A DNA stretch of 61,822 nt from a virus: the IMG/VR virus record IMGVR_UViG_3300036832_000756, positions 1-61,822 of that record; one strand, 5' to 3'. Made by a program: the position numbers and the translations under genes. Below, piece after piece: positions 1-61,822 of this stretch (position 1 is its first letter; each line of letters begins with the position of its first letter). Under the pieces are notes generated by a model. It ran no database searches. It had not been told where the DNA came from and saw nothing but the letters and a program-made list of their open reading frames with translations.

Positions 1-2757
1 CGGTGGCGGATCGAGCCGTCTGTACCCCCGTGGTGGTCGGTGCATACGCATAGCAGGTACTCGGTCAACGACGCCATGCCCACCGTGGCTGCGATCGTGG
101 ACAAGGTGGCCGCGCTCGGTCAGCCCGCGGTGGCGATCACCGACCACGGCAACATGGCCGCGAGCGTGGAGCTGTACCAGGCCTGCAGGAAGGCCGGGAT
201 CACCCCGTTCCCGGGCAGCGAGATGTACTTCGTGCCCGACACCATGGCCTACCGCGCCGACCGGGCGAGCAAGACGGTCAAGGCGACCATGTACCACCTG
301 GGCGTGGTGGCTTACACCACCCAGGGCTACGAGAACCTGGTCAACCTGTCCACCCTGAGCCACCGCAACCACCACTGGAAGCCGCTGATCGACTACCAGA
401 TCCTGGCCCAGCTGGCCCAGGACGGCCGACTGGCGGGACTGGCGGTGAGCACCGGGTGTTTCTACGGCTACCTGGCCCAGACCTTGCTGCATGATGGTCA
501 GGAGAAGGCTGAGCAGTTCCTGCACACCCTGGCCTCCTGGTTCCCGGGCTCGGTGTACGTGGAGATCCAGAACCACAACATCACCCATGACGAGGGCACC
601 GATGACGACCAACTGGCGGACGGGCTGGTGGTACTGGCTGACCGAGTTGGCCTTCCCGTGGTCATCACTCAGGACTCCCACTACCTTGAGCCGGCCGACC
701 GCGCCGACCACGACGGCCTCAAGCGCCTGGTCGCCTTCGGACCGGACCCCGACGACGCCGTTTTCCCCGGTGATGGGTTCCACCTGGCAGACGCCCGATG
801 GATTGCAGATCGTCACGGTGAACGTCGGCTTGCGCGAGGAATGGAAGGACTGGGAGATCTCCTCGGCCGTCACACACTCACGATCCCTGTCCTTGACTCT
901 TACTCGTACTCGGTCCCCGAGGTCGTAGCCAGTCCGTTCACGGCCATGACCGGGCGCACCCAGGCAGCCCTGGAGGGGATGTTCGCACCCCGGAAGGTGC
1001 CCCCGCGGTACCAGCGGCAGCTGGACGAGGAGCACGAGGTGATCAGTGCCTCCGGGATGGCGGGCTACCTGATGATGGTGGCCCAGGTCACCGACTGGCT
1101 GAGATCGCACGACGTGATGTTCCAGACCCGTGGATCCGCGGCCGGATCTATGGTGTGCTGGCTCCTGGGGATCAGCAACGTCGATCCGATCCGGTGGGGC
1201 CTGAGGTTCGAGAGGTTCCTCTCGAAGGACCGCACCAAGCCGCCAGACGTGGACCTGGACGTGGCCCACGACCGACGTGACGAGCTCCTCGAGATGCTCA
1301 ACCTCAGGTTCACCGCTCATCAGATCGGGTCGTGGGCCACTTACTCGCTGAACGACACCGAGGACGAGTTCGGCGAGACCCAGCGAGGGTCGTTGCGGGT
1401 CCGCTACTTCACCGCTGCTGGCAAGAAGGACGAGGGAGCCACGTCCTGGGACGAGGTTCCACTCGCCGATAGAGCCATGCTCTCCTCCTTGAGTGCCCGG
1501 CATCTGTACAAGGGCATGGGCACGAATGCCGCGGGCATCGTGTTGACCAGTACCCAGAATGAGTTCGACCGACTCGTGCCCATGGCCTGGATGCGGCGCG
1601 AGGGTAGCACCGGCGCTTTCGTCACGCAGTACTCCAAGGATCAGATCGAGGCCCTCGGCCTGGTCAAGCTGGACGCCCTGGGCTTGAAGACGATGACAGT
1701 CCTGGATCGTACGATGCGGCTGCTGGGCCTGCCAACGGCCCGGCTGGCCGACATCGAGTTCAAGGACGCGCCCACCTACCAGCTGGTCCGCTCGGGCAAC
1801 ACCGAGGGCATCTTCCAGCTCGAGGGCCGCTCCACCATGTGGGGGCTGCGGGACCTGAAGCCGACCACGATCAAGGACGTGATCGCGGCCATGGCGCTGT
1901 TCCGCCCGGCCACCATGAACACCGGTGCCACCCGGGCGTTCATCGCCCGCAAGCACCACCTGGCCGCGCTACCGGCCCGACACGCACTGATCACCGGCGT
2001 CACCAAGGACACGCACGGGATCATGCTCTACCAGGAGCAGGTGATCGACCTGCTCCGCTCCCTGGGCATGGGTGCCGACGACCTGACCGCGTTCCTGAAG
2101 GCGGTCAAGGCCAGCAACAAGGACATCGGCTCGGCGGGCGACGTGATCGAGACCTACCAGGCTTGGATCGCCGACCGGTGTGAGAGCGAGGGGATGAGCC
2201 GTGCCGACCAGGAGTACCTCCACGATGCGATCGCTGGCTTTGCGGAGTACGGATTCAACCGTGCTCACGCCACGGTCTATGGCATTACTGCGTACCGGTG
2301 CGCGTATCTGGCTGCGCGCCATCCTCTGGAGTTCCACACGGCCCTGCTGGGCGTGGCGTCGGGCGGTGAGTCGAAGAAGGAGAACAAGTACCTCCGGGCC
2401 ACCCGTCGCCGTGGCATCCGTGTCCTGGCTCCCGACATCAACATCTCCGGTGCCTCCTACACCCTGGATCAGTCCAGCGGTGCTGTCCGACGAGGACTTC
2501 AGTCGATTGATGGAGTCGGTGCGGTCAGCGCCGAGAAGCTGTCCGCGCTGCAGCCCTTCGACGGACTAGACGACCTGGTGGCCAAGGCCGCGGCGCACGC
2601 GATCTCGGGCCACAAGGAGTACGACGGCAGCCCGGACTCACTGACCGGGATCCTGGGGAAGATCTATGCCTCGGGTGCCATGACCACCCTCATCCATGGA
2701 AGGAGCAACGATGTCTCGATGCGAGGCGATGGTGTCGATAGCCACCAGTCCGAGTAG
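1..2757 (+). CDS. dnaE: DNA polymerase III alpha subunit (phage DnaE), 5' end open
   Basis: Replicative C-family polymerase. The frame is open to base 1; a GTG at 40 is possible, but residues upstream stay in frame, so the gene is probably cut by the window edge. Counting from that GTG, the PHP domain keeps a full metal-site set (H2, H4, H36, E61, H86, C140, D212, H214). The polymerase core follows: RGSAAGS near 364-370, the catalytic PPDVDLD motif with D405 and D407, and the third aspartate D545 in LVKLDALGLK. GIMLYQEQV and FAEYGFNRAHA match the conserved fingers region. A helix-hairpin-helix segment (GLQSIDGVGAVSAEKL) lies near the C-terminus. At about 905 aa it is shorter than cellular DnaE (around 1160 aa) and ends without an evident OB fold or tau-binding tail. 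The retained PHP residues suggest intrinsic proofreading, which is inference. Confidence 0.93.
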   Translation, partial: RWRIEPSVPPWWSVHTHSRYSVNDAMPTVAAIVDKVAALGQPAVAITDHGNMAASVELYQACRKAGITPFPGSEMYFVPDTMAYRADRASKTVKATMYHLGVVAYTTQGYENLVNLSTLSHRNHHWKPLIDYQILAQLAQDGRLAGLAVSTGCFYGYLAQTLLHDGQEKAEQFLHTLASWFPGSVYVEIQNHNITHDEGTDDDQLADGLVVLADRVGLPVVITQDSHYLEPADRADHDGLKRLVAFGPDPDDAVFPGDGFHLADARWIADRHGERRLARGMEGLGDLLGRHTLTIPVLDSYSYSVPEVVASPFTAMTGRTQAALEGMFAPRKVPPRYQRQLDEEHEVISASGMAGYLMMVAQVTDWLRSHDVMFQTRGSAAGSMVCWLLGISNVDPIRWGLRFERFLSKDRTKPPDVDLDVAHDRRDELLEMLNLRFTAHQIGSWATYSLNDTEDEFGETQRGSLRVRYFTAAGKKDEGATSWDEVPLADRAMLSSLSARHLYKGMGTNAAGIVLTSTQNEFDRLVPMAWMRREGSTGAFVTQYSKDQIEALGLVKLDALGLKTMTVLDRTMRLLGLPTARLADIEFKDAPTYQLVRSGNTEGIFQLEGRSTMWGLRDLKPTTIKDVIAAMALFRPATMNTGATRAFIARKHHLAALPARHALITGVTKDTHGIMLYQEQVIDLLRSLGMGADDLTAFLKAVKASNKDIGSAGDVIETYQAWIADRCESEGMSRADQEYLHDAIAGFAEYGFNRAHATVYGITAYRCAYLAARHPLEFHTALLGVASGGESKKENKYLRATRRRGIRVLAPDINISGASYTLDQSSGAVRRGLQSIDGVGAVSAEKLSALQPFDGLDDLVAKAAAHAISGHKEYDGSPDSLTGILGKIYASGAMTTLIHGRSNDVSMRGDGVDSHQSE

Positions 2758-3046
2758 CCCCCGGGTCCAGTTCGTGATGTGCGGACAGGAGCCGGCCGAC
2801 CTGCATCACAAGCTGACCCGGGCCCGAGGCGGGATCCTGCTCGACATCGCCGGGGAGAGCTACCACCAGCTCTACCTGTGCCGCGAGCACCACGACATGG
2901 CCCACGACGAGGGCAGCGCGTTCGAGCGCGGCCTGCTGATCCACGGCCAGGTGATCACCGGACCCGACGGCAGGCCGCTGTACCACGGCCCCGACGAGTA
3001 CCTGACCGAGCACTACGGGCCCGAGTCGGGGGACCGGAAGCCATGA
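2711..3046 (+). CDS. Small HNH endonuclease-like protein
   Basis: A 111-aa protein with an HNH-type pattern: HHKLTRARGG for the first His strand-loop, then YLCREHHDMAHD for the closing H..H. The ATG at 2711 is chosen because AAGGAG lies 5-6 bases upstream; the in-frame ATG at 2696 lacks such a site. The start overlaps the end of dnaE, so the two are translationally coupled. It is too short to carry a separate DNA-recognition domain. It could be a homing-type nicking enzyme or a replication or packaging-associated HNH protein. The flanking sequence does not decide between these. Confidence 0.75.
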   Translation: MSRCEAMVSIATSPSSPRVQFVMCGQEPADLHHKLTRARGGILLDIAGESYHQLYLCREHHDMAHDEGSAFERGLLIHGQVITGPDGRPLYHGPDEYLTEHYGPESGDRKP

Positions 3047-3246
3047 CCCCGTACGAGCACCTCAAGCAGGCCGAGGCGCTGCTCGGAGCAGCCGATGTGG
3101 CGGTTTCAGAGATCGAGCGGCTGGGGGCCACCCCCGAGGCCCTCAAGCTCCTGACGATCATGGTGGCCACCGCCCAGGCCCACGCCCAGGTGGCCACCGC
3201 GATGAGGACCCAGGTGATCGACCATCGGCGGCCGATCCAGCCCTAG
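3043..3246 (+). CDS. Hypothetical helical protein, 67 aa
   Basis: Starts in an ATGA overlap with the HNH gene stop. The protein is Ala-rich and predicted almost entirely helical (for example PYEHLKQAEALLGAADVAVSE and TIMVATAQAHAQVATAMR). No cysteine cluster, membrane segment or catalytic motif is visible. Its tight coupling to the HNH gene suggests a shared transcript. The function is not recognised. Confidence 0.6.
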   Translation: MTPYEHLKQAEALLGAADVAVSEIERLGATPEALKLLTIMVATAQAHAQVATAMRTQVIDHRRPIQP

Positions 3247-3285
3247 TCGTACACACGTTCGTCGTACTAGTGTTCGATGTAGGAG
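3246..3285 (+). promoter_or_regulatory. Short intergenic spacer with a repeated GTCGTAC
   Basis: The 45-bp gap before the nuclease gene holds two copies of GTCGTAC (3246-3252 and 3261-3267), 15 bp apart. They are followed by TACTAGTGT, a weak TANNNT-like hexamer, and then AGGAG at 3281. This could be a promoter or operator, but nothing else supports it. Confidence 0.25.
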
Positions 3286-3291
3286 ATGCCC

Positions 3292-4047
3292 ATGAAGTTC
3301 TCGGAGACCCTCAAGCACACCGGTCCCGACCTGGTGGTCAGCCAGCGCCACGATGCCTGGCTGCTGGCCAACGACCACCCGGTCTACAGCGAGGAGGCGA
3401 TCTCGTTCGCCACCGCGATGCTGACCAGCGTGGACCGCAATCGGGTCGGCACCCTGAGTGCCAGCTCGCTGGGGGAGTGTGCCCGCTACCAGCAGTTCGT
3501 GTACCTGGGCATGCCCAAGATCCCGCCGGACCAGAAGGGCGCGATGAAGATGGCCAACGGGGCCTTCATGCACCTGCGCTGGCAGATGGCCGGGCTCACC
3601 GAGGGCTGGCTTCCCCAGGCCGAGGTGTGGGTGAGCAGTGCCGAGCACCAGCTGGTCGGGACCATGGACGGGATCTGCTACGACGACTCCATCCTGGAGC
3701 TGAAGTCGATCAACATGAACGGATTCAGTCGTGTGCAGACCTTCGGACCACTGATTCCGCACCTGTTCCAGATGGCTACCTACATGCTGTGCACCGGTCG
3801 GGAGCAGGGTCGGTTCGTCTACGAGTGCAAGGACAACCAGGAGTACCTGGAGGTCCCGATCACCGCCGACCAGCTGCCCATGAGCGAGGCCGAGGACAAG
3901 GCCGAGGCACTGGTGGCCGCCAACGCCGACCACCGGCTGTTCGAGCCGCTGGGCAAGTGCATCGACCGGACCGGCTGGGTCTACACCTCGTGCCCGTTCC
4001 GGGACCGGTGCCTGCACATCCAGACCTGGGAGGAGGCGGCTGCGTGA
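3292..4047 (+). CDS. Cas4/RecB-like PD-(D/E)XK exonuclease
   Basis: A 251-aa nuclease of the Cas4/AddB type. Visible in order: C63 in SLGECARY, H94 in NGAFMHLRW, D126 in LVGTMDG, the E136-x-K138 core in ILELKSIN, Q160-x3-Y164 in FQMATY, and a C-terminal cysteine set C223, C234, C240. Together with C63 these four cysteines fit the [4Fe-4S] arrangement of this family. The ATG at 3292 is preferred over 3286 because AGGAG sits 6 bases before it. Family members degrade or resect DNA ends. Lying beside dnaE and upstream of a RuvC-like gene, it probably acts in phage recombination or replication. No CRISPR array or cas gene is nearby, so a spacer-acquisition role is not supported here. Confidence 0.88.
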   Translation: MKFSETLKHTGPDLVVSQRHDAWLLANDHPVYSEEAISFATAMLTSVDRNRVGTLSASSLGECARYQQFVYLGMPKIPPDQKGAMKMANGAFMHLRWQMAGLTEGWLPQAEVWVSSAEHQLVGTMDGICYDDSILELKSINMNGFSRVQTFGPLIPHLFQMATYMLCTGREQGRFVYECKDNQEYLEVPITADQLPMSEAEDKAEALVAANADHRLFEPLGKCIDRTGWVYTSCPFRDRCLHIQTWEEAAA

Positions 4048-4199
4048 AGCAGCAGACCCGGCTGTGCCCCGTGCATCTCGATGCCGTGGCCGGCGACCTC
4101 GATGAGTTCATCGACTGGGAGATCGGTAGTGAGCTGGAGATCACCGTCACCACTCCCGAGGACTGCGACATCTGCGCCGACCTAGAGGTCGGGACGTGA
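4044..4199 (+). CDS. Small CPxH/CxxC protein, 51 aa
   Basis: Starts at GTG in a GTGA overlap with the nuclease stop, with GGAGG upstream inside that gene. It has two metal-ligand pairs, LCPVH near the N-terminus and CDIC near the C-terminus, separated by an acidic stretch, so a single zinc site is plausible. The function is unknown; position suggests it is co-produced with the Cas4-like nuclease. Confidence 0.6.
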   Translation: MKQQTRLCPVHLDAVAGDLDEFIDWEIGSELEITVTTPEDCDICADLEVGT

Positions 4200-4621
4200 A
4201 GGTGATCCCCGGCCAGGTCAAGGCACCCAACACAAACCGGAGCGTCCGGTACTCCCGCCGGCTGCTCGAGGTGGAGGTGCTGGAGGGCCTGGGCACGCCG
4301 GAGGAGCTGCATGACGAGCTCCTGGGCTACGCCAACGTGATCCTGGGCCGGGCCGACCCGCCCAACGAGATGGACTCGATCATGGACCTGATGGAGATCG
4401 CGGCTGCCTACTACGGGCGCGCGAAGGAGATCGACATGCTGATCCACTGGGAGGAGCAGAACCGGAGGGTGATCCGGGGCAGCCCCTACAACAAGTTCCG
4501 CACCGGCCAGCTGAGGAGCTTCATCGAGATGGCCAAGATGATGGCCGACCTGGGCTCGCGGAGGCTGACCGCCGAGCGGCTGCTCTACGACGCCCGCTAC
4601 GACGCCGGGAACGGGTCATGA
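4196..4621 (+). CDS. Hypothetical protein, 141 aa
   Basis: Starts at GTG overlapping the previous stop (GTGA). The body is helical and charged (LLEVEVLEGLGTPEELHDELL, MDLMEIAAAYYGRAKEIDMLI), without signal peptide, membrane segment or metal motif. It resembles no family I can name. Coupled overlaps on both sides place it firmly in the rightward operon. Confidence 0.65.
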   Translation: MKVIPGQVKAPNTNRSVRYSRRLLEVEVLEGLGTPEELHDELLGYANVILGRADPPNEMDSIMDLMEIAAAYYGRAKEIDMLIHWEEQNRRVIRGSPYNKFRTGQLRSFIEMAKMMADLGSRRLTAERLLYDARYDAGNGS

Positions 4622-4812
4622 GAGCCACCCCGGAGCCCGGTGAGACCCAGTACGAGGCCGACTACCGCCAAGAGATTCGCGAGCTGGCAGAGGAGCTGCT
4701 GATGCGCCGTCGCCAGGTGAGCCGGGTGCTGCTGCTGTGCGCGCGGTGGGACCAGCTCTCCAAGGGCGAGTCACCCACCACCCAACAGATTCGGGAGGCG
4801 TTGCACGAGTGA
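4618..4812 (+). CDS. Hypothetical protein, 64 aa
   Basis: ATGA overlap with the preceding gene. A short helical protein, acidic in its N-terminal half and with a basic patch (LLMRRRQVSRVLLL) in the middle. No recognised domain. Third codon positions are strongly G/C, which supports real coding. Confidence 0.6.
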   Translation: MRATPEPGETQYEADYRQEIRELAEELLMRRRQVSRVLLLCARWDQLSKGESPTTQQIREALHE

Positions 4813-4973
4813 TCTGGGAGATCTGGATGCACCACTCCGAGAAGCAGATCTGGGTGCAGGTCACCAAGGGCAGCCTCGAGGAGTGCCTCGATGACCTGTT
4901 CGAGTGGCGGCTGCACTCGGCCTCATACCCCAAGTACGACTCGGTTCGGCTGGAGGTGACCCGCCCTGCCTGA
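4809..4973 (+). CDS. Hypothetical protein, 54 aa
   Basis: GTG start overlapping the preceding stop by 4 bp; an ATG 18 bases later is the alternative. The sequence is aromatic-rich (VIWEIWMHHSEKQIWVQV), reads as a small alternating beta/alpha protein, and ends in a basic strand. No domain is recognised. Confidence 0.55.
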   Translation: MIWEIWMHHSEKQIWVQVTKGSLEECLDDLFEWRLHSASYPKYDSVRLEVTRPA

Positions 4974-4989
4974 GAAGATCCCGCCCGAG

Positions 4990-5193
4990 GTGGTCCAGGT
5001 GGCCCTGGAGAGAGCCGCCTGGGACAAGCGCCGGGCGGCCAGCGACTACCGGGCCGCGGTGCTGATGGCGCGGGGACAGGGCTGGGCCTACACCGACATC
5101 GCGCGGGTGGTGGGAGTGACCGAGGGAGCCATCCGGCTCTACATCAAGCGCGGCGGACCGAAGCCGATGAAGCGTGCCGAGAGGCGTGGATAG
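4990..5193 (+). CDS. Small helix-turn-helix protein (sigma region 4-like)
   Basis: A 67-aa basic protein whose C-terminal half reads as a helix-turn-helix: RGQGWAYTDIARVVGVTEGA then IRLYIKRGG. This fits a sigma region 4 or resolvase-type HTH. The start is uncertain: GTG at 4990 is used, and there is no ATG upstream. It is probably a DNA-binding accessory or transcriptional regulator of the early region. Confidence 0.6.
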   Translation: MVQVALERAAWDKRRAASDYRAAVLMARGQGWAYTDIARVVGVTEGAIRLYIKRGGPKPMKRAERRG

Positions 5194-5940
5194 GTGGTTA
5201 CTGTGGTTGACATAACGTTGGACGCGATGCACTGTTCGATGCAGTTCACCGACTCGTCCCAGCACAAGCGCGATGACGCCGAGGCCATCTTCAAACGGGC
5301 TGCCCAGCGCGGTACGGACTGGGTGAGCGGCACCGAGGCGGCCCAGGGTGTGTCCTCTGACCTGCGCAGATACCTGGCTGCGTCGGCCAAGAAGTACGGC
5401 TACCGGCTGCACCTGGGGGGCACGGTCTGGGTGGCGGTGGCCAACAGCTTCTTCACCAGCTACCAGGGTGGGTTCATCCCGGTGATCGCGGCCAACGAGG
5501 GCCCGAGCAGGCACAACCCACGCGGGATCGCCTGGGTGCGGGTCGGGAGCAAGGTCGGGACCGTGAACATCGCAGCGGCCCACTACCTGACCAAGGGCAG
5601 CCAGCCGGGACAGCCCAACTACCTGCTGAACGGCCGGTTGACCCGGGCCATCGGGGACTGGGGCCGGCGGGTGGGGAAGGGCCGCGCCCTGGCCTTCATC
5701 TCCGCCGACACCAACACCGCGGACCGGACCAACGACGTGTTCCGGGGCCAGCCCTTCACCACGCTGGCCGATGAGCTCAAGCAGTGGAAGGACACCGGGC
5801 ACGGCGCGATCGACGTGATCGCCTCCTACAACGCCGACACCAGGGTCAAGGCCAAGTACTGGCGACCCCTGCCCGACAGCGAGTTCCGGCTCAACACCGA
5901 CCACTTCGCCTGCGAGGGCGGGTTCACGGTGCGACCCTGA
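5194..5940 (+). CDS. Endonuclease/exonuclease/phosphatase (EEP)-fold protein, copy 1
   Basis: A 248-aa protein with the EEP (DNase I-like) signature set: E48 in SGTEAAQ, H130 in INIAAAHYL, D172-x-N174 in ISADTNTAD, D207 in AIDVIASYN, and D236-H237 in NTDHF. These are the residues that bind metal and catalyse phosphodiester cleavage in this fold. The GTG at 5194 directly follows the previous stop; GTG at 5203 is an alternative. A second protein at 6741-7694 aligns with it through the same residues, so the two are paralogues. The substrate is unknown: DNA, RNA or a phosphorylated small molecule are all possible for this fold. Confidence 0.75.
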   Translation: MVTVVDITLDAMHCSMQFTDSSQHKRDDAEAIFKRAAQRGTDWVSGTEAAQGVSSDLRRYLAASAKKYGYRLHLGGTVWVAVANSFFTSYQGGFIPVIAANEGPSRHNPRGIAWVRVGSKVGTVNIAAAHYLTKGSQPGQPNYLLNGRLTRAIGDWGRRVGKGRALAFISADTNTADRTNDVFRGQPFTTLADELKQWKDTGHGAIDVIASYNADTRVKAKYWRPLPDSEFRLNTDHFACEGGFTVRP

Positions 5941-5975
5941 GGGCGGGGTACGAGGGGACAGGAAGGGAGTGAGCC

Positions 5976-6068
5976 ATGAACACCAAGACCCTGGAGTGGA
6001 TCATCCTGGTGCTGCAGATCGTGATCCTGCTGCTGTTGATCTTCCCGTACGCGCGCAGGCGGCCGTAG
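5976..6068 (+). CDS. Tiny single-pass membrane peptide, 30 aa
   Basis: Begins at ATG 5976 behind GGAAGGGAG. It encodes a 30-residue peptide: a short polar N-terminus, a continuous hydrophobic helix (WIILVLQIVILLLLIF) and a basic tail YARRRP, so a single transmembrane segment with the tail inside by the positive-inside rule. A similar 25-aa peptide follows the second EEP gene at 7712, making a repeated two-gene unit. Role unknown; a membrane anchor, a holin-like or a toxin-like peptide are possibilities. Confidence 0.65.
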   Translation: MNTKTLEWIILVLQIVILLLLIFPYARRRP

Positions 6069-6085
6069 GACAGGTAGGCACACAG

Positions 6086-6136
6086 GTGGTACCACTCGGT
6101 GGTACCACTACCTCCATGTGGTACCAGGTACCACAT
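6086..6136 (+). promoter_or_regulatory. Triple palindrome, likely operator cluster for the RHH regulator
   Basis: Three palindromes in 51 bp: a perfect 10-bp GTGGTACCAC at 6086-6095, the same at 6099-6108 (13 bp centre to centre), and a larger inverted repeat at 6116-6136 with arms ATGTGGTACC and GGTACCACAT around one central base. All share the GTGGTACC half-site. The cluster lies directly upstream of a ribbon-helix-helix gene, the usual place for an autoregulated Arc/CopG-type operator. Confidence 0.75.
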
Positions 6137-6140
6137 CTGC

Positions 6141-6154
6141 TATAGGTTGGTCTC
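6141..6154 (+). promoter_or_regulatory. Candidate leaderless promoter for the RHH gene
   Basis: TATAGG at 6141-6146 matches a -10 hexamer and lies 14 bases before the ATG at 6155. Transcription would then start at or next to the start codon. No Shine-Dalgarno sequence precedes the ATG. The expected -35 position falls inside the third palindrome, so a bound regulator would block polymerase. Confidence 0.45.
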
Positions 6155-6397
6155 ATGACTGACCGAACCCAGATCAACCTGCGTATCGACACTCCGCTGC
6201 TGACCGAGATCGATCGGCGGATCGAGGTGGTGAATGCCCGGAAGAAGCGGGACGGGGAGCAGGCCATCTCTCGCAATGACTGGTTCAGCCACATGGCGAA
6301 GTGGACCGTCACCCAGCTCCCACACCAGGCAGTGCGGTCCGACCTGATCAAGGCCTGGCCGAACCTGCCCGAGGAGGCCTTGGGAATCGAGCCGTGA
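6155..6397 (+). CDS. Ribbon-helix-helix (Arc/CopG-like) regulator
   Basis: An 80-aa protein beginning TDRTQINLRIDTPLLTEIDR, the typical beta strand plus first helix of the RHH fold. A second helix follows (AISRNDWFSHMAKWTV). RHH proteins bind as dimers to short palindromes through the N-terminal strand. The GTGGTACC palindromes just upstream make autoregulation the simplest reading. The start is fixed by the -10 box spacing and the lack of an upstream alternative. It is followed by a GTGA overlap with a winged-helix gene, so both regulators are co-expressed. Confidence 0.78.
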   Translation: MTDRTQINLRIDTPLLTEIDRRIEVVNARKKRDGEQAISRNDWFSHMAKWTVTQLPHQAVRSDLIKAWPNLPEEALGIEP

Positions 6398-6858
6398 ACA
6401 TCCGGGGCAAGAACGGGATCTGGTACAACGTGCCCGACCACGTGTTCGGGGATCGGGATGGCAGGACGTTCGTCCGGGGCCTGGACCGGCAGTCGCTGGA
6501 CACCGAGGCCGGGCTCACCTGGATCTTCATGACCACCCATGAGTGGGTGACCCCGCAGGAGGTGGCCGAGGGGATCGGGTGGGATGCCTGGGACCATGGC
6601 AGTGTCACGGCTCGGATCCGGGACCTGCGCAAGCTGCAGTTCGGCAGCTACACCGTGCTCCGCCGGCGGCGGGAGATGCCACACACCAAGCGCCTGCACG
6701 AGTACCGTCTGATGGACCCGGTGGAGGGGGTGAACGAGATATGGCCGGACACCCGACCTTCCGGCACACCCACTGCTCGAGCCGCTACGACCGAAGTGCC
6801 CAGTCCCTCGAGACCGACCTCGACACGTGGATGGCGGATAGCTCCCTCATCACCCTGA
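6394..6858 (+). CDS. Winged-helix-like DNA-binding protein
   Basis: GTG start in a GTGA overlap with the RHH gene. Residues about 45-95 (EWVTPQEVAEGIGWDAWDHG, then SVTARIRDLRKLQFGSYTV) read as a winged helix-turn-helix with a beta wing ending in RRRR. The last 39 codons overlap the next gene. There the other frame has the better codon usage, so the C-terminal tail here (rich in Pro, Thr, Ser) is probably a by-product of the overlap. Likely a transcription factor acting with the RHH protein. Confidence 0.6.
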   Translation: MNIRGKNGIWYNVPDHVFGDRDGRTFVRGLDRQSLDTEAGLTWIFMTTHEWVTPQEVAEGIGWDAWDHGSVTARIRDLRKLQFGSYTVLRRRREMPHTKRLHEYRLMDPVEGVNEIWPDTRPSGTPTARAATTEVPSPSRPTSTRGWRIAPSSP

Positions 6859-7694
6859 CCGAGATCACCAACAACAACCGCGCGGCCCGGATGGCCGAGC
6901 AGGGCTGGCGCTACTTCAACGCCCGTGACGACGTGGGCAACGACGCCGACAACTGCGGGATCTGCTGGAAGACCGAGGTCTGGCACCGCAAGGACGCCTG
7001 GATCCGCAAGCTGAGCGCCCGACGCTGGATCCGGATCCAGACCCAGCGCCCGGGCCCGCCGCTCTGGTCGTGCAACGTGGTGCTCAAGCACGTGCTCAGC
7101 GACCGCACCCTGCTGGTCAGCCTGAGCCATCTGCCGCCCGCGGTGCAGGGCTACTGGCGCAACCCCGGCCCGGAGCAGTTCCGGGCCCGCAAGGAGGCCT
7201 ACACCGACGCCATGCACCAGTGGAAGAACGGCGTGATCCAGGCCGAGCGCAAGTGGCAGCCGGACGGGGTGCTGGTGGTGGCCGACTGGAACCTGGACCT
7301 CAAGGAGGACTGGGTGCGCGAGTACCTGGACGGGCTGTGGAAGGAGTGCGGGCTGATCCGGGCCTGGACCAACTTCGGCACCGCCGGCAGCTCGCTGGGC
7401 GGGAACCGGCAGATCGACGGCTCCTACTACGGCGGGATGACCAAGGCCATCGAGCCCTTCCTGATGCCCCGGGTGGCCAGCTCGGACCACCGTCCCTACA
7501 AGGAGTCCTTCACGATCATGGGCGGCATGGACATCGCCAAGCCCGGTGCCCAGGACCCCTCCGAGGGCCAGACCAGCCCTGGCAAGCCCTGGTGGGGCTT
7601 CGGGGACTACCAGTACGACGAGATGTTCGAGAAGGTCACCGTGACCGACGAGGGCACCGTGGTGACCTTCGACTTCGACTCGCCACCGTACTGA
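6741..7694 (+). CDS. Endonuclease/exonuclease/phosphatase (EEP)-fold protein, copy 2
   Basis: A 317-aa paralogue of the 5194 gene product, with the same ordered set: H11 region RHTHCSSRY, E41 in ITLTEITN, H130 in VSLSHLPP, D182-x-N184 in VVADWNLDL, D226 in RQIDGSYY, and S248-D249-H250 in ASSDHRPY. The ATG at 6741 gives a 118-bp overlap with the winged-helix gene. It is kept because residues 4-41 align with copy 1 and the codons show high G/C at position three. A C-terminal extension of about 60 residues is rich in Gly, Pro and acidic residues and is absent from copy 1. The substrate is unknown. Confidence 0.75.
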   Translation: MAGHPTFRHTHCSSRYDRSAQSLETDLDTWMADSSLITLTEITNNNRAARMAEQGWRYFNARDDVGNDADNCGICWKTEVWHRKDAWIRKLSARRWIRIQTQRPGPPLWSCNVVLKHVLSDRTLLVSLSHLPPAVQGYWRNPGPEQFRARKEAYTDAMHQWKNGVIQAERKWQPDGVLVVADWNLDLKEDWVREYLDGLWKECGLIRAWTNFGTAGSSLGGNRQIDGSYYGGMTKAIEPFLMPRVASSDHRPYKESFTIMGGMDIAKPGAQDPSEGQTSPGKPWWGFGDYQYDEMFEKVTVTDEGTVVTFDFDSPPY

Positions 7695-7711
7695 GGTGCG
7701 ATGATGGCCCC

Positions 7712-7789
7712 ATGAGTCCTGTGCTGTGGGTCATCGTGATCGTGCTGGTCGTCGTGCTGATCGCCGCGATGGCGCGTGGTCGCTTCTGA
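7712..7789 (+). CDS. Tiny single-pass membrane peptide, 25 aa
   Basis: ATG at 7712 opens a 25-residue peptide: SPVLWVIVIVLVVVLIAAMA followed by RGRF. It is a hydrophobic helix with a short basic tail, the same design as the 30-aa peptide after EEP copy 1. There is no Shine-Dalgarno; GATGAT lies 12 bases upstream of the ATG, so a leaderless start is possible. Its TGA overlaps the ATG of the RuvC-like gene (TGATG). Confidence 0.55.
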   Translation: MSPVLWVIVIVLVVVLIAAMARGRF

Positions 7790-8289
7790 TGAGGCTGCTG
7801 GGCATCGACCTGGGCATCCACAAGGTGGGAGTCGCGGTCCTCGGAGGTGAGCCCTTCGGCCTGCAGCACGCGGTCGCCTACGAGTCGGTGGCCACCGAGC
7901 GGGATGTCCAGCTGGCCGAGCTGATGGGCGCGGTGCACGGGATCGCGCTGCTGCACGAGGCGGACTCGGTGTGGGTCGAGGACGTGCTGGTGGGCAACAA
8001 CCACAAGTACTCCCTGGCGCTGGCCGAGACCAAGGGCGCGGTGCTCGCCGGCCTGGCCCAGCTGCGCCTGGCCAGGGGCACCGACGTGCGCACGGTGCCG
8101 GTGGGGACCTGGAAGCGCGAGGTGGTCGGGAGTGGGAACGCGACCAAGGAACGGGTGCAGAACTACATCCGTGAGACTCATCCTGCGTATGCTCCCCTGT
8201 GTGGCGACGACCAGGACCTCTATGACGCCTCCTGTGTCGGCCTCTACGGCCATCTCGTCCTCGAGCGCGCATCCCAGCTCACCCTCTAG
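7789..8289 (+). CDS. RuvC-like Holliday junction resolvase
   Basis: A 166-aa RNase H-fold protein with the RuvC acidic set: D7 in LLGIDLGIH, E64 in VWVEDVLVG, and D143/D146 in DQDLYDAS. The length matches RuvC-family resolvases. These enzymes cut four-way junctions during recombination or clear branched DNA before packaging. A start at ATG 7789 overlaps the preceding stop by one base. The position next to a WhiB gene and a terminase-small-like gene suits a pre-packaging role. Confidence 0.85.
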   Translation: MRLLGIDLGIHKVGVAVLGGEPFGLQHAVAYESVATERDVQLAELMGAVHGIALLHEADSVWVEDVLVGNNHKYSLALAETKGAVLAGLAQLRLARGTDVRTVPVGTWKREVVGSGNATKERVQNYIRETHPAYAPLCGDDQDLYDASCVGLYGHLVLERASQLTL

Positions 8290-8779
8290 CTACCTGCTGG
8301 ACGAGTGGATCGAGGCCACCGGGCAGTCGGTGCCGGACTCCGACAGCCAGCGCTGGGTCTCCTACAACGTCGATGACCTCTACCCGGACTGGCAGGAACG
8401 GGCGCACTGTCGCGATGTCGGGGTGGGCTACTACTTCGGGGAGTCGATCCAACAGGTCCGCCGGGCCTCCAAGCTGTGCGATGTCTGCCCGGTCTTCTAC
8501 GAGTGCCTGATCCACGCCCTGACCGTGCGCGAGGGCTACGGGGTCTGGGCGGGCACCTCGGGGCGGATGCGCCGGCAGATCTTCAAGCTGATGGATACTG
8601 GGCAGACCACCGTCTCCGAGGTGGTGGAGGTGTTCCGCAATGGCGAAGGTGACCGATATCGAGTCCCAGGCAAAAGCCAAGGGCTCAGCAGCCAAGGGCT
8701 CAGCAGCCAAGGGCTCAGCGTCAAGGACCCCGGCCCGGCGTATCTCCCAGACCCCGGCCGTGCACTGGGAACGGGCTAG
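8222..8779 (+). CDS. WhiB-family transcriptional regulator
   Basis: A 185-aa protein with the four WhiB cysteines C63, C86, C89 and C95 (HCRDV, then CDVCPVFYEC), which bind [4Fe-4S], and the GVWAGTSGRMRR turn and basic segment after them. WhiB proteins modulate sigma-factor-dependent transcription and are restricted to actinobacteria and their phages, which sets the host group. The start is uncertain; ATG 8222 overlaps the resolvase gene by 68 bp, and GTG 8234 is the next choice. The last 47 codons overlap the next gene, through a tandem repeat read here as SQGLS. Confidence 0.85.
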   Translation: MTPPVSASTAISSSSAHPSSPSSYLLDEWIEATGQSVPDSDSQRWVSYNVDDLYPDWQERAHCRDVGVGYYFGESIQQVRRASKLCDVCPVFYECLIHALTVREGYGVWAGTSGRMRRQIFKLMDTGQTTVSEVVEVFRNGEGDRYRVPGKSQGLSSQGLSSQGLSVKDPGPAYLPDPGRALGTG

Positions 8780-9155
8780 GGAGGCCTTCGACCTGAGGAT
8801 GGCCGGGCACACCCTGGGTGAGATCGGCGAGATCCTGGGCACCGACTACGACTCGGTGCGGCAGATGCTGAGCCAGCTCTACGGCTTCGAGGCCGCCTAC
8901 ATCGATGACCAGGAGCGGAAGACCGCGCTGGCCACCGAGGTGATGCGGCTGGACAAGCTGCAGACCGCCTTCTGGTCCAGCGCCATGATGGGCGACGTGG
9001 GCAGCGGCCGGATGGTGCTGGACTGCATCAAGGAGCGGTCCAAGCTGACCGGCCTGGAGCAGGCCGACCCGGTGGTGAACAAGAACCTGGTGCTGGTGAT
9101 GGGGGACAAGGAAGAGGACTACATCGCCGCGCTGAAGGCCGCCACCGATGATTGA
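8640..9155 (+). CDS. Terminase small subunit-like protein
   Basis: A 171-aa protein. After a low-complexity N-terminus (KGSAAKGSAAKGSAS) comes an HTH (AFDLRMAGHTLGEIGEILGT, then DYDSVRQMLSQ). A helical segment follows that closely resembles small terminase proteins: TEVMRLDKLQTAFWSSAMMG, GDVGSGRMVLDCIKERSKLTGL. Such proteins recognise the packaging site and load the large subunit. GGAGG lies 9 bases before the ATG. The large terminase gene is about 12 kb downstream, which is an unusual separation. An alternative is a general HTH regulator of the same fold. Confidence 0.62.
   Translation: MAKVTDIESQAKAKGSAAKGSAAKGSASRTPARRISQTPAVHWERAREAFDLRMAGHTLGEIGEILGTDYDSVRQMLSQLYGFEAAYIDDQERKTALATEVMRLDKLQTAFWSSAMMGDVGSGRMVLDCIKERSKLTGLEQADPVVNKNLVLVMGDKEEDYIAALKAATDD
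8676..8720 (+). repeat. 15-bp tandem repeat, three copies, read in two frames
   Basis: Three head-to-tail copies of GCCAAGGGCTCAGCA, the last differing at its final base. They lie in the overlap of the WhiB and small-terminase-like genes. Because 15 is a multiple of three, each copy adds five residues in both frames: SQGLS in one, KGSAA in the other. Confidence 0.9.
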
Positions 9156-9429
9156 GCTCGCCGGGTTCACCGAGATGCCTCCCGAGGAGATCAGGGCGGC
9201 CATGTGCGAGTGGCTGAGGTTCCACGGGATCGACCCGAACCTGGTGCCCATCCCGTGCGACATCACCAGCGACCACGAGTCCTGCTCGATCTGGGTCGAT
9301 GAGTTCGTCCTCGACAAGGACGGTGCCAGGACCATCGCCGAGGACGGCACCTACGCCAAGGTCAGGATGCAGCACCAGGGCGAGACCGCTCCGCTGCCCA
9401 TGCCGTGTCCGAAGATCGTCGGACCGTGA
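9148..9429 (+). CDS. Hypothetical protein, 93 aa
   Basis: ATG inside the end of the terminase-small-like gene (8-bp overlap). Acidic, with an N-terminal helix (MPPEEIRAAMCEWLRFHGID) followed by beta-strand-like segments (CSIWVDEFVLDKDGA, AKVRMQHQGE). No known domain. It could be a small protein made with the packaging initiator. Confidence 0.6.
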   Translation: MIELAGFTEMPPEEIRAAMCEWLRFHGIDPNLVPIPCDITSDHESCSIWVDEFVLDKDGARTIAEDGTYAKVRMQHQGETAPLPMPCPKIVGP

Positions 9430-9830
9430 TGACCGACTGGGAGCCGCCGGGCCTGCGTCAGATCGTGGACTCCATCACCTACCTGCCCGGCTGGATGGTC
9501 TACCTGGGCCACAACAACGAGGACGGGAGCTGGCTCTGCCTGCACATCGTCTCCGCTACCCCCGACTCCTACGACCAGACCAGGACGGTCCGGGTCAACC
9601 ACTCCTTCCTGGTGCCCATGGCCACCTACAACGAGCGCACCTGGAAGGCCTGGATCTTCGACCGCTGCCTGGACGTGTGGCGGCACGAGACCGGGGAGTT
9701 CCTGCAGTTCTCAGGGGTGCGGGAGTTCGCGCCCCACCACGGCAACGGCGAGGACCCCTACCGGACCTGGCACGTGGGCGACCTGGCCGACACCCGGGTC
9801 AAGGCCGGGGACGCCAAGGCAGCGGACTAG
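9429..9830 (+). CDS. Hypothetical protein, 133 aa
   Basis: Starts at ATG overlapping the previous TGA (TGATG). Rich in Trp, Tyr and His, with beta-rich segments (GWMVYLGHNNEDGSWLCLHI, RVNHSFLVP). No catalytic motif is recognised. The gene directly precedes the fibre block. Confidence 0.6.
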   Translation: MTDWEPPGLRQIVDSITYLPGWMVYLGHNNEDGSWLCLHIVSATPDSYDQTRTVRVNHSFLVPMATYNERTWKAWIFDRCLDVWRHETGEFLQFSGVREFAPHHGNGEDPYRTWHVGDLADTRVKAGDAKAAD

Positions 9831-9852
9831 CGCGGCTCGGGATGATGGTGTC

Positions 9853-10239
9853 ATGGGAGCCGCGAACGTACCGATGGAGATCGACCAGGGCGAGGACTGG
9901 ACCACCACGATCGTCTACACCGACGACTTCGATGAGCCGTACAACGTCATCGCTCCGTGTCGGATGGACATCAAGAACCAGCAGGGTGCCGTCCAGCTCT
10001 CGCTTGCCACACCTGATGAAGAAGTACTCCAGGGGACGATCCCGCAGATCGGGGTGAGCGAGGACATCGGGCTGATCCAGCTGCACATCGAGGACTCGGT
10101 GACCGCCAGCCTGATGCCCGGGGTCTACAAGTACGACCTGTTCGTGACCGTGAACGACGGTGACGAGTACGCCGGCAACCAGATCCAGCGGCTGGTGGCC
10201 GGCACGGTCACCGTGAACCAGAGAGTGACTCAGCTATGA
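9853..10239 (+). CDS. Virion structural protein, beta-sandwich type
   Basis: A 128-aa protein of alternating strands. QGEDWTTTIVYTDDF opens it and GVYKYDLFVTVNDGD plus VAGTVTVNQRVT closes it. This matches small actinophage and siphophage proteins found next to tail-fibre genes. It probably serves as an adaptor or decoration protein. There is no Shine-Dalgarno; GATGAT 12 bases before the ATG suggests a leaderless or internal promoter. Confidence 0.55.
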   Translation: MGAANVPMEIDQGEDWTTTIVYTDDFDEPYNVIAPCRMDIKNQQGAVQLSLATPDEEVLQGTIPQIGVSEDIGLIQLHIEDSVTASLMPGVYKYDLFVTVNDGDEYAGNQIQRLVAGTVTVNQRVTQL

Positions 10240-10541
10240 GCCGTTCCGCCTTCGGCATCGAGCACGGGGAGATCACCAAGGCCCGCACGGCCAGGCAGCA
10301 GGAGTCCGCCAACGACCTGCAGCGTGGGGCCCGGATCGGGGTCGGTGCCGCCGGAGCGGCCGGAGTCGCCACCGGGGTCAAGGCCGCCCGGCGCACCAAG
10401 AGCACCAAGAAGGCCGTCCGAGCCGCCGTCGGGGTCGGCCGGGGTGGGCGTACCTTCATGGCGACCGCTGCTCCGGCCGCGATCACCGGCTACGTCGGCG
10501 TGGCCGGGGCCAAGGCGCTGCGGCGCAGGAAGCAGGGCTAG
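10236..10541 (+). CDS. SAFG-tag protein 1 (Ala/Gly-rich, basic), 101 aa
   Basis: First of six proteins with the shared tag. It begins MSRSAFGIEHGEITK, then an Ala/Gly-rich region (IGVGAAGAAGVATGVKAARR) and a second hydrophobic stretch (MATAAPAAITGYVGVAGAKA) before a basic tail RRRKQG. The two hydrophobic helices could insert in a membrane or pack in a capsid. ATGA overlap with the preceding gene. The role is inferred: a virion internal or ejected protein carrying a sorting tag. Confidence 0.65.
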   Translation: MSRSAFGIEHGEITKARTARQQESANDLQRGARIGVGAAGAAGVATGVKAARRTKSTKKAVRAAVGVGRGGRTFMATAAPAAITGYVGVAGAKALRRRKQG

Positions 10542-10544
10542 GTC

Positions 10545-11234
10545 ATGGGCAACGTGGTCAAGCTGGTCAACGGCGGGTCGATCCAGGTCCGCACCGGAGT
10601 GATCCAGGGCATCGGCCCGGTCGGGCCTCGGGGCGCGGTGGGACCGAACGGGCCGCAGGGCGACCAGGGACCGACCGGCGACACCGGCGCGATGGGCCAG
10701 ATCCTCCAGGTCGGCGCTCGCACGGACGTGAGCACCACCAACGCCCTGGCCGCGGCCACCGACACGGTGATCTCCTTCGGCAACATCAAGTACGACGACC
10801 CCTCCTGCATCTACACCTCGGCCAACATCCTGCTGCGCGACATCGGGGACTACATGCTCAACGTCTACCTGCGCTTCGACGACGCGGCGGCCGGTGGGCG
10901 TGAGGTGTGGTTCGCCAGCCAGACCGCGGGCCTGATCGCCCGGACCTCGAGGGTCAGCGCGCCGGGTGCCCCGTTCTACGTGGACCTGTCCATGCCCTAC
11001 CGGGTGCTGGCTCCCGGCAACGAGTACCTCAACGTGCTGGCCCGCTCCGCCCAGGCGCTGAACATCTCGGCGGGCTCACTCGGTGTGACCCGGATCGGCT
11101 CCGGGCCGGTCGGTGCCCAGGGCCCGATCGGTCCACAGGGACCTCCGGGAGCCACCGGGGGCAAGGGCGACACCGGTTCACCGGGCGCGCCGGGCGGTGT
11201 GTACACCAGCTACGCACAGCTGGTCGGGCACTAG
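10545..11234 (+). CDS. Collagen-like tail fibre protein
   Basis: A 229-aa protein with two Gly-X-Y blocks, residues about 23-49 (GIGPVGPRGAVGPNGPQGDQ onward) and about 188-220 (GPVGAQGPIGPQGPPGATGG onward). They flank a beta-rich domain that resembles C1q/TNF-like trimeric heads (TVISFGNIKYDD, DYMLNVYLRFDD, YLNVLARS). Such proteins form trimeric fibres on virions. It starts 4 bp after SAFG-tag protein 1, in the same operon. Confidence 0.75.
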   Translation: MGNVVKLVNGGSIQVRTGVIQGIGPVGPRGAVGPNGPQGDQGPTGDTGAMGQILQVGARTDVSTTNALAAATDTVISFGNIKYDDPSCIYTSANILLRDIGDYMLNVYLRFDDAAAGGREVWFASQTAGLIARTSRVSAPGAPFYVDLSMPYRVLAPGNEYLNVLARSAQALNISAGSLGVTRIGSGPVGAQGPIGPQGPPGATGGKGDTGSPGAPGGVYTSYAQLVGH

Positions 11235-11240
11235 CCTGGG

Positions 11241-11858
11241 TCAGTGCTGGACGGGCGTGGGCGAGTCGTCACGGTTCACCACAACCCGAGCTGAGTCACC
11301 GAGCTCGAAGATGTGGTTGCCCGCGGTGTCGCGGAGCAGGCGCACCCACTCCGGGTGCCGGTGGCTGTTCAGCGGCGGTCCGACGTAGGCCCGCTCCCGG
11401 TCGGCGAAGATATTGTTCCCGGCGTGGCTGTCCCGGATGGTGACCTGACCGTCCTCACCGTTGGCCGCGATGTTGTTCTTGGAGGTCACGTCGCAGATCA
11501 GCACGTTGTGGCTGTGCTGGATCTTCACGTTGTTGCCCACCAGCGGGTCGAACTTGCAGCCCGGGGTGGAGATGATCACGGTCCCGGTCACACCTCTGGC
11601 CATGATGTTGCGGGCCACGTTGGTCCGGATGGTCAGGTTGGCAGCGCCCTTCTTGGCGTGCACCCCGCCGGTGACGGTGGCGTCAGCAGCCAGGGTGCAG
11701 CTCGAGCCCGCCTGGATGGTGACGTTGTGAACCTTGCCATGGATGGTGGTGTCGCAGTTGCGGATGTTGGGCCCATGGCCGGCGGCCTGGGCAGGAGCGG
11801 TTACGGACAGAGCAGCGAGCGTCAGTGCGCTCACACCCCCCAGCAGTGTCTTCAACAT
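11241..11858 (-). CDS. Secreted protein, probable moron (leftward gene inside the fibre block)
   Basis: The only leftward gene among the rightward virion genes. From ATG 11858 the 205-aa product starts MLKTLLGGVSALTLAALS then VTAPAQAAGHG, a classic signal peptide with AQA-A cleavage. The mature part has repeating short strands with N, G, T and V (NLTIRTNVARN, GNNVKIQHSHNVLI, DGQVTIRDSHAGNNI), like a parallel beta-helix, plus four cysteines. An in-frame ATG at 11888 would add 10 residues, but TACGGT lies 12 bases upstream of 11858 and the signal peptide starts there. An own promoter, reversed strand and export signal fit a lysogenic-conversion gene. Function is unknown. Confidence 0.75.
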   Translation of the reverse strand: MLKTLLGGVSALTLAALSVTAPAQAAGHGPNIRNCDTTIHGKVHNVTIQAGSSCTLAADATVTGGVHAKKGAANLTIRTNVARNIMARGVTGTVIISTPGCKFDPLVGNNVKIQHSHNVLICDVTSKNNIAANGEDGQVTIRDSHAGNNIFADRERAYVGPPLNSHRHPEWVRLLRDTAGNHIFELGDSARVVVNRDDSPTPVQH

Positions 11859-11916
11859 CCCGGCACCGTACCCACAGTGCCCGGACATACAGGAATCCCA
11901 CCGCTAGCCTCATCCC
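11859..11916. promoter_or_regulatory. Divergent promoter region between moron and fibre gene
   Basis: 58 bp separate the divergent starts. On the minus strand TACGGT (11870-11865) sits 12 bases before the ATG at 11858. On the plus strand TAGCCT (11905-11910) sits 12 bases before the ATG at 11917. Neither ATG has a Shine-Dalgarno sequence, so both transcripts may be leaderless. No convincing -35 boxes were seen. Confidence 0.45.
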
Positions 11917-13737
11917 ATGACCATCGACCAGGCCCAGTCATCCAGACTGGGCCAGCGGGTGGCACCCGAGTCCACCTACGTCCAGATCTTCGACGTGGAC
12001 CCCGCCACCCCGACCTCGGACCTGGTGGAGGCGGCCTGGCCCGGGATGCTGATCTTCCGGATGGACATCGGGATCCTGCAGATCTTCAACGGCACGGCCG
12101 GGGCCTGGCAGGACGTGGCCGGCGGCGTGGCCGGCAAGCTCACCTACGTCGGGCCGGACGAGCCGGTCGAGAGCCCGCCCGCCGTGGTCTTCGCCGAGGG
12201 CGACATCTGGTTCGATGACGACGACGGCTTCAAGCAGTACGTCTGGGCGCTGACCCCGACCCCGCACTGGGAGCCGGTGGTGGCCGGGATCGCCTCGCAC
12301 TCCCAGGGTGCCAACACCGACGGCACACCGCCCGGGGTCACGATCGGGGACATCTGGTTCAACACCGACGACAAGAACCGGCCCTACTGGTGGAACGGCA
12401 CCACCTGGCTGGACATGCAGAACCCGAGCATCCAGGACATGGCCGACTCGATCGGTGACAACGCCAACAACATCGGCAACAACACCCTGGCCCTGCAGGA
12501 CCTGAGCACCATCGTGGAGAGCGTGGCGCTGACCGCCTCCAGCGCCAACAACACCGCGGACACCGCCGACGGCCGAGTCTCGATGAGCGACTACATGCCT
12601 GGCGGCGACGACGTGGCGGGCCGGGTCAACGGCTCGATCTGGTTCACCCGGACCCGGCCCCGGACCAACGTCTGTACGAACCCCTCCTTCGAGACCAACA
12701 CCAGCTTCTGGACCTTCGCCCCCGGCGTGGTGGCGGTCCGGGACTCGACCCTGTTCGTGCCGGCCGGGGTCTGGACGCTGAAGGTGACCAACGGGGCCAC
12801 CGGGCCGTTCACGGTGGCCTGGGGACAGAGCGCCCAGCCGGTCTGCGCGGAGGGCCAGACCTTCACCGCCTCGATCTACGCCGAGCTGCTCAGCGGCAGC
12901 GGCGCGAACGTGGTGCTGGAGATTCTCTGGTACGACGCCACCGCCACCCTGATCGGCACCAGCACCAGTGATCCCTTCCAGCTGGTGCTGAACGCCTTCG
13001 ACCCCAGTCAGCTGGGCACCGCCGCCGAGCCCCGGCTGTTCGTGACCGATGCGGCCCCGGCCGGTGCGGTCTCCTTCTACGTGCGCGAGACCAACCCCAA
13101 CGCCGGGGATGTCTGGCACACCGGGGAGCTGCTGGTCGAGGCCGAGGACGACCTGGGCCGGTACTTCGACGGAGACTCCTTCGACGGCTCCTGGACCGAT
13201 GTCCCCCAGAACTCCACCTCGGAGCTGGCCGGCGACAAGATCATCCAGATCTGGGAGCTGCGGGACGGGCAGTGGATCCAGAAGTACCTGACCGAGGACA
13301 CGCTCTACCTGATCAACGTGGCTAAGCTGATCGGGGAGCTGGACGGCTCGGTCAGCCTGCAGGACAACACCGTCCCGGTGGACAAGCAGCAGGTCGCGCA
13401 GTGCTTCGCCACCGAGCCCCTGACCGCGGGCGACCTGGTGAACATCTGGAACAACAACGGGGTGTTCAGCGTCCGCAAGGCCTCCGCCACGCTGCGTCAG
13501 GGGGCCTCCGGCTTCGTCCTGGACACGGTGAGCACCGGAGTCTGGGTGAACGTCTACCACGTCGGCTACAACCCGTTCATGACCAACCTGACCCCGGGCG
13601 CGCAGTGGCTGTCGGTGACCGGTCAGGTCTCCTCACGGCCACCCACCGCGGTCGGGTCGCTGGTGCAGCGGGTGGGCTCGGCCTCCACCAGCACCACCTT
13701 GAACTTCCATCCCACGGTCTCGGTCAAGATCACCTAG
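11917..13737 (+). CDS. Minor tail / fibre protein with carbohydrate-binding-like module
   Basis: A 606-aa protein. The N-terminal third contains repeated units ending in G(D/S)IWF (GDIWFDDDDG, GDIWFNTDDK, GSIWFTRTRP), a repeated fibre shaft-like element. Residues about 250-430 form a beta-sandwich like family CBM4/6 modules (TNPSFETNTSFWTF, WTLKVTNGATGPF, FTASIYAELLSGSG). The C-terminal part (QVAQCFATEPLTAGDLVNIW) looks like a small decoration or trimer domain. It probably binds host cell-surface glycans. Confidence 0.7.
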   Translation: MTIDQAQSSRLGQRVAPESTYVQIFDVDPATPTSDLVEAAWPGMLIFRMDIGILQIFNGTAGAWQDVAGGVAGKLTYVGPDEPVESPPAVVFAEGDIWFDDDDGFKQYVWALTPTPHWEPVVAGIASHSQGANTDGTPPGVTIGDIWFNTDDKNRPYWWNGTTWLDMQNPSIQDMADSIGDNANNIGNNTLALQDLSTIVESVALTASSANNTADTADGRVSMSDYMPGGDDVAGRVNGSIWFTRTRPRTNVCTNPSFETNTSFWTFAPGVVAVRDSTLFVPAGVWTLKVTNGATGPFTVAWGQSAQPVCAEGQTFTASIYAELLSGSGANVVLEILWYDATATLIGTSTSDPFQLVLNAFDPSQLGTAAEPRLFVTDAAPAGAVSFYVRETNPNAGDVWHTGELLVEAEDDLGRYFDGDSFDGSWTDVPQNSTSELAGDKIIQIWELRDGQWIQKYLTEDTLYLINVAKLIGELDGSVSLQDNTVPVDKQQVAQCFATEPLTAGDLVNIWNNNGVFSVRKASATLRQGASGFVLDTVSTGVWVNVYHVGYNPFMTNLTPGAQWLSVTGQVSSRPPTAVGSLVQRVGSASTSTTLNFHPTVSVKIT

Positions 13738-13757
13738 GGGGTGGAGTCATAGCGATC
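13736..13757 (+). promoter_or_regulatory. Strong ribosome binding site without a standard start codon
   Basis: GGGGGTGGAG (13737-13746 region) follows the previous stop codon. The next gene is open in the -1 frame, where the first codons read ATA GCG ATC GAC TGG. No ATG, GTG or TTG occurs in frame until GTG at 13812. ATA at 13749 or ATC at 13755 are the candidate non-standard starts. Confidence 0.45.
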
Positions 13758-15812
13758 GACTGGGGGGCCTACGACTCATCCGGCGGGCTGGGGGTCCGGG
13801 TCGGGATCGACGTGTCGGTGGAGACCGCGATCGGGCACAACGAGTCCAGCTGCACCTTCACCGTGGACTACTACACCCAGAACCAGCACAGCTGGAGCGA
13901 CTCCCAGACCCTGAACCTGACCGGTGCGATCGGGGGCTCGATCGGGTTCTCCAACAACTCCGGTGACGGTGCCGTGGTCAAGCGCGGGTCGCGGACCTAC
14001 GTCTACAGCTACGCAGGCAACGAGTACGGCAGCTCGCCCGGGAACCGGACCTTCGGGGCCACCCTGGTCGGGGCCTTCAACGGGATCACCCCCTCCAACA
14101 GCCACACCTCCGCGATCACCGCGCGCCCGTACGGAGCGCCGGCCAAGCCCACCCAGACCGCGGTGGACCGCTACTCCAACGACACCGCTCACATCACCTG
14201 GAACAACCAAGACACGGTGGGCGAGCCGTACGGCAACATCTACGTCGAGCGCTACGCCTACGGGCACGGCACCTGGAACCGGATCACCACGCTGCCCGGC
14301 GGGGCCACCGCCTACACCGATGGCGGTGCGATCCCGAACCGGAAGTACACCTACCGGGTCCAGGCCCACAACAGCGTCGATGACTCGGGCTACGACCAGA
14401 CCGGGATCATCTGGACCACGCCGGCGGCACCCAGCGGGATCGGTCGAGCCACCTCGGGTGCCAACCAGGTGGTCACCTGGACCACCAACGCCGACTACCC
14501 CGAGGCCGAGAACGTGGTCTACCACGCCGCGAACGGGGTCTGGGACGGCTCCGCGCTGGCCGTGGTCGGCGGCCAGAGCTACACCCACGTCGCGCCGGAC
14601 CCGACCAAGCGGCACAAGTACCGGGTCCGGACCAGGACCACCTCGGGTGCGACCCTGTACTCCGACTACTCCCCGGAGACCAGCGAGTCGGCGCTGACCA
14701 CCTCGGCCCCGAACCCGCCGACCAACCTGTCCCCGGCCGGCGATGTCACGGTCAACGAGGCCGCCGTGGTCGTGCTCAGCTGGACCTACAACCCCGCGGA
14801 CGGGAGCGCGCAGACCGCCTTCACCATCCAGCATCGGGAGTACGGGACGACCGCGTGGACCGTGGTGAGCCCGCCCGGCTCCTCGGCGAAGACGTACAGC
14901 CTGCCGGCCAACACCTACGCCAAGGACAAGCGGGTCGAGTGGCAGGTCCAGACCGCCGGTGCCAGCGGCACGATGAGCGCCTTCTCGGCCTCGGCCACCT
15001 TCTTCACCCAGGCCACGGTGACCACCACGATCACCAAGTACCCGCTGTTCATGGACATCATCACCGGTCAGATCGAGGCCGACTCCCAGGGCCTGCCAGG
15101 TCCGACCGCGGATGCCGCGGACTGGTACTCCAGCTCCGCCCAGGCGATCGCGAACGGCGGGGGCATCAGTCAGGTCACCGGGCTGGCGCTGGTGGGTGCG
15201 GCTCCGACCTGGGGGCACCTGAGCGGGAGCAACGTGGTGATCGACAAGGCGGGCACCTATCTGGTCACCGGCTCGGTCACCTTCGCCGCCAACACCGCCG
15301 GACGCCGGCTCGCGGCGATCGTCGTCAACGGAACCGAGGTACGCCGCCAGGATGTCGGTAGCGCCACCGTCGCCTCCAACCCCGCCACGGTGACGGTCTC
15401 GACGCTGGTCGAGGCGGCCCTGAACGACACGATCGGACTGTGGGCCTTCCAGAACGGTGCTGCGAGCAACCTGCTGGGTAACCCCGGCCACGACCTGCAG
15501 ATCGCCCCGCTGGTCACGGTCTCCACCGGCGGCGGAGGTGGCGGTGGGTCCGGTGGCGCGCCCACTGGCGCTGCGGGCGGGGATCTGATCGGCTCCTACC
15601 CGAACCCCTTGATCGCGAGCGCCACCTTCAGCTTCGCCACGGCCAGCACGCTGTGGTCGTGCCCGCACAACCTGGGCAAGCAGGAGGTCCTGGTCTACAC
15701 CCAGGACAACAGCAACGTCGAGCAGTTCGGCGATGTGACCAGGGTCAACGCCAACCTGGTGGAGATCCGCTGGTACAACCCGATGACCGGCCTGGTCCGG
15801 ATCAGCAAGTAG
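13749..15812 (+). CDS. Fibronectin III-containing tail fibre protein (non-standard start likely)
   Basis: About 687 aa. The N-terminus AIDWGAYDSSGGLGVRVGID is typical of phage tail proteins, so coding should begin near 13749-13755, although only ATA or ATC is available. GTG 13812 is the first standard start but would cut this segment. Three fibronectin III-like repeats follow (PAKPTQTAVDRYS..., PSGIGRATSGANQVV..., PTNLSPAGDVTV...). A C1q-like beta domain comes next (VVIDKAGTYLVTGSVTF, AAIVVNGTEVRR). It ends with a Gly-rich linker, a GGDLIGSYPNP trimerisation-type motif and a short cap. Likely a long side fibre in host recognition. Confidence 0.78.
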   Translation: MAIDWGAYDSSGGLGVRVGIDVSVETAIGHNESSCTFTVDYYTQNQHSWSDSQTLNLTGAIGGSIGFSNNSGDGAVVKRGSRTYVYSYAGNEYGSSPGNRTFGATLVGAFNGITPSNSHTSAITARPYGAPAKPTQTAVDRYSNDTAHITWNNQDTVGEPYGNIYVERYAYGHGTWNRITTLPGGATAYTDGGAIPNRKYTYRVQAHNSVDDSGYDQTGIIWTTPAAPSGIGRATSGANQVVTWTTNADYPEAENVVYHAANGVWDGSALAVVGGQSYTHVAPDPTKRHKYRVRTRTTSGATLYSDYSPETSESALTTSAPNPPTNLSPAGDVTVNEAAVVVLSWTYNPADGSAQTAFTIQHREYGTTAWTVVSPPGSSAKTYSLPANTYAKDKRVEWQVQTAGASGTMSAFSASATFFTQATVTTTITKYPLFMDIITGQIEADSQGLPGPTADAADWYSSSAQAIANGGGISQVTGLALVGAAPTWGHLSGSNVVIDKAGTYLVTGSVTFAANTAGRRLAAIVVNGTEVRRQDVGSATVASNPATVTVSTLVEAALNDTIGLWAFQNGAASNLLGNPGHDLQIAPLVTVSTGGGGGGGSGGAPTGAAGGDLIGSYPNPLIASATFSFATASTLWSCPHNLGKQEVLVYTQDNSNVEQFGDVTRVNANLVEIRWYNPMTGLVRISK

Positions 15813-15821
15813 GAGACGCTC

Positions 15822-17339
15822 ATGCCCAACTTCGGTGCCCAGATCAACACCAGCCGGATCCCGATCCTGGGGCTGATCCCGGAGCAGGCGGCTACCGCGT
15901 CCCCACCCGCGTCGCCGGTGGAGGGGCTGTTCTGGAACGACACCACCGCCCATGTGATCAAGGTCTACCTGGCCGGAGCCTGGACCACCCTGGGCAACGC
16001 GGGCGCGGGCGGTCCACCGTCCGGTGCCGCGGGCGGGGACCTGGGCAGCAGCTACCCGAACCCGACCGTGGTCAAGGCCCAGAGCGGGTTCACCATCAAC
16101 GGGGTCGCCGCGGTGATCACCACCGACAGCAGGCTGAGCGACTCCCGTACGCCCAGCGGCACCGCCGGCGGCAAGCTGGTCGGCACCTACCCGAACCCGT
16201 CGCTCGTCACTGGCGCGATCACTCCCAACGAACTGGCCTCTCAGGCAGTCGGTCCGAGTGCCATCGGCCTCGGCCTGATCAGTACTGCTGACAGCGGTAA
16301 TGCGGCGAACACCACTGCGGCGCTGCGCTCGATCGGCACGTCCAGCGGCCAGGCGATGAACGGCAGCACCAGGCTGGACCAGATCATCCCGCCCACCGCG
16401 CCGCTCAGCATGAACGGGTCGCGGATCACCACCATGGCCGATCCGCAGGCCGCGATGGATGCGGCGAACAAGAACTACGTGGACACGGTGGCCCAGGGCC
16501 TGGACCTGCACGGCTCGGTGAAGCTGGCGACCACGACCAGTCTGAGCAGTGGCGGCGTGCCCACCGGAGCTCAGACCGTGGACGGGATCGCGGTGGTCAC
16601 CAACGACCGGGTGCTGGTCAAGAACCAGTCCAACGCGGTGAACAACGGCATCTGGATCGCCAACACCGCTGGTGCCTGGAACCGCGCCACCGACGCCGAC
16701 AACACCAACGACCTGTCCCCGGGCTCGTTCGTGTTCGTCGAGCAGGGCACCGTCCAGGCCGACACCGGCTGGGTGATGACCAACGACACCCCGCCCGCCC
16801 CTGGTACCGACGCGATCAACTGGACCCAGTTCTCCGGGGCCGGCTCGATCATCGCCGGCACCGGACTGGCGCAGACCGGGACCACCATCAACGCCCAGGG
16901 CACCCCGAGCCGGATCAGCGTCTCCGCGGACAACATCGACATCGACGCCGCCTACGCCGGGCAGGCCTCGATCACCACCCTGGGTGCGGTGGCCACCGGT
17001 GCCTGGAACGCGACCACGATCGCGATCGCCAAGGGCGGCACCGGGGGCACCGATGTCAAGACCGCCCGGAACAACCTGGGGGTGCCCTCGAACTTCCAAG
17101 GGGTCGTCCCGGCGCTGACCGCGGGAGCCTGGACGACGATCCAGACCTACAAGGGCGGTCCCTACCCCACCGACATCACGCTCTGGGTCGCCGCCACCCT
17201 CGAGCAGATCTACCTGGACGTGCGGTGCGTGACCCCGGGAACCGGGGGTGCGGCCTACACCGACGTGCAGGTGCGGCCCGGGATCAACTACGCGGCGAGC
17301 GCGCTCTCCTACAGCGTCTCCGGGCAGGACTGGAACTGA
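15822..17339 (+). CDS. Tail fibre protein with repeated GG(D/K)L..YPNP motifs
   Basis: A 505-aa protein. The N-terminal part has SAAGGDL-type linkers twice (GAAGGDLGSSYPNP, GTAGGKLVGTYPNP), also present at the end of the preceding protein. The middle includes ADPQAAMDAANKNYVDTVAQ, a segment seen in many phage fibre shafts, then a domain GSVKLATTTSLSS...VLVKNQSNAVNNGIWI that recurs in phage fibres. The C-terminal KGGTGGTDVKTARNNLG is another common fibre element. GGAG precedes the ATG. Assembly as a trimer is inferred. Confidence 0.78.
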   Translation: MPNFGAQINTSRIPILGLIPEQAATASPPASPVEGLFWNDTTAHVIKVYLAGAWTTLGNAGAGGPPSGAAGGDLGSSYPNPTVVKAQSGFTINGVAAVITTDSRLSDSRTPSGTAGGKLVGTYPNPSLVTGAITPNELASQAVGPSAIGLGLISTADSGNAANTTAALRSIGTSSGQAMNGSTRLDQIIPPTAPLSMNGSRITTMADPQAAMDAANKNYVDTVAQGLDLHGSVKLATTTSLSSGGVPTGAQTVDGIAVVTNDRVLVKNQSNAVNNGIWIANTAGAWNRATDADNTNDLSPGSFVFVEQGTVQADTGWVMTNDTPPAPGTDAINWTQFSGAGSIIAGTGLAQTGTTINAQGTPSRISVSADNIDIDAAYAGQASITTLGAVATGAWNATTIAIAKGGTGGTDVKTARNNLGVPSNFQGVVPALTAGAWTTIQTYKGGPYPTDITLWVAATLEQIYLDVRCVTPGTGGAAYTDVQVRPGINYAASALSYSVSGQDWN

Positions 17340-17752
17340 TGCCCCTCCTCGGAGCTGCGCTGCAGCTGCCCCAGCAGGCCACGCCGGCCAACCCCGCTGC
17401 CGGGTACGCGCTGCTGTACGTCAAGAGCGACAACAAGGTCTACGTCAAGGACTCCAGCGGCGTCGAGTCCGTGGTCGGGACCGGAGCCGGGGGCCCGGTG
17501 ATGCAGACCGGGACGGTGCTCATCACCATCCCCACCACGGCGTACTTCGCGACCGTCACCGTCAACTTCACTCCCGGGCTGTTCGCCGCCGTTCCCGTCG
17601 TGACCGCGACCGCCAACGCGGCCCCGACCGCCGTGTATGCCTCCACGACACTCCCCACCACCACCTCGGTCGCGATCTACGCGGTCCGGCGCGACGGCTC
17701 GAACCCGTCGTCCGCGCAGGCGATCACGGTCTCGTGGATGGCGTTCCAGTGA
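17339..17752 (+). CDS. Small fibre-associated protein
   Basis: A 137-aa protein; ATG overlaps the preceding TGA (TGATG). It is a beta-rich protein with Ala, Thr and Val repeats (TVLITIPTTAYFATVTVNFT, VVTATANAAPTAVYASTTLP). It ends in a strand VSWMAFQ, as in small receptor-binding or H-type lectin-like fibre tips. The N-terminus YALLYVKSDNKVYVKDSSG resembles a fibre attachment region. Confidence 0.6.
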   Translation: MPLLGAALQLPQQATPANPAAGYALLYVKSDNKVYVKDSSGVESVVGTGAGGPVMQTGTVLITIPTTAYFATVTVNFTPGLFAAVPVVTATANAAPTAVYASTTLPTTTSVAIYAVRRDGSNPSSAQAITVSWMAFQ

Positions 17753-17801
17753 GCGTGCTGGCCGTGACACGGATGAGACGATCAAGACACAGGAGGTAGC
17801 C

Positions 17802-18131
17802 ATGCCCGCCAACACTCCGATCCAGGGGTTCCGGGTCCCGATCGGGACCGACGACCCCGATGTGGTCGATGACATGACCCAGCTGGCCAAGGGCATCGAG
17901 AAGCGGGTGGTGGGCATCTACGCCACCACCGTGGCGCGGGACACCGCGGTCTCGGGCCTGGTCGAGGAGGGCATGATGGCCTTCACCAAGGACACCAACA
18001 AGCTCTGGTACTTCGACGGCGCGGCCTGGCAGGAGTTCAAGCAGGGGTCCTTCAAGATCGGCTCCGGACCCTCGGTGCCCACCAACTCCGACCCCGGGTA
18101 TGTCAACGGAGACGTGTTCTTCAAGATCTGA
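17802..18131 (+). CDS. Small minor tail protein
   Basis: A 109-aa protein behind a consensus AGGAGG. The N-terminus NTPIQGFRVPIGTDDPDVVD with DMTQLAKGIEKRVVG is a recurring start of phage fibre or tail-appendage proteins. MAFTKDTNKLWYFDGAAWQE is the typical fibre-attachment motif. It probably caps or links fibres; no enzymatic motif is visible. Confidence 0.65.
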   Translation: MPANTPIQGFRVPIGTDDPDVVDDMTQLAKGIEKRVVGIYATTVARDTAVSGLVEEGMMAFTKDTNKLWYFDGAAWQEFKQGSFKIGSGPSVPTNSDPGYVNGDVFFKI

Positions 18132-18142
18132 GCGGAGCCTCG

Positions 18143-19270
18143 ATGTCGCTGAGCATCAAGATCAACGGTGTCTGGACCGACGTTCAGCGACCCTACGTCA
18201 AGCGCAACGACGTGTGGGTGGCGGCCAACGAGGCCTGGATCAAGACCGGCGGGGCCTGGGTACGGGCCTACGAGTACGACGTGATCCCGCCGAACCCGCC
18301 GGAGATCACCCTGGAGGTGGTCGAGGACTTCGACTCCAAGCAGGTGCTGCAGACTCGCTACATCAAGGTGGGCACCCGGCTGCCGGGGGCCTACAACGAC
18401 CCCGACGCCCGGCTGACCCGGGTGCTGACCAACTACTCCGGCAAGCCTCCGCAGACTCAGTTCGGCGGCACCTTCACCTCGACCCCGGACAAGGACTGGA
18501 CCGGCGAGCCGTGGAGCGAGTGGCGCTACAACTCCTACGGCGACCACAACGACACCTCGAACTACACCTACAAGCAGTGGCCGCCCAACGTCTCAGCCGG
18601 GTACACCATCCCGGGCGACAAGGACTACTACTTCGGCGGCTGGTCCCTGGACGACGCCGGCAACTGGTCGGCCGGCAACCAGGCCGTCATCAGCATTCCC
18701 AAGGACTCGATCAAGACCGCCAACATCGTGGTCAAGGAGGCCCGGTTCCAGCCGAACGGGTCGGGCACCTGGCGCAGCGACGGCTACCACAGCGGCGACC
18801 TGATCCAGCAGCAGAATCCACGGGCGTACGGGATCTGGTTCCACGGCAACCAGTTCACCGACTCCATCGGCGCGATGGGTGCGCCCACGATCCGCAGCGC
18901 CCAGATCTACATCCGCCGGGAGGGCAGCGACCAGGACACCGGGACCGGAGGCGCGGCGAACCTCTACCTGTACTGGCACGGCTACGCCACCCTCGCCTCG
19001 CTGCCTGCGGCCGGGACCGGGCTGGACATCCACGATCTCACCAAGATCACCGTGGCCAAGGTGGGTCAGCTGGCCAAGGGCGAGGGCCAGTGGTTCGACC
19101 TGCCCGACGCCTTCAACGACAACCTGAACACCCAGACCAAGGGCATGGGACTGTTCTGGAAGGATCCGGTCAAGGCGGCGGCCGCCCCCAACGACTACTC
19201 GAGGATCGTGGGTACGAGCGAGGCACTGCGCTGCGGCGAGGTGCACGTGGTGTGGGAAGAGAAGCTGTGA
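18143..19270 (+). CDS. Minor tail protein
   Basis: A 375-aa beta-rich protein. It starts with SIKINGVWTDVQRPYVKRND, then a repeat of that theme (VWVAANEAWIKTGGAWVRAY), a common N-terminus of actinophage minor tail proteins. The second half (IRSAQIYIRREGSDQDTG, NLYLYWHGYATLASLP, CGEVHVVWEEKL) is a beta sandwich. It lies at the end of the fibre block; host-binding or structural role is inferred. Confidence 0.65.
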   Translation: MSLSIKINGVWTDVQRPYVKRNDVWVAANEAWIKTGGAWVRAYEYDVIPPNPPEITLEVVEDFDSKQVLQTRYIKVGTRLPGAYNDPDARLTRVLTNYSGKPPQTQFGGTFTSTPDKDWTGEPWSEWRYNSYGDHNDTSNYTYKQWPPNVSAGYTIPGDKDYYFGGWSLDDAGNWSAGNQAVISIPKDSIKTANIVVKEARFQPNGSGTWRSDGYHSGDLIQQQNPRAYGIWFHGNQFTDSIGAMGAPTIRSAQIYIRREGSDQDTGTGGAANLYLYWHGYATLASLPAAGTGLDIHDLTKITVAKVGQLAKGEGQWFDLPDAFNDNLNTQTKGMGLFWKDPVKAAAAPNDYSRIVGTSEALRCGEVHVVWEEKL

Positions 19271-19291
19271 CCAACCGAGAAGGGAACCAAG

Positions 19292-19654
19292 ATGAGTGAG
19301 CAGGACCAGAAGCGCGCCGAGAAGGACCAGCTGCGTCCGCAGGACCAGAAGCGGCCCCAGCAGGAGAACGTCGAGAGCGACGACAGCAGCCAGGTAGTGG
19401 ACTCCGGGGTACCCGGACAGATCCAGTTCCCGGACCGCACCGTCTACGCCGAGCGAGCAGCGGCCTTCGCCGCCGGCAAGGAGGACACGCTGTACCCGCC
19501 CGAGGACGAGCCGGACGACTCCACCCGTCAGGTCTACAACACCCAGGCCGATCCCATCGAGCCCGGGGACGAGACCGGCGAGGAGACCGAGCCGGCCGCG
19601 ATGCGGGGCATGGACACCGACGACGAGGACGACGACCACAGGGACGACAGGTAG
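19292..19654 (+). CDS. Acidic hypothetical protein, 120 aa
   Basis: Gln/Asp/Glu-rich and probably disordered, with a central hydrophobic patch (RTVYAERAAAFAAGKEDTLY). The C-terminus is almost entirely acidic. No domain is recognised. It sits between the fibres and the lysis genes next to a second, more acidic protein. Confidence 0.55.
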   Translation: MSEQDQKRAEKDQLRPQDQKRPQQENVESDDSSQVVDSGVPGQIQFPDRTVYAERAAAFAAGKEDTLYPPEDEPDDSTRQVYNTQADPIEPGDETGEETEPAAMRGMDTDDEDDDHRDDR

Positions 19655-19657
19655 GTC

Positions 19658-19918
19658 ATGACCGAGCAGCCACGCGACCCGGAGACCGGGCAGTTCACCA
19701 CCGAGGAGCCGGCCGAGGACGAGGAGGAGCTCGAGACCTCCGAGGCCGACGAGGATGAGGCCGACGAGGACGAGGACGAGGTGGACGAGGTGGATGACGA
19801 GGACGAGTCCACGCCCCTGGACTTCGACGGTGACGAGGAGATCGATCCGGACGACTCCGCAGACCCCGGCGGCGGCGGTGCCGGTGAGGCCGACGACGGC
19901 GATCCGGGGGTGAGCTGA
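19658..19918 (+). CDS. Highly acidic protein with RDPETGQFT motif, 86 aa
   Basis: The N-terminus TEQPRDPETGQFTTEEP carries the R-D-x-x-T/G-Q/R-F-T motif found at the ends of many phage virion proteins. The rest is a run of Asp and Glu with Gly at the end. Extreme acidity suggests a disordered, possibly DNA-mimicking or assembly-factor protein. It overlaps the endolysin start by one base. Confidence 0.55.
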   Translation: MTEQPRDPETGQFTTEEPAEDEEELETSEADEDEADEDEDEVDEVDDEDESTPLDFDGDEEIDPDDSADPGGGGAGEADDGDPGVS

Positions 19919-20352
19919 TGCGCCCGGTCAACAAGCCGATCGGGACCCCGTACGGCAGGCGGGGTCCCTACTGGTCCTGTCGCAGAGACAGTCGCGGCTG
20001 GGGGATCCACACCGGCGTGGACTTCCCGGCCCCGATCGGCACCACGGTGATCGCGGCCCGGGGCGGCAAGGTCGTCTACTGCAACCACGGCTCGGCGTTC
20101 GGGAGGCACCAGATCGAGATCGTCCGGGGCGACGGCACCCGGGACTTCTACGCCCACATGAGCAGGCGCAGCGTGCCGAACGGGGCCAGGATCCGGGCCG
20201 GCCGGAAGATCGGCGAGGTCGGGATGGAGGGCAACGTCACCGGTCCGCACCTGCACTTCGAGCGGCACTCGGTGTCGTCCGGCCCGTGGTCGTGCGCGAT
20301 CGTGCGCGACCCGCAGCCCAGCATCGACTTCAAGCCGAAGAAGAGGAAGTAG
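19918..20352 (+). CDS. M23-family peptidoglycan endopeptidase (endolysin)
   Basis: A 144-aa LytM-type zinc endopeptidase with all key residues: H31-x3-D35 in GIHTGVDFP, H80 in FYAHMSRR, and H111-x-H113 in GPHLHFE. Such enzymes cut peptide cross-bridges of peptidoglycan. It has no signal peptide, so it would need a holin; a candidate follows directly. It is compact, with no separate cell-wall-binding domain beyond a basic tail KPKKRK. Confidence 0.85.
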   Translation: MRPVNKPIGTPYGRRGPYWSCRRDSRGWGIHTGVDFPAPIGTTVIAARGGKVVYCNHGSAFGRHQIEIVRGDGTRDFYAHMSRRSVPNGARIRAGRKIGEVGMEGNVTGPHLHFERHSVSSGPWSCAIVRDPQPSIDFKPKKRK

Positions 20353-20363
20353 GGAGCCCCGAG

Positions 20364-20612
20364 ATGACCAACTTCCCACCGAAGGTCCGGCAGACGCTGT
20401 ACCGGATCCAGTACGTCGTCTCGGGCATCATGTTCCTGATCGGAGTCGGCTACGCGGCCTCGACCACCGCGCTCCCGGAGTGGTACGGCGTCGTCACCGC
20501 CGTGCTCTCCGCGCTGTGGACCTACACCGGGATCACCGCGGACCGGAACGTGCCCGCGGTGAGCACGCCCGGCACCCCACCGCAGGGCTACCCGGACCCA
20601 CCGGTGATGTAG
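20364..20612 (+). CDS. Holin candidate
   Basis: An 82-aa protein with two hydrophobic helices (IQYVVSGIMFLIGVGYAAST and WYGVVTAVLSALWTYTGIT) joined by a short turn. A basic N-terminus and polar Pro-rich C-terminus flank them. This is the size and topology of class II holins. It follows the M23 endolysin gene with GGGAG before the ATG, which gives a lysis cassette. Confidence 0.7.
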   Translation: MTNFPPKVRQTLYRIQYVVSGIMFLIGVGYAASTTALPEWYGVVTAVLSALWTYTGITADRNVPAVSTPGTPPQGYPDPPVM

Positions 20613-20614
20613 CC

Positions 20615-20929
20615 ATGCCCATCGGGGTCACCGTCACGGGGTGCTTCACGCGCAACGATCGTCCGGTCCAGGGCCTGGTCCGGTTCGTACCGGAGCGGCT
20701 CTGGGTGATCGAGGGTGGGATCACCTGGGCCTGCCTGGCACCGATGGTGCTGCTGGACGGCGGTGGCCGGTTCGAGGTCAAGCTGACCCCCACCGACGCC
20801 GACAGCGTGCCCTGGTGGTACATCGTGGAGACCCCGGTCCGGGCCTGGCGGTTCCGGGTCTACAAGGGCCGGGATACCGTCGGCCTGAAGGAGCTGCTGG
20901 GTGAGCATCATCCTCGGCCGCGGCCCTAA
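20615..20929 (+). CDS. Small virion-type protein, 104 aa
   Basis: A beta-rich protein (IGVTVTGCFTRNDRPVQGLV, LDGGGRFEVKLTPTDAD, WYIVETPVRAWRFRVYKG) that resembles small fibre-adaptor or lectin-like phage proteins. It starts 2 bp after the holin stop and overlaps the large terminase start by 29 bp. Its function is not established. Confidence 0.55.
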   Translation: MPIGVTVTGCFTRNDRPVQGLVRFVPERLWVIEGGITWACLAPMVLLDGGGRFEVKLTPTDADSVPWWYIVETPVRAWRFRVYKGRDTVGLKELLGEHHPRPRP

Positions 20930-22403
20930 GACAGACGATGAGCTGTACCAGCTGGTCAAGACCATGTGGGGGATTACGATCCCGAGGCACAAGGTCTGCA
21001 GCGACCACGACGCGCCCTTCGACGCCTTCGCCGAGGCCTACTTCCGGCGGCGCTCCTCGATCCTGATCCACGGCTCCCGAGGCCTGTCCGGCAAGTCCCG
21101 GCTGATGTCGATCCTCGGGCTGACCGTGGCCAGCGTGCTGGGCAGCGACGTGAACATCGTGGGCGGCTCACTGAACCAGTCGATCAACATCCACAACACC
21201 ATCCGCAACGCCTGGGAGAACGAGCAGGCCCCGCACTACCTGGTCAAGGAGGAGACCGCCACCCGGATCAAGCTGACCAACAAGGCGGTGATCATGCCGC
21301 TGACCGCCTCCCAGAAGTCCGTGCGTGGCCCGCACCCGCCGTCCCTGCTCCTGGACGAGATCGATGAGATGGAGCTGGCCATCTTCGATGCCTCGCTCGG
21401 CCAGCCGATGCCCCAGGAGAACTGGAAGGGCGACATCATCCGGCCGATGACCGTGATGACCTCGACCTGGCAGTACCCGGACAAGACCTTCGCCGAGGTC
21501 CAGCAGCGCTTCATCGACGCCGACGAGCACATCTACCGCTGGTGCTACCTGGACACCGCCAACCCGATCGACGGCTGGCTGGACCAGGAGACCATCGACC
21601 AGAAGAAGCGCGAGATCCCGGCCGAGATGTGGCGGGTGGAGTACGACCTCGGCGAGCCCTCGATCGGCAACCGCGCCATCGACTCCGAGGCGGTGGAGAA
21701 GATGTTCTCCCTGCCCGAGACCGCGATCGCCCAGACCGTGAGCAAGGAGCGCCAGGTCTACCGGTTCTCCGACCCGAAGTCAGACCGGGAGTACGTGATC
21801 GGCGCGGACTGGGCGCAGTCCCAGGACTGGACGGTGATCACGGTGGCCGACGTGACCTTCTCCCCGGCCCGGGTGGTGCACTGGACCCGGATGCGCCGGC
21901 ATCCCTACCCGGTGATGATCGGGGCCTTCAACAAGCTGATGAAGGAGTACAACGCCGAGGGCATCCACGACGCCACCGGCCTGGGCGCGGTGGTGGCCGA
22001 CTACATCGACCGGCGGGCCCGCGGCTTCCTGATGACCGGGGAGAAGCGGGACAACATGCTGAGCGAGTACATCTCAGCGATCGAGAACGGCAAGTGGCTG
22101 GCTCCCCGGGTCCCGGTCTTCTACAAGAACCACCTCTACGCCTCGGTGGAGCAGATCTACGCCCGCGGCAAGGAGTACCACCTGCCCGACGAGATCTGCT
22201 CGATGGCGCTGTGCTGGCGGCTGGTCTCCAAGCGGGCCATCCCCGCGCTGCCGATCGTGCTGGCCGGGAACAACGACCCGTCCTGGATCGAGCGGGAGAT
22301 GCAGGAGAACGCCGACGCCAAGCGCAAGCCCGGCCACTGGGTGGTGGGCAGCGTGCAGAACAAGTCCAACCAGACCGCCGAGGAGTTCGATCTGATGGTC
22401 TGA
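20901..22403 (+). CDS. terL: Terminase large subunit
   Basis: A 500-aa DNA-packaging motor. ATPase: Walker A-like GSRGLSGKS (58-66), Walker B LLLDEID (D152, E153), and motif III TST (187-189). Nuclease: RNase H-like D303 in GADWAQSQDW and D357 in HDATGLGAV. The GTG at 20901 is used, giving MSIILGRGP. It sits directly upstream of the portal, as expected. The adenine-binding region is not obvious. The strategy (cos or headful) cannot be read from this alone. Confidence 0.93.
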   Translation: MSIILGRGPKTDDELYQLVKTMWGITIPRHKVCSDHDAPFDAFAEAYFRRRSSILIHGSRGLSGKSRLMSILGLTVASVLGSDVNIVGGSLNQSINIHNTIRNAWENEQAPHYLVKEETATRIKLTNKAVIMPLTASQKSVRGPHPPSLLLDEIDEMELAIFDASLGQPMPQENWKGDIIRPMTVMTSTWQYPDKTFAEVQQRFIDADEHIYRWCYLDTANPIDGWLDQETIDQKKREIPAEMWRVEYDLGEPSIGNRAIDSEAVEKMFSLPETAIAQTVSKERQVYRFSDPKSDREYVIGADWAQSQDWTVITVADVTFSPARVVHWTRMRRHPYPVMIGAFNKLMKEYNAEGIHDATGLGAVVADYIDRRARGFLMTGEKRDNMLSEYISAIENGKWLAPRVPVFYKNHLYASVEQIYARGKEYHLPDEICSMALCWRLVSKRAIPALPIVLAGNNDPSWIEREMQENADAKRKPGHWVVGSVQNKSNQTAEEFDLMV

Positions 22404-22430
22404 GGGTGACAGCCTCGGGAGACTGAGGGT

Positions 22431-24320
22431 ATGGCAGACCAGCGGCTTCCCCAGGGTGACATCTCCACCTGGGACGAGGACAACGCCGGCGACGAGATCC
22501 CCACGCGCTTCGGGCCGATGTCCGAGCTCGGGGTCACCGGCGTCAAGCGGGTCTCCGGCTACATCGATGAGGAGTTCCTGCCCGCGCTGCGCGGTCGCAA
22601 GGCGGTCCGGGTCTTCCGGGAGATGTCGCTGAACGACTCGATGGTCGGCGCGATGCTGTTCAGCATCGACAAGCTGATCCGCGAGGTGGAGTGGAAGGTG
22701 CTGCCCGCCGACCAGTCCCAGGAGAACGTGCTGGCCCAGGAGTTCCTGGAGAGCTGCATGGACGACATGAACGAGCCCTGGGACGCCTTCATCGGCGAGG
22801 TGCTGTCCATGCTCACCTACGGCTGGTCCTGGCACGAGATCGTCTACAAGCGCCGGCTGGGCCCCTGGGAGAAGGACCCGAGGCGGCGCTCGAAGTACTC
22901 CGACGGGCTGATCGGCTGGCGGAAGATGCCGATCCGCGCCCAGGAGACCCTGATGCGCTGGTCCTTCGATGAGACCGGCGGGATCCGGGCGCTGGTGCAG
23001 ATGGCTCCGCCCAAGTACCAGACCACGGTGATCCCGATCGAGAAGAGCGTGCTGTTCCGCACCGCGGTGGCCAAGGGCAACCCGGAGGGCATCTCGATGC
23101 TCCGGACCGCCTACCGGCCCTGGTACTTCAAGAAGCGCCTGGAGGAGTTCGAGGCGATCGGTGTGGAGCGGGACCTGGCCGGCATGCCGGTAGGAAGGGT
23201 CCCTGCGGACTACCTGACGGCGGCCACGGGCACTCCACAGGCCAAGACCGTGGATGCCTTCCGGAAGATGGTCCGTGGGGTTCGCCGGGACGAGAACGAG
23301 GGCCTGGTGCTGCCCACCCAGTACGACCCGGACACCAAGCAGCCGCTGTTCGACTTCGAGCTGATGAGCTCGGGCGGCACCCGGCAGTTCGACACCAACT
23401 CGATCATCAGCCGCTACGAGCAGCGGATCCTGATGAGCGTGCTGGCCGACTTCATCCTGGTCGGGCACGAGTCCACCGGCTCCTACAGCCTGCACACCGA
23501 CAAGACCGGCATCTTCCGCTCGGCCCTGAACGCCTTCGCCAAGGGGATCGCCGACACCCTGAACCGGTACGTGGTGCCCCGGCTGTTCGCGGTGAACGGC
23601 TGGAAGCTGGACCAGCTGCCCCGGTTCGAGCCCACCAACGTCGATCCCCCGGCCCTGGACCAGCTGGCCGCCTTCATCTCCGCCACCGCCGGTGCCGGCA
23701 TGCAGTGGTTCCCGGACCCGGAGCTGGAGAAGTACATCCGCGAGATCGCCCGGCTCCCGGAGATGACCGATGAGGACGTGGACTACAAGCGGGCCATGTA
23801 CCAGCAGCAGCAGGCCACCGAGTTCGCCGGCGGCCAGATGGAGCTGCTGGGCATGAAGCAGAAGGCCGAGCTGACCGCCCAGGGGCTGAGCCCGGAGCAG
23901 GCCCAGATGCACTCCGAGCAGCCCACCGCGGAGATGCAGCAGCAGTACGCGGTGGACGGGGCCAACTCCGAGCAGGAGGGCGAGGCCGCCCGACGGCTGC
24001 ACCCGGTGGGACAGGCCGACCAGGCCGACGCCCAGATGCAGATGCAGATCGAGCAGTCCCGGGAGGAGATGAAGAACGCCCCGCCCCCGGCGGACCCGAA
24101 CGAGGACAAGCGGTTCGCCCGCGAGAAGCAGAAGTCCGACCAGGACGAGAAGTACGCTGCTGTGGGCCACAAGCGGGAGACCGAGAAGATGAAGCTCGCC
24201 GACCAGCTGGCCGAGCGCAAGCACAACCGGGACATCGCGGTGCTGCGCGAGAAGAAGAAGCAGATCGGCCGGCCGGACCGGCGGGTCGCGAAGAAGCCGC
24301 CGCCGAAGAAGGGGAAGTAG
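22431..24320 (+). CDS. Portal protein (DUF935/Mu gp29-like)
   Basis: A 629-aa protein. LRGRKAVRVFREMSLNDSMV then GAMLFSIDKLIREVEWKV is the typical portal wing entry. Then comes VLSMLTYGWSWHEIVYKRR and RQFDTNSIISRYEQRILMSV with ADFILVGHESTGSYSL, matching DUF935-type portals. The C-terminal 150 residues are Gln/Glu-rich coiled coil with a very basic end (RVAKKPPPKKGK) that could contact DNA in the capsid. It forms the dodecameric channel at the packaging vertex. Confidence 0.88.
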   Translation: MADQRLPQGDISTWDEDNAGDEIPTRFGPMSELGVTGVKRVSGYIDEEFLPALRGRKAVRVFREMSLNDSMVGAMLFSIDKLIREVEWKVLPADQSQENVLAQEFLESCMDDMNEPWDAFIGEVLSMLTYGWSWHEIVYKRRLGPWEKDPRRRSKYSDGLIGWRKMPIRAQETLMRWSFDETGGIRALVQMAPPKYQTTVIPIEKSVLFRTAVAKGNPEGISMLRTAYRPWYFKKRLEEFEAIGVERDLAGMPVGRVPADYLTAATGTPQAKTVDAFRKMVRGVRRDENEGLVLPTQYDPDTKQPLFDFELMSSGGTRQFDTNSIISRYEQRILMSVLADFILVGHESTGSYSLHTDKTGIFRSALNAFAKGIADTLNRYVVPRLFAVNGWKLDQLPRFEPTNVDPPALDQLAAFISATAGAGMQWFPDPELEKYIREIARLPEMTDEDVDYKRAMYQQQQATEFAGGQMELLGMKQKAELTAQGLSPEQAQMHSEQPTAEMQQQYAVDGANSEQEGEAARRLHPVGQADQADAQMQMQIEQSREEMKNAPPPADPNEDKRFAREKQKSDQDEKYAAVGHKRETEKMKLADQLAERKHNRDIAVLREKKKQIGRPDRRVAKKPPPKKGK

Positions 24321-27300
24321 ATGCCCTACGCGAGCAAGGCGCAGCGTGGCTACCTGCACGCCCACCCCGAGATCACCGACAAGAAGGGCCACCCGGTGGC
24401 CGCCAAGTGGGACGCCGAGATCCGCCGGCGGAAGCGGGTGGCGAAGGCCAAGGCCCCCGGCTGGCTGCAGCCGCTGGCCATCGGCACCGCCGGTGGCGCG
24501 CTGGCCAACCAGCTCCCCTCGTTCGAGGAGCAGGCCCGGCTGCGGGAGAACCGGCGTCGCCGGAAGTCGGCTGCCAAGGCGAATGTGAAGAAGAACTATT
24601 CACCACCGGTCTGGCCCGATGACGGCTACTTCAACGCCCGGGCGGCCCAGCAGGCCTACGACCTGGTGATGAAGATGGACGACGACACCGCCGAGATGTT
24701 CACCACCATCGTGGTCGGCGACATCCTGGAGGGCGACATCGAGGCCAACCAGCGCACCCTGCAGAAGCACCTGAACGAGGTGGTGGCCAAGCGGATCACC
24801 GACCTGAAGCGGGCCACGCTGCGGGCGGTCAGCAAGTCCGGGGGCGACTCCGCCGAGCAGGTCGCCTTCGCCCAGGCGCTGGCCGTGCTCGAGCGGCTGG
24901 TGAGCAAGGCCGACGACGACTTCAAGTGGGACCCGAAGGCGCACCCGCGCGGCGGGGTCAACCCCGGCTGGTTCCGCAGCAGCGTCAGCCACACCCAGCA
25001 GAAGCCGCTGCATCCCAAGACCGCGGAGACGATCGGGATCAAGCGCCATCCCGCCCACCAGGACATGAACGACAAGCAGCGGGCCCAGTACCAGGACGAG
25101 TACCGGCAGCTGAAGGGCTTCCTGGACCAGGCCTACCAGGCCAGCCCCAACCCCGGCGACACCAAGATCCAGCTGCACTTCCGCGACCACGACGGCACCC
25201 AGTACGCCGAGGAGCACCCGGGGACCAGGCCGAAGCCGAAGATGCTGGACCCCCGGGAGCGGACCCTGGTCGGGATGAGTGCGCAGCCAGCGGGGCTGAC
25301 CCTGGGCGGGGCTGCGTTCGGGCTGACCTCGGCCCTGGGCGGGAGCATGTCGCCGGGGGTGATGGGCGGGCTCAACACCGCCGGGCAGAAGCTGCCGGAC
25401 TTCGCCGAGAACTGGACCAAGGCAGGCAGTGGGGCGAACAGCAACGAGCGTCTCTACAACCGGCTGGAGACCGGGAGCGGGCTGCTGCGCGACCTGACCC
25501 CGAACGGCTCCAAGGCGAACCTGGCCGGGCACGTGGGCAACTTCGTGGGCTCCTACGGCCCGCAGGCCGAGGCCGTGATCGGCCCGCCGGCGCGTCGGAC
25601 CGCCTACCGGTACCGGGGCACCGAGAAGAAGCCGGACCCGCAGATGGTGGCGGCCTACGAGACCGCGATCCGCAACTCGATGGGCAACCGCGGCCGGAAC
25701 GTGGAGGACGACGCGATCACCCGGCGCGCCCAGAACCGGGCGATCGAGGCCAAGCGGAGGGAGGTCGCGGACGCCACCAAGACCCCGGTGGAGGCGGTCC
25801 GGCTGACCGCCGACGAGCGGGTCGAGGCGATGAACTCGGCTCGCAGCGAGCGGAGGGCGGCCTCGACCAGCCCGAACCCGACGTTCACAGAGCAGCAGGG
25901 AGCCGCCGCCGAGATCGCCGCCTACCTGGGACGGTCGGCCGACGACCCCCGAGGCGGGGCAGCCCCCAGAAGGGGGCTGTACAACCTGCAGCTGGCCAGC
26001 GGGAACACCCCGCCGTCCGAGGGCGTGATCCTGGATCGGAACGGCAAGATCGTCACCCAGGCGATCGGCTACGGCGACGACCACTACCTGCCGTTCAACC
26101 TGAAGAACCTCAAGGGCCTGAAGGGCGGCTCCTACATCCGCAACCGCTCGGTGGGCGGGCTGACCAGCGAGGACATCTACACCGGGCTGGTCAGCGGGGC
26201 GCGCTCGGTCACGGTGGTCTCGAGGTCGGGCACCTTCACCATGGAGTTCGAGCCGGACTTCCGAGGCGGGCGTCGGCACAACGACAAGGCGCGCCGGATG
26301 ACCCGGCGCTACGAGCAGATCCTGGACGCGGTGCAGTCCGAGCAGGTGGAGCGCCAGGGGATCATGCCGGAGACGCGCCGGGCGATCGCCGACAAGGTGC
26401 GGGCCGAGGCCGAGAACAACCCGCTGATGGGTCCGAATGTCATCCGGGCGGAGGTGAACCGCCGGATCGAGGAGTACAAGGCCAACCCGGAGATCGAGCC
26501 CGAGGACGAAGAGTACTTGGACTTCATGACCAACTACCAGACCGCCGGGATGGCCCTCGACAGCCCCGAGCGGAATGCCATCAAGAGCAACCTGCGCAAC
26601 CAGATGGCTGCGGAGAAGGAGCTGAAGTTCCGACTGAACGGCGACGGCTACGCGGCTGCCCTGGAGGGGCTGCGCGAGCAGTTCCCCTACTACATCAAGG
26701 TCCGCTCGGAGCCGACGAAGGAGGGGAAGTTCGAGCGGGAGCCGGACCTGGGCTACGTGGAGCCGGACAAGATCCGTCCCACCGCCGCAGCCGCCGGTCT
26801 GTTCGGTGCCAAGCGCCAGCACCAGTACCAGAGCAGCCCGGGGAAGATCTCGGCTGCCGAGGCCGACTACGCCGGCGGTGCGCCGCGTCGTGCTGCTCCT
26901 GCGCCTGCGGCTCCGGCCGCCGAGGCTCCGGAGGGCGAGACCACGGCCACGCCCGAGGGCACGGCCGAGAAGACCAAGGCCGCCAAGCCCGAGACTCTGG
27001 ACCCGGTGTCCCAGGCCGGGTACGCCGACAAGGCGGTGACCGTCCAGCAGGCGATCAAGTCCGAGGTCGCCTTCGCGCCGGGCAGCGTGGTCCCGCCCTG
27101 GGTGAGGATGGACGAGGACCAGTTCCGCGCCCACCTGCGGGACAAGGACAACCTGACCAGGTTCGACCAGTGGATCTCCCAGCACCAGGAGATGCTGGCC
27201 TCCGACCCCGAGGTGGACAAGACCCTGCTGGGCTACCACCAGGCGGCGGGCCGGATCGGGCAGAAGATGTACGAGCCCGCCCTGAACCAGGAGTGGCGGC

Positions 27301-28034
27301 CCAAGCCCTACCGGTTCCCCGACGAGAGCAAGGCCTATCGCCCCGAGGCCACGACCGCCGAGCGGCAGGCCGAGCTGAAGCGGATCGGAGCGAACGCGGT
27401 CGGGGTGGTCAGCCTCAAGCCGGTGGCGTCGATGAGCGATGCCGAGCTGCAGGCCGAGGTGGCGGGGGTGGCCGGGGTCCGGCGGAAGCTGGGCAGCCTG
27501 GAGGGTGCTCCCGACTTCGAGGACATGAAGACGCTGCTCACCGGGATCAACCGGGACTCGCCCACCCTGGCAAGCGTGTTCCGGGACGCGACGAACGACC
27601 CGAAGGGGATGGACGACTACCTGGAGATGGTCCACCGGACCAGAGCGGTCAACCAGGCGGTGCCGAGCGCGGAGCGTGGTGCGGCTCCGGCGCAGGAGGA
27701 GGTGGTCCACAACCCGATCACCGAGAAGGAGAACACCGTCAAGCCGCTGCTGGAGAAGATGGAGCGGATCAAGTATCTGACCGACCACACCATGAGGCTC
27801 CATGCCGAGGGCACTCCCGAGCGCAAGCGGCTGCAGCACCTGCGCGACGACCTCGGGCTGATCGAGGACGAGGACGGCACCGGAGCCGACGAGCTGATCG
27901 GCATGTCGGACGCCCATCCGGAGGCGGTCGATCTGATCCTGCACGCCCTGCACACCGGTGATGTGCAGGACTGGCAACCGGCACCGGAGCCGGAGCGGGT
28001 ACCGGTACCGCGTAGTGGTCCGATCCTGTCGTGA
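24321..28034 (+). CDS. Large (1237 aa) virion-type protein of unknown function
   Basis: Starts one base after the portal stop. The N-terminus PYASKAQRGYLHAHPEI is a frequent phage protein opening. Residues about 205-222 hold SKADDDFKWDPKAHPRGG, also seen in the MuF protein. A Gly/Ala-rich hydrophobic region follows near 320-360 (GLTLGGAAFGLTSALGGSMS). The middle is basic and helical (AITRRAQNRAIEAKRREVAD). A Pro/Ala linker near 850-900 separates a helical C-terminal third. No RNA polymerase, protease or hydrolase motif was found. Position between portal and MuF genes suggests a capsid-internal or ejected protein. Confidence 0.7.
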   Translation: MPYASKAQRGYLHAHPEITDKKGHPVAAKWDAEIRRRKRVAKAKAPGWLQPLAIGTAGGALANQLPSFEEQARLRENRRRRKSAAKANVKKNYSPPVWPDDGYFNARAAQQAYDLVMKMDDDTAEMFTTIVVGDILEGDIEANQRTLQKHLNEVVAKRITDLKRATLRAVSKSGGDSAEQVAFAQALAVLERLVSKADDDFKWDPKAHPRGGVNPGWFRSSVSHTQQKPLHPKTAETIGIKRHPAHQDMNDKQRAQYQDEYRQLKGFLDQAYQASPNPGDTKIQLHFRDHDGTQYAEEHPGTRPKPKMLDPRERTLVGMSAQPAGLTLGGAAFGLTSALGGSMSPGVMGGLNTAGQKLPDFAENWTKAGSGANSNERLYNRLETGSGLLRDLTPNGSKANLAGHVGNFVGSYGPQAEAVIGPPARRTAYRYRGTEKKPDPQMVAAYETAIRNSMGNRGRNVEDDAITRRAQNRAIEAKRREVADATKTPVEAVRLTADERVEAMNSARSERRAASTSPNPTFTEQQGAAAEIAAYLGRSADDPRGGAAPRRGLYNLQLASGNTPPSEGVILDRNGKIVTQAIGYGDDHYLPFNLKNLKGLKGGSYIRNRSVGGLTSEDIYTGLVSGARSVTVVSRSGTFTMEFEPDFRGGRRHNDKARRMTRRYEQILDAVQSEQVERQGIMPETRRAIADKVRAEAENNPLMGPNVIRAEVNRRIEEYKANPEIEPEDEEYLDFMTNYQTAGMALDSPERNAIKSNLRNQMAAEKELKFRLNGDGYAAALEGLREQFPYYIKVRSEPTKEGKFEREPDLGYVEPDKIRPTAAAAGLFGAKRQHQYQSSPGKISAAEADYAGGAPRRAAPAPAAPAAEAPEGETTATPEGTAEKTKAAKPETLDPVSQAGYADKAVTVQQAIKSEVAFAPGSVVPPWVRMDEDQFRAHLRDKDNLTRFDQWISQHQEMLASDPEVDKTLLGYHQAAGRIGQKMYEPALNQEWRPKPYRFPDESKAYRPEATTAERQAELKRIGANAVGVVSLKPVASMSDAELQAEVAGVAGVRRKLGSLEGAPDFEDMKTLLTGINRDSPTLASVFRDATNDPKGMDDYLEMVHRTRAVNQAVPSAERGAAPAQEEVVHNPITEKENTVKPLLEKMERIKYLTDHTMRLHAEGTPERKRLQHLRDDLGLIEDEDGTGADELIGMSDAHPEAVDLILHALHTGDVQDWQPAPEPERVPVPRSGPILS

Positions 28035-30202
28035 CCGCCGTCCCGGTCCCCCGTCCTACCCCGGCGGTCGAGCTCCGGTTCCACCCCACCGACCTGGACG
28101 AGGGGACGCTGCGGGAGGCGCTGCGCCCCCTGGGCTCACCGAGCGAGGCGATCGAGGCCGCGCTGATGACGGCCCGGCTGATGGTGGTCACCCAGGCCAA
28201 GGCCGAGGTGGCTGCGCTGACCGGGGAGATGAGCGCGGCCAAGCTGATCGGAATCGCGGACCTGGCCTGGCAGGTCTATGCGCCCACCTTCCTGCGGTCG
28301 CTGGGCCCGGTCTTCGCCGAGGAGTACCTGCGCACGATGCGGGCGGCCGGGGCCGGGGACATCCCGATGGCCACGGTCTACGCCCTGGCCGAGCAGCACG
28401 CCGCCCGGATGGGCACCCACTTCCACGAGTCCTCCCGGGACGCGCTGGGGCAGGGGTTCAACACCTTCGTGAACCGGAGGATGACCGAGCGGGTGGCCGC
28501 CGACCGGGTGCTGGACGGCTACGGGCTGACCGCCCGGGGGATGGCCGGGTACACCTCGCGGTCGCTGGACAAGGCCAACACGGTCACCCCGCTGAAGCTG
28601 AAGGAGCGGGTGGGCGACTACATCGGCACCTCGGTCCGCCGGCGGTCCAGGCTCTTCGCCACCCAGGAGCAGCACAACATCAGCCAGCAGGCCCGGCAGG
28701 TCGCCTGGATGTGGATGCAGGACAAGGGCCAGATCACGGCGGGGGCGGAGAAGGTCTGGATCACCGCCCGCGACGAGCGGACCTGCGACCAGTGCGCGCC
28801 GATGCACGGGGTCCGGGTGCCGGTCACCGAGCGGTTCACGCTGCCCAACGGCACCCAGGTCTACGTGCCGGGGATGCACCCGAACTGCCGGTGCACCGCC
28901 GAGCTGCTGGACCACCCGTGGATGGCCACGGTGGACAAGCGGGGCGTGCTGAGCAAGGCCGAGACCTGGAACCCCAAGGAGCACCCGCGTGGCGGCGACT
29001 CGAGGAACCCCGGCCGGTTCAGCGCCAAGGCTCGCTCATCGCCAACCAGGCCACCGGTGACCGAGCAGCAGGACTACTCCGCGTTCCAGCGGTTCCTGGA
29101 CACCGCTGCAGAGCAGATCGAGGAGGAGGTCAAGCCCAAGGTGGTGATCGATGACCGGCCCAAGGTGGTGATCAGCGATCGTTCCCCGGTGGTGATCAAC
29201 GACCGCCCGCCCCCGGTGGTGGTCAACGACCGTCCTCAGAGGCTCACCATCAACGACCCGGCGGCCCCGAAGGAGAAGCTGACGATCACCAACGTCGCCG
29301 ACGAGCGGGTCAAGCCGGTCTTCCGGCCCAGCCCGAAGCAGCGGCTCCTGATCAACGAGGGCACCGCGAAGACGATCATCCGGGGCCTGGCTGAGGTGAA
29401 GGCCAAGCTGCCACCGCCGCCCAGCCGGCCGCACAAGGACACGATCAGGCTGGACGGACCCGGTGGTCCCGGGCCGGTGTACTACATCGCCACCCCGTAT
29501 GAGATGGCCGAGAGTGAGCACTACCGGGACGGCCTGATCGAGCTGAACACCGAGATGGAGTTCGGCCAGGAGCAGACCCATGGCGACGAGACCGGGGAGG
29601 ACGCGATGGCGCGAGCCGCCCGGGAGTACTTCAATGAGCAGTTGACCAGCGAGTCGGATGCGATGTGGGAGAACGAGGAGAACTACCTCGAGCGGACCGA
29701 CGAGCACGGCACATCGATCCGGGCGCTGATCCCCGAGGAACACCTCTACGACATCGTGGCGGCAGCAGCTTGGAACGACCCGGGCGGTCCGGGCGACGAC
29801 CACATGAGGATCGACTGGACGATCGACAGCCCCGGATCCTCATCGCACGGGGAGCCGGTGGCCACCGAGTACATGAGGTACTCCGAGGTCGCCCAGGAGA
29901 TGAAGCTGAGTCCTGAGTCCTTCGTGCTCAGCGTCCTGGTGCTCACCGAGGGTCACAACTCCGACCTGGGCAAGACCCGCCAGCTCGCCACCGGGACCAG
30001 GTACGGCGATGAGGTCTGGACCGGCACCGGTCTGTACCGGCTCGAGCCGATGACCGGGGTGATCCAGGAGGCCAACGGTCCCCCGATCCGGTTCATGCAT
30101 CTGGTTCCGGAGGGCATCGAGCCCTACGACGTGATCCCGCCGGGCTACGTCCCGCCCGAGGATGACGAGCCGACACCCGGCAGGCCGCCGTATGGGCTGT
30201 GA
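28031..30202 (+). CDS. MuF-like head morphogenesis protein with long C-terminal extension
   Basis: A 723-aa protein. Residues about 230-290 carry the MuF core: WITARDERTCDQCAPMHG and PGMHPNCRCTAEL, with Cys and His that probably bind metal. WNPKEHPRGGDSRNPGRF (about 313-330) is a phage linker motif shared with the preceding protein. Next is a repeat region (about 367-416) of short VVI(D/S/N)DR units. The C-terminal third is acidic with LYDIVAAAAWNDPGGPGDDH. MuF proteins join the portal to the shell; the extension may be a cargo or effector domain, but no toxin motif was recognised. Confidence 0.8.
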   Translation: MTAVPVPRPTPAVELRFHPTDLDEGTLREALRPLGSPSEAIEAALMTARLMVVTQAKAEVAALTGEMSAAKLIGIADLAWQVYAPTFLRSLGPVFAEEYLRTMRAAGAGDIPMATVYALAEQHAARMGTHFHESSRDALGQGFNTFVNRRMTERVAADRVLDGYGLTARGMAGYTSRSLDKANTVTPLKLKERVGDYIGTSVRRRSRLFATQEQHNISQQARQVAWMWMQDKGQITAGAEKVWITARDERTCDQCAPMHGVRVPVTERFTLPNGTQVYVPGMHPNCRCTAELLDHPWMATVDKRGVLSKAETWNPKEHPRGGDSRNPGRFSAKARSSPTRPPVTEQQDYSAFQRFLDTAAEQIEEEVKPKVVIDDRPKVVISDRSPVVINDRPPPVVVNDRPQRLTINDPAAPKEKLTITNVADERVKPVFRPSPKQRLLINEGTAKTIIRGLAEVKAKLPPPPSRPHKDTIRLDGPGGPGPVYYIATPYEMAESEHYRDGLIELNTEMEFGQEQTHGDETGEDAMARAAREYFNEQLTSESDAMWENEENYLERTDEHGTSIRALIPEEHLYDIVAAAAWNDPGGPGDDHMRIDWTIDSPGSSSHGEPVATEYMRYSEVAQEMKLSPESFVLSVLVLTEGHNSDLGKTRQLATGTRYGDEVWTGTGLYRLEPMTGVIQEANGPPIRFMHLVPEGIEPYDVIPPGYVPPEDDEPTPGRPPYGL
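29128..29280 (+). repeat. Five degenerate short repeats in the MuF protein
   Basis: Protein-level tandem repeats PKVVIDDR, PKVVISDR, SPVVINDR, PPPVVVNDR, PQRLTINDP, each one beta strand followed by a turn, with period 8-9 residues. DNA identity between copies is moderate. The unit may form a small solenoid or extended stalk. Confidence 0.75.
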
Positions 30203-30228
30203 GTAGACCGGATCGGGATCATGAGGGT

Positions 30229-31335
30229 ATGAGCACCGACCAGGAGCTGTATGCCACCAACGAGACCTTCCGCGAGGTGGCCGACCTGTTGTTCGGCGGT
30301 GGCGGTGACCAGCTGCTGGCCGGCATCTCCAAGGCCAACCCGGGCCAGTCCGACCTGGCCACCAGCGACCGGAAGAAGCGCGCCCTCACCGCCGGGCTGA
30401 GTGCGGTCGGGGCCACCGCCGGCGCGGCCGGCCTGGGCTACGCCGCCCACAAGACCGGCGGGGCCTACCGGGCCGCCCGGTTCGGCGAGACCACGCTGAA
30501 GGCGGCGAAGACGGCCCGGGCCGCTGGGAACGCGGCCCCCAAGCTCCAGCCGGTGATGTCGCGACCACGTGCGGTCGGGCAGGCGATCAAGCACGAGAAG
30601 CTCGGCACCGCGCTGGTCCCGCTCGAGGTGGCCGGTCTGGGCGGCGAGATCATGTCCACCAAGATCCTGCACGGGGACACCAAGCGCAGCTCACCGAAGA
30701 AGCCGGTGATCAAGCGGCTGAAGGGTGGCGGCCTGGTCAGGAAGGACATCACCGAGATCCCCGAGGCCGGGCAGCTGCCCAGGACCAAGGGCCAGCTGAC
30801 CCGGGCCGTGGTGACCAACCCCAAGGTGCAGGCCAAGGGCCTGGAGTACACCAAGAAGGGAGCCGGCGCGCTGAAGAAGCTCCCGAGCAAGGTGAAGACG
30901 GTGAACACCTCCAAGCGGCTGGAGCCGGTCGATGTGGTCTGGTCCGGGGAGTTCGCCAAGGCTGACGCCGACAAGCAGCAGCTGTTCGGCTGGGCCTCGG
31001 TGGTCGAGGTGGACGGCGAGCCCGTGGTGGACCTGCAGGGCGACGTGATCACCGCCGAGGAGATGGAGAAGGCGGGCTACTCCTACGTGATGAAGTCCCG
31101 CAAGGGCGGGGACATGCACCTGCGGGACAACTGGGAGCCGATCCAGAAGTCGGAGATGATCGAGTCCTTCATCGTCACCGACGACAAGCGCCAGGCGATG
31201 GGGCTGCCGGACTCGGTGCCCACCGGCTGGTGGGTCGGGTTCCAGGTCCAGGACCCCCAGGTCTGGGCGGACGTGAAGGCCGGGAAGCGGACCGGGTTCT
31301 CCATCCATGGCACCGGCAAGAGGACTCCGGCATGA
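30229..31335 (+). CDS. Prohead maturation protease (S78_2/XkdF-like) with Ala/Gly-rich N-terminal half
   Basis: A 368-aa protein from ATG 30229 (GTG 30199, overlapping the MuF stop, is an alternative). Residues about 250-365 match the XkdF-like protease domain: QLFGWASVVEVDGEPVVDLQ, H297 in GGDMHLRD, ESFIVTDDKRQAMGL, GWWVGFQVQDPQVW, and S358 in GFSIHGTG. The N-terminal half is unlike a protease: GISKANPG, then RALTAGLSAVGATAGAAGLG and a basic Ala-rich helix. That part resembles the SAFG-tag proteins of this phage. The protease would cut scaffold and tagged proteins during capsid maturation. Confidence 0.8.
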   Translation: MSTDQELYATNETFREVADLLFGGGGDQLLAGISKANPGQSDLATSDRKKRALTAGLSAVGATAGAAGLGYAAHKTGGAYRAARFGETTLKAAKTARAAGNAAPKLQPVMSRPRAVGQAIKHEKLGTALVPLEVAGLGGEIMSTKILHGDTKRSSPKKPVIKRLKGGGLVRKDITEIPEAGQLPRTKGQLTRAVVTNPKVQAKGLEYTKKGAGALKKLPSKVKTVNTSKRLEPVDVVWSGEFAKADADKQQLFGWASVVEVDGEPVVDLQGDVITAEEMEKAGYSYVMKSRKGGDMHLRDNWEPIQKSEMIESFIVTDDKRQAMGLPDSVPTGWWVGFQVQDPQVWADVKAGKRTGFSIHGTGKRTPA

Positions 31336-32183
31336 CCATCTCCAAGATGAGCGACACCGAGCTGCGGCACCGGCGCAAGGTCCAGGGCAACATCGCCCGG
31401 ACCACCTCGACCCTGGGCCTGAGCGGGCTCGGGATCACCGGGGCCGCCCTGGCGGCCCGGAAGTCTCCCGGCGCGCTGAAGGCGATGGGCAAGATCCCCA
31501 AGGTCGGCGCGAAGCTGGGCAAGGACCCGAAGATCGCCTCGGAGAAGCTGAAGAACACCGCCCTGACCACGGGCATCGTCTCCGGCGGCATCGGCGGTGT
31601 CGGCGGGTTCAACCAGGCCTCGATCTACTCAGCAGAGTCCAAGCGGAAGAGGAAGCCAGCCATGCCCGTTGCCAAGTCACGAGGGATCGAGCCCACCACC
31701 GCCGGCGAGGTCGGCGTGGCCAAGAACTACGAGGATCTGGTCAGGAAGGAGTGGTCGGCCAACGCCTCCAAGTTCGACTCCGAGCGCTCCCGGATGAAGC
31801 GCTCCCAGGGCTACGAGGACGTGGGCACCGCGGCCACCGGCGGCCTGGCGGCGGGTGCTGCGGTCAAGGGAGCCCAGGCCGGGCGCAAGATCATGGCGAA
31901 CCGAACCCCGGGCCAGCTGAAGGCCCGGCACCTGCCGTCGGTGAAGGCGGTCCAGGCCGGGCGCAAGGCGGCGGCGGTCAAGCACGGCAAGGTCGGGGCC
32001 GGGCTGCTGGCCGCCTCCACGGCCACCGGAGCGGCCACGCTCGCGGTGAAGAACCGGAACAAGTCCAAGTCCTGGTCCCCCTACTCCAAGCGGGACACGA
32101 CCAGCGCGTTCGGGGTGGACCACGAGCCGGTAGCCAAGGTGTTCAAGGCGATGAGTGGACACCACCGTGAGACTGATCAGTAG
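31332..32183 (+). CDS. SAFG-tag protein 2 (tag at C-terminus), 283 aa
   Basis: ATGA overlap with the protease gene. Two long Ala/Gly-rich basic regions (GLSGLGITGAALAARKSPGA and AATGGLAAGAAVKGAQAGRK) surround a polar centre. Near the C-terminus is TSAFGVDHEPVAKVFKAMSG, the same tag that other family members carry at the N-terminus. This is the only member with a C-terminal tag. Probably packaged inside the prohead. Confidence 0.65.
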   Translation: MTISKMSDTELRHRRKVQGNIARTTSTLGLSGLGITGAALAARKSPGALKAMGKIPKVGAKLGKDPKIASEKLKNTALTTGIVSGGIGGVGGFNQASIYSAESKRKRKPAMPVAKSRGIEPTTAGEVGVAKNYEDLVRKEWSANASKFDSERSRMKRSQGYEDVGTAATGGLAAGAAVKGAQAGRKIMANRTPGQLKARHLPSVKAVQAGRKAAAVKHGKVGAGLLAASTATGAATLAVKNRNKSKSWSPYSKRDTTSAFGVDHEPVAKVFKAMSGHHRETDQ

Positions 32184-32194
32184 AGGTTGATGAC

Positions 32195-33007
32195 ATGCCA
32201 CGACGGAACAACTTGACCGACATGGAGATCGATGAGATCTCCACGGTTGACAAGACCGCGAACCAGCTCTCGAGGTTCGTCATCGCGAAGCGGGCTCCTG
32301 AGGAGGATGAGATGCCCCAGATCTACAACCAGCAGGGTCAGCCGCTGAAGGAGGACGACCTGGAGTTCGGCGACATCGTGTTCGATGACGACGGACAGGC
32401 CTACGAGTACGTCGAGGACGCCGGTGAGGAGATCCCGGAGGAGGAGCGACAGGAGGAGATGGCTGCCGTCGGCAAGTCCGCCTTCTTCGAGCCCGGTCAG
32501 CCCAGCCAGGGCACGTTCGCGGCCTCGGTGATGGAGGAGCTCTCCAAGGCCTTCAGCGACGACGACCGGGACAAGGTGATCGCCAAGGCGCTCGGCCGGG
32601 TCGAGGAGCTGGAGAAGGCGCAGAACGAGGCGGCCAGGATCGCCAAGTCCGAGCGCGACCTCCGCCTGACCCGTGAGTACGTCTCCAAGGCCGCGGAGTA
32701 CAACCTGCCCGTCGCGCCCGACGAGCTCGGCCCGGTGCTCTACCGGATGGCCGAGACGATGAGCTACGACGACTGCGCCGTGATCGCCAAGTGCCTGGAG
32801 ACCGCCGGCAACATCCTCTACGAGGAGGTCGGCTACCAGGGCGGCGGCGACAACTCCGACATCTACTCCCAGGTCGAGGCCCACGCTCTCGACACGTTCG
32901 GCAAGGCCGAGGACTTCAACCAGGTCGATGCCATCAACAAGGTGTTCGACGCCAACCCGGACGCCTACGACGAGTACCTGGCCGCGCAGCGCATGAACGG
33001 TCGATGA
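32195..33007 (+). CDS. Scaffolding protein
   Basis: A 270-aa acidic helical protein. The N-terminus MEIDEISTVDKTANQLSRFV resembles a start common to phage scaffold and protease genes. The middle is coiled coil (VIAKALGRVEELEKAQNEAA, RIAKSERDLRLTREYVSKAA). It is placed between the protease region and the capsid genes, as in HK97-like phages. It should guide shell assembly and be removed by the protease. FVIAKRAPEEDEM near residue 28-40 may be a cut site, which is inference. Confidence 0.78.
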   Translation: MPRRNNLTDMEIDEISTVDKTANQLSRFVIAKRAPEEDEMPQIYNQQGQPLKEDDLEFGDIVFDDDGQAYEYVEDAGEEIPEEERQEEMAAVGKSAFFEPGQPSQGTFAASVMEELSKAFSDDDRDKVIAKALGRVEELEKAQNEAARIAKSERDLRLTREYVSKAAEYNLPVAPDELGPVLYRMAETMSYDDCAVIAKCLETAGNILYEEVGYQGGGDNSDIYSQVEAHALDTFGKAEDFNQVDAINKVFDANPDAYDEYLAAQRMNGR

Positions 33008-33026
33008 GGAAAGGTAGGGAAGCTCG

Positions 33027-33428
33027 ATGGCTTACGAGGAGAGCCTGCGGTCGATCACGCTGAATGCGGATTCGTCCATCGGCATCTACACGGGCGTACC
33101 GGGTGCACCGGGCTCCCCGGACCCGCACGGAGGCAAGCAGTACCACTTCGTGAAGGTGACCGGAGTCCATCAGTGCGGGCTGGGCGACGGAACCGGACCC
33201 TGTATCGGGGTGCTGCAGAACAAGCCCCAGGGACCAGGCCAGGCTGCCACGGTGGGATTCCACGGTGTCTCCAAGGTGGTCTGCGACGTGCCGGTCACTG
33301 CCGGGACCAAGATCCAGGTCAGTGCCGACGGCCAGGCCACCGGAGCCGGTGCCACCGCTGTCGTCGGCATCGCACTGTCCACCACCGTCAACGCTGGAGA
33401 ACTCGTCAACGTTCTCCTGACGATCTGA
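33027..33428 (+). CDS. Capsid decoration protein (DUF2190-like)
   Basis: A 133-aa beta-barrel type protein with FVKVTGVHQCGLGDGTGPCI and VPVTAGTKIQVSADGQATGA, ending VVGIALSTTVNAGELVNVLL. This is the familiar DUF2190 pattern of proteins encoded immediately before the major capsid protein. They bind the shell surface and stabilise it. GAAAGGTAGGGAAGCTCG upstream contains a purine-rich ribosome site. Confidence 0.8.
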   Translation: MAYEESLRSITLNADSSIGIYTGVPGAPGSPDPHGGKQYHFVKVTGVHQCGLGDGTGPCIGVLQNKPQGPGQAATVGFHGVSKVVCDVPVTAGTKIQVSADGQATGAGATAVVGIALSTTVNAGELVNVLLTI

Positions 33429-33441
33429 GAGGAGAGAAGCC

Positions 33442-34440
33442 ATGCCGAACCCCACTCAGAGCGATCTCCACGTCAACGTGCCGCTGACCAACATCAGCAT
33501 CGCCTACATGCAGGACAAGGCGACGTTCATCGCGGACAAGGTGTTCCCGCGGGTGCCGGTCCAGAAGCAGTCGGACATGTACTGGAAGTACTCCAAGTCC
33601 GACTGGCGCAGGACCGACGCGCAGAAGCGCGCGCCGGGCACCGAGTCGGCTGGTGTCGGCTGGAAGCTCGACACCGGGCAGTACTTCGCCGAGGTCTGGG
33701 CCGTCCACAAGGACATCGATGACCAGGTGCGGGCCAACGCCGACAGCAACTGGCGGCTGGACTCCGACGCCACCGCCTTCGTCACCAACCAGCTCCTGCT
33801 CCGCCGGGACCTGGACTGGAACGACAAGTTCTTCAAGCCCGGCCAGTGGGGCACCGACCTCACCGGCGTGACCGGGACCGTGGCCGCGGGGCAGTTCCTG
33901 CAGTGGAGCGACCCGAACTCCGACCCGATCGTGCAGCTGACCGACCTGCAGACCAACTTCGTGGAGCAGTCCGGCCGCAAGGCCAACACGCTGGTCCTCG
34001 GAGCCCGGACGGTCACCCAGCTGAAGAACCACCCGGACATCATCGACCGGATCAAGTACACGCAGAAGGGCGTGGTCACCACCGACCTGCTCGCCTCGCT
34101 GTTCGACGTGGAGAAGATCCTGGTCTCCTACGCCTCGGTGTCCGACGTGTCCGAGATCAACGACGCCAAGGCCCAGGACGCCGCGGCGACGTACCGGTTC
34201 ATGTCCAACTCCAAGTCGGCGCTGCTCTGCTACACCCCGAGCTCGCCGTCGCTGATGACTCCCGCCGCGGGGTACACCTTCACCTGGAACGGCTACCTGG
34301 CCGGCAACTCCTTCGGGATCCGGATGAAGAACTTCCGGATGGAGTGGATCGAGGCAGACCGCATCGAGGGCGAGATGACCTACGACATGCGGGTCATCGC
34401 CAAGGACATGGGCATCTTCATGGCCAGCTGCGTGGCATAG
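33442..34440 (+). CDS. Major capsid protein
   Basis: A 332-aa HK97-fold-type capsid subunit. The N-terminus HVNVPLTNISIAYMQDKATF with IADKVFPRVPVQKQSDMYW is typical of one actinophage capsid family. GARTVTQLKNHPDIIDRIKY with LLASLFDVEKILVSYA follows the P-domain spine helix pattern. AGNSFGIRMKNFRMEWIEAD and MTYDMRVIAKDMG form the A-domain end. Strong GGAGAG precedes the ATG. No long N-terminal delta domain is present, consistent with a separate scaffold. Confidence 0.9.
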   Translation: MPNPTQSDLHVNVPLTNISIAYMQDKATFIADKVFPRVPVQKQSDMYWKYSKSDWRRTDAQKRAPGTESAGVGWKLDTGQYFAEVWAVHKDIDDQVRANADSNWRLDSDATAFVTNQLLLRRDLDWNDKFFKPGQWGTDLTGVTGTVAAGQFLQWSDPNSDPIVQLTDLQTNFVEQSGRKANTLVLGARTVTQLKNHPDIIDRIKYTQKGVVTTDLLASLFDVEKILVSYASVSDVSEINDAKAQDAAATYRFMSNSKSALLCYTPSSPSLMTPAAGYTFTWNGYLAGNSFGIRMKNFRMEWIEADRIEGEMTYDMRVIAKDMGIFMASCVA

Positions 34441-34504
34441 CGCAGACTGGTTCGAGGTGGGTCGTGGGTATGACCCGCGGCCCATCTCTTACGTAGGAGG
34501 ACCG

Positions 34505-34849
34505 ATGTACTCAGCGTTCGGAGTGGACCACGGCGAGGGCATCTCCAAGCTCAGCCAGGAGACCAAGGCCGGCATCCTGGGCCCGATCTACACCGCGGGA
34601 GCAGCGAAGCAGGGCAAGGGCGGGGCGGCCTACCGCACCCAGTACGGGCATGGTCTGGCCGGAGCCGCAGTGGGAGGTGGGGCCGGGGCCGGTATCGGAG
34701 CACTGGCCGGACGTGCTGCGGGCAAGGGCAAGGCCGGGCTCGGGGCCGCCATCGGTGGCGGGGCGCTGAGCGCCGTCGGCAGCTTCCACGGCAACAAGGC
34801 CGGGTACAAGGCAGCGAAGAAGAAGGGCTACCTCAGGGAGGGAAGCTGA
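34505..34849 (+). CDS. SAFG-tag protein 3, 114 aa
   Basis: Begins MYSAFGVDHGEGISKLSQE behind a perfect TAGGAGG. It then has a very Gly/Ala-rich hydrophobic region (LAGAAVGGGAGAGIGALAGR, AGLGAAIGGGALSAVGSFHG) and a basic Lys-rich end. Directly downstream of the major capsid gene. The glycine-zipper-like AxxxGxxxG spacing suggests membrane insertion or oligomer packing. Confidence 0.7.
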   Translation: MYSAFGVDHGEGISKLSQETKAGILGPIYTAGAAKQGKGGAAYRTQYGHGLAGAAVGGGAGAGIGALAGRAAGKGKAGLGAAIGGGALSAVGSFHGNKAGYKAAKKKGYLREGS

Positions 34850-35421
34850 TGGGAAGTCCACTGCTCAGCAACGACCGAGTTGGCTTCGTGGTCTCCAAGC
34901 CGTTCACCTCCCGCGAGAAGGAGTACGCGGTCGGGGACGACTTCGACCAGACCGACGCCCGCAACATCGAGGTCCTGGTCCGGGCCCGGTACGTGATCCC
35001 GGTGGTGGAGGACCTCAAGGACCGGCCGAAGTACTGGTACAAGGAGGTCCGGCTGAAGTCCGACGTGCTGGCCCGGCTGTTCCGGGAGAACGTCCAGCTG
35101 CGGATGCACCACGAGCCGGACTCCGACGACGTGGTGAACATGGAGCGGCTGGTCCGCCCGGAGACCACCCCGACTGCGGAGGAGCTGGCCCAGGAGAACG
35201 GGACCTCCGAGGAGAACGACGAGAGCACCTCGGAGGCGATGGCCGAGCAGCAGGAGGAGGCTGCGGCAGCCTCTGAGTCGGTGCACACCGAGACCTACGA
35301 CCCGACCTACCACACGGTGAACGAGGTCAACGCCTACCTGGCCTCGCATCCCGAGGAGCGTGAGCGGGTGCTCGAGGTCGAGCAGGCCGGCAAGGCGCGG
35401 AAGGGGATCCTGGAGTCATGA
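34849..35421 (+). CDS. Head protein, 190 aa
   Basis: ATGA overlap with SAFG-tag protein 3. The first 90 residues are folded (VGFVVSKPFTSREKEYAVGD and NIEVLVRARYVIPVVEDLKD). An acidic disordered linker follows (EENDESTSEAMAEQQEEAAA). It ends with TVNEVNAYLASHPEERERVL plus EVEQAGKARKGIL, a C-terminal motif shared by many phage head proteins between capsid and adaptor genes. Likely a head-completion or minor capsid protein. Confidence 0.65.
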   Translation: MGSPLLSNDRVGFVVSKPFTSREKEYAVGDDFDQTDARNIEVLVRARYVIPVVEDLKDRPKYWYKEVRLKSDVLARLFRENVQLRMHHEPDSDDVVNMERLVRPETTPTAEELAQENGTSEENDESTSEAMAEQQEEAAAASESVHTETYDPTYHTVNEVNAYLASHPEERERVLEVEQAGKARKGILES

Positions 35422-35807
35422 GAAGCGCGTTCGGGGTCGAGCACGACTACTCCGAGGTCGAGAAGGCCAACCCGTTGGCGGCCCTGCGTACCTTCGGAGC
35501 CACTGCCCGGAGCACAAGCGCCGGCGTCGGAACAGCGATCGGTGCTGCTACCCATAAGGCCGGCGGTGCCCTCGTCGGCCGGAGTGCCAATGTGGGAGCC
35601 AAGCTCCGGGCCCGGCCCGGGGTAGCCAACTTCGGCCGGTCGGCCGGAGTGGGTGCGGCCGGGCTCGGACAGCGCGGCGGTGGTGGGCTGAAGCGTCTGG
35701 GCGGAGGGATGATGAAACGTCCTGGCCTGACCGGCGGAGCTGCCATCGGTGGAGTGGCTGCGGCACCCACCGCCTACGGCGTGTCCAGTACCCGTCGGCG
35801 GTCCTGA
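35418..35807 (+). CDS. SAFG-tag protein 4, 129 aa
   Basis: Begins MRSAFGVEHDYSEVEKANPL, ATGA-coupled to the preceding gene. The rest is Ala, Gly, Arg and Thr-rich (TSAGVGTAIGAATHKAGGAL, GRSAGVGAAGLGQRGGGGLK) with few acidic residues. Basic and possibly disordered or membrane-active. The sequence after the tag differs from the other members, so only the tag is conserved. Confidence 0.65.
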   Translation: MRSAFGVEHDYSEVEKANPLAALRTFGATARSTSAGVGTAIGAATHKAGGALVGRSANVGAKLRARPGVANFGRSAGVGAAGLGQRGGGGLKRLGGGMMKRPGLTGGAAIGGVAAAPTAYGVSSTRRRS

Positions 35808-35810
35808 GCG

Positions 35811-36326
35811 ATGGCCGGCACCTACTCCTACGACGGGGCCGGGACCACCGACAAGGACACCCTGCGGTTCCTGATCCAGGACACCGACCCCCATGCCGTC
35901 GGGGAGTGGCAGGTCACCAACGAGGAGGTCCAGTGGGCCTACGACACCTGGTTCCCGGTCCAGCCGTCGCTGTACTACGTGGCGGCGACGCTCGCTGATA
36001 CCATCGCGGCGCGTTACGCACGCGAGGCGTCCTACTCGGCCGACGGGGTGAGCATCTCGCTCGGTCCGGTCGGGGATCAGTATCGGGCGCTGGCTGCCTC
36101 CCTGCGAGAGCAGCACAAGGCGCTGCTCGTCGGGGGCATCCCCGATGTCGGCGGGATGACCCCCGGCGAGCAGCTGGAGCCGGACACCAAGCCCTTCTCC
36201 TTCGGCAAGGGCATGCACGACGACATCGAGGCCGGTCGCCAGGACTACGGCGGGATCTACCCGCCCGACGCCTACTACCTCAACCCGGCCGGCGTGCCCG
36301 ACTACGAACGGATCGTGGAGCCATGA
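35811..36326 (+). CDS. Head-tail connector (adaptor) protein
   Basis: A 171-aa helical protein with the familiar opening DKDTLRFLIQDTDPHAVGEW, then QVTNEEVQWAYDTW, and ADTIAARYAREASYSADGVS with ISLGPVGDQYRALAASL. This is the HK97 gp6 / SPP1 gp15 type adaptor that docks on the portal. It is flanked on both sides by SAFG-tag genes. Confidence 0.8.
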   Translation: MAGTYSYDGAGTTDKDTLRFLIQDTDPHAVGEWQVTNEEVQWAYDTWFPVQPSLYYVAATLADTIAARYAREASYSADGVSISLGPVGDQYRALAASLREQHKALLVGGIPDVGGMTPGEQLEPDTKPFSFGKGMHDDIEAGRQDYGGIYPPDAYYLNPAGVPDYERIVEP

Positions 36327-37036
36327 ACGATGGACTCTCGGCTTTCGGTGTGGACCACGGCGGGGTCTCCAAGCGCGACGACGAGCGCGCCAAGCACTAC
36401 GGCCGGATGGCGGCGGCCACCGGCACCCTGGGTGGTACGGCCGCCGCCGTCGGTGCCGGAGCCGGCGCGATCGGGCTGGCCGAGTCCAAGGGCCACGACC
36501 CGGTGGGGTTCCTGCCGCAGCGCTCGGCACGGCACAAGCCGGCCAGCCACGCAGTGAAGATGCGGGTGCTCAAGCCGCTGTCTCGCGACCACGGCAGGCA
36601 GGCCGCCGTCCTGGGCGGGCTGAGCGCGGGCACCCTGGCCATCTCCGGTGCCTACAAGCACAAGCAGAACAAGGCACTGGCCAAACGCGACCTGGGGCGC
36701 AAGGCGACCGACGCCGGGCTGGCCGCGGGCACGACCGGGGCGGCCGGAGCCACCGGGTACTACGGGGTGCGCCAGGGCAAGGTGTACGCCCAGGGTGCCT
36801 ACGCCGGTGGCAAGACGGCCTCCTACGCCCATCACGACATCCGCAGCGCCAAGCAGGGCCGGTACAAGGCCACCGCCGCCCATCTGGCGCACCTGAAGAG
36901 CACCCGGAACACCGGTCTGCGGATGGCGGCCACCAAGGGCGCGGGCGCGGTCGGCACCGGGGTCGCCGGTGCTGCCGGTGCCGCGGGCCTGTTCGAGCTG
37001 GGCCGGAACGCAGCGAGGAAACGGAAGCCGTCGTGA
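36323..37036 (+). CDS. SAFG-tag protein 5, 237 aa
   Basis: Begins MNDGLSAFGVDHGGVSKRDD, ATGA-coupled to the adaptor gene. It has three hydrophobic Ala/Gly segments (TGTLGGTAAAVGAGAGAIGL, AAVLGGLSAGTLAISGAYKH, AAGTTGAAGATGYYGVRQGK) and a fourth near the end (GAGAVGTGVAGAAGAAGLFE), separated by basic His/Lys stretches. It is the largest N-terminally tagged member. The multiple hydrophobic helices could form a pore or an internal core after ejection. Confidence 0.68.
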   Translation: MNDGLSAFGVDHGGVSKRDDERAKHYGRMAAATGTLGGTAAAVGAGAGAIGLAESKGHDPVGFLPQRSARHKPASHAVKMRVLKPLSRDHGRQAAVLGGLSAGTLAISGAYKHKQNKALAKRDLGRKATDAGLAAGTTGAAGATGYYGVRQGKVYAQGAYAGGKTASYAHHDIRSAKQGRYKATAAHLAHLKSTRNTGLRMAATKGAGAVGTGVAGAAGAAGLFELGRNAARKRKPS

Positions 37037-37479
37037 GCGAGCTGAACGACCTGCTGGCCCTGCTCCCGGACAACAGCAGCGGGGAGATCAGCGCTGCCGA
37101 CCTGCGCACCATCGTCACCGAGCTGTACAACGACGCGAACTCGGTCTTCAACCAGTACGCCTACAAGTGGGACTCCGGCACCACTCCGGCCTCCGGCAAG
37201 CTCAACCTGGCGGCGTGGACTGCCGACACCGACACCACCCTGTACATCAACGATGTCAGCGCCGGCAGCATCGCGCTTCCCTTCGGGTTGGTGGACACCG
37301 ACCCGAAGTTCACGCTGGCCCGTGACGACGGCACCGCCAAGGCCAGCGGCACGGTGATCGGCCCTTCGGTGCCACACAGCGGCTACCACGAGGTGCCTGT
37401 GCATCTGGACACCACCACCGGGACCTCCCCGACCAACAACACTCCGCTCACGCTCTCACTGATGGTGACGTTGACATGA
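37033..37479 (+). CDS. Small virion protein, 148 aa
   Basis: GTG start in a GTGA overlap. The N-terminal helix pair LNDLLALLPDNSSGEISAAD plus LRTIVTELYNDANSVF is seen in small phage proteins near connectors or fibres. The C-terminal part is beta-rich (TTLYINDVSAGSIALPFG, GYHEVPVHLDTTTG). It may be a collar or head-decoration protein. Confidence 0.55.
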   Translation: MSELNDLLALLPDNSSGEISAADLRTIVTELYNDANSVFNQYAYKWDSGTTPASGKLNLAAWTADTDTTLYINDVSAGSIALPFGLVDTDPKFTLARDDGTAKASGTVIGPSVPHSGYHEVPVHLDTTTGTSPTNNTPLTLSLMVTLT

Positions 37480-37955
37480 GCGAGTTCAGCACCGACTTCG
37501 CCCCGGCCTTCGCCGCGGTCCCCCTGTCGTCTGCTGCGACCCACCGCTCGCCGATCACTGCCGAGGCCCGTGCTTATGTCAGGTCACGGGCCACCCTGGT
37601 GATGGAGCACACCTGCCAGATCACCCGTGGAGCCACCCCGGAGGGCTACGACGAGAACACCCTGGTCTTCACCGCCGCGGGCATCGCCGAGCTGGTCTAC
37701 GAGGGACCGTGCCGGATCTGGGAGCTGTCCTCGGCCCAGTCGCTGCTGGTCGGCGAGGCGGAGATCTACCAACAGCCCACCCAGATGTCCATCCCTTGGG
37801 ACGAATCGGCGCTCATCAGGCGATACGACCAGGTGCTGGTCACCACTGCGCCGGAGGACTCCCAGCTGGTCGGGGAGCGGTTCGAGATCCAGACGATCGC
37901 CAAGGGAGGCGAGCTCCGGGCCTCTCGGCGCTTCGAGATCACCGGGGTGATGTGA
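37476..37955 (+). CDS. Head-tail stopper-like protein (DUF6093-type)
   Basis: A 159-aa protein with EHTCQITRGATPEGYDENTL and VYEGPCRIWELSSAQSLLVG, then YQQPTQMSIPWD and QVLVTTAPEDSQLVGERFEI. This beta-barrel pattern matches stopper proteins placed after the adaptor in actinophages. It would close the connector after packaging. ATGA overlap with the preceding gene. Confidence 0.68.
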   Translation: MSEFSTDFAPAFAAVPLSSAATHRSPITAEARAYVRSRATLVMEHTCQITRGATPEGYDENTLVFTAAGIAELVYEGPCRIWELSSAQSLLVGEAEIYQQPTQMSIPWDESALIRRYDQVLVTTAPEDSQLVGERFEIQTIAKGGELRASRRFEITGVM

Positions 37956-38257
37956 TGCTCTCCGCCGATGGACGTTCCGCCTTCGGTGTGGAGCACGGTG
38001 AGGTCTCCAAGGCGTTCCGGCGGCTCGGTCCCCAGCTACGGGCGACCCTGAAGGACAGCAAGGGCGTCAACATGGACGAACGAGCCCGACACAACTACGC
38101 GATGTTCCGTCAGGTGGCCGGAAACCTCGGTCGAGGCAGCCGTGGTAAGCCTGACCAGGCTGCCATCGAGCTACAGCGACAGTTCAAGGGGGCTGCACAC
38201 GCATCGGTGACCGCGGCTGGAAACATCAGCAGACGGAAGGGCCGGTACCTGCCATGA
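37955..38257 (+). CDS. SAFG-tag protein 6, 100 aa
   Basis: Begins MLSADGRSAFGVEHGEVSKA, TGATG-coupled to the stopper gene. Unlike other members it lacks long Ala/Gly-rich helices. The body is basic and helical (FRRLGPQLRATLKDSKGVNM, RHNYAMFRQVAGNLGRGSRG). The tag is closest to the family consensus. It lies between stopper and tail-joining genes. Confidence 0.65.
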   Translation: MLSADGRSAFGVEHGEVSKAFRRLGPQLRATLKDSKGVNMDERARHNYAMFRQVAGNLGRGSRGKPDQAAIELQRQFKGAAHASVTAAGNISRRKGRYLP

Positions 38258-38712
38258 CTGCCGAGGCCTCGGCCGACATCTCCCGGCTGTCCGAGGCGCT
38301 GCGCCAGACCGCCGCCCAGTCCCAGACCACCACCATGGACGTGCTGGTGCGGTCCGCGGACTTCATCAAGACCGAGATGCAGGCCAAGGCCCCGGTGCGG
38401 ACCGGCAACCTGCGGAACTCGATCTACGTCAAGGTGGAGACCGACCGGGTGACCATCGGCCCGAACGAGACCTCGGCCCCGTACGCCGGCTACGTGGAGT
38501 TCGGGACCAAGCCGCACGTGATCGTGCCCAAGAAGCCCGGCGGCGTCCTGGTCTTCCACGTGGGCGGCAGGAAGGTCTTCACCAGGCGGGTCCACCACCC
38601 CGGCTCCCGGCCGCATCCGTACGTGATGCCGGCCTTCCAGTCCTGGGTGGACAGCCTCGGCACGATGGCAGCAGAGGCCAACGTGAAGGTGTTCAACGAC
38701 CATGCCAGCTGA
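38254..38712 (+). CDS. HK97 gp10-like head-tail/tail completion protein
   Basis: A 152-aa protein with the diagnostic MQAKAPVRTGNLRNSIYVKV, APYAGYVEFGTKPHVIVPKK and HPGSRPHPYVMPAFQSWVDS. These are the conserved blocks of the HK97_gp10_like family. It functions at the head-tail or tail-neck junction. ATGA overlap with SAFG-tag protein 6. Confidence 0.85.
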   Translation: MTAEASADISRLSEALRQTAAQSQTTTMDVLVRSADFIKTEMQAKAPVRTGNLRNSIYVKVETDRVTIGPNETSAPYAGYVEFGTKPHVIVPKKPGGVLVFHVGGRKVFTRRVHHPGSRPHPYVMPAFQSWVDSLGTMAAEANVKVFNDHAS

Positions 38713-39172
38713 TGCGATCTCCCGCGGACCGATCACCGACCAGCTGCTCGTGCAGCTGGCGAGTGAGGGGTTCCCGGTGGGCGACGACGCCGCTCCGACC
38801 ATCCCGTTCGGATGGCAGGGCGAGCCGAACGACCCGGGCAAGACCTTCACGCCCTGGCTCACCCTGACCCCGAGCGCGGGCATCCCGCAGAGCCCGGCCG
38901 GGCCGCTGGCCAACACCTACGCGGACTGGAGGCTCGGCTACCTGGTCGCCTACGCGGGGGTCAGCCGGAAGCAGACCGAGGCGCTGGCGGACCGGATGCG
39001 GCACAACCTGATCTACCTCGAGCGGGAGCTCATCGTCACCCCGACCGGGGGCTGGAAGGTGCAGAAGGTCAGCTGCAACAACATCGGCAACACCATCCGG
39101 ATGGGCTCTGCCTACCCGGACTACTTCACACAGTCGGACACGTTCGAGGTATGGGTCACGAAGGGAAGCTGA
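38702..39172 (+). CDS. Tail terminator protein
   Basis: A 156-aa protein following the gp10-like gene, with the tail terminator pattern: an N-terminal helix (ISRGPITDQLLVQLASEGFP), an internal YADWRLGYLVAYAGVSRKQT helix and strands, and a C-terminal DTFEVWVTKGS. Position before the tail tube gene supports the call. It overlaps the preceding gene by 11 bp. Confidence 0.68.
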   Translation: MPADAISRGPITDQLLVQLASEGFPVGDDAAPTIPFGWQGEPNDPGKTFTPWLTLTPSAGIPQSPAGPLANTYADWRLGYLVAYAGVSRKQTEALADRMRHNLIYLERELIVTPTGGWKVQKVSCNNIGNTIRMGSAYPDYFTQSDTFEVWVTKGS

Positions 39173-39173
39173 G

Positions 39174-39347
39174 ATGCCGTACGGAAAGCAGATCAAGATC
39201 ACCAAGGACGACGACGAGGCCACCATCGAGGCGTCCTCGTGGAAGGTCTACGAGCGCAATGGCTGGACGCGCACAGATGATGGAGGTAGTGAAGCAGGAC
39301 CGCCTGCAGCTGCTCCGCAGTCCGCGGCACCGACCCAGGAAGGCTGA
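39174..39347 (+). CDS. Small hypothetical protein, 57 aa
   Basis: ATG at 39174, one base after the terminator gene stop. Starts PYGKQIKITKDDDEATIEAS and ends in an Ala/Pro-rich tail. The N-terminal 30 residues read as a small strand-helix. Third codon positions are G/C-rich. The sequence directly after its stop (GGAAGGCTGACCG) serves as the ribosome site of the endonuclease gene. Confidence 0.55.
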   Translation: MPYGKQIKITKDDDEATIEASSWKVYERNGWTRTDDGGSEAGPPAAAPQSAAPTQEG

Positions 39348-39350
39348 CCG

Positions 39351-39374
39351 ATGGCACGCATCATCCCGAACGAG
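39351..39374 (+). repeat. Duplicated gene start, copy 1 (endonuclease); copy 2 at 39842-39865
   Basis: ATGGCACGCATCATCCCGAA and ATGGCACGCATCATTCCCAA open the endonuclease gene and the major tail gene. Three differences in 24 bases, all at third codon positions. The match ends abruptly after codon eight. It marks the boundary of the inserted gene. Confidence 0.85.
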
Positions 39375-39839
39375 GATGAGCGCAGCGTGCGTCAGCGGGA
39401 GCGCTACGCCAGCGATCCGGAGTACCGAGCGATGCACCTGGCTTCCTCCCAGGCATGGCGAGACGCCAACCAGGAGCGGAAGCGGGCGTACAACGCCGAG
39501 TGGTACCAGAAGAATCGGGAGAAGCTCCTCGCTGACCCGAGCCGGAGACGAGCACAGCGCGCACACCACCTGAGGAAGAACTACGGCATCACCATCGAGC
39601 AGTACGAGGAGATGCTAGAGGCGCAGGGTGGTACCTGCGTCTGCGGAGCCACTGAACCTGGTGGTGGGGGCCGGTACCAGAACTTCCTGGTCGATCACGA
39701 TCACGAGACGGGGGAGGTCCGAGGCCTCCTCTGCTACACCTGCAACACGGCTGTCGGCCTGGTTCAGGACAATCCGGACACGTTGCGTGCACTGGCTGAC
39801 TACCTGTCCGCCCACGCAGAGATGGAGAGGGTGAGCTAG
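39351..39839 (+). CDS. Endonuclease VII-like HNH endonuclease (probable homing insertion)
   Basis: A 162-aa protein with the Endonuclease_7/HNH pattern: C96-x-C98, VDHDH (115-118) with ETGEVRG, and LLCYTCN with C128 and C131. N-terminal residues 10-75 are basic (RQRERYASDPEYRAMHLASS). The first eight residues, MARIIPNE, are identical to those of the major tail gene that follows. At the DNA level 21 of the first 24 bases match. This suggests insertion just after the tail gene start, with capture of its start region. Codon usage is slightly less G/C-biased than that of its neighbours. Confidence 0.83.
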   Translation: MARIIPNEDERSVRQRERYASDPEYRAMHLASSQAWRDANQERKRAYNAEWYQKNREKLLADPSRRRAQRAHHLRKNYGITIEQYEEMLEAQGGTCVCGATEPGGGGRYQNFLVDHDHETGEVRGLLCYTCNTAVGLVQDNPDTLRALADYLSAHAEMERVS

Positions 39840-39841
39840 TC

Positions 39842-40321
39842 ATGGCACGCATCATTCCCAACGAAAACACCTGGATCGGGTTCACCCCTGCCAGCATCAC
39901 CGACCCGGCTGCGCCCACGGCGGCCCAGGTGGCGGCGGCGATCGACCTGACCGGCTGGTGCATCAGCCTGAACGCCTCGGCTCGGGGCAACACGGTGCCC
40001 ACCCCGGCCTTCGACAGCCTGTTCGAGACCAGCACGGCCGGCACCTCGGCGGCGACCTTCGATGCGGACTTCTACCGCGACGACGAGGACGACACCGCCT
40101 GGGAGACCCTGCCGCGCGCCACTCGCGGGTTCTTCATCATCGCCCGGTTCGGCGGCACCGGCACCGGGAACCTGCCGATCGCCGGCGACGACTGCGAGGT
40201 CTGGCCGGTGATGATCACTTCGCGAACGATGGCCAACATGAGCTCGAACACCGTCTTGACCTTCACCGCGTCCTGCGCGGTCATGGTGGAACCCGCTGAG
40301 GATGCCGTCGTTGCCGCCTGA
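39842..40321 (+). CDS. Major tail (tube) protein
   Basis: A 159-aa beta-rich protein placed between the tail terminator and the frameshifted chaperones, where the tube gene lies. IDLTGWCISLNASARGNTVP with TPAFDSLFETSTAGTSAAT then FDADFYRDDEDDTAWETLPR and GDDCEVWPVMITSRTMANMS and VLTFTASCAVMVEPAED is the usual tube-subunit pattern. The ribosome site now lies inside the 3' end of the inserted endonuclease gene (GAGAGGGTGAGC). Confidence 0.83.
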   Translation: MARIIPNENTWIGFTPASITDPAAPTAAQVAAAIDLTGWCISLNASARGNTVPTPAFDSLFETSTAGTSAATFDADFYRDDEDDTAWETLPRATRGFFIIARFGGTGTGNLPIAGDDCEVWPVMITSRTMANMSSNTVLTFTASCAVMVEPAEDAVVAA

Positions 40322-40328
40322 CGGCTCT

Positions 40329-40350
40329 GACCAGGGCTAGCATCTGGTCC
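40329..40350 (+). promoter_or_regulatory. Inverted repeat with -10-like box before the tail chaperone gene
   Basis: GACCAG (40329-40334) and CTGGTC (40344-40349) form a 6-bp inverted repeat. TAGCAT between them (40338-40343) matches TANNNT and lies 13 bases before the ATG. There is no Shine-Dalgarno sequence, so a leaderless transcript is possible. No good -35 was seen at standard spacing. Confidence 0.35.
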
Positions 40351-40785
40351 ATGCCAAGCACTACAGCGAAGACCACCGAGGCTCGCCAGAAGCAGTCCGC
40401 CGACGACAAGCGCGCCACCATCGACGCGCTGATCAACAAGCCCCGCAACACCCACGAGTTCTCCCTGTTCCTCTCCGACGGCAACGGCGGGTCGAACGAG
40501 GTGACGCTGAAGTACCAGGCGATCGGGATGCGGGCCTACGACAAGCTGGTGTCCAAGCACCCGCCCAAGGCCGACCAGCGAGCGGAGGGGTCATCCTTCG
40601 ACATCGACTCCTTCGCCCCGGCCCTGATCAGTGCCTGTGCCGTGGAGCCGGAGATCAGCGTGGCCGAGGCCAAGGCCATCTGGGACTCCGACGACTGGTC
40701 GCGCGGGGACGTGATGGTGCTGTTCCGCAACGCCGTCGAGCTGAACAACCGGGGGCTGGACATCCCTTTCAACGAACGCGACTGA
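40351..40785 (+). CDS. Tail assembly chaperone G
   Basis: A 144-aa acidic helical protein ahead of the tape measure gene. KYQAIGMRAYDKLVSKHPPK and SFAPALISACAVEPEISVAE with AKAIWDSDDWSRGDVMVLFR are typical of gpG-type chaperones of actinophages. It coats the tape measure protein during tail assembly. About 7 codons before its stop lies a slippery heptamer that gives the longer GT protein. Confidence 0.83.
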   Translation: MPSTTAKTTEARQKQSADDKRATIDALINKPRNTHEFSLFLSDGNGGSNEVTLKYQAIGMRAYDKLVSKHPPKADQRAEGSSFDIDSFAPALISACAVEPEISVAEAKAIWDSDDWSRGDVMVLFRNAVELNNRGLDIPFNERD

Positions 40786-41138
40786 GGAGGGACCCCAACT
40801 TCTACATGGAGATGGCGTACTGCCACGAACACGCCATCCCGCACAGCAAGTTCCTGAAGTGGGACCCCGAGGACCGGGCCAAGACCCTGGCCTTCTCGAT
40901 GGAGTCGGCGATCCGCTGTCAGATGTGCGGCACCGCCGAGTGGGAGTGGGCCGAGAACAAGTTCGCCTTCACCGCGGTCGAGGAGTTCTGCCAGGGCTGC
41001 TACCAGAAGAGCGTGTTCAGTGACCAGCAAGGCTCGTCACTGCCCGGGACCAATGTCAAACTGATCCCGACCACTCCACAGCTCACTGCGCAGATGGCCG
41101 CCAAGGCGAGGAAGCGCGCCAGGCTGAGGATGGACTAG
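40351..41138 (+). CDS. Tail assembly chaperone GT (-1 frameshift product)
   Basis: Translation as join(40351-40770, 40770-41138) gives 262 aa. After the slip the sequence reads QRTRLRRDPNFYMEMAYCHE, then HAIPHSKFLKWDPEDRAKTL, the standard T-domain opening of actinophages. The T domain has two CxxC pairs (RCQMCGTAEWEW and FCQGCYQ), so a zinc ribbon is likely. It bridges the tube subunit and the tape measure protein. The -1 ORF lacks an own ribosome site near ATG 40806, which supports synthesis by frameshifting. Confidence 0.85.
40764..40770 (+). other. Slippery heptamer CCCTTTC for -1 frameshifting
   Basis: C CCT TTC in the zero frame fits X XXY YYZ exactly (CCC, TTT, C). Slipping back one base continues in the -1 frame as CAA CGA ACG CGA CTG AGG, with no stop until 41138. 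This is the conserved programmed frameshift of tail assembly chaperones. Confidence 0.88.
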
Positions 41139-41144
41139 GACGAG

Positions 41145-44100
41145 ATGACCAGCCAGCCCGTAGAGGCCAATGTCGTACTGACCGCTGACAACAGCGGCTA
41201 CGACCAGGCGATGGGTCAGTCCGCCACCGCCACCGACCGGGTGTCGGCCTCGGTGGACGCGCTGGGCAACAAGATCACGAAGATGACCAAGGTCGCCGGC
41301 AAGTCCCTGATCGGGATCTCGGTGGCCGACACCGGCATGATCGTCGGGGCCACCAAGGCCTGGAACGACTACGAGAAGCAGATGGCCCGGCTGAACTCCC
41401 AGTCGGCCGTGCTCTCGCGCACCCAGGACCAGCAGACCAAGGTGATGAAGGACTACACCGGCGCGGTGAAGAACCTGCGCTCGGAGTTCGGCACCTCCAC
41501 CTCCGAGGCAGCCAAGCTGGTGGAGACCCTCTCCAAGGTCACCAGCGTCAAGCAGAGCCGGGACCTGCAGGACCTCTCCCAGGTCTTCATCAAGATGGCG
41601 GCGGCCACCGGGGAGAGCTCGGAGGGACTGGCCAGCTCGCTGACCAACCTGCAGAAGATCATGGGCACGCCGATCAACGCCCAGCAGAGCAAGAAGTACG
41701 CCGACACCTTCACCTACCTGGCTGCCCAGACCAACTCCAGCGCCCAGGGCCTGATGGACTTCACCGCCCAGCTGGCCCCGGTGGCCAAGTCGCTGGGCAT
41801 GAACACCCAGCAGGTGGCCGGGTTCGCCACCGCCTTCACCAAGGCCGGTGCGGACGGCGGGGCCGCGGCCACGGCGTTCACCAAGGTCACCGGCGACCTG
41901 CTGAAGTCGCTGCAGTCCGGGTCCCCGGAGCTGGCCCACTACGCCAACATCGTCGGGACCACCCAGGGCAACTTCCGGAAGCTGGCCAAGGACAACTCGG
42001 CCGAGGCCGTGGTCGAGATCTTCGAGTCGCTGGCTCGGCACAGCAAGTCCGCCACCACCGAGCTGAACCGGCTGGGCCTGGACGGACCACGCACCATCCG
42101 CCAGATCACCCAGATGATGAACGCCCCGGGCGGGATCCGGGCGTCCATGGGAATGGCCGAGGACCCGCGGGCCAAGGGGGCCACCGACCGCGGCTACCAG
42201 GCCACGATGGCCGGGCTGAGCGACGAGTTCGACAAGCTGCAGGAGGACCTCAAGCAGACCGCCGAGGCCTTCGCCACCTATCTCGGCCCGGCCCTCGAGC
42301 TGTTCCTGAAGGGGATGGAGAAGGCCGCCTCGATCGTGCAGTCGATCACCGAGGGGCCGATGGGCAAGTTCCTCCAGGTGGTCTCGGGGTTCCTGGCCCC
42401 GCTGGCCGGCGCGGCCGGGCTGCTGCTGCTGTTCGCGGGGGCCCTGGTCAAAGTGGCCAGCGCCTTCACCCTGCTCCGCTCCTCGGCCGCCTACGGCCTG
42501 CGGGAGGGCTTCGGCGGTGCGGCCGGGCTGACCAAGACCGGGGTGGACGCCGAGGGCCGGAGCATGTTCGGTCCGATGGGCGGAGGTGCCCTGGGCAAGC
42601 GGGGCGCGCAGCTGGCCGAGGGCGGCACCTGGATCCAGCGCGGGCTGTACACCGGCGGTGCGTTCGCCGGGCAGGGGCTGGGTGCGTTCCGGCGCGGGGG
42701 TGCGGTCCCGGAGAGCTGGTACCAGACCCGGGAGGCGCTGAGCTCGAAGATCCCGTGGACCGAGCAGTACGCACGCCCGACCGAGGGCACCATGCGCGGC
42801 CCGCTGTCCTACCTGGCCGGCGGGGTAGCCAAGGGCATCGACGAGTTCGTGACCCCGACCTTCGACGCGATGCGCTACGCCGACCCCACCAAGCGGCGGC
42901 AGTGGGTGGACCGGGAGGCTCCCTGGGCCAAGCTGTCGCAGCGGGCGGACCTGGTGCGGTCGATGGGCCGGACCGGGCTGGTCGAAGGTCAGATGGACAC
43001 GGTGCGCTCCGAGATCGCCAAGGTCCACGAGGACCCGTTGATGACCAACGAGGCCCGGGAGGCGCGGCTCCAGGAGCTGCGCACCATCCGCTCGGAGACC
43101 CAGCAGCGGGTGACCTCGGCCAGGGCCCAGGAGTCCGCCGACCGCGAGGTGATCGCCAGCCAACAGCTGCTGACCCGGGAGAACGAGACCGCGGCGGCCA
43201 GTACCAAGGGGCTCGGTGCATCACTGGGGAAGCTGGGAGCCAACGTCGGCGGCGGGATCCTGGGTGCCGGCCGAGCCGGGCTCGGTGCCGCCTGGCGGTC
43301 CGGGATGGTCGGCCAGGGCGTGGCCATGGGCGCGACGATCGCCGGCGGGATGACCGGCTCGAACGCGCTGATGATGGGTGGCACCGGCGCGATGATCGGC
43401 TCGATGCTCCCGGGCCCAGGGACCGTGATCGGGGCCGGGGTCGGCACTGCCGCCGGCCTGGCGATGGACGCGGCGCACGCCAACGACTCGGTGACCGAGT
43501 CGATCAAGAACCTGAACGACCAGGCCGACGAGGCCTCCCGGACCGGCTCCGGCCTGTCCGACCTGAACCAGGCCACCCTGGACTCCCAGAAGGGCCTGGA
43601 CGACTGGTCCAAGAGCATCGGCGGGTCCGGCAGCAAGCTGGACTACTGGTTCGGCGCGCCGAAGCTCTCCCAGATCACCAAGGCCCCCGGCGCGGTGAAG
43701 AACCTGGTCGAGGGGGTCCTCGGCAGCTCGGACGTGGAGGAGGCCCAGAAGAAGCAGGACGAGGCCGTCTCGAAGGCCAAGAACACCGAGGCCGCGATCC
43801 GGGACCTGGCCAAGGCCAGCGGGGTCAAGCTGACCGGATCCGACACCAACCAGCGCGCCCAGCTGGAGCAGTTCATGTCCAACCGGGGGCAGGCGGCACT
43901 GGGCGCGGCGAACATCGAGCTGCCGGACTTCATCGCGGCCCGGAAGGAAGGCGGCGCGCACTACCAGCAGATGATCCAGCAGGCCACGGCCCCGGGCCAG
44001 GCCAACGGGATGTGGGACCGGCTGCGCACCACCGCAGCCGGCTCGGCGATGCTGGACGACAAGACCGCCCGGCAGTCGATCCGGTACCAGGGCGACGTGG

Positions 44101-47100
44101 CGAAGTTCTACGACGCCACCAACGAGGTCTTCGACAAGATGCGGAACTCGGGGATGTCCTACCTGGACATCATCAAGTCCACCGAGCAGGCGCAGCAGAA
44201 GATCGGCGACGAGAACACCCGCGAGTACGAGCTGCAGATGGCGATGAGCCAGAAGGCTCAGCAGGCGCTGCAGATGCAGGCCCCGCAGCTGGGCCGGGCC
44301 GCCACCTTCACCCAGCAGCTCCAGCTCGGTGCGACGGTGATGGGGATCAAGCCGAAGACCGAGGAGCAGGCCACCCAGATCGAGCAGCAGAAGCAGGCCA
44401 CGGAGCAGGCGATCGCCGACAACGACGCCTACTTCCGGCAGATGCTGCTGGCCCAGCAGCAGTACGACCGGAGCCGACGACGGGCCCAGGACGACTTCGC
44501 CCTGCAGCGCCAGTACCAGGAGTACGACTACAACCTGCAGCGCAGCCGGGCCGAGGAGAGCTTCAACCGGATGCGGGCCCGGGCGGTGGCCGACTACCAC
44601 CGCAGCGTGAGCCGGGCCTGGTCCGACTTCAACCTGCAGCGCTCCCGGCAGGAGGACGACTACAACCACCAGCTCGAGGTCCAGGCCAAGCAGCGGGTGC
44701 TGAGCATGAACCTCTACCAGCGCACCGACACCCAGAACACCTCCTCGGCCACCTGGCTGTCGGCCAACGCCGGCGACATGATCAGCCGGATGCGGACGCA
44801 GATCGCGGACCTGCGCAAGCTTCGGTCCTTCGGCGTCACCGACGAAGCGATCCAGATGTACCAGCTGGCCAGCCCGGAGAACCAGCAGGAGCTGTCCCGG
44901 CTGGTCGCGGAGATGACCCCGCGGATGGCCCAGCGGTTCAACCGGAACGTCTCCACGATGACCCGGCTGTCCGGGCGGCTGGGCCAGGACCCCGGGAACC
45001 TGGACGCCGCCGAGCAGGAGCGTGGGTACCGGCAGAGCCGGGAGCGCGGCATGGCGGACATGCGCCGCACCATGCAGCGGGGTCACGACGACTTCGAGCG
45101 CGGCCTGCGCCAGCAGCGCCAGGACTTCAACATCATGATGGACCAGCAGGCCGAGGACTACGAGACCCAGCAGGACCGGCAGCTGAAGGCCTACCACACC
45201 TCGATGCACCGGGCAGCGGTGGACATGGCGCACATGGCCGACGAGATCACCGGGTCCATCGAGTCGGTGCTGGTCCGGGCGCACAAGAAGCTGACCGGCA
45301 GCGCCCAGGAGCAGGCCGGGATCGCCCTGAAGGCGTTCCAGGACCTGAAGGCCTCCACCACGCCCGAGGCGGTCTCGCTGATGCAGGACCTGTCCCGGGT
45401 CTTCGGGTTCAAGTACACCAACCCGCTGACCGGCGGCGGGGGCGACGCGGCCTCGACCATGCCCTCGATCGGCGGGCGCACCACTGCCGGGGAGGCCTCC
45501 GGATCCATCGCCGCTCCGTACCACCACGGCGGGCCCGCTCCGGCCTACGTCCCCGGAGCCGCGCCGGGATCCAGCCCGTCCGCGGGCGGGGCGGCCGGGT
45601 TCCACGCCGGTGGCACCGTGCCCGGCTGGTCCCCGGGGCGGGACACGGTGATGGTCAACCTGTCCGGCGGCGAGGCGATCATGCGCCCGGAGTGGGCCCG
45701 GGCGATCGGGGAGCAGAACATCAACGCGATGAACCACGCCGCCAAGCACGGGCTGATCACCAAGACCGGCGGGGTCGCGGCGGGCAGCGGGTACGCCGAC
45801 GGCGGGATCTACCGCCCGGTCAAGGGCGGCACCCTGGTCCAGGGCCCGCACGACCAGTTCACCGGCTACACCGCGCTGGACATCGGGGTCCCGGTCGGCA
45901 CCCCGGTCTACGCGGTGGAGTCCGGGCTGATCAGCCGGTCCTACGACATCACCGGCTACGAGCCGCGCCGCAAGCTGCCCCAGGACGGCTACAAGTCCTA
46001 CGGCCGGGTGATGTACCTGCAGACCGACCACGGGCCCACCCTGGTCTACGCCCACCTGTCCAAGCGCGGCTTCTCCCAGGGCACCCACGTGCAGGGTGGG
46101 CAGGCGATCGGCCTGTCCGGCAACTCCGGCTACGTGCTCGGGGTCACCGGCGCGCACCTGCACTTCGGCGACTCCGACGGGAACCCCGGTGAGTTCATGG
46201 GCGGCGATGTCGGCTCGGGCACCATCCAGGGCGGGGTCACCGGCGGCGAGGTGAGCGTCGGGGCCACGATGACCCGGGGCCAGGCCCGGCGGATGGTGGC
46301 CCGGGACGTGCTGAAGGCGGTCTACGCCAAGGCCGAGGCCGCGGCGGCCAAGATGCACGGCGTGCACCCGCTGCAGGCCGGGATGATCAGCCAGGTCATC
46401 AACCGGATGGCGATCCGCAAGATCAACCAGCTGGTCCGGACCTACGGAGCCCCGGGCGCGGTCGGCGGCGGCGGGCTGACCAGCCTGGACCCCGCCGCCG
46501 GCTACGGAGGTGGCGCGGCCGGGGTCTGGAGGGCGCTGACCTCGGCCGGGTTCACCAAGGTGCAGGCCGCCGGGATCATGGGCAACATGCAGTCGGAGTC
46601 CGGCTTCGACCCCTTCATCGTCCAGGGCGGCGGGCACTCGATGAACCCGGCTGCGGCCGGTGGCGGCGGCTACGGCCTGGTCCAGTGGACGCCCGGGTCG
46701 AAGCTGAACTCCTACCTGAAGGGGAACCCGCCCTCGGTGGCCTCCGAGGTCAACGCCCTGTCCGCCCAGCTCGCCGGGCACGGCAGCTCCCCGGAGGGAG
46801 CGGCCGGAGCGGCCCTGCGCCAGGCCAGGTCGGTGGCCGAGGCGGCCCGGGCCTTCGAGATGAAGTACGAGCGGCACGCCGGCCCGCCGCAGCCCAACCG
46901 GACCAGCCAGGCCCAGGCCATCTACGACCGGTACGCCGCCGACGGCGCGATCATCCACAAGGGCCCGCAGCGGCTGGTGGTGGGCGAGGAGGGCCCGGAG
47001 GCGGTGATCCCGCTCAACGACAAGGGCGGTGAGTTCCTGGCCCGCTCACTCGGGCTGACCACCGCGCCGATGGCCGGCGGGTCGGTGAGCATCTCGAACT

Positions 47101-47240
47101 ACCGGATCGACCGGTCCACGAACTTCACCGGGCCGATCACGGTGCAGGCCAACGACCCGAACGAGCTGCTGGCCAAGCTGCAGGCCCGTCAGCGGGTCCG
47201 CGCCCTGAGCCGCCCCTCCCTGACAGGATCAGCGGCATGA
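41145..47240 (+). CDS. Tape measure protein with M23-like and tail-lysozyme domains
   Basis: A 2031-aa protein that sets tail length. N-terminal 400 residues are helical tape-measure type (ATAFTKVTGDLLKSLQSGSP). A hydrophobic helix pair lies near 405-445 and a Gly-rich one near 700-770. Residues about 1100-1200 and 1300-1370 hold two blocks of 11-residue repeats with an aromatic at a fixed site. Residues about 1560-1685 form an M23-like domain (HLHFGD, YAHLSKRG), but its first zinc ligand position is Tyr (GYTALDIG). Residues about 1790-1935 match phage tail lysozyme (GFTKVQAAGIMGNMQSESGF). These domains probably help local cell-wall opening during DNA entry. Confidence 0.9.
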   Translation: MTSQPVEANVVLTADNSGYDQAMGQSATATDRVSASVDALGNKITKMTKVAGKSLIGISVADTGMIVGATKAWNDYEKQMARLNSQSAVLSRTQDQQTKVMKDYTGAVKNLRSEFGTSTSEAAKLVETLSKVTSVKQSRDLQDLSQVFIKMAAATGESSEGLASSLTNLQKIMGTPINAQQSKKYADTFTYLAAQTNSSAQGLMDFTAQLAPVAKSLGMNTQQVAGFATAFTKAGADGGAAATAFTKVTGDLLKSLQSGSPELAHYANIVGTTQGNFRKLAKDNSAEAVVEIFESLARHSKSATTELNRLGLDGPRTIRQITQMMNAPGGIRASMGMAEDPRAKGATDRGYQATMAGLSDEFDKLQEDLKQTAEAFATYLGPALELFLKGMEKAASIVQSITEGPMGKFLQVVSGFLAPLAGAAGLLLLFAGALVKVASAFTLLRSSAAYGLREGFGGAAGLTKTGVDAEGRSMFGPMGGGALGKRGAQLAEGGTWIQRGLYTGGAFAGQGLGAFRRGGAVPESWYQTREALSSKIPWTEQYARPTEGTMRGPLSYLAGGVAKGIDEFVTPTFDAMRYADPTKRRQWVDREAPWAKLSQRADLVRSMGRTGLVEGQMDTVRSEIAKVHEDPLMTNEAREARLQELRTIRSETQQRVTSARAQESADREVIASQQLLTRENETAAASTKGLGASLGKLGANVGGGILGAGRAGLGAAWRSGMVGQGVAMGATIAGGMTGSNALMMGGTGAMIGSMLPGPGTVIGAGVGTAAGLAMDAAHANDSVTESIKNLNDQADEASRTGSGLSDLNQATLDSQKGLDDWSKSIGGSGSKLDYWFGAPKLSQITKAPGAVKNLVEGVLGSSDVEEAQKKQDEAVSKAKNTEAAIRDLAKASGVKLTGSDTNQRAQLEQFMSNRGQAALGAANIELPDFIAARKEGGAHYQQMIQQATAPGQANGMWDRLRTTAAGSAMLDDKTARQSIRYQGDVAKFYDATNEVFDKMRNSGMSYLDIIKSTEQAQQKIGDENTREYELQMAMSQKAQQALQMQAPQLGRAATFTQQLQLGATVMGIKPKTEEQATQIEQQKQATEQAIADNDAYFRQMLLAQQQYDRSRRRAQDDFALQRQYQEYDYNLQRSRAEESFNRMRARAVADYHRSVSRAWSDFNLQRSRQEDDYNHQLEVQAKQRVLSMNLYQRTDTQNTSSATWLSANAGDMISRMRTQIADLRKLRSFGVTDEAIQMYQLASPENQQELSRLVAEMTPRMAQRFNRNVSTMTRLSGRLGQDPGNLDAAEQERGYRQSRERGMADMRRTMQRGHDDFERGLRQQRQDFNIMMDQQAEDYETQQDRQLKAYHTSMHRAAVDMAHMADEITGSIESVLVRAHKKLTGSAQEQAGIALKAFQDLKASTTPEAVSLMQDLSRVFGFKYTNPLTGGGGDAASTMPSIGGRTTAGEASGSIAAPYHHGGPAPAYVPGAAPGSSPSAGGAAGFHAGGTVPGWSPGRDTVMVNLSGGEAIMRPEWARAIGEQNINAMNHAAKHGLITKTGGVAAGSGYADGGIYRPVKGGTLVQGPHDQFTGYTALDIGVPVGTPVYAVESGLISRSYDITGYEPRRKLPQDGYKSYGRVMYLQTDHGPTLVYAHLSKRGFSQGTHVQGGQAIGLSGNSGYVLGVTGAHLHFGDSDGNPGEFMGGDVGSGTIQGGVTGGEVSVGATMTRGQARRMVARDVLKAVYAKAEAAAAKMHGVHPLQAGMISQVINRMAIRKINQLVRTYGAPGAVGGGGLTSLDPAAGYGGGAAGVWRALTSAGFTKVQAAGIMGNMQSESGFDPFIVQGGGHSMNPAAAGGGGYGLVQWTPGSKLNSYLKGNPPSVASEVNALSAQLAGHGSSPEGAAGAALRQARSVAEAARAFEMKYERHAGPPQPNRTSQAQAIYDRYAADGAIIHKGPQRLVVGEEGPEAVIPLNDKGGEFLARSLGLTTAPMAGGSVSISNYRIDRSTNFTGPITVQANDPNELLAKLQARQRVRALSRPSLTGSAA

Positions 47241-47713
47241 GACAGCCCAAGCCCTTCGTCAGCGACCCCGAGCCCGGGCTGGGCTACCTGGCGGTGGAGA
47301 TCTCCTACGGCTCCCGGTGGGTCAACCTCAACGACGGGGAGAGCTACAAGATCAACGGCGACCAGACCCGGGACACCACCAGCAAGTCCTGGCGGAAGGT
47401 GACCGCGGACTCCCCGGTGCTGGGCGGCAACTACCTGATCCACGCGGTGCCGGACATGGTGAACGAGACGATCGCGGTCTGGATCTACGGGCAGTCCCAG
47501 TCCGAGGTGGCCGACAACCTGTTCGGGCTGAACATGCTCTTCGAGCAGTACGACTACCGGATCCGGTGGACCCTGGACGACTACCGGGAGTACTGGCGCT
47601 GCCAGCTGGCCGAGGCGGCGATGAGCCGGGGCATGGTCTGGACCCACTCACTGATGGCGATGGCCTCCTTCACCATCCCGCGCTACCCGGACGTGACCCG
47701 GGAGCGGATCTGA
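47237..47713 (+). CDS. Tail protein after the tape measure gene
   Basis: A 158-aa protein, ATGA-coupled to the tape measure gene. SYGSRWVNLNDGESYKINGD, YLIHAVPDMVNETIAVWIYG and LFEQYDYRIRWTLDDYREYW give a beta-rich fold like small distal tail subunits. It is probably part of the tail-tip ring. Confidence 0.65.
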   Translation: MRQPKPFVSDPEPGLGYLAVEISYGSRWVNLNDGESYKINGDQTRDTTSKSWRKVTADSPVLGGNYLIHAVPDMVNETIAVWIYGQSQSEVADNLFGLNMLFEQYDYRIRWTLDDYREYWRCQLAEAAMSRGMVWTHSLMAMASFTIPRYPDVTRERI

Positions 47714-48168
47714 TGGCGGGCCGGCTCACGATGTGGGGTGCCAGCGAGGTGCTCACCACCTTCTTCGGCAACGGCGAGCAGAGCCGGGACGCCCCCGGCT
47801 CCTTCTGGCTGGCCCTGGTCCGGGAGATCGCCCCCACCCCGTACATGTCCGGGGCCGAGATCGATGAGCCGGACCAGGCCGACTACGCCCGGGTGGAGAT
47901 CCCCAACGACACCCTGAACTGGGACAACGCCTCGGCCCCGCAGGTGATCAGCAACCTGCTGGTGGCCTCGTTCGCGGTCGCGGTCACCGACTGGGGCGAG
48001 TGCCGGTTCTGGGCGCTGTGCAACGCGCCGATCGACGGCTTCAACTACCTGGTCGGCGACCTCGAGGTCCCGCTCCTGGTGAGTGCCGGTGACACCGTGG
48101 AGGTGAGCGAGGGCGATCTGGGCGTCTCCTTGGGGCCGTTCTTCTCCGCCGAGGACGAGGACGACTGA
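47713..48168 (+). CDS. Minor tail protein, 151 aa
   Basis: TGATG overlap with the preceding gene. Starts MAGRLTMWGASEVLTTFFGN, with APGSFWLALVREIAPTPYMS and QVISNLLVASFAVAVTDWGE. This pattern (a DUF of phage tail fibre-tip proteins that opens with GA..L..F) is common in siphophages. Its C-terminus is acidic. Structural role inferred. Confidence 0.62.
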   Translation: MAGRLTMWGASEVLTTFFGNGEQSRDAPGSFWLALVREIAPTPYMSGAEIDEPDQADYARVEIPNDTLNWDNASAPQVISNLLVASFAVAVTDWGECRFWALCNAPIDGFNYLVGDLEVPLLVSAGDTVEVSEGDLGVSLGPFFSAEDEDD

Positions 48169-49151
48169 TGGCGGTCCAGCAGATGAAGCCGGGAACGACC
48201 GCGATCACGGCCCGGGCGATCACCAAGGCCGGGGTGGTGCCGCCGCAGATCCGGCAGCTGCCCGGTGGGCTGTACCCGCTGCACTCGGCCGCCTTCGAGA
48301 TGGACGAGTACCGGATCATGGCCGGCTGGCCGGTGCCGGTGCCGGCCTACGACATCCGCGCCGACACCCTGATGAGCGCCGACGGCACCGTGCTGGACGA
48401 CCGGGACCCGCCCACCTCGCTGATCACCGGGGCCACCTTCCGCTGGATCGCCGACGACAACTACTACGACATCACCTCGCTGCGCTGGGCACCGATCCAG
48501 GGCGACTGCCCACCGTGGACGGCCAGCCCGGGCAGCGACCCGACCCTGGTCACCGACTACGAGTACCGGGTCGGGGACGAGCGGTTCACCGAGATGACCG
48601 CCCTGAACTTCGACTCCGACACCGCCGACTACCTGGCCTGCGACCTGAACCTGGTGATGGGCGGCTCGAACGGCTACTCGATCATCATGGTGCTGAGCCC
48701 GAACTCGGTCTACGGCAACAACCCCGACATCCCGGCCAACGGCCTGTTCGGGCCGATGGGCGACGACCACGCGCCTCCCGGCTGGTTCAGCCTGAAGATC
48801 AAGGGCAGCTTCCTGTGGCTGGACACCGACGACTCCGACGAGCAGAAGGGGGTCTCGATCGGGACCGGGCAGAACAACACCGCTCCGATGTTCCTGGCCG
48901 TGGTCGTGGGCAGGCCTCAGGCGGCCCTGTACGCCGCCTCAGGGCCTTCCAGCATCCTGACCAAGCAGATCCCCACCGGGGATGCCAGCAGGGCTCTGAG
49001 GGGCGACTTCTGGCTGGGCCGGACCCCGCTCACGCCGGCCACCGCGGACATGGCGCTGTTCGACCTGGGCATCTACGGCGACATGCTCACCAGGACCCAG
49101 GTGGCCAATGAGTTCGCGCTGCTGTCCGGCATCTACGGGGGCGACACCTGA
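48168..49151 (+). CDS. Minor tail protein with laminin-G/concanavalin-like domain
   Basis: A 327-aa protein. The C-terminal 170 residues (YLACDLNLVMGGSNGYSIIM, FLAVVVGRPQAALYAASGPS, GDFWLGRTPLTPATADMALF) fit a LamG-type beta sandwich, ending DMLTRTQVANEFALLSGIYG, the usual finish of that fold in phage proteins. It may bind glycans. One-base overlaps link it to both neighbours. Confidence 0.65.
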   Translation: MAVQQMKPGTTAITARAITKAGVVPPQIRQLPGGLYPLHSAAFEMDEYRIMAGWPVPVPAYDIRADTLMSADGTVLDDRDPPTSLITGATFRWIADDNYYDITSLRWAPIQGDCPPWTASPGSDPTLVTDYEYRVGDERFTEMTALNFDSDTADYLACDLNLVMGGSNGYSIIMVLSPNSVYGNNPDIPANGLFGPMGDDHAPPGWFSLKIKGSFLWLDTDDSDEQKGVSIGTGQNNTAPMFLAVVVGRPQAALYAASGPSSILTKQIPTGDASRALRGDFWLGRTPLTPATADMALFDLGIYGDMLTRTQVANEFALLSGIYGGDT

Positions 49152-51391
49152 TGCCGGACTCGCTGAGCGCCTACGCCTCCGACCAGGTGCCGCTGGGCTA
49201 CTTCCGGATCTTCGCCCAGCCACCAGGTGGCTACCGGCGCGAGATCACGATCTTCCGGGGTGCCCCGATCAAGGTGGTCAACGTGACCACCGCGGACCCG
49301 TTCACCGAGGTCACCGCCCAGATCGCGCTGCCCCAGGTCACCCCCTTCGACCATCCCGGCGAGGGTGACCTGGACTGGTGGGTGTCCGACTGCGACATCG
49401 ACATCGTGTTCCAGCCGACCGGGGCCTACGACTTCGACTGGCGCTGGGAGGGCTACATCGCCAGCGAGTCCTTCTCCCTGTCCGGTGCCGACGCCAGCGT
49501 CACCATCGACTGCAAGGGGGCCTTCTTCGGGCTGGACGACTACCTGGCCATCCCGACCTTCCCGCGCCGGCCGATCCCCTACGAGATCCTGATCGCCAAG
49601 GCCTTCGACCAGGACCAGCACCCCTCGCGGCTGGGCAGCTTCCAGATGCTGTTCCCGTCGTGGTGGTCCAAGCGGGTGCCGGAGTTCAACGACCCGAGCT
49701 ACCTGATCGCCCTGAAGCCGTACGGGATCAGCACCGGCCAGCTGTGGACCGGGTTCACCTCCCGGTCCACCGGGTCCTGGGAGCCGCTGCTGACCGGACA
49801 CGTGCAGAGCCTGCTCGGGGTGATGTACGGCTCGGGCGGCAGCCAGTGGAGCATCCGCAACCGGGGGAAGCGTCGGGCCGAGCTCTTCCTGCGCACCGTC
49901 CCCAACAGCCACGACGACTCGATCATCGAGATCTACCTGGGCGCGCCGGGGGTGGCCTTCGACGGCAGCCGGGACTACACCCAGCGGGCCGGGGTGATCT
50001 ACGGCCAGGGGGCCGACGAGGCCGGGATCACCTACAACGGGATGGAGATCACCCCGGACGGGCGGACCACCTACTTCAAGCCCTTCGCCTACTCCGCGCG
50101 GCAGTGGCCGCGCCGGAAGAACCCGATGTTCGACAAGCGGGTCAAGCCCAAGGAGACGCTGGTCTCCTTCGTGCAGGGCGTGGACGAGATCTCGGCGGTG
50201 GCCATCGCCCAGGCCCAGTACCAGCGGTTCGCCGAGCCCGGGATCACCGGGACCGTCACCCTGCTCACCGACCCGCGCTACGCCGACGGCACCCTGTGCC
50301 CGCGGATGATGATCAAGGCCGGGTCCACGATCCGGCTGCACGGGCTGTTCGGGGTCAAGGAGGGGGTGCTGGCCCACGTCACCGGGTCCACCGTGGACTT
50401 CAACGCGCTGAGCACCGCGCTGACCTACGACACCAAGTACCGCGACGCGCTGACCGTGGAGGAGGTGCGGGCCCGGACCCGGGACGCGCTGACCCCGCTG
50501 CGTGCCCTGCAGGTGGGCAAGTACTCCAACACCATCAACGACCTGATCATCCCGTGGTCCTACAAGCACGGCTCGGGGATCATCCCGACCCCGGCCAAGG
50601 ACTTCTTCGGTCAGCTGCCCTCCACCGCCCAGTTCCCGTACGAGGAGTTCACTCAGAAGTACCCGCCGAAGGACCCCGACTGCGCGCCCTGGTACGTCCG
50701 GATCGGCCCGACCGATGTGAACAACTCCTCCAACAACTGGTCCGGGGTGATCCGGGAGCAGAAGATGACCATGGCGGTGCCGATCCGGATGGGCCAGGCC
50801 GGGGACATCCGGCTCACCCAGATCGCCGCCTACGACCGGGACGGCAACGTGCTGCCGGTCAAGTTCCACTTCTCGCTGTACTACGGCAACGGGGTGGCCG
50901 CGGACGGGATGCCCAAGTTCCCGAGGGACCTGGACGCCTCCGACGCCCCGGACTGGCGCAGGCCCCACAACGTGGCCGGGCAGGTGATCCCGACCAACTA
51001 CAAGGTCTTCCAGTCCTTCCCGTTCTACAAGGGGGCCTGGGAGACCCAGCAGGAGGACGGCACCACCTTCCCCTGGAGCAAGGACGCCAACATCGTCACC
51101 AACGGGGCCGGGTTCGTGGTCGGCTGGGGCAACTACTACGAGCCCGCCGGCTACGCCCCGGGCCGGGCCAGCAAGGGAGCGAGGCGCTCCGGGCTGCTCG
51201 AGGACGCCACCAGCTGGAGCTGGAACATCTCCGGGCACCAGAACATCGACTTCACAGACCCGTCGCAGAACGTCAACGAGGAGTACCTCGGGATGCTCTT
51301 CGTGCAGTTCTACTGCGACGACCAGGACGACCAGCCGGTCTTCTTCATGGGTCGGCTGATCAGAACCGACCCCGTTGGCGGGGCCACCTAG
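49151..51391 (+). CDS. Large tail tip / baseplate hub protein
   Basis: A 746-aa protein in the place of tail hub genes. The N-terminal part (ITIFRGAPIKVVNVTTADPF, DWWVSDCDIDIVFQPTGAYD, WEGYIASESFSLSGADASVT) suggests a hub domain of the type that closes the tail tube. The C-terminal half is beta-rich with many aromatic residues. No lysozyme or protease motif was recognised. It is encoded with one-base overlap after the LamG-like gene. Confidence 0.65.
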   Translation: MPDSLSAYASDQVPLGYFRIFAQPPGGYRREITIFRGAPIKVVNVTTADPFTEVTAQIALPQVTPFDHPGEGDLDWWVSDCDIDIVFQPTGAYDFDWRWEGYIASESFSLSGADASVTIDCKGAFFGLDDYLAIPTFPRRPIPYEILIAKAFDQDQHPSRLGSFQMLFPSWWSKRVPEFNDPSYLIALKPYGISTGQLWTGFTSRSTGSWEPLLTGHVQSLLGVMYGSGGSQWSIRNRGKRRAELFLRTVPNSHDDSIIEIYLGAPGVAFDGSRDYTQRAGVIYGQGADEAGITYNGMEITPDGRTTYFKPFAYSARQWPRRKNPMFDKRVKPKETLVSFVQGVDEISAVAIAQAQYQRFAEPGITGTVTLLTDPRYADGTLCPRMMIKAGSTIRLHGLFGVKEGVLAHVTGSTVDFNALSTALTYDTKYRDALTVEEVRARTRDALTPLRALQVGKYSNTINDLIIPWSYKHGSGIIPTPAKDFFGQLPSTAQFPYEEFTQKYPPKDPDCAPWYVRIGPTDVNNSSNNWSGVIREQKMTMAVPIRMGQAGDIRLTQIAAYDRDGNVLPVKFHFSLYYGNGVAADGMPKFPRDLDASDAPDWRRPHNVAGQVIPTNYKVFQSFPFYKGAWETQQEDGTTFPWSKDANIVTNGAGFVVGWGNYYEPAGYAPGRASKGARRSGLLEDATSWSWNISGHQNIDFTDPSQNVNEEYLGMLFVQFYCDDQDDQPVFFMGRLIRTDPVGGAT

Positions 51392-51399
51392 GAGGAGCA

Positions 51400-51786
51400 G
51401 TGGACGGCACCATCAGCGATGCCCAGGTACACCTGTGGCTGCAGGACATCGCGGACTCCGGCTACGTGTCCCTGCACTTCGACACCCCGGCGCTGGGCGG
51501 GATCGCCAAGGCGGAGATCTCCGGCGGCGGCTACCAGCGGTTCAAGATGAGCTGGTCCAACCCCGCCAACCGGGCGATCTGGAGCGTGGTCGATGCCAGG
51601 TTCACCGGCCTGGTGCAGACCAAGGTCACCTACTTCGGGATCTGGGACGCACTCGGCCAGCGGAACCTGGTCACCAAGAAGCCGGCCCTGCTGATGGCCT
51701 ACACCGAGCTCGAGACCCCGGTAGCGGTGCTGAACGGCAAGGGGTTCGTGATCCCGGCCGGCCAGATCGCGGTCAGCATGGGCTGA
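51400..51786 (+). CDS. Small tail protein, 128 aa (last rightward gene)
   Basis: GTG start preceded by GGAGGAG. A beta-rich protein (VSLHFDTPALGGIAKAEISG, WSVVDARFTGLVQTKVTYFG, PVAVLNGKGFVIPAGQIAVS). It is the last gene of the rightward late unit and is followed by the hairpin-rich non-coding region. It may decorate the tail tip. Confidence 0.62.
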   Translation: MDGTISDAQVHLWLQDIADSGYVSLHFDTPALGGIAKAEISGGGYQRFKMSWSNPANRAIWSVVDARFTGLVQTKVTYFGIWDALGQRNLVTKKPALLMAYTELETPVAVLNGKGFVIPAGQIAVSMG

Positions 51787-51843
51787 GTGCTGTGACCAGA
51801 GTGACCAGAGTGACCTGAAAAAGGGCAGCAAAAAAGACCCGGT

Positions 51844-51865
51844 GCCCCCTCCCGAAGGAGGGGGC
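51844..51865 (-). terminator. Intrinsic terminator (leftward), copy 1
   Basis: A 9-bp GC stem GCCCCCTCC/GGAGGGGGC. On the minus strand the loop is UUCG closed by C-G, the very stable tetraloop. The hairpin is followed on that strand by ACCGGGTCTTTTTT, so it ends leftward transcription from the early genes. Rightward it lacks a U-tract. Confidence 0.8.
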
Positions 51866-51895
51866 AAGGGGCCCGGAACGCAGAAAAGACCCGGT

Positions 51896-51917
51896 GCCCC
51901 CTCCCGAAGGAGGGGGC
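51896..51917 (-). terminator. Intrinsic terminator (leftward), copy 2
   Basis: The same 9-bp stem with UUCG loop on the minus strand as copy 1, followed by ACCGGGTCTTTTCTG. Tandem terminators make leakage into the late genes unlikely. Confidence 0.8.
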
Positions 51918-51939
51918 AAGGGGCTGGGGGTATGGCCGA

Positions 51940-51971
51940 GTGGGGCCCGTCTGTGGCGAGACGAGCCCCAC
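51940..51971. terminator. Hairpin, 7 bp plus 5 bp stem
   Basis: GTGGGGC pairs with GCCCCAC and, after one mismatch, CGTCT pairs with AGACG around a 6-nt loop. No U-tract on either side. It could be a terminator of the L-shaped type or part of an RNA fold. Confidence 0.55.
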
Positions 51972-52047
51972 CCGGTGTTCGGCTGCGACCGTGGCTCGGA
52001 CTCCCCCGAATCCATCACCACTCGCTGCCGCTGGTACCCGGACCGGA

Positions 52048-52081
52048 GGCCGACTCGAAGACTCGGGATCATGAGTCGGCC
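52048..52081. terminator. Hairpin, 9-bp stem
   Basis: GGCCGACTC at 52048-52056 pairs with GAGTCGGCC at 52073-52081, with a 16-nt loop. No U-tract. Confidence 0.5.
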
Positions 52082-52103
52082 CCGGCCCGGGGGCTGAGGT
52101 GCC

Positions 52104-52139
52104 GGGCCCGCTCTCCCTCCCCCAGTGGAGAGCGGGCCC
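52104..52139. terminator. Strong hairpin, 13-bp stem
   Basis: GGGCCCGCTCTCC at 52104-52116 pairs perfectly with GGAGAGCGGGCCC at 52127-52139; loop of 10 nt. It is the strongest fold in the region and may stop rightward transcription, although no U-tract follows. Confidence 0.65.
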
Positions 52140-52210
52140 AGCGAGCCGCGACTGCGAGGTTCCTTGGATCCTCACACACGTCGCTGCCCCATGAACCCGG
52201 ACCTAGGGCC

Positions 52211-52230
52211 GGCCGTGAACACGCACGGCC
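52211..52230. terminator. Hairpin, 7-bp stem
   Basis: GGCCGTG at 52211-52217 pairs with CACGGCC at 52224-52230 around a 6-nt loop. A weaker GACCCC/GGGGTC stem follows at about 52231-52248. Confidence 0.45.
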
Positions 52231-52251
52231 GACCCCGGTCCGGGGGTCTGT

Positions 52252-52282
52252 GGCTGAACTTCGAGCCCAGCGGAGTTCAGCC
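52252..52282 (-). terminator. Hairpin, 9-bp stem, next to the end of the leftward unit
   Basis: GGCTGAACT at 52252-52260 pairs with AGTTCAGCC at 52274-52282, loop 13 nt. It lies 20 bp downstream of the last leftward stop codon (52303), so it is the first hairpin that leftward polymerase meets. Confidence 0.55.
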
Positions 52283-52302
52283 TCCGACCGTGGTCTGTGA
52301 GG

Positions 52303-52557
52303 TCACACTCCGTAGGCGACGATCGCGAGCGCGAGCCTGGAGAACACCAGGTCGCGGCCGTACTCGTCCCAGAACTGGACGAACTCCTCGCGCAGCCAGG
52401 CCATGAAGGCGCGTGCCGCGCCGAGGCCCTGGCGCATCTGCACGCCGAGCTTGGCCCGGGCCAGTCTCCAGAACCCGGATGGCGCTCCCTGGTACTGCTC
52501 CTCGAGCCGGTCCATCTCCAGGTTGATCTCGACCGGTGCCTCTTCGGTTGCGGACAT
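52303..52557 (-). CDS. Hypothetical protein, 84 aa (last leftward gene)
   Basis: ATG 52557 behind GGAAGGGACACC. A helical protein with acidic N-terminus (EEAPVEINLEMDRLEEQYQG) and aromatic C-terminal helices (MAWLREEFVQFWDEYGRDLV, FSRLALAIVAYGV). No domain recognised. The last helix is hydrophobic but short for a membrane span. Confidence 0.62.
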   Translation of the reverse strand: MSATEEAPVEINLEMDRLEEQYQGAPSGFWRLARAKLGVQMRQGLGAARAFMAWLREEFVQFWDEYGRDLVFSRLALAIVAYGV

Positions 52558-52681
52558 GGTGTCCCTTCCTGTGGTGGTTGATGAGCCCGCGGGAGAGCGT
52601 TACTACACGCTGATCGGACGCCTTCTCGCATCTCCCCGGCTCTCTTGCGGCCGCGGTTCTCGGCTGGCTGCAAGCTCAAGG

Positions 52682-53539
52682 TCAGGCGACCTCGGGCATG
52701 TTGTCGGCACCGCCACGGTGCCGTACGGTCTGTCGCTCGCGACCGTGTGCGTAGTCGTTCCAGGCCCGGATGCCGTTGGCCAGGAACGTGGTCTGCTTGT
52801 AGGTACCGGGCACCTTGGCGTAGCCACTCTCGGTGATGATCCACTGCCGGAAGGCCCGGATCGGGCTGCCCGCACCCAGGTCCACCCCGTCGGCCAGCCG
52901 GGTCGCGAACTCCTCCTGGGCGTCCGGTCCGAACTCGGAGTAGATGCTGATCACCGCGAGAAGGACCGAGGCCGAGGTCTTGGTCCCGTACCGGCCGATC
53001 CCCTTGGCGATCTGGTGACCCGGTGCTACCGAGTCCTGGACCGGCTTCCCGATCTCCGGGTTGGCCAGGGCGATCAGCACGTCGGCGGTGGTCATCGAGT
53101 TCGTGGCCGAGCCCAGCGTCGAGTTCGTGCCCACGATCAGGGGGTAGGCCAGCACCTGCCGGGTGACCGCCGAGAGCACGTTGGTGTCCCGGTAGCCGGC
53201 GATGTGCAGGCTTTCCCCGGGGGAACGCGCCTTGCCGACATCGATGACCCCGAAGGTCTCCGGGTCGGCGTCGAAGGCGACCCAGGAGGTGATGTGCCTG
53301 CGCTGGCTGGCGATGGCGGTGAGCCGGTGCCGGCCGTCGAGCACGAACCCGGTGGGGTCCAGGGCGATCGCCTGGTGGGTGAACTTCCAGTCACCGTTCT
53401 CGATCGCGTGCAGGATCTTGGCCAGGTTGCGCTGGTTGATGGGGCGCTGGTTGCGCTCGGGGGAGACGGCCAGCCACTCTCGGGCCATCGTGGGAGAGAT
53501 CTTGACCTCCTCCACGCGCATCTTGGGTGTAGTGGGCAT
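52682..53539 (-). CDS. ParB/Srx-like domain protein
   Basis: A 285-aa protein. SPERNQRPINQRNLAKILHA then IENGDWKFTHQAIALDPTGF and the hallmark VLDGRHRLTA (DGRHRL at 68-73) define the ParB/sulfiredoxin-like fold that binds nucleotide. The remaining 190 residues are helical, without a clear ParB HTH. ATG 53539 is chosen as GAAGGA lies 9 bases upstream; ATG 53548 has no room for a ribosome site. ParB-like phage proteins act in DNA binding, CTP-switching or nuclease roles; which applies here is unknown. Confidence 0.75.
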   Translation of the reverse strand: MPTTPKMRVEEVKISPTMAREWLAVSPERNQRPINQRNLAKILHAIENGDWKFTHQAIALDPTGFVLDGRHRLTAIASQRRHITSWVAFDADPETFGVIDVGKARSPGESLHIAGYRDTNVLSAVTRQVLAYPLIVGTNSTLGSATNSMTTADVLIALANPEIGKPVQDSVAPGHQIAKGIGRYGTKTSASVLLAVISIYSEFGPDAQEEFATRLADGVDLGAGSPIRAFRQWIITESGYAKVPGTYKQTTFLANGIRAWNDYAHGRERQTVRHRGGADNMPEVA

Positions 53540-53544
53540 GATCG

Positions 53545-53835
53545 TCATTCCTTCAATGTAGTGAGGAACTCGAGGAACTGCTCGTGCACCGCCCGGCTCA
53601 TGCTGACCGGGATCTTCCCGGTTCCGGCCTGGTGGGTGCGTCCGGCGATGAAGTACAGGACGCACATGGCGATGATCTTGTCCCCGAGCTGCTCGTCGTC
53701 GGCGGCGAAGGTGTCCAGCCCCTGCAGCTCGAAGACTGCGGGAGCCATGGCTCTGACCTCGGCCTCCTCCTCGTCGGTGAGGTTGGTGCCCGCGGCGTTG
53801 ATGGCCGCGGTGGTGAAGGCATCGGAGATCTCCAT
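53545..53835 (-). CDS. Hypothetical protein, 96 aa
   Basis: ATG 53835 behind a strong GGAAGGAG. A helical acidic protein (EISDAFTTAAINAAGTNLTD, LGDKIIAMCVLYFIAGRTHQ). It ends a few bases before the ParB-like start. No domain recognised. Confidence 0.62.
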   Translation of the reverse strand: MEISDAFTTAAINAAGTNLTDEEEAEVRAMAPAVFELQGLDTFAADDEQLGDKIIAMCVLYFIAGRTHQAGTGKIPVSMSRAVHEQFLEFLTTLKE

Positions 53836-53857
53836 GCCACTCCTTCCGTGAGAGCCC

Positions 53858-53890
53858 CGGGGGGTCGGCCGGGGCATGGCCGACCCCCCG
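53858..53890 (-). terminator. Intergenic hairpin, 13-bp stem
   Basis: CGGGGGGTCGGCC pairs perfectly with GGCCGACCCCCCG around a 7-nt loop. It lies between the AAA+ gene stop and the GGAAGGAG of the next leftward gene. No U-tract, so it is more likely a partial terminator, an attenuator or an mRNA end stabiliser. Confidence 0.65.
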
Positions 53891-53914
53891 AGGTGCTTGG
53901 TTGATGCTGGGTGG

Positions 53915-55483
53915 TTACGAACGGACCATGATCTCTCCGTCGCTGAGGTCCACCATGTGCCGCTGCAGCGCCTGCTCGACCAGCGCTCCGAGCGCCTCGT
54001 CCAGCGCCGGCTTCGGGGGCCGGTCGGTGGACATCTGGTGCATCTCGATGGACGGCCGCAGCGCCTTCGCCGCCCGCACGAAGTCCTCGGTCGCCAGCGG
54101 CTGGCCGAGCTTCTTGGTGCGGATGATGGAGTACTTCACCACGTCCTCCAGGGACCGGACGATGAACGCCGGCATCATCCCCTCGTAGGCCTGGTACAGC
54201 GCTCCGTAGTCCAGGTCCAGACGCTGCGAGGACGGGATGTGGCCGTCGATCAGCCGCTTCACGCCGGGCTCGTCCAGACCACCGATGGTGATGGTGTGGT
54301 CGATCCGGTGCCCGCCCTTCATGGACTTCGGGATCTCCTCGATGTGGTTGGTGGTCATCAGCAGCGTGACCTCGAACCCCTTCGATCGCATCCCGTCGAA
54401 CTCGTCCAGCAGCGAGTTCATCGCGTCGAGGTTGCGGAACAGGTACTCCACATCCTCGACCACGACCAGCGCCGGCTTGTGCAGTGCCTGGGTGAACCGG
54501 AGCACCTGGGTGAGCGGCTCGTTCCACTTGGCCTCCACGAAGGTGTGCCCGAACTCCAGGCAGTACTGCCCGGCGATGGCGCAGGCCATGGTCTTGCCAC
54601 CGCCGTTGTCGCCGCTGAGCAGCACGTTGTTGGAGAGCTTGATGTGGGTGAACTCCCGCTTCGGCTTCCCGGTCTCCTCATCGATGACCGCGTTGCCCTC
54701 GGGGTCCACCACCTCGAACCCCTCGGTGTTGCCCTCGCGGATCAGGTCCGCGTTCTCGATCAGCCCGTAGACGTGGGCCTGCAGCTCGCCCCAGTTGTCC
54801 TCGGAGTAGGCCACGATGCTGCGGTCCACCTCGTAGGGGTCGTAGAACTCCGGCTCCGCGGTGACCCCCCGCATCGCCTGACCCGCGTAGATCGAGTTCT
54901 CCTTGAGGAAGTCCTCGAACAGGGCGAAGAAGTTCGTGATGTCGTCCTCGAACTTCTTGGCCCCGTAGGCCTCCACCTGCAGCGCCGGCCCGTACTCCGG
55001 GTGGTGCACGGCGTTGAGGTGGAAGGTGGTCTTCCAGGGGGCGAAGAACAGCTGCCCCCACGGGACGTTGATCCGCTTCTTGGGGGAGACCTGCACCCGG
55101 ATGATCTGCGGGGGCTGGTCGCCGAAGAAGCTGCGCACCGCCTTGCCGACCGGGAAGTCCCAGATCTTGGCCAGCAGCTGGTTGAAGTTCCAGGCACCGT
55201 CCGGGGGACGGCACAAGAAAGTCGCGGAGAACTCGTAGGTGTCGGCCAGGGACTCGATCTTCTCGTTGATCGTGTCCCGGGCCTCCTCGAGCTCCATGGT
55301 CTTGGGCAGCGCGACCTTGGTCCCGCCGTCACTGCGTCGCTCGATCTTCTCGATCGTGGTGACGCGATCTCGTCCGTACTGCGCCAGCATCTCGCTGACG
55401 CTCTCCAGCTGCTGCTGACCCGCCTCCTCGGTCCACGGGTCCACGGGCTCGGTGTTCTGGGTGTTGCGCTTGGTTGTTGGCAC
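53915..55483 (-). CDS. AAA+ ATPase
   Basis: A 522-aa protein. The N-terminal 280 residues are a unique domain (AWNFNQLLAKIWDFPVGKAV). The AAA+ module follows: Walker A SGDNGGGKT (290-298), Walker B ALVVVEDVEYLF (E343, D344), sensor 1 in MTTNHIEEIP (N379), and an arginine-finger candidate in GHRIDHTI (R393), then a small helical lid. It looks like classic single-ring AAA proteins that remodel a protein partner. Neighbours are a membrane coiled-coil protein and a ParB-like protein. Substrate unknown. Confidence 0.82.
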   Translation of the reverse strand: MPTTKRNTQNTEPVDPWTEEAGQQQLESVSEMLAQYGRDRVTTIEKIERRSDGGTKVALPKTMELEEARDTINEKIESLADTYEFSATFLCRPPDGAWNFNQLLAKIWDFPVGKAVRSFFGDQPPQIIRVQVSPKKRINVPWGQLFFAPWKTTFHLNAVHHPEYGPALQVEAYGAKKFEDDITNFFALFEDFLKENSIYAGQAMRGVTAEPEFYDPYEVDRSIVAYSEDNWGELQAHVYGLIENADLIREGNTEGFEVVDPEGNAVIDEETGKPKREFTHIKLSNNVLLSGDNGGGKTMACAIAGQYCLEFGHTFVEAKWNEPLTQVLRFTQALHKPALVVVEDVEYLFRNLDAMNSLLDEFDGMRSKGFEVTLLMTTNHIEEIPKSMKGGHRIDHTITIGGLDEPGVKRLIDGHIPSSQRLDLDYGALYQAYEGMMPAFIVRSLEDVVKYSIIRTKKLGQPLATEDFVRAAKALRPSIEMHQMSTDRPPKPALDEALGALVEQALQRHMVDLSDGEIMVRS

Positions 55484-55544
55484 TACGGATGCTTCCCTTC
55501 AACTTCGATCGTTCCGAGTGTGCGTTCGATAAGCGATGAACCGT

Positions 55545-55931
55545 TCAGTCGTTCTCCTCTCTGTCCAGGTCCAGCAGGACCTGATCGAAGATCCAGTCCT
55601 GGTCCTCGGCCTCGGCCGAGCCGGGCTCGTAATCAATCGGATCGGTCAGCTGGAAGACCAGGCGGTGGCGCTCCGGGCTGGTGCCGTCATCGAAGATCTC
55701 GATGCTCACGTGCACTCCACCGCCGTCGGTGGAGCAGCCGACGAAGGCGGTGGCCAGCATCCGGCCCGACATCAGCAGGCGCTGACGCTTCCGTCTCGCC
55801 CAGAGAATGGACATGTTGTTGTTCGGGTCGAAGGTCTCGCTGGTGTAATCGGTATCGACCAGCAGGATGTGGTCCCGGACCTCACCGTCGCGGATCCGAT
55901 CGATCATGTAGTCCAACGTGCTGTCTGGCAT
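55545..55931 (-). CDS. Hypothetical protein, 128 aa
   Basis: ATG 55931 behind AAAGGAGAGCGC. An acidic mixed alpha/beta protein (YMIDRIRDGEVRDHILLVDT, MLATAFVGCSTDGGGVHVSI, HRLVFQLTDPIDYE). No known family recognised. Encoded between the AAA+ ATPase and the membrane coiled-coil protein. Confidence 0.62.
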   Translation of the reverse strand: MPDSTLDYMIDRIRDGEVRDHILLVDTDYTSETFDPNNNMSILWARRKRQRLLMSGRMLATAFVGCSTDGGGVHVSIEIFDDGTSPERHRLVFQLTDPIDYEPGSAEAEDQDWIFDQVLLDLDREEND

Positions 55932-55958
55932 GCGCTCTCCTTTCCAGAGCATGGGAAA

Positions 55959-55985
55959 GGGAGGGGCCCGGTGTGGGCCCCTCCC
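55959..55985 (-). terminator. Intergenic hairpin, 11-bp stem
   Basis: GGGAGGGGCCC pairs with GGGCCCCTCCC around a 5-nt loop, between the stop of the membrane protein gene and the ribosome site of the next leftward gene. No U-tract, as for the hairpin at 53858. Confidence 0.65.
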
Positions 55986-55995
55986 CTGTGGTGGA

Positions 55996-57084
55996 TCAGG
56001 CTGCCTTCTTGGCAGCCGCCTTCTGGGCGGCAGCAGCCTTCCTGTCCTTCTCCAGGCCGTCGAGCCGCCTCTTCTCGGCACCGACGCCCCGGTTGAAGGC
56101 CGTCTTGGCGAGGACGAGGGGCTTGCCCTCCGCCGCCGCCGCCTTCTTCATGTTCGCGACCCAGGCCCGGTGGACCTCGGCGTGAGTGGCCCGGGTGTTG
56201 ACGAACTTCGTCTTGCCCGCCCGGGTCTGGACCATGCACCGACGACCGAGGAGCTCGGAGTAGAACTCCAGGTCCTGGTCCGCCTGGTTCACCATGAGCA
56301 GGCTGTCGAGGAACTGGTAGCGATCCTCGAGGGTCTCGTTCTGGGAAGCTTCCCCGTCTTCGAGCCTGACCTTGTAGGCCCTGCGGTCGTTGGCCGTGAC
56401 CTCCTCGGCTACCTGCGCGGTCTCGATCCCCGTCTCCTGAACCTCCTGCGAAGCAGCAGCCTCCTCGGCTCGGGCCCGCTCGGCCTCCGCCTCCAAGACC
56501 CTGACCTCCGCCTCGGCTTCGGCCTTGCGGGCCTCGGCACGGCGACGACGGTCCTGCTTGGCCTCGAGGTCGAAGACCTTCTCCTCGAGCTCCCGGATCT
56601 TGGCCTCGGCCGCGGACTCCACGTCCTCCTCGACCTCATCGACGTACGTCTCATCGAGGCGGACCTTGACCGGCCGCCGGTTCCAGAGCCAGGCGATGCT
56701 GTACAGCAGGATCCCGGCCCCACCGATGGCGACCAGGACCGGCAGCAGCTTGGTCCCGAGCAGCCACCCGAGCGAGGCACTGGTGGCAGCCGCGAAGGGC
56801 TTGAGCACGTAGCGCTGACTGAACACTCGGCCGGGTTCGCTCCATGCCCAGGCCTTGGCGCTGAGCTTGAGAGTACGGTCGTACACCCACGACAGCGCAG
56901 CGATCTTGCCGACCCACTTCGTGGCCCGGACCATTCTGGAGCCCGCCTTCTTGGCGATCCCCATTGTTGCGATCCTGGCCTTTCTGGCCAGGAGTAATGC
57001 GTTGTCGGCAACCCGACGCAGACCGCTGACGACGCTCCGGAGGAACGTCTGGTCAGCGGCTGGAATGGCATATGTTGCAGCCAT
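55996..57084 (-). CDS. Membrane-anchored coiled-coil protein
   Basis: A 362-aa protein from ATG 57084. Residues 1-115 are basic and amphipathic (TFLRSVVSGLRRVADNALLL). A transmembrane helix follows (LPVLVAIGGAGILLYSIAWL). Residues about 150-245 form a long Glu/Ala-rich coiled coil (IRELEEKVFDLEAKQDRRRR, AEAEAEVRVLEAEAERARAE). The C-terminal 100 residues are folded and end in a Lys/Ala tail. One could imagine a membrane scaffold for the AAA+ ATPase encoded in the same unit, but that is inference. Confidence 0.7.
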   Translation of the reverse strand: MAATYAIPAADQTFLRSVVSGLRRVADNALLLARKARIATMGIAKKAGSRMVRATKWVGKIAALSWVYDRTLKLSAKAWAWSEPGRVFSQRYVLKPFAAATSASLGWLLGTKLLPVLVAIGGAGILLYSIAWLWNRRPVKVRLDETYVDEVEEDVESAAEAKIRELEEKVFDLEAKQDRRRRAEARKAEAEAEVRVLEAEAERARAEEAAASQEVQETGIETAQVAEEVTANDRRAYKVRLEDGEASQNETLEDRYQFLDSLLMVNQADQDLEFYSELLGRRCMVQTRAGKTKFVNTRATHAEVHRAWVANMKKAAAAEGKPLVLAKTAFNRGVGAEKRRLDGLEKDRKAAAAQKAAAKKAA

Positions 57085-57138
57085 TGGAATCAACCCCTTC
57101 CAAGGGTGATAGATGAGTAATGCATGACATTGCGCGCA

Positions 57139-57154
57139 GGATCTATGCAGATCC
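57139..57154. promoter_or_regulatory. Palindromic operator candidate 1
   Basis: GGATCTATGCAGATCC: 6-bp arms around ATGC. It shares the form GGRTCTATGCAGAYCC with the site at 57186. It is 55 bp upstream of the leftward start at 57084. Confidence 0.6.
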
Positions 57155-57185
57155 ACCTCCGCAGAGGTGCCTCGCTATATGTCGT

Positions 57186-57201
57186 GGGTCTATGCAGACC
57201 C
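57186..57201. promoter_or_regulatory. Palindromic operator candidate 2
   Basis: GGGTCTATGCAGACCC, the same palindrome with compensating changes in both arms, 47 bp from candidate 1. Paired change in both arms argues for selection on the palindrome. The XRE-type protein encoded at 60855 or an unseen repressor could bind it. Confidence 0.6.
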
Positions 57202-57225
57202 CGCCCGCAGGCTCCGGACATACAA

Positions 57226-57258
57226 AAGCCCCGCCGACTCAGAGAGCCGACGGGGCTT
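57226..57258 (-). terminator. Intrinsic terminator (leftward)
   Basis: On the minus strand AAGCCCCG pairs with CGGGGCTT, and the inner TCGGCTC/GAGTCGG pairs continue with two wobbles to a 3-nt loop. The stem runs into CTTTTG. It ends the leftward unit of small genes at 57.5-61.8 kb. Confidence 0.75.
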
Positions 57259-57358
57259 AGCGAACGGGAGAGGTATCGAGCCTCACCCGTTCCGAGCGCA
57301 GGGCAGAGCCCGCGCTACTGAATGCAGTCTATCACAAGCACTACATCCACGTCTATGG

Positions 57359-57475
57359 CCTGCTGTGCCGGGCTGTGTTGGCACGACCGCTCTACGCGGA
57401 GGACCTCGGTCCTGGCCTCACTGAGCTCGCAGGAGCCACACGAGGGGCTCCCTAGGAGCGACCCGGCACAGCAGG
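57359..57475. ncRNA. Structured RNA candidate, 14-bp closing stem with three inner hairpins
   Basis: CCTGCTGTGCCGGG (57359-57372) pairs perfectly with CCCGGCACAGCAGG (57462-57475). Inside are CCGC/GCGG, GGACC/GGTCC and GGAGCC/GGCTCC stems in order. This gives a 117-nt cloverleaf-like multibranch fold with no U-tract on either strand. No anticodon arm or T-arm consensus is present, so it is not a tRNA. The strand is undetermined. A palindrome GGTCTGAGGTCAGACC lies just beyond it at 57484-57499. Confidence 0.4.
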
Positions 57476-57478
57476 GGT

Positions 57479-57712
57479 CTAGGGGTCTGAGGTCAGACCT
57501 TCTGAGGGCTCTCGGACGGTGACGCCGGGGATCAGCAGCCGAGCGATCAGCTCCTGCACCTCCGGCGGGTAGAGATCCAGGTGGACCCCTACCGCATGGT
57601 CGGCGACAGCACGCTTGTCGATCGCCTCCAGGGCGTCGGCGATCCGGCCGGTGTTGACCGCGATCTGGTGGATGTGATGCCACATCTGCTGCTCTCCGAT
57701 AGTCACTCCCAT
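57479..57712 (-). CDS. Hypothetical protein, 77 aa
   Basis: ATG 57712 behind GAGGAGG. Helical N-terminal half (QQMWHHIHQIAVNTGRIADA) of a type common in small phage proteins. Then VHLDLYPPEVQELIARLLIP. No metal or catalytic motif. Last gene before the regulatory gap. Confidence 0.6.
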   Translation of the reverse strand: MGVTIGEQQMWHHIHQIAVNTGRIADALEAIDKRAVADHAVGVHLDLYPPEVQELIARLLIPGVTVREPSEGLTSDP

Positions 57713-57728
57713 GACTGCCTCCTCACCA

Positions 57729-57848
57729 TCAATCGAGTTTCTCGTACTCGCCCAGATCTCTCCGGGCCTTGGCGGTGAAGTAGGCCTCCATCGTCAGGCA
57801 GGTGATGACCGCGGTGCCGGCCGCGGTGAGGAGGGTCGAGAGCCACAT
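57729..57848 (-). CDS. Small membrane protein, 39 aa
   Basis: ATG 57848 overlaps the preceding TGA by one base (TGATG). The product starts MWLSTLLTAAGTAVITCLTM, one transmembrane helix, followed by a charged tail (ARRDLGEYEKLD). GAGCGGAGTACTG upstream is a weak ribosome site; translational coupling is likely. Confidence 0.55.
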   Translation of the reverse strand: MWLSTLLTAAGTAVITCLTMEAYFTAKARRDLGEYEKLD

Positions 57849-58240
57849 CAGTACTCCGCTCCCCTCATCGCCCTGGCGTGCCGCTCCTCATCCTCGGCGC
57901 GGTGCGTCGGGCACAGGGTCTTGATCCAGTTGAAGGTGGCCCGCTGCTCCACGCCCTCGGTGGCACCACACCTCTCGCAGGTCTGGTCCGACTCCGCCTC
58001 GGCCTCGGAGATGGCCATGTGGAACGGGTCGGCCAGGATGTCCCCGGTGGTGGTGCCGGAGTTGGCGTAGTACCGCAGCCCGCCGAACTTCTCCTTGATC
58101 TGCAGGAGCTCGTAGTCCGGGTCGATCTCCAGCAGCCGCTGCTCCAGCCGGCGCACGAGGTCGTGCCAGCCGGTACCTACGTTGTTGATCCCCGTCATCA
58201 TGTTCGTGGGATCGATCTCAGATGGTCCTCGTAGACTCAT
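57848..58240 (-). CDS. Small zinc-binding protein, 130 aa
   Basis: ATG 58240 after GGAAGGAAGGG. GWHDLVRRLEQRLLEIDPDY with LLQIKEKFGGLRYYANSG is a recognisable opening of a family of small phage proteins. Then two metal-ligand pairs, CERCGA and LCPTHRAE. Probably one zinc ribbon; role unknown. It overlaps the next upstream gene by 23 bp. Confidence 0.65.
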   Translation of the reverse strand: MSLRGPSEIDPTNMMTGINNVGTGWHDLVRRLEQRLLEIDPDYELLQIKEKFGGLRYYANSGTTTGDILADPFHMAISEAEAESDQTCERCGATEGVEQRATFNWIKTLCPTHRAEDEERHARAMRGAEY

Positions 58241-58595
58241 CGGCTTTCCCTTCCTTCCTAGTGAACAGCTCCCGGTAGGCACCGGGAGCGGCGGTCTGCA
58301 GGGCCTTCTTGGCCTGCGTGAGCTCGGTCGTGCGCTTGGTCAGCTCGGCTGCGATGCGCTGGATCTCGTCGGACAGCACCTGGTTCAGTGCCTCGTACAG
58401 GACAGGCACCTGGCTGTAGGGGATGACGATCTCCTTGACCGCGTAGCCGGTTCCGTGCGGCTCCTCCCAGGTGGCCAGCACGACCTCCCGGGCGGCCGGC
58501 CGGTCACGCAGGCCGGTGACCTCATGGGCATCGGCGGGGTTGAACCAGTCACCGGTCCTGGCCTTGGCCCGGACCGTGAGCGTCGGGTCGGTCAT
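58218..58595 (-). CDS. Hypothetical protein, 125 aa
   Basis: ATG 58595 overlaps the preceding stop (TGATG); GTG 58598 is an alternative. The first half is beta-rich (AAREVVLATWEEPHGTGYAV, EIVIPYSQVPVLYEAL). The second half is coiled coil (EIQRIAAELTKRTTELTQAK). No domain recognised. Confidence 0.62.
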   Translation of the reverse strand: MTDPTLTVRAKARTGDWFNPADAHEVTGLRDRPAAREVVLATWEEPHGTGYAVKEIVIPYSQVPVLYEALNQVLSDEIQRIAAELTKRTTELTQAKKALQTAAPGAYRELFTRKEGKADESTRTI

Positions 58596-59104
58596 CACTC
58601 GCCCTCCTCGAACACCGAGTCAGGTGCTTCGAGAGCGGGCAGCGACGGACCACCGAGCTGGTCCAGCTCGATCAGGAGCTCGGCCCGGCGCTGCTCGTTC
58701 GCGAGCTCCAGGTCGTTCTCCAGCTTGGTCTGGCACGACTTGCAGTACATCTCGACCGGCTTCTCCTTCAGCCGCTTCGGGACGCCGTGCTTGGCATAGT
58801 AGGTGCTCATCCCGAACATCCCGAAGAAGCTGAAGACGCCGGCGAGCAGACCACCGATGCCAGACGCCCAGGCCGGGCTCACCTGGCTCCCGGACCACAG
58901 CACCATCGAGAGCGTGAACAGACACAGGGTGAGAACGCAGCCGAGGATCACTGCGCCCCAGGCGGACCAGAACAGCGCCGGACCCAGCCGGAACTGCCCG
59001 TTCCGCTTCTCCAGCACCCGAGCGGAGGAGATGCTTTCGTTCAGGACCTTGCCGTAGTAGTCCTGGACCTCGATGACATTGCCTTCGCGGTCGTAGATCT
59101 TCAT
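58595..59104 (-). CDS. Membrane protein with two helices and CxxC, 169 aa
   Basis: Two transmembrane helices (FWSAWGAVILGCVLTLCLFT and ASGIGGLLAGVFSFFGMFGM). A cytoplasmic tail has CKSC and an acidic C-terminus. The N-terminal part (KIYDREGNVIEVQDYYGKVL) is a soluble strand-rich segment. It starts directly after the preceding stop. Function unknown. Confidence 0.65.
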   Translation of the reverse strand: MKIYDREGNVIEVQDYYGKVLNESISSARVLEKRNGQFRLGPALFWSAWGAVILGCVLTLCLFTLSMVLWSGSQVSPAWASGIGGLLAGVFSFFGMFGMSTYYAKHGVPKRLKEKPVEMYCKSCQTKLENDLELANEQRRAELLIELDQLGGPSLPALEAPDSVFEEGE

Positions 59105-59446
59105 TCAGTCCTCTTCCTTGGTGGGTAGTTCCAGCGAGATCAGGCGGGGCATCGGCTCGGGCCCGGTGTAGGTGACGCACCGACAGGTGGTGAGCACCGA
59201 CTTGGGCCCGAGCCGTCCGGGGTGGGTGTGCACCATGGTGTAGTGGCACCCCTCGGTGAAGTTGTGGAAGGAGTAGTGGTGCCCACAGCCGCACACCGCC
59301 TCCGGCTCTTCCAGGCTCTTCACCCGGAGGAGCAGCTGAGCGTTGGCGGCGCGGTAGGTCTCACCCCGTCCCAGAAGTAGCAGGCAGGTGAGCAGCAGCC
59401 CCAGGCTCAGGGCCGTGCTGACCCCTGCCCAGAGCTGCAGGGTCAT
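59105..59446 (-). CDS. Membrane-anchored Cys/His-rich protein, 113 aa
   Basis: N-terminal transmembrane helix (WAGVSTALSLGLLLTCLLLL). Then a soluble domain with CGCGHHYSFH, GCHYTMVH and TCRCVTY, enough ligands for one or two zinc ions. This pattern of C.CGH..S.H...GC is found in small phage zinc proteins. ATGA overlap with the preceding gene. Confidence 0.65.
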   Translation of the reverse strand: MTLQLWAGVSTALSLGLLLTCLLLLGRGETYRAANAQLLLRVKSLEEPEAVCGCGHHYSFHNFTEGCHYTMVHTHPGRLGPKSVLTTCRCVTYTGPEPMPRLISLELPTKEED

Positions 59447-59706
59447 CTGACGATCACGTCTCCGTCGGCATTGGCCCGGTAAGTGGTGTAGGTGTTCTCC
59501 GGGTCGGCCACGATGGCCTTCGCCGCCGCCAGCGCCATCGGGTGCGGCTCGTGGTGGTAGTCCAGCGGCGTGCGTACGGGCCTGGACGGGGCCTTCCTGG
59601 GCTTGCGGGGCGTGGTCTGGACCTTCCCCTCGGCGATGGCCTTCACGGCCCTCTCGTGCAGGCTGGCGGTCTTCTGGACCGCCCGTACTTCCTTGTCCTC
59701 AGACAT
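59443..59706 (-). CDS. Basic hypothetical protein, 87 aa
   Basis: ATG 59706 behind GGAAGGAGTCACCG. A Lys/Arg/Pro-rich middle (KVQTTPRKPRKAPSRPVRTP), then a helix (HPMALAAAKAIVADPE) and a strand. Possibly nucleic-acid binding. Confidence 0.6.
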   Translation of the reverse strand: MSEDKEVRAVQKTASLHERAVKAIAEGKVQTTPRKPRKAPSRPVRTPLDYHHEPHPMALAAAKAIVADPENTYTTYRANADGDVIVR

Positions 59707-60007
59707 CGGTGACTCCTTCCGGTGAGTCGGGTACGGCGATGAACTCCAGGTCCTTCCCATGGGCCTGGAAGATCGCCTTCATGTGGATGAACAGCGAGCC
59801 CATGGCGTCGAGGCTGTCCTCGTAGCCATGAGTGACGATCCCCGCCCTCTCGTCGTCCTCGAGGAAGACGATGGTGCGGATCGGTGGGTGCTCCCCGGTC
59901 TCGGCCGCGAGGGCCTCGTCCAGGGCATCGGTCATCGTCTGGCACAGCGTGGTGAGCCGGTCGAACGGCTCGTTGCTCATGGCGGGCTCGGTGGGCTCGT
60001 CGGTCAC
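59699..60007 (-). CDS. Hypothetical protein, 102 aa
   Basis: GTG 60007 behind AAGGAGG, overlapping the preceding stop (GTGA). Acidic alpha/beta protein (LTTLCQTMTDALDEALAAET, RTIVFLEDDERAGIVTHGYE). No motif recognised. Confidence 0.6.
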   Translation of the reverse strand: MTDEPTEPAMSNEPFDRLTTLCQTMTDALDEALAAETGEHPPIRTIVFLEDDERAGIVTHGYEDSLDAMGSLFIHMKAIFQAHGKDLEFIAVPDSPEGVTDV

Positions 60008-60204
60008 GGGACTGCCTCCTTGCAAGTGGCCCGGTGGATCAGGTACAGCTGCCGTGCCAGGTAGGCATCGGCCTTGAGCCGCTGCAGCCGCCGGCGCTCC
60101 GGCGGGCTGGGGTGTCGGCTCTTGATGCGCATCTGAAGGTCACGGTGCTCACTGGTCGCGACGATCAGGTGACGCTTGAGGTCCTGACACTCCGTGCAGG
60201 TCAC
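60004..60204 (-). CDS. Small CxxC helical protein, 66 aa
   Basis: GTG 60204 in a GTGA overlap. Begins VTCTECQDLKRHLIVATSEH and ends LYLIHRATCKEAVP; CxxC at the start and a late Cys and His could hold one zinc. The middle is a basic helix. Confidence 0.58.
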   Translation of the reverse strand: MTCTECQDLKRHLIVATSEHRDLQMRIKSRHPSPPERRRLQRLKADAYLARQLYLIHRATCKEAVP

Positions 60205-60419
60205 GAAGTCTCCGGGGTGGCGAAGAACGCCTTCAGCTCCGCGACGGCCTCGGGATCGGCGGTCGTGGGGATCGACAGCCCGGTGTACATCGGCTGGCCG
60301 CAGTTGCCGCAGAACAGGAACAGGTCGATCTCCCCCTCCTTCTCGATCATCTGCGGCGAGGAGAACTTGCTCGACCCGCAGTTCTCGCAGCTGACCACGC
60401 CGTTCTCGTCGATTCTCAT
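60201..60419 (-). CDS. Small zinc-ribbon protein, 72 aa
   Basis: ATG 60419 behind GGAAGGG. SCENCGSSKF and LFCGNCGQPMYTG are two zinc knuckles of a classic ribbon, followed by an acidic helix (DPEAVAELKAFFATP). Probably nucleic-acid or protein binding. Confidence 0.68.
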   Translation of the reverse strand: MRIDENGVVSCENCGSSKFSSPQMIEKEGEIDLFLFCGNCGQPMYTGLSIPTTADPEAVAELKAFFATPETS

Positions 60420-60475
60420 TCCGTTCCCTTCCTGGTGGCTGGCATGATGGAGACTCATTCCCTTCCATGAGTGAC

Positions 60476-60514
60476 GCAGAGGCCCCGGAGCATGGTGAAC
60501 TCCGGGGCCTCTGC
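60476..60514 (-). terminator. Intergenic hairpin, 15-bp stem
   Basis: GCAGAGGCCCCGGAG pairs perfectly with CTCCGGGGCCTCTGC around a 9-nt loop. It lies between the stop of the 60529 gene and the ribosome site of the next leftward gene, with no U-tract. Confidence 0.7.
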
Positions 60515-60528
60515 GATGTGGTGACGAG

Positions 60529-60822
60529 CTAGGCAACCTCGTCTTGGGGTGGTGCCTTGTCCACGCAGTCACAGTCGTAGTGATCTGAGTAGATGTGCTG
60601 GGTGACCGGACGCTTGCCATCGGCATCCTCCGCGCCGTACGCCACCACGGTGAGCCTCGCGATGTGCCGCGAGCCCGGGACGGTCAGCAGCCTGGGGTCG
60701 ATGGCGATCCTCAGCATCCAGGCGTACTGCTTCATCGCCTCCTCGAGGTCGGTCGTCTCATTGGTGAAGACGCGACCACTGCAGAAGGTGATCCCCACCT
60801 CGAACTTCTCGGACCTGGCCAT
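60529..60822 (-). CDS. Hypothetical protein, 97 aa
   Basis: ATG 60822 behind GGAGGGG. Starts ARSEKFEVGITFCSGRVFTN, then a helix (DLEEAMKQYAWMLRIAIDPR) and strands (HIARLTVVAYGAED). The C-terminus has HIYSDHYDCDCVD with Cys and His. No family recognised. Confidence 0.6.
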   Translation of the reverse strand: MARSEKFEVGITFCSGRVFTNETTDLEEAMKQYAWMLRIAIDPRLLTVPGSRHIARLTVVAYGAEDADGKRPVTQHIYSDHYDCDCVDKAPPQDEVA

Positions 60823-60854
60823 GGTCCCCTCCTTCTTCTCGGTCCCGACCGGCC

Positions 60855-61226
60855 TCATCGCCAGTCCAGGATCTGGATGTAGCCATGATCGACTGCCGTG
60901 GGTGCGGGAGCCAGCGGCCGGTCTGGCGGACCGGTCAGACGGTTCCCGGAGTACCTCGAGCAGGTGATCGTGTAGTCACCCCAGACCACCGCATCCAGTT
61001 CGGTGGTCCGGTGCTCCTCACCTAGGACGGTGAGGAGCCTTGTCAGGGAGTCGGTAGACGGTGCCTCCCGACCCCTCTCGATGCCGTAGAGCATGGTCCG
61101 GCTGAAGCCGACTGCTCGTGCGACCTCGGCTCCCGAGAACCGGTGCTGGGTGCGCACCCCCCTGAGTAGCTCACCCAGCACGCGGTTGTCCTTGAGATGA
61201 CCAGCACCGACGTGCAGCGTGGTCAC
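60855..61226 (-). CDS. XRE-type (Cro/C1) helix-turn-helix regulator
   Basis: A 123-aa protein. Residues about 18-70 form a five-helix XRE domain: LGELLRGVRTQHRFSGAEVA, RAVGFSRTMLYGIERGREAP, STDSLTRLLTVLGE. The C-terminal half (WGDYTITCSRYSG, HGYIQILDWR) has no obvious protease or dimer motif. GTG 61226 overlaps the preceding stop. It may regulate the early leftward genes. Confidence 0.78.
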   Translation of the reverse strand: MTTLHVGAGHLKDNRVLGELLRGVRTQHRFSGAEVARAVGFSRTMLYGIERGREAPSTDSLTRLLTVLGEEHRTTELDAVVWGDYTITCSRYSGNRLTGPPDRPLAPAPTAVDHGYIQILDWR

Positions 61227-61636
61227 GAGTAGAACTCCTCGACCTTGGAGTCCAGGTGGTCCGTGTCGTCATCCTCGGCCTGGTGCCAGGCCAGCCAGTC
61301 GGAGAAGCCCAGGAGGGTCTCCTGCTGAACGACCTCCGCACGCCACAGAGCATGCTTGCCATGCTCGCGCTCCACGGTGTTCAGGAGAAACGCATGGCAG
61401 TCCGCATAGCCCTTCCGGTAGCCCGACCAGACGTTCTGCCGGGCGTCGTGCGGGACCTCGCGGACAGACCCGGACTTGGCCCGGCAGAGAGCACCGCCCC
61501 GGGCCCCGCAGTAGGGACACCACACGTCGAGCACGGTCGGGCCGGGCTCGGGTACCTCGGCTGCCTGGATGTCCGAGAGCTGCACGCCCTGGACACCGTA
61601 GAAGTCGGAGGCCTTGGGCTCCGGTGTCTCGTCCAT
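61223..61636 (-). CDS. Zinc-finger protein of phage C..C..C..H type, 137 aa
   Basis: ATG 61636 after GGGAGGG. The core VWCPYCGARGGALCRAKSGS with VREVPHDAR is the short zinc finger found in many actinophage and Streptomyces proteins. A helical C-terminal half follows (GYADCHAFLLNTVEREHGKH, FSDWLAWHQAEDDDTD). Likely DNA- or RNA-contacting. Confidence 0.68.
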   Translation of the reverse strand: MDETPEPKASDFYGVQGVQLSDIQAAEVPEPGPTVLDVWCPYCGARGGALCRAKSGSVREVPHDARQNVWSGYRKGYADCHAFLLNTVEREHGKHALWRAEVVQQETLLGFSDWLAWHQAEDDDTDHLDSKVEEFYS

Positions 61637-61818
61637 CAGCCCTCCCTGGTCCAGTCGTGGCACTTGCCGCAGTAGCCCTCGCGGGCGTCGTTGGGGTTCC
61701 ACGACTCCGCGCCGCAGCGCGGACAGGTGAACGACGGCTGCTCGGCGATGATCCGGTTCACCGCCTCCTGGGCACGACGAGCGCGGTCCAGGAAGGCCCG
61801 GAGCACACCCTCGTCCAT
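61636..61818 (-). CDS. Small zinc-ribbon protein, 60 aa (start near window edge)
   Basis: From ATG 61818; only 4 bp of sequence lie upstream, so an earlier start outside the window cannot be excluded. An N-terminal helix (VLRAFLDRARRAQEAVNRII), then FTCPRCGAES and YCGKCHDW, a zinc ribbon. TGA overlaps the next ATG. Confidence 0.6.
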   Translation of the reverse strand: MDEGVLRAFLDRARRAQEAVNRIIAEQPSFTCPRCGAESWNPNDAREGYCGKCHDWTREG

Positions 61819-61822
61819 GTCG

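Follow-up and report, generated by a model that had tools for sequence, protein, structure and literature searches.

An Endonuclease VII-type nuclease gene is inserted at the junction between a small conserved gene and the gene for the major tail protein of a tailed phage, and the nuclease and tail genes begin with the same eight codons. Relatives may have or lack the nuclease, which sits at precisely this tail junction. The phenomenon is real, explained in kind and unusual in detail. It resembles the takeover of the native tail start by a selfish nuclease, with a slightly re-spelled start left to serve the tail gene. Its best overall explanation, to which we give about even odds, is insertion of a homing-type nuclease through repair from a donor phage.

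The window analyzed is a 61,822-base IMG/VR virus record with a G+C content of 67.4%. It encodes a terminase, a portal and a 2031-codon tape-measure gene, and its source is a tailed phage. At positions 40-2757 the phage encodes a DNA polymerase III alpha of bacterial type that has a PHP domain. All features of the junction are on the plus strand. The small upstream gene (39174-39347, 57 aa) ends ...AAGGCTGA, and a Shine-Dalgarno-like AGGAAGG (39337-39343) stands 7 nt before the start of the nuclease gene (39351-39839, 162 aa), which begins MARIIPNEDERSVRQRERYA. The first eight codons of this ORF (39351-39374), in frame with the nuclease body, are the upstream copy of the start encoding MARIIPNE and resemble the tail starts of relatives lacking the insert. 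A second Shine-Dalgarno-like motif, GGAGAGGG (39824-39831), lies inside the nuclease ORF, at its 3' end, and is predicted to serve the tail gene, from whose start it is spaced 10 nt. The tail gene (39842-40321, 159 aa) begins MARIIPNENTWIGF and opens with the downstream copy of the start (39842-39865), which differs synonymously (ATT CCC AAC GAA). Profile matches to PF25595 Phage_TTP_16 (Pfam, E = 7.8e-23) and phrog_2491 identify its product as a tail tube or major tail protein. The initial annotation had assigned the first motif, next to the upstream gene, to the nuclease and the second to the tail gene, and both motifs are present as it described. The GC3 of the nuclease gene (0.80) is below that of its neighbors (0.91-0.93), which is consistent with acquisition.

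The first 24 bases of the nuclease gene (ATGGCACGCATCATCCCGAACGAG) and of the tail gene (ATGGCACGCATCATTCCCAACGAA) are identical at 21 positions. All three differences are synonymous, and the likeness stops at codon 9 (GAT versus AAC), exactly as first noted. The tail-tube family conserves MARIIPNE as its N-terminus. When 112 endonuclease ORFs from the retrieved loci were compared with the starts of their neighboring genes, the window pair matched at 18 of the 21 bases after the start codon; the next best match was 14/21, and none of the 111 other ORFs exceeded it. The duplicated start is thus beyond chance. A DNA pattern scan located the start pattern in 66 other IMG/VR stretches, with one copy in each, and none of the 66 has a second nuclease joined to the pattern. 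No account of a phage nuclease fused to the start of its neighbor was found in the part of the literature covered. One retrieved locus carries tandem paralogous tail-tube genes (L209:2504 and L209:3001), each starting MARLIPNENTWVGF.

Tail loci were collected with the tail protein (65 loci), by profile search and by DNA pattern scan (2 loci), and 85 with a readable start were examined, the window included. No nuclease precedes the tail gene in 81 of these, and in most of the 81 the small gene runs directly into the tail gene. In five empty loci (L012, L014, L015, L030 and L049) the AGGAAGG motif stands before the tail ATG, and the junction reads ...AAGGAAGGCTGACCG-ATGGCC... or very nearly so. 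This is the uninterrupted junction that had been predicted for relatives without the insert; neither a different upstream junction nor a nuclease in all relatives, either of which had been named as contrary evidence, was found. The AGGAAGG motif would be the ribosome site of the tail gene in the empty relatives and that of the nuclease in the window.

Four of the 85 loci are occupied. Besides the window, L067 has an Endonuclease VII-type gene at the same junction, 52% identical to that of the window over 160 residues, and L005 and L036 have an unrelated HNH-type nuclease there (phrog_4160 and phrog_1271) whose two versions are 71% identical to each other. The duplicated start is absent from all three of these other occupied loci. 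In a tail-gene tree built with the first eight codons removed, each of the four occupied phages sits on a different branch and empty phages lie in between, which makes the junction before the tail gene a recurrent nuclease insertion point. The tally of 4 occupied and 81 empty loci makes the nuclease an optional gene whose position between conserved genes is fixed, and the pattern of two unrelated nuclease families at one site fits free-standing homing endonucleases. The HNH-type nucleases (L005:4431-4952 and L036:4434-4952) carry two N-terminal zinc-knuckle-like repeats and have no Pfam match at the cut-off. The tail gene behind the L036 insert (L036:5001) starts with TTG, and its spelling is strongly altered (GCT AGG ATA ATC CCC).

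Across 608 kb of DNA from related tail modules, all matches to both nuclease families lie directly before the tail gene. Because L005 and L036 were discovered through the tail gene, and L067 independently through both genes, this clustering is not a by-product of searching for nucleases near tail genes. A search for the window nuclease in 20 related contigs was negative; these contigs may be fragments, and the search had no positive control. A DNA-level search with positions 37000-41200 gave no match in 50,697 phage records, a protein search of phage records with the tail protein gave none either, and a scan of genome contigs returned one distant tail gene.

The two copies of the start were compared with the tail starts of the empty relatives. 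At all three differing sites the upstream copy has the majority base of these relatives (C in 70/79, G in 56/79 and G in 65/79) and the downstream copy has a minority base, and the upstream copy is the nearer one for 53 of the 63 distinct empty tail genes. The downstream haplotype ATT CCC AAC GAA also occurs in L005, where the site is occupied by the HNH-type nuclease. Synonymous divergence between the tail gene of the window and those of the empty phages is 0.64-0.66 in codons 2-8, 0.30-0.33 over the gene and near zero in codons 9-14. The three main-clade occupied tail genes rank as the top 3 of 40 for excess synonymous divergence in codons 2-8 (nominal p = 1e-4, for a codon range picked after viewing the data and with window and L005 related). 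L003, L041 and L032 are close behind, and the L067 tail gene is unremarkable. This recoding signal in the occupied tail genes is suggestive only. The simplest reading of the comparison is that the native start stayed beside its ribosome site and became joined to the nuclease, and that a different start serves the tail gene. The initial annotation had proposed a homing endonuclease that captured the start of its target. The homing part of that proposal is favored by the optional insertion and by the use of one site by two unrelated nuclease families; the capture is probably to be inverted, with the upstream copy native and the downstream copy re-spelled.

The favored route starts with a free-standing homing-type gene of the Endonuclease VII fold entering the junction of the small gene and the tail-tube gene. 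It would come from a related phage that, like L067, has the nuclease immediately ahead of the tail gene. The recipient tail start would break and be repaired from this donor, with the left crossover within a short match, ATCCCGAA, that the recipient tail start shares with the original start of the nuclease, and with the right crossover in the tail gene. The nuclease would then be driven by the native start and ribosome site of the recipient, and the tail gene by a donor-type start. L067 provides such a match. A Shine-Dalgarno motif abuts the ATG of its nuclease, so the more likely start is the TTG nine bases on. From there the protein reads MAIPKDE (MAIPKDELNARRRERYA versus MARIIPNEDERSVRQRERYA in the window), and this nuclease start and the tail starts have the eight bases ATCCCGAA in common in the same reading frame. 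Repair with crossovers in ATCCCGAA and in the tail gene would give exactly the observed structure. The 52%-identical L067 nuclease lacks the duplicated start, which indicates that the duplication is not part of the normal anatomy of the element.

Two observations weigh on the donor. The L067 tail start differs from the downstream copy of the window, which counts against the donor route, and no donor with both the nuclease and the re-spelled start was found among the loci examined. The tail gene closest to that of the window from codon 9 onward belongs to L012, an empty phage, and a clean donor tract is therefore not visible. A tract from an L005-like phage was considered and set aside, since the shift in tail similarity toward L005 is weak. 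The possibility that the MARIIPNE start is an old capture common to the window and L067 nucleases was likewise rejected, because its third-codon bases fit present-day tail starts too well for nucleases that are 52% identical.

In the donor-repair route the window nuclease would presumably cleave the tail gene. The junction at codon 8/9 splits the putative target in the upstream copy and the re-spelling synonymously alters it in the downstream copy, so that neither need be cut. Loss of the nuclease gene would be disfavored by the tail ribosome site that it contains, although the 24-bp repeats could still recombine and excise it cleanly. A stronger, 'home-and-rescue' version has the nuclease cut the conserved tail start, insert at the cut, take the native target's first eight codons as its own start and keep the essential tail gene functional by bringing along a synonymously re-spelled copy of those codons that it cannot cut. 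We regard this version as improbable.

The family assignment of the nuclease is clear. Residues 72-153 match PF02945 Endonuclease_7 (Pfam, E = 1.2e-23), the protein matches phrog_2914 endonuclease VII (E = 1.6e-32), and it matches Hpy99I and T4 Endonuclease VII by sequence; an NCBIfam search returned no names. By the Endonuclease VII motif definition in PMC6083498, the DHDH core, the downstream Arg and the C-terminal CX2C followed by Asn are all present (VDHDHETGEVRGLLCYTCN). The first zinc pair of the family is CX2-4C (PMC6083498), whereas the N-terminal pair of the window nuclease is CXC (TCVCG). It is encoded by TGC GTC TGC at 39636-39644 and is one codon shorter than the CAVC of L067 (KCAVCG). 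Other inspected relatives mostly have CX2C or similar spacing, and a DNA scan detected no other Endonuclease VII gene with CXC in the same sequence context. Endonuclease VII homology thus stands, an active zinc site appears less assured, and this copy may be impaired or inactive owing to the CXC. Judged by its placement and sequence, the window nuclease behaves like a candidate member of the free-standing homing endonucleases.

The unusual zinc pair leads to one rival reading, a dead remnant: a once-mobile nuclease, inactivated by the one-residue loss in its zinc knuckle, would be retained only for the tail ribosome site in its 3' end. The singular CXC and the inactivity of the T4 C23S mutant (PMC6083498) fit this reading, which is compatible with either insertion route. 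The ORF is nevertheless intact with its remaining catalytic residues (DHDH, R and CX2C-N), and T4 C26S is active (PMC6083498), so one cysteine may be dispensable. With one T4 mutant inactive and the other active, the window nuclease may be active or not, and we consider the remnant possible but doubtful.

Local duplication is also unlikely. Here the nuclease would insert immediately ahead of the tail gene, whose first 24 bp would be duplicated in the process, either as a target-site duplication at a staggered break or because the tail start converted that of the nuclease; the copies would drift apart later. Both variants are near the view originally put forward. The copies differ by only three synonymous bases, and both have GCA CGC at codons 2-3, a spelling matched among close relatives only by L010, which speaks for this reading. 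However, all three differences are downstream minority states common to L005, and drift alone would have to recreate the same haplotype. Synonymous divergence of the tail gene is also roughly two-fold higher in codons 2-8 than elsewhere, and the other occupied loci have no duplication.

Quite improbable is an ordinary acquired, non-homing Endonuclease VII-type gene lying between tail genes, a resolvase or packaging helper like T4 gp49 (a resolvase) from a family common in phages (1,779 records matched), with the common codons serving as a good translation start and a new leader accounting for the re-spelled tail start through a changed initiation context, because selection on initiation would not yield eight identical codons at 21/24 bases, the gene is present at one junction only, where an unrelated nuclease also occurs, and it was not found in the 20 related contigs, possibly fragmentary and lacking a positive control.

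The closest known systems each have part of the arrangement. F-CphI of cyanophage S-PM2 is a free-standing homing endonuclease with the Endonuclease VII motif (PMC6083498), which establishes that proteins with this motif can be free-standing homing endonucleases. Both it and the window nuclease are optional free-standing phage genes with the catalytic motif in the C-terminal half, beside a target gene that is presumed in the window. Unlike the window, in which no intron was seen, S-PM2 owes its protection to a group I intron in psbA; cutting by F-CphI is measured, whereas that by the window nuclease is predicted. The zinc pair of the window nuclease is CXC. The Seg and Mob genes of T4 and its relatives (PMC2988022) likewise encode nucleases, are optional and lie between conserved phage genes. 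They draw on upstream signals of the host operon, and some carry the expression signals of the downstream gene inside the nuclease, which favors retention. They differ in being GIY-YIG or HNH enzymes that usually cleave hundreds of bases or more away, and a start-codon fusion is not described for them in the passages of PMC2988022 consulted. Different nuclease classes occupy equivalent positions in other phages (PMC10448857), and distinct nuclease clusters occur at one site (PMC12724721).

In the fungal mitochondrial mORF hybrids of atp6, atp9, cox2 and nad3, including Allomyces atp6, the insert combines a nuclease with a foreign and diverged gene end, which takes the place of the native one (PMC3630166). 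As in these hybrids, an endonuclease ORF lies in a host gene, one end of which is present twice around the nuclease (24-bp repeat at 39351 and 39842). The mORF hybrids are mitochondrial, involve LAGLIDADG or GIY-YIG nucleases and duplicate the 3' end, replacing the C-terminus; the window has a phage, an Endonuclease VII-type enzyme and the 5' end. The upstream copy in the window may be a displaced native end; it matches the empty phages, the downstream copy is unusual, and no donor was found among the loci examined. By analogy, the arrangement can be viewed as a mirror image of the mORF hybrids, at the gene 5' end and in a phage. The insertion of mobE in nrdA of phage Aeh1, discussed in PMC2988022, also places a nuclease gene in an essential phage gene that stays usable, but there nrdA is split into two polypeptides, whereas the tail gene of the window is whole thanks to its second start.

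The window shows how a free-standing nuclease, with neither intron nor intein, can enter the coding frame of a structural gene that is essential. The starts would be divided, with the native one going to the nuclease and a replacement to the tail gene. Since the tail-gene start has been reached by two unrelated nuclease families, it is a natural test case for two questions: do such insertions track one conserved target, and are carriers protected by synonymous re-spelling?
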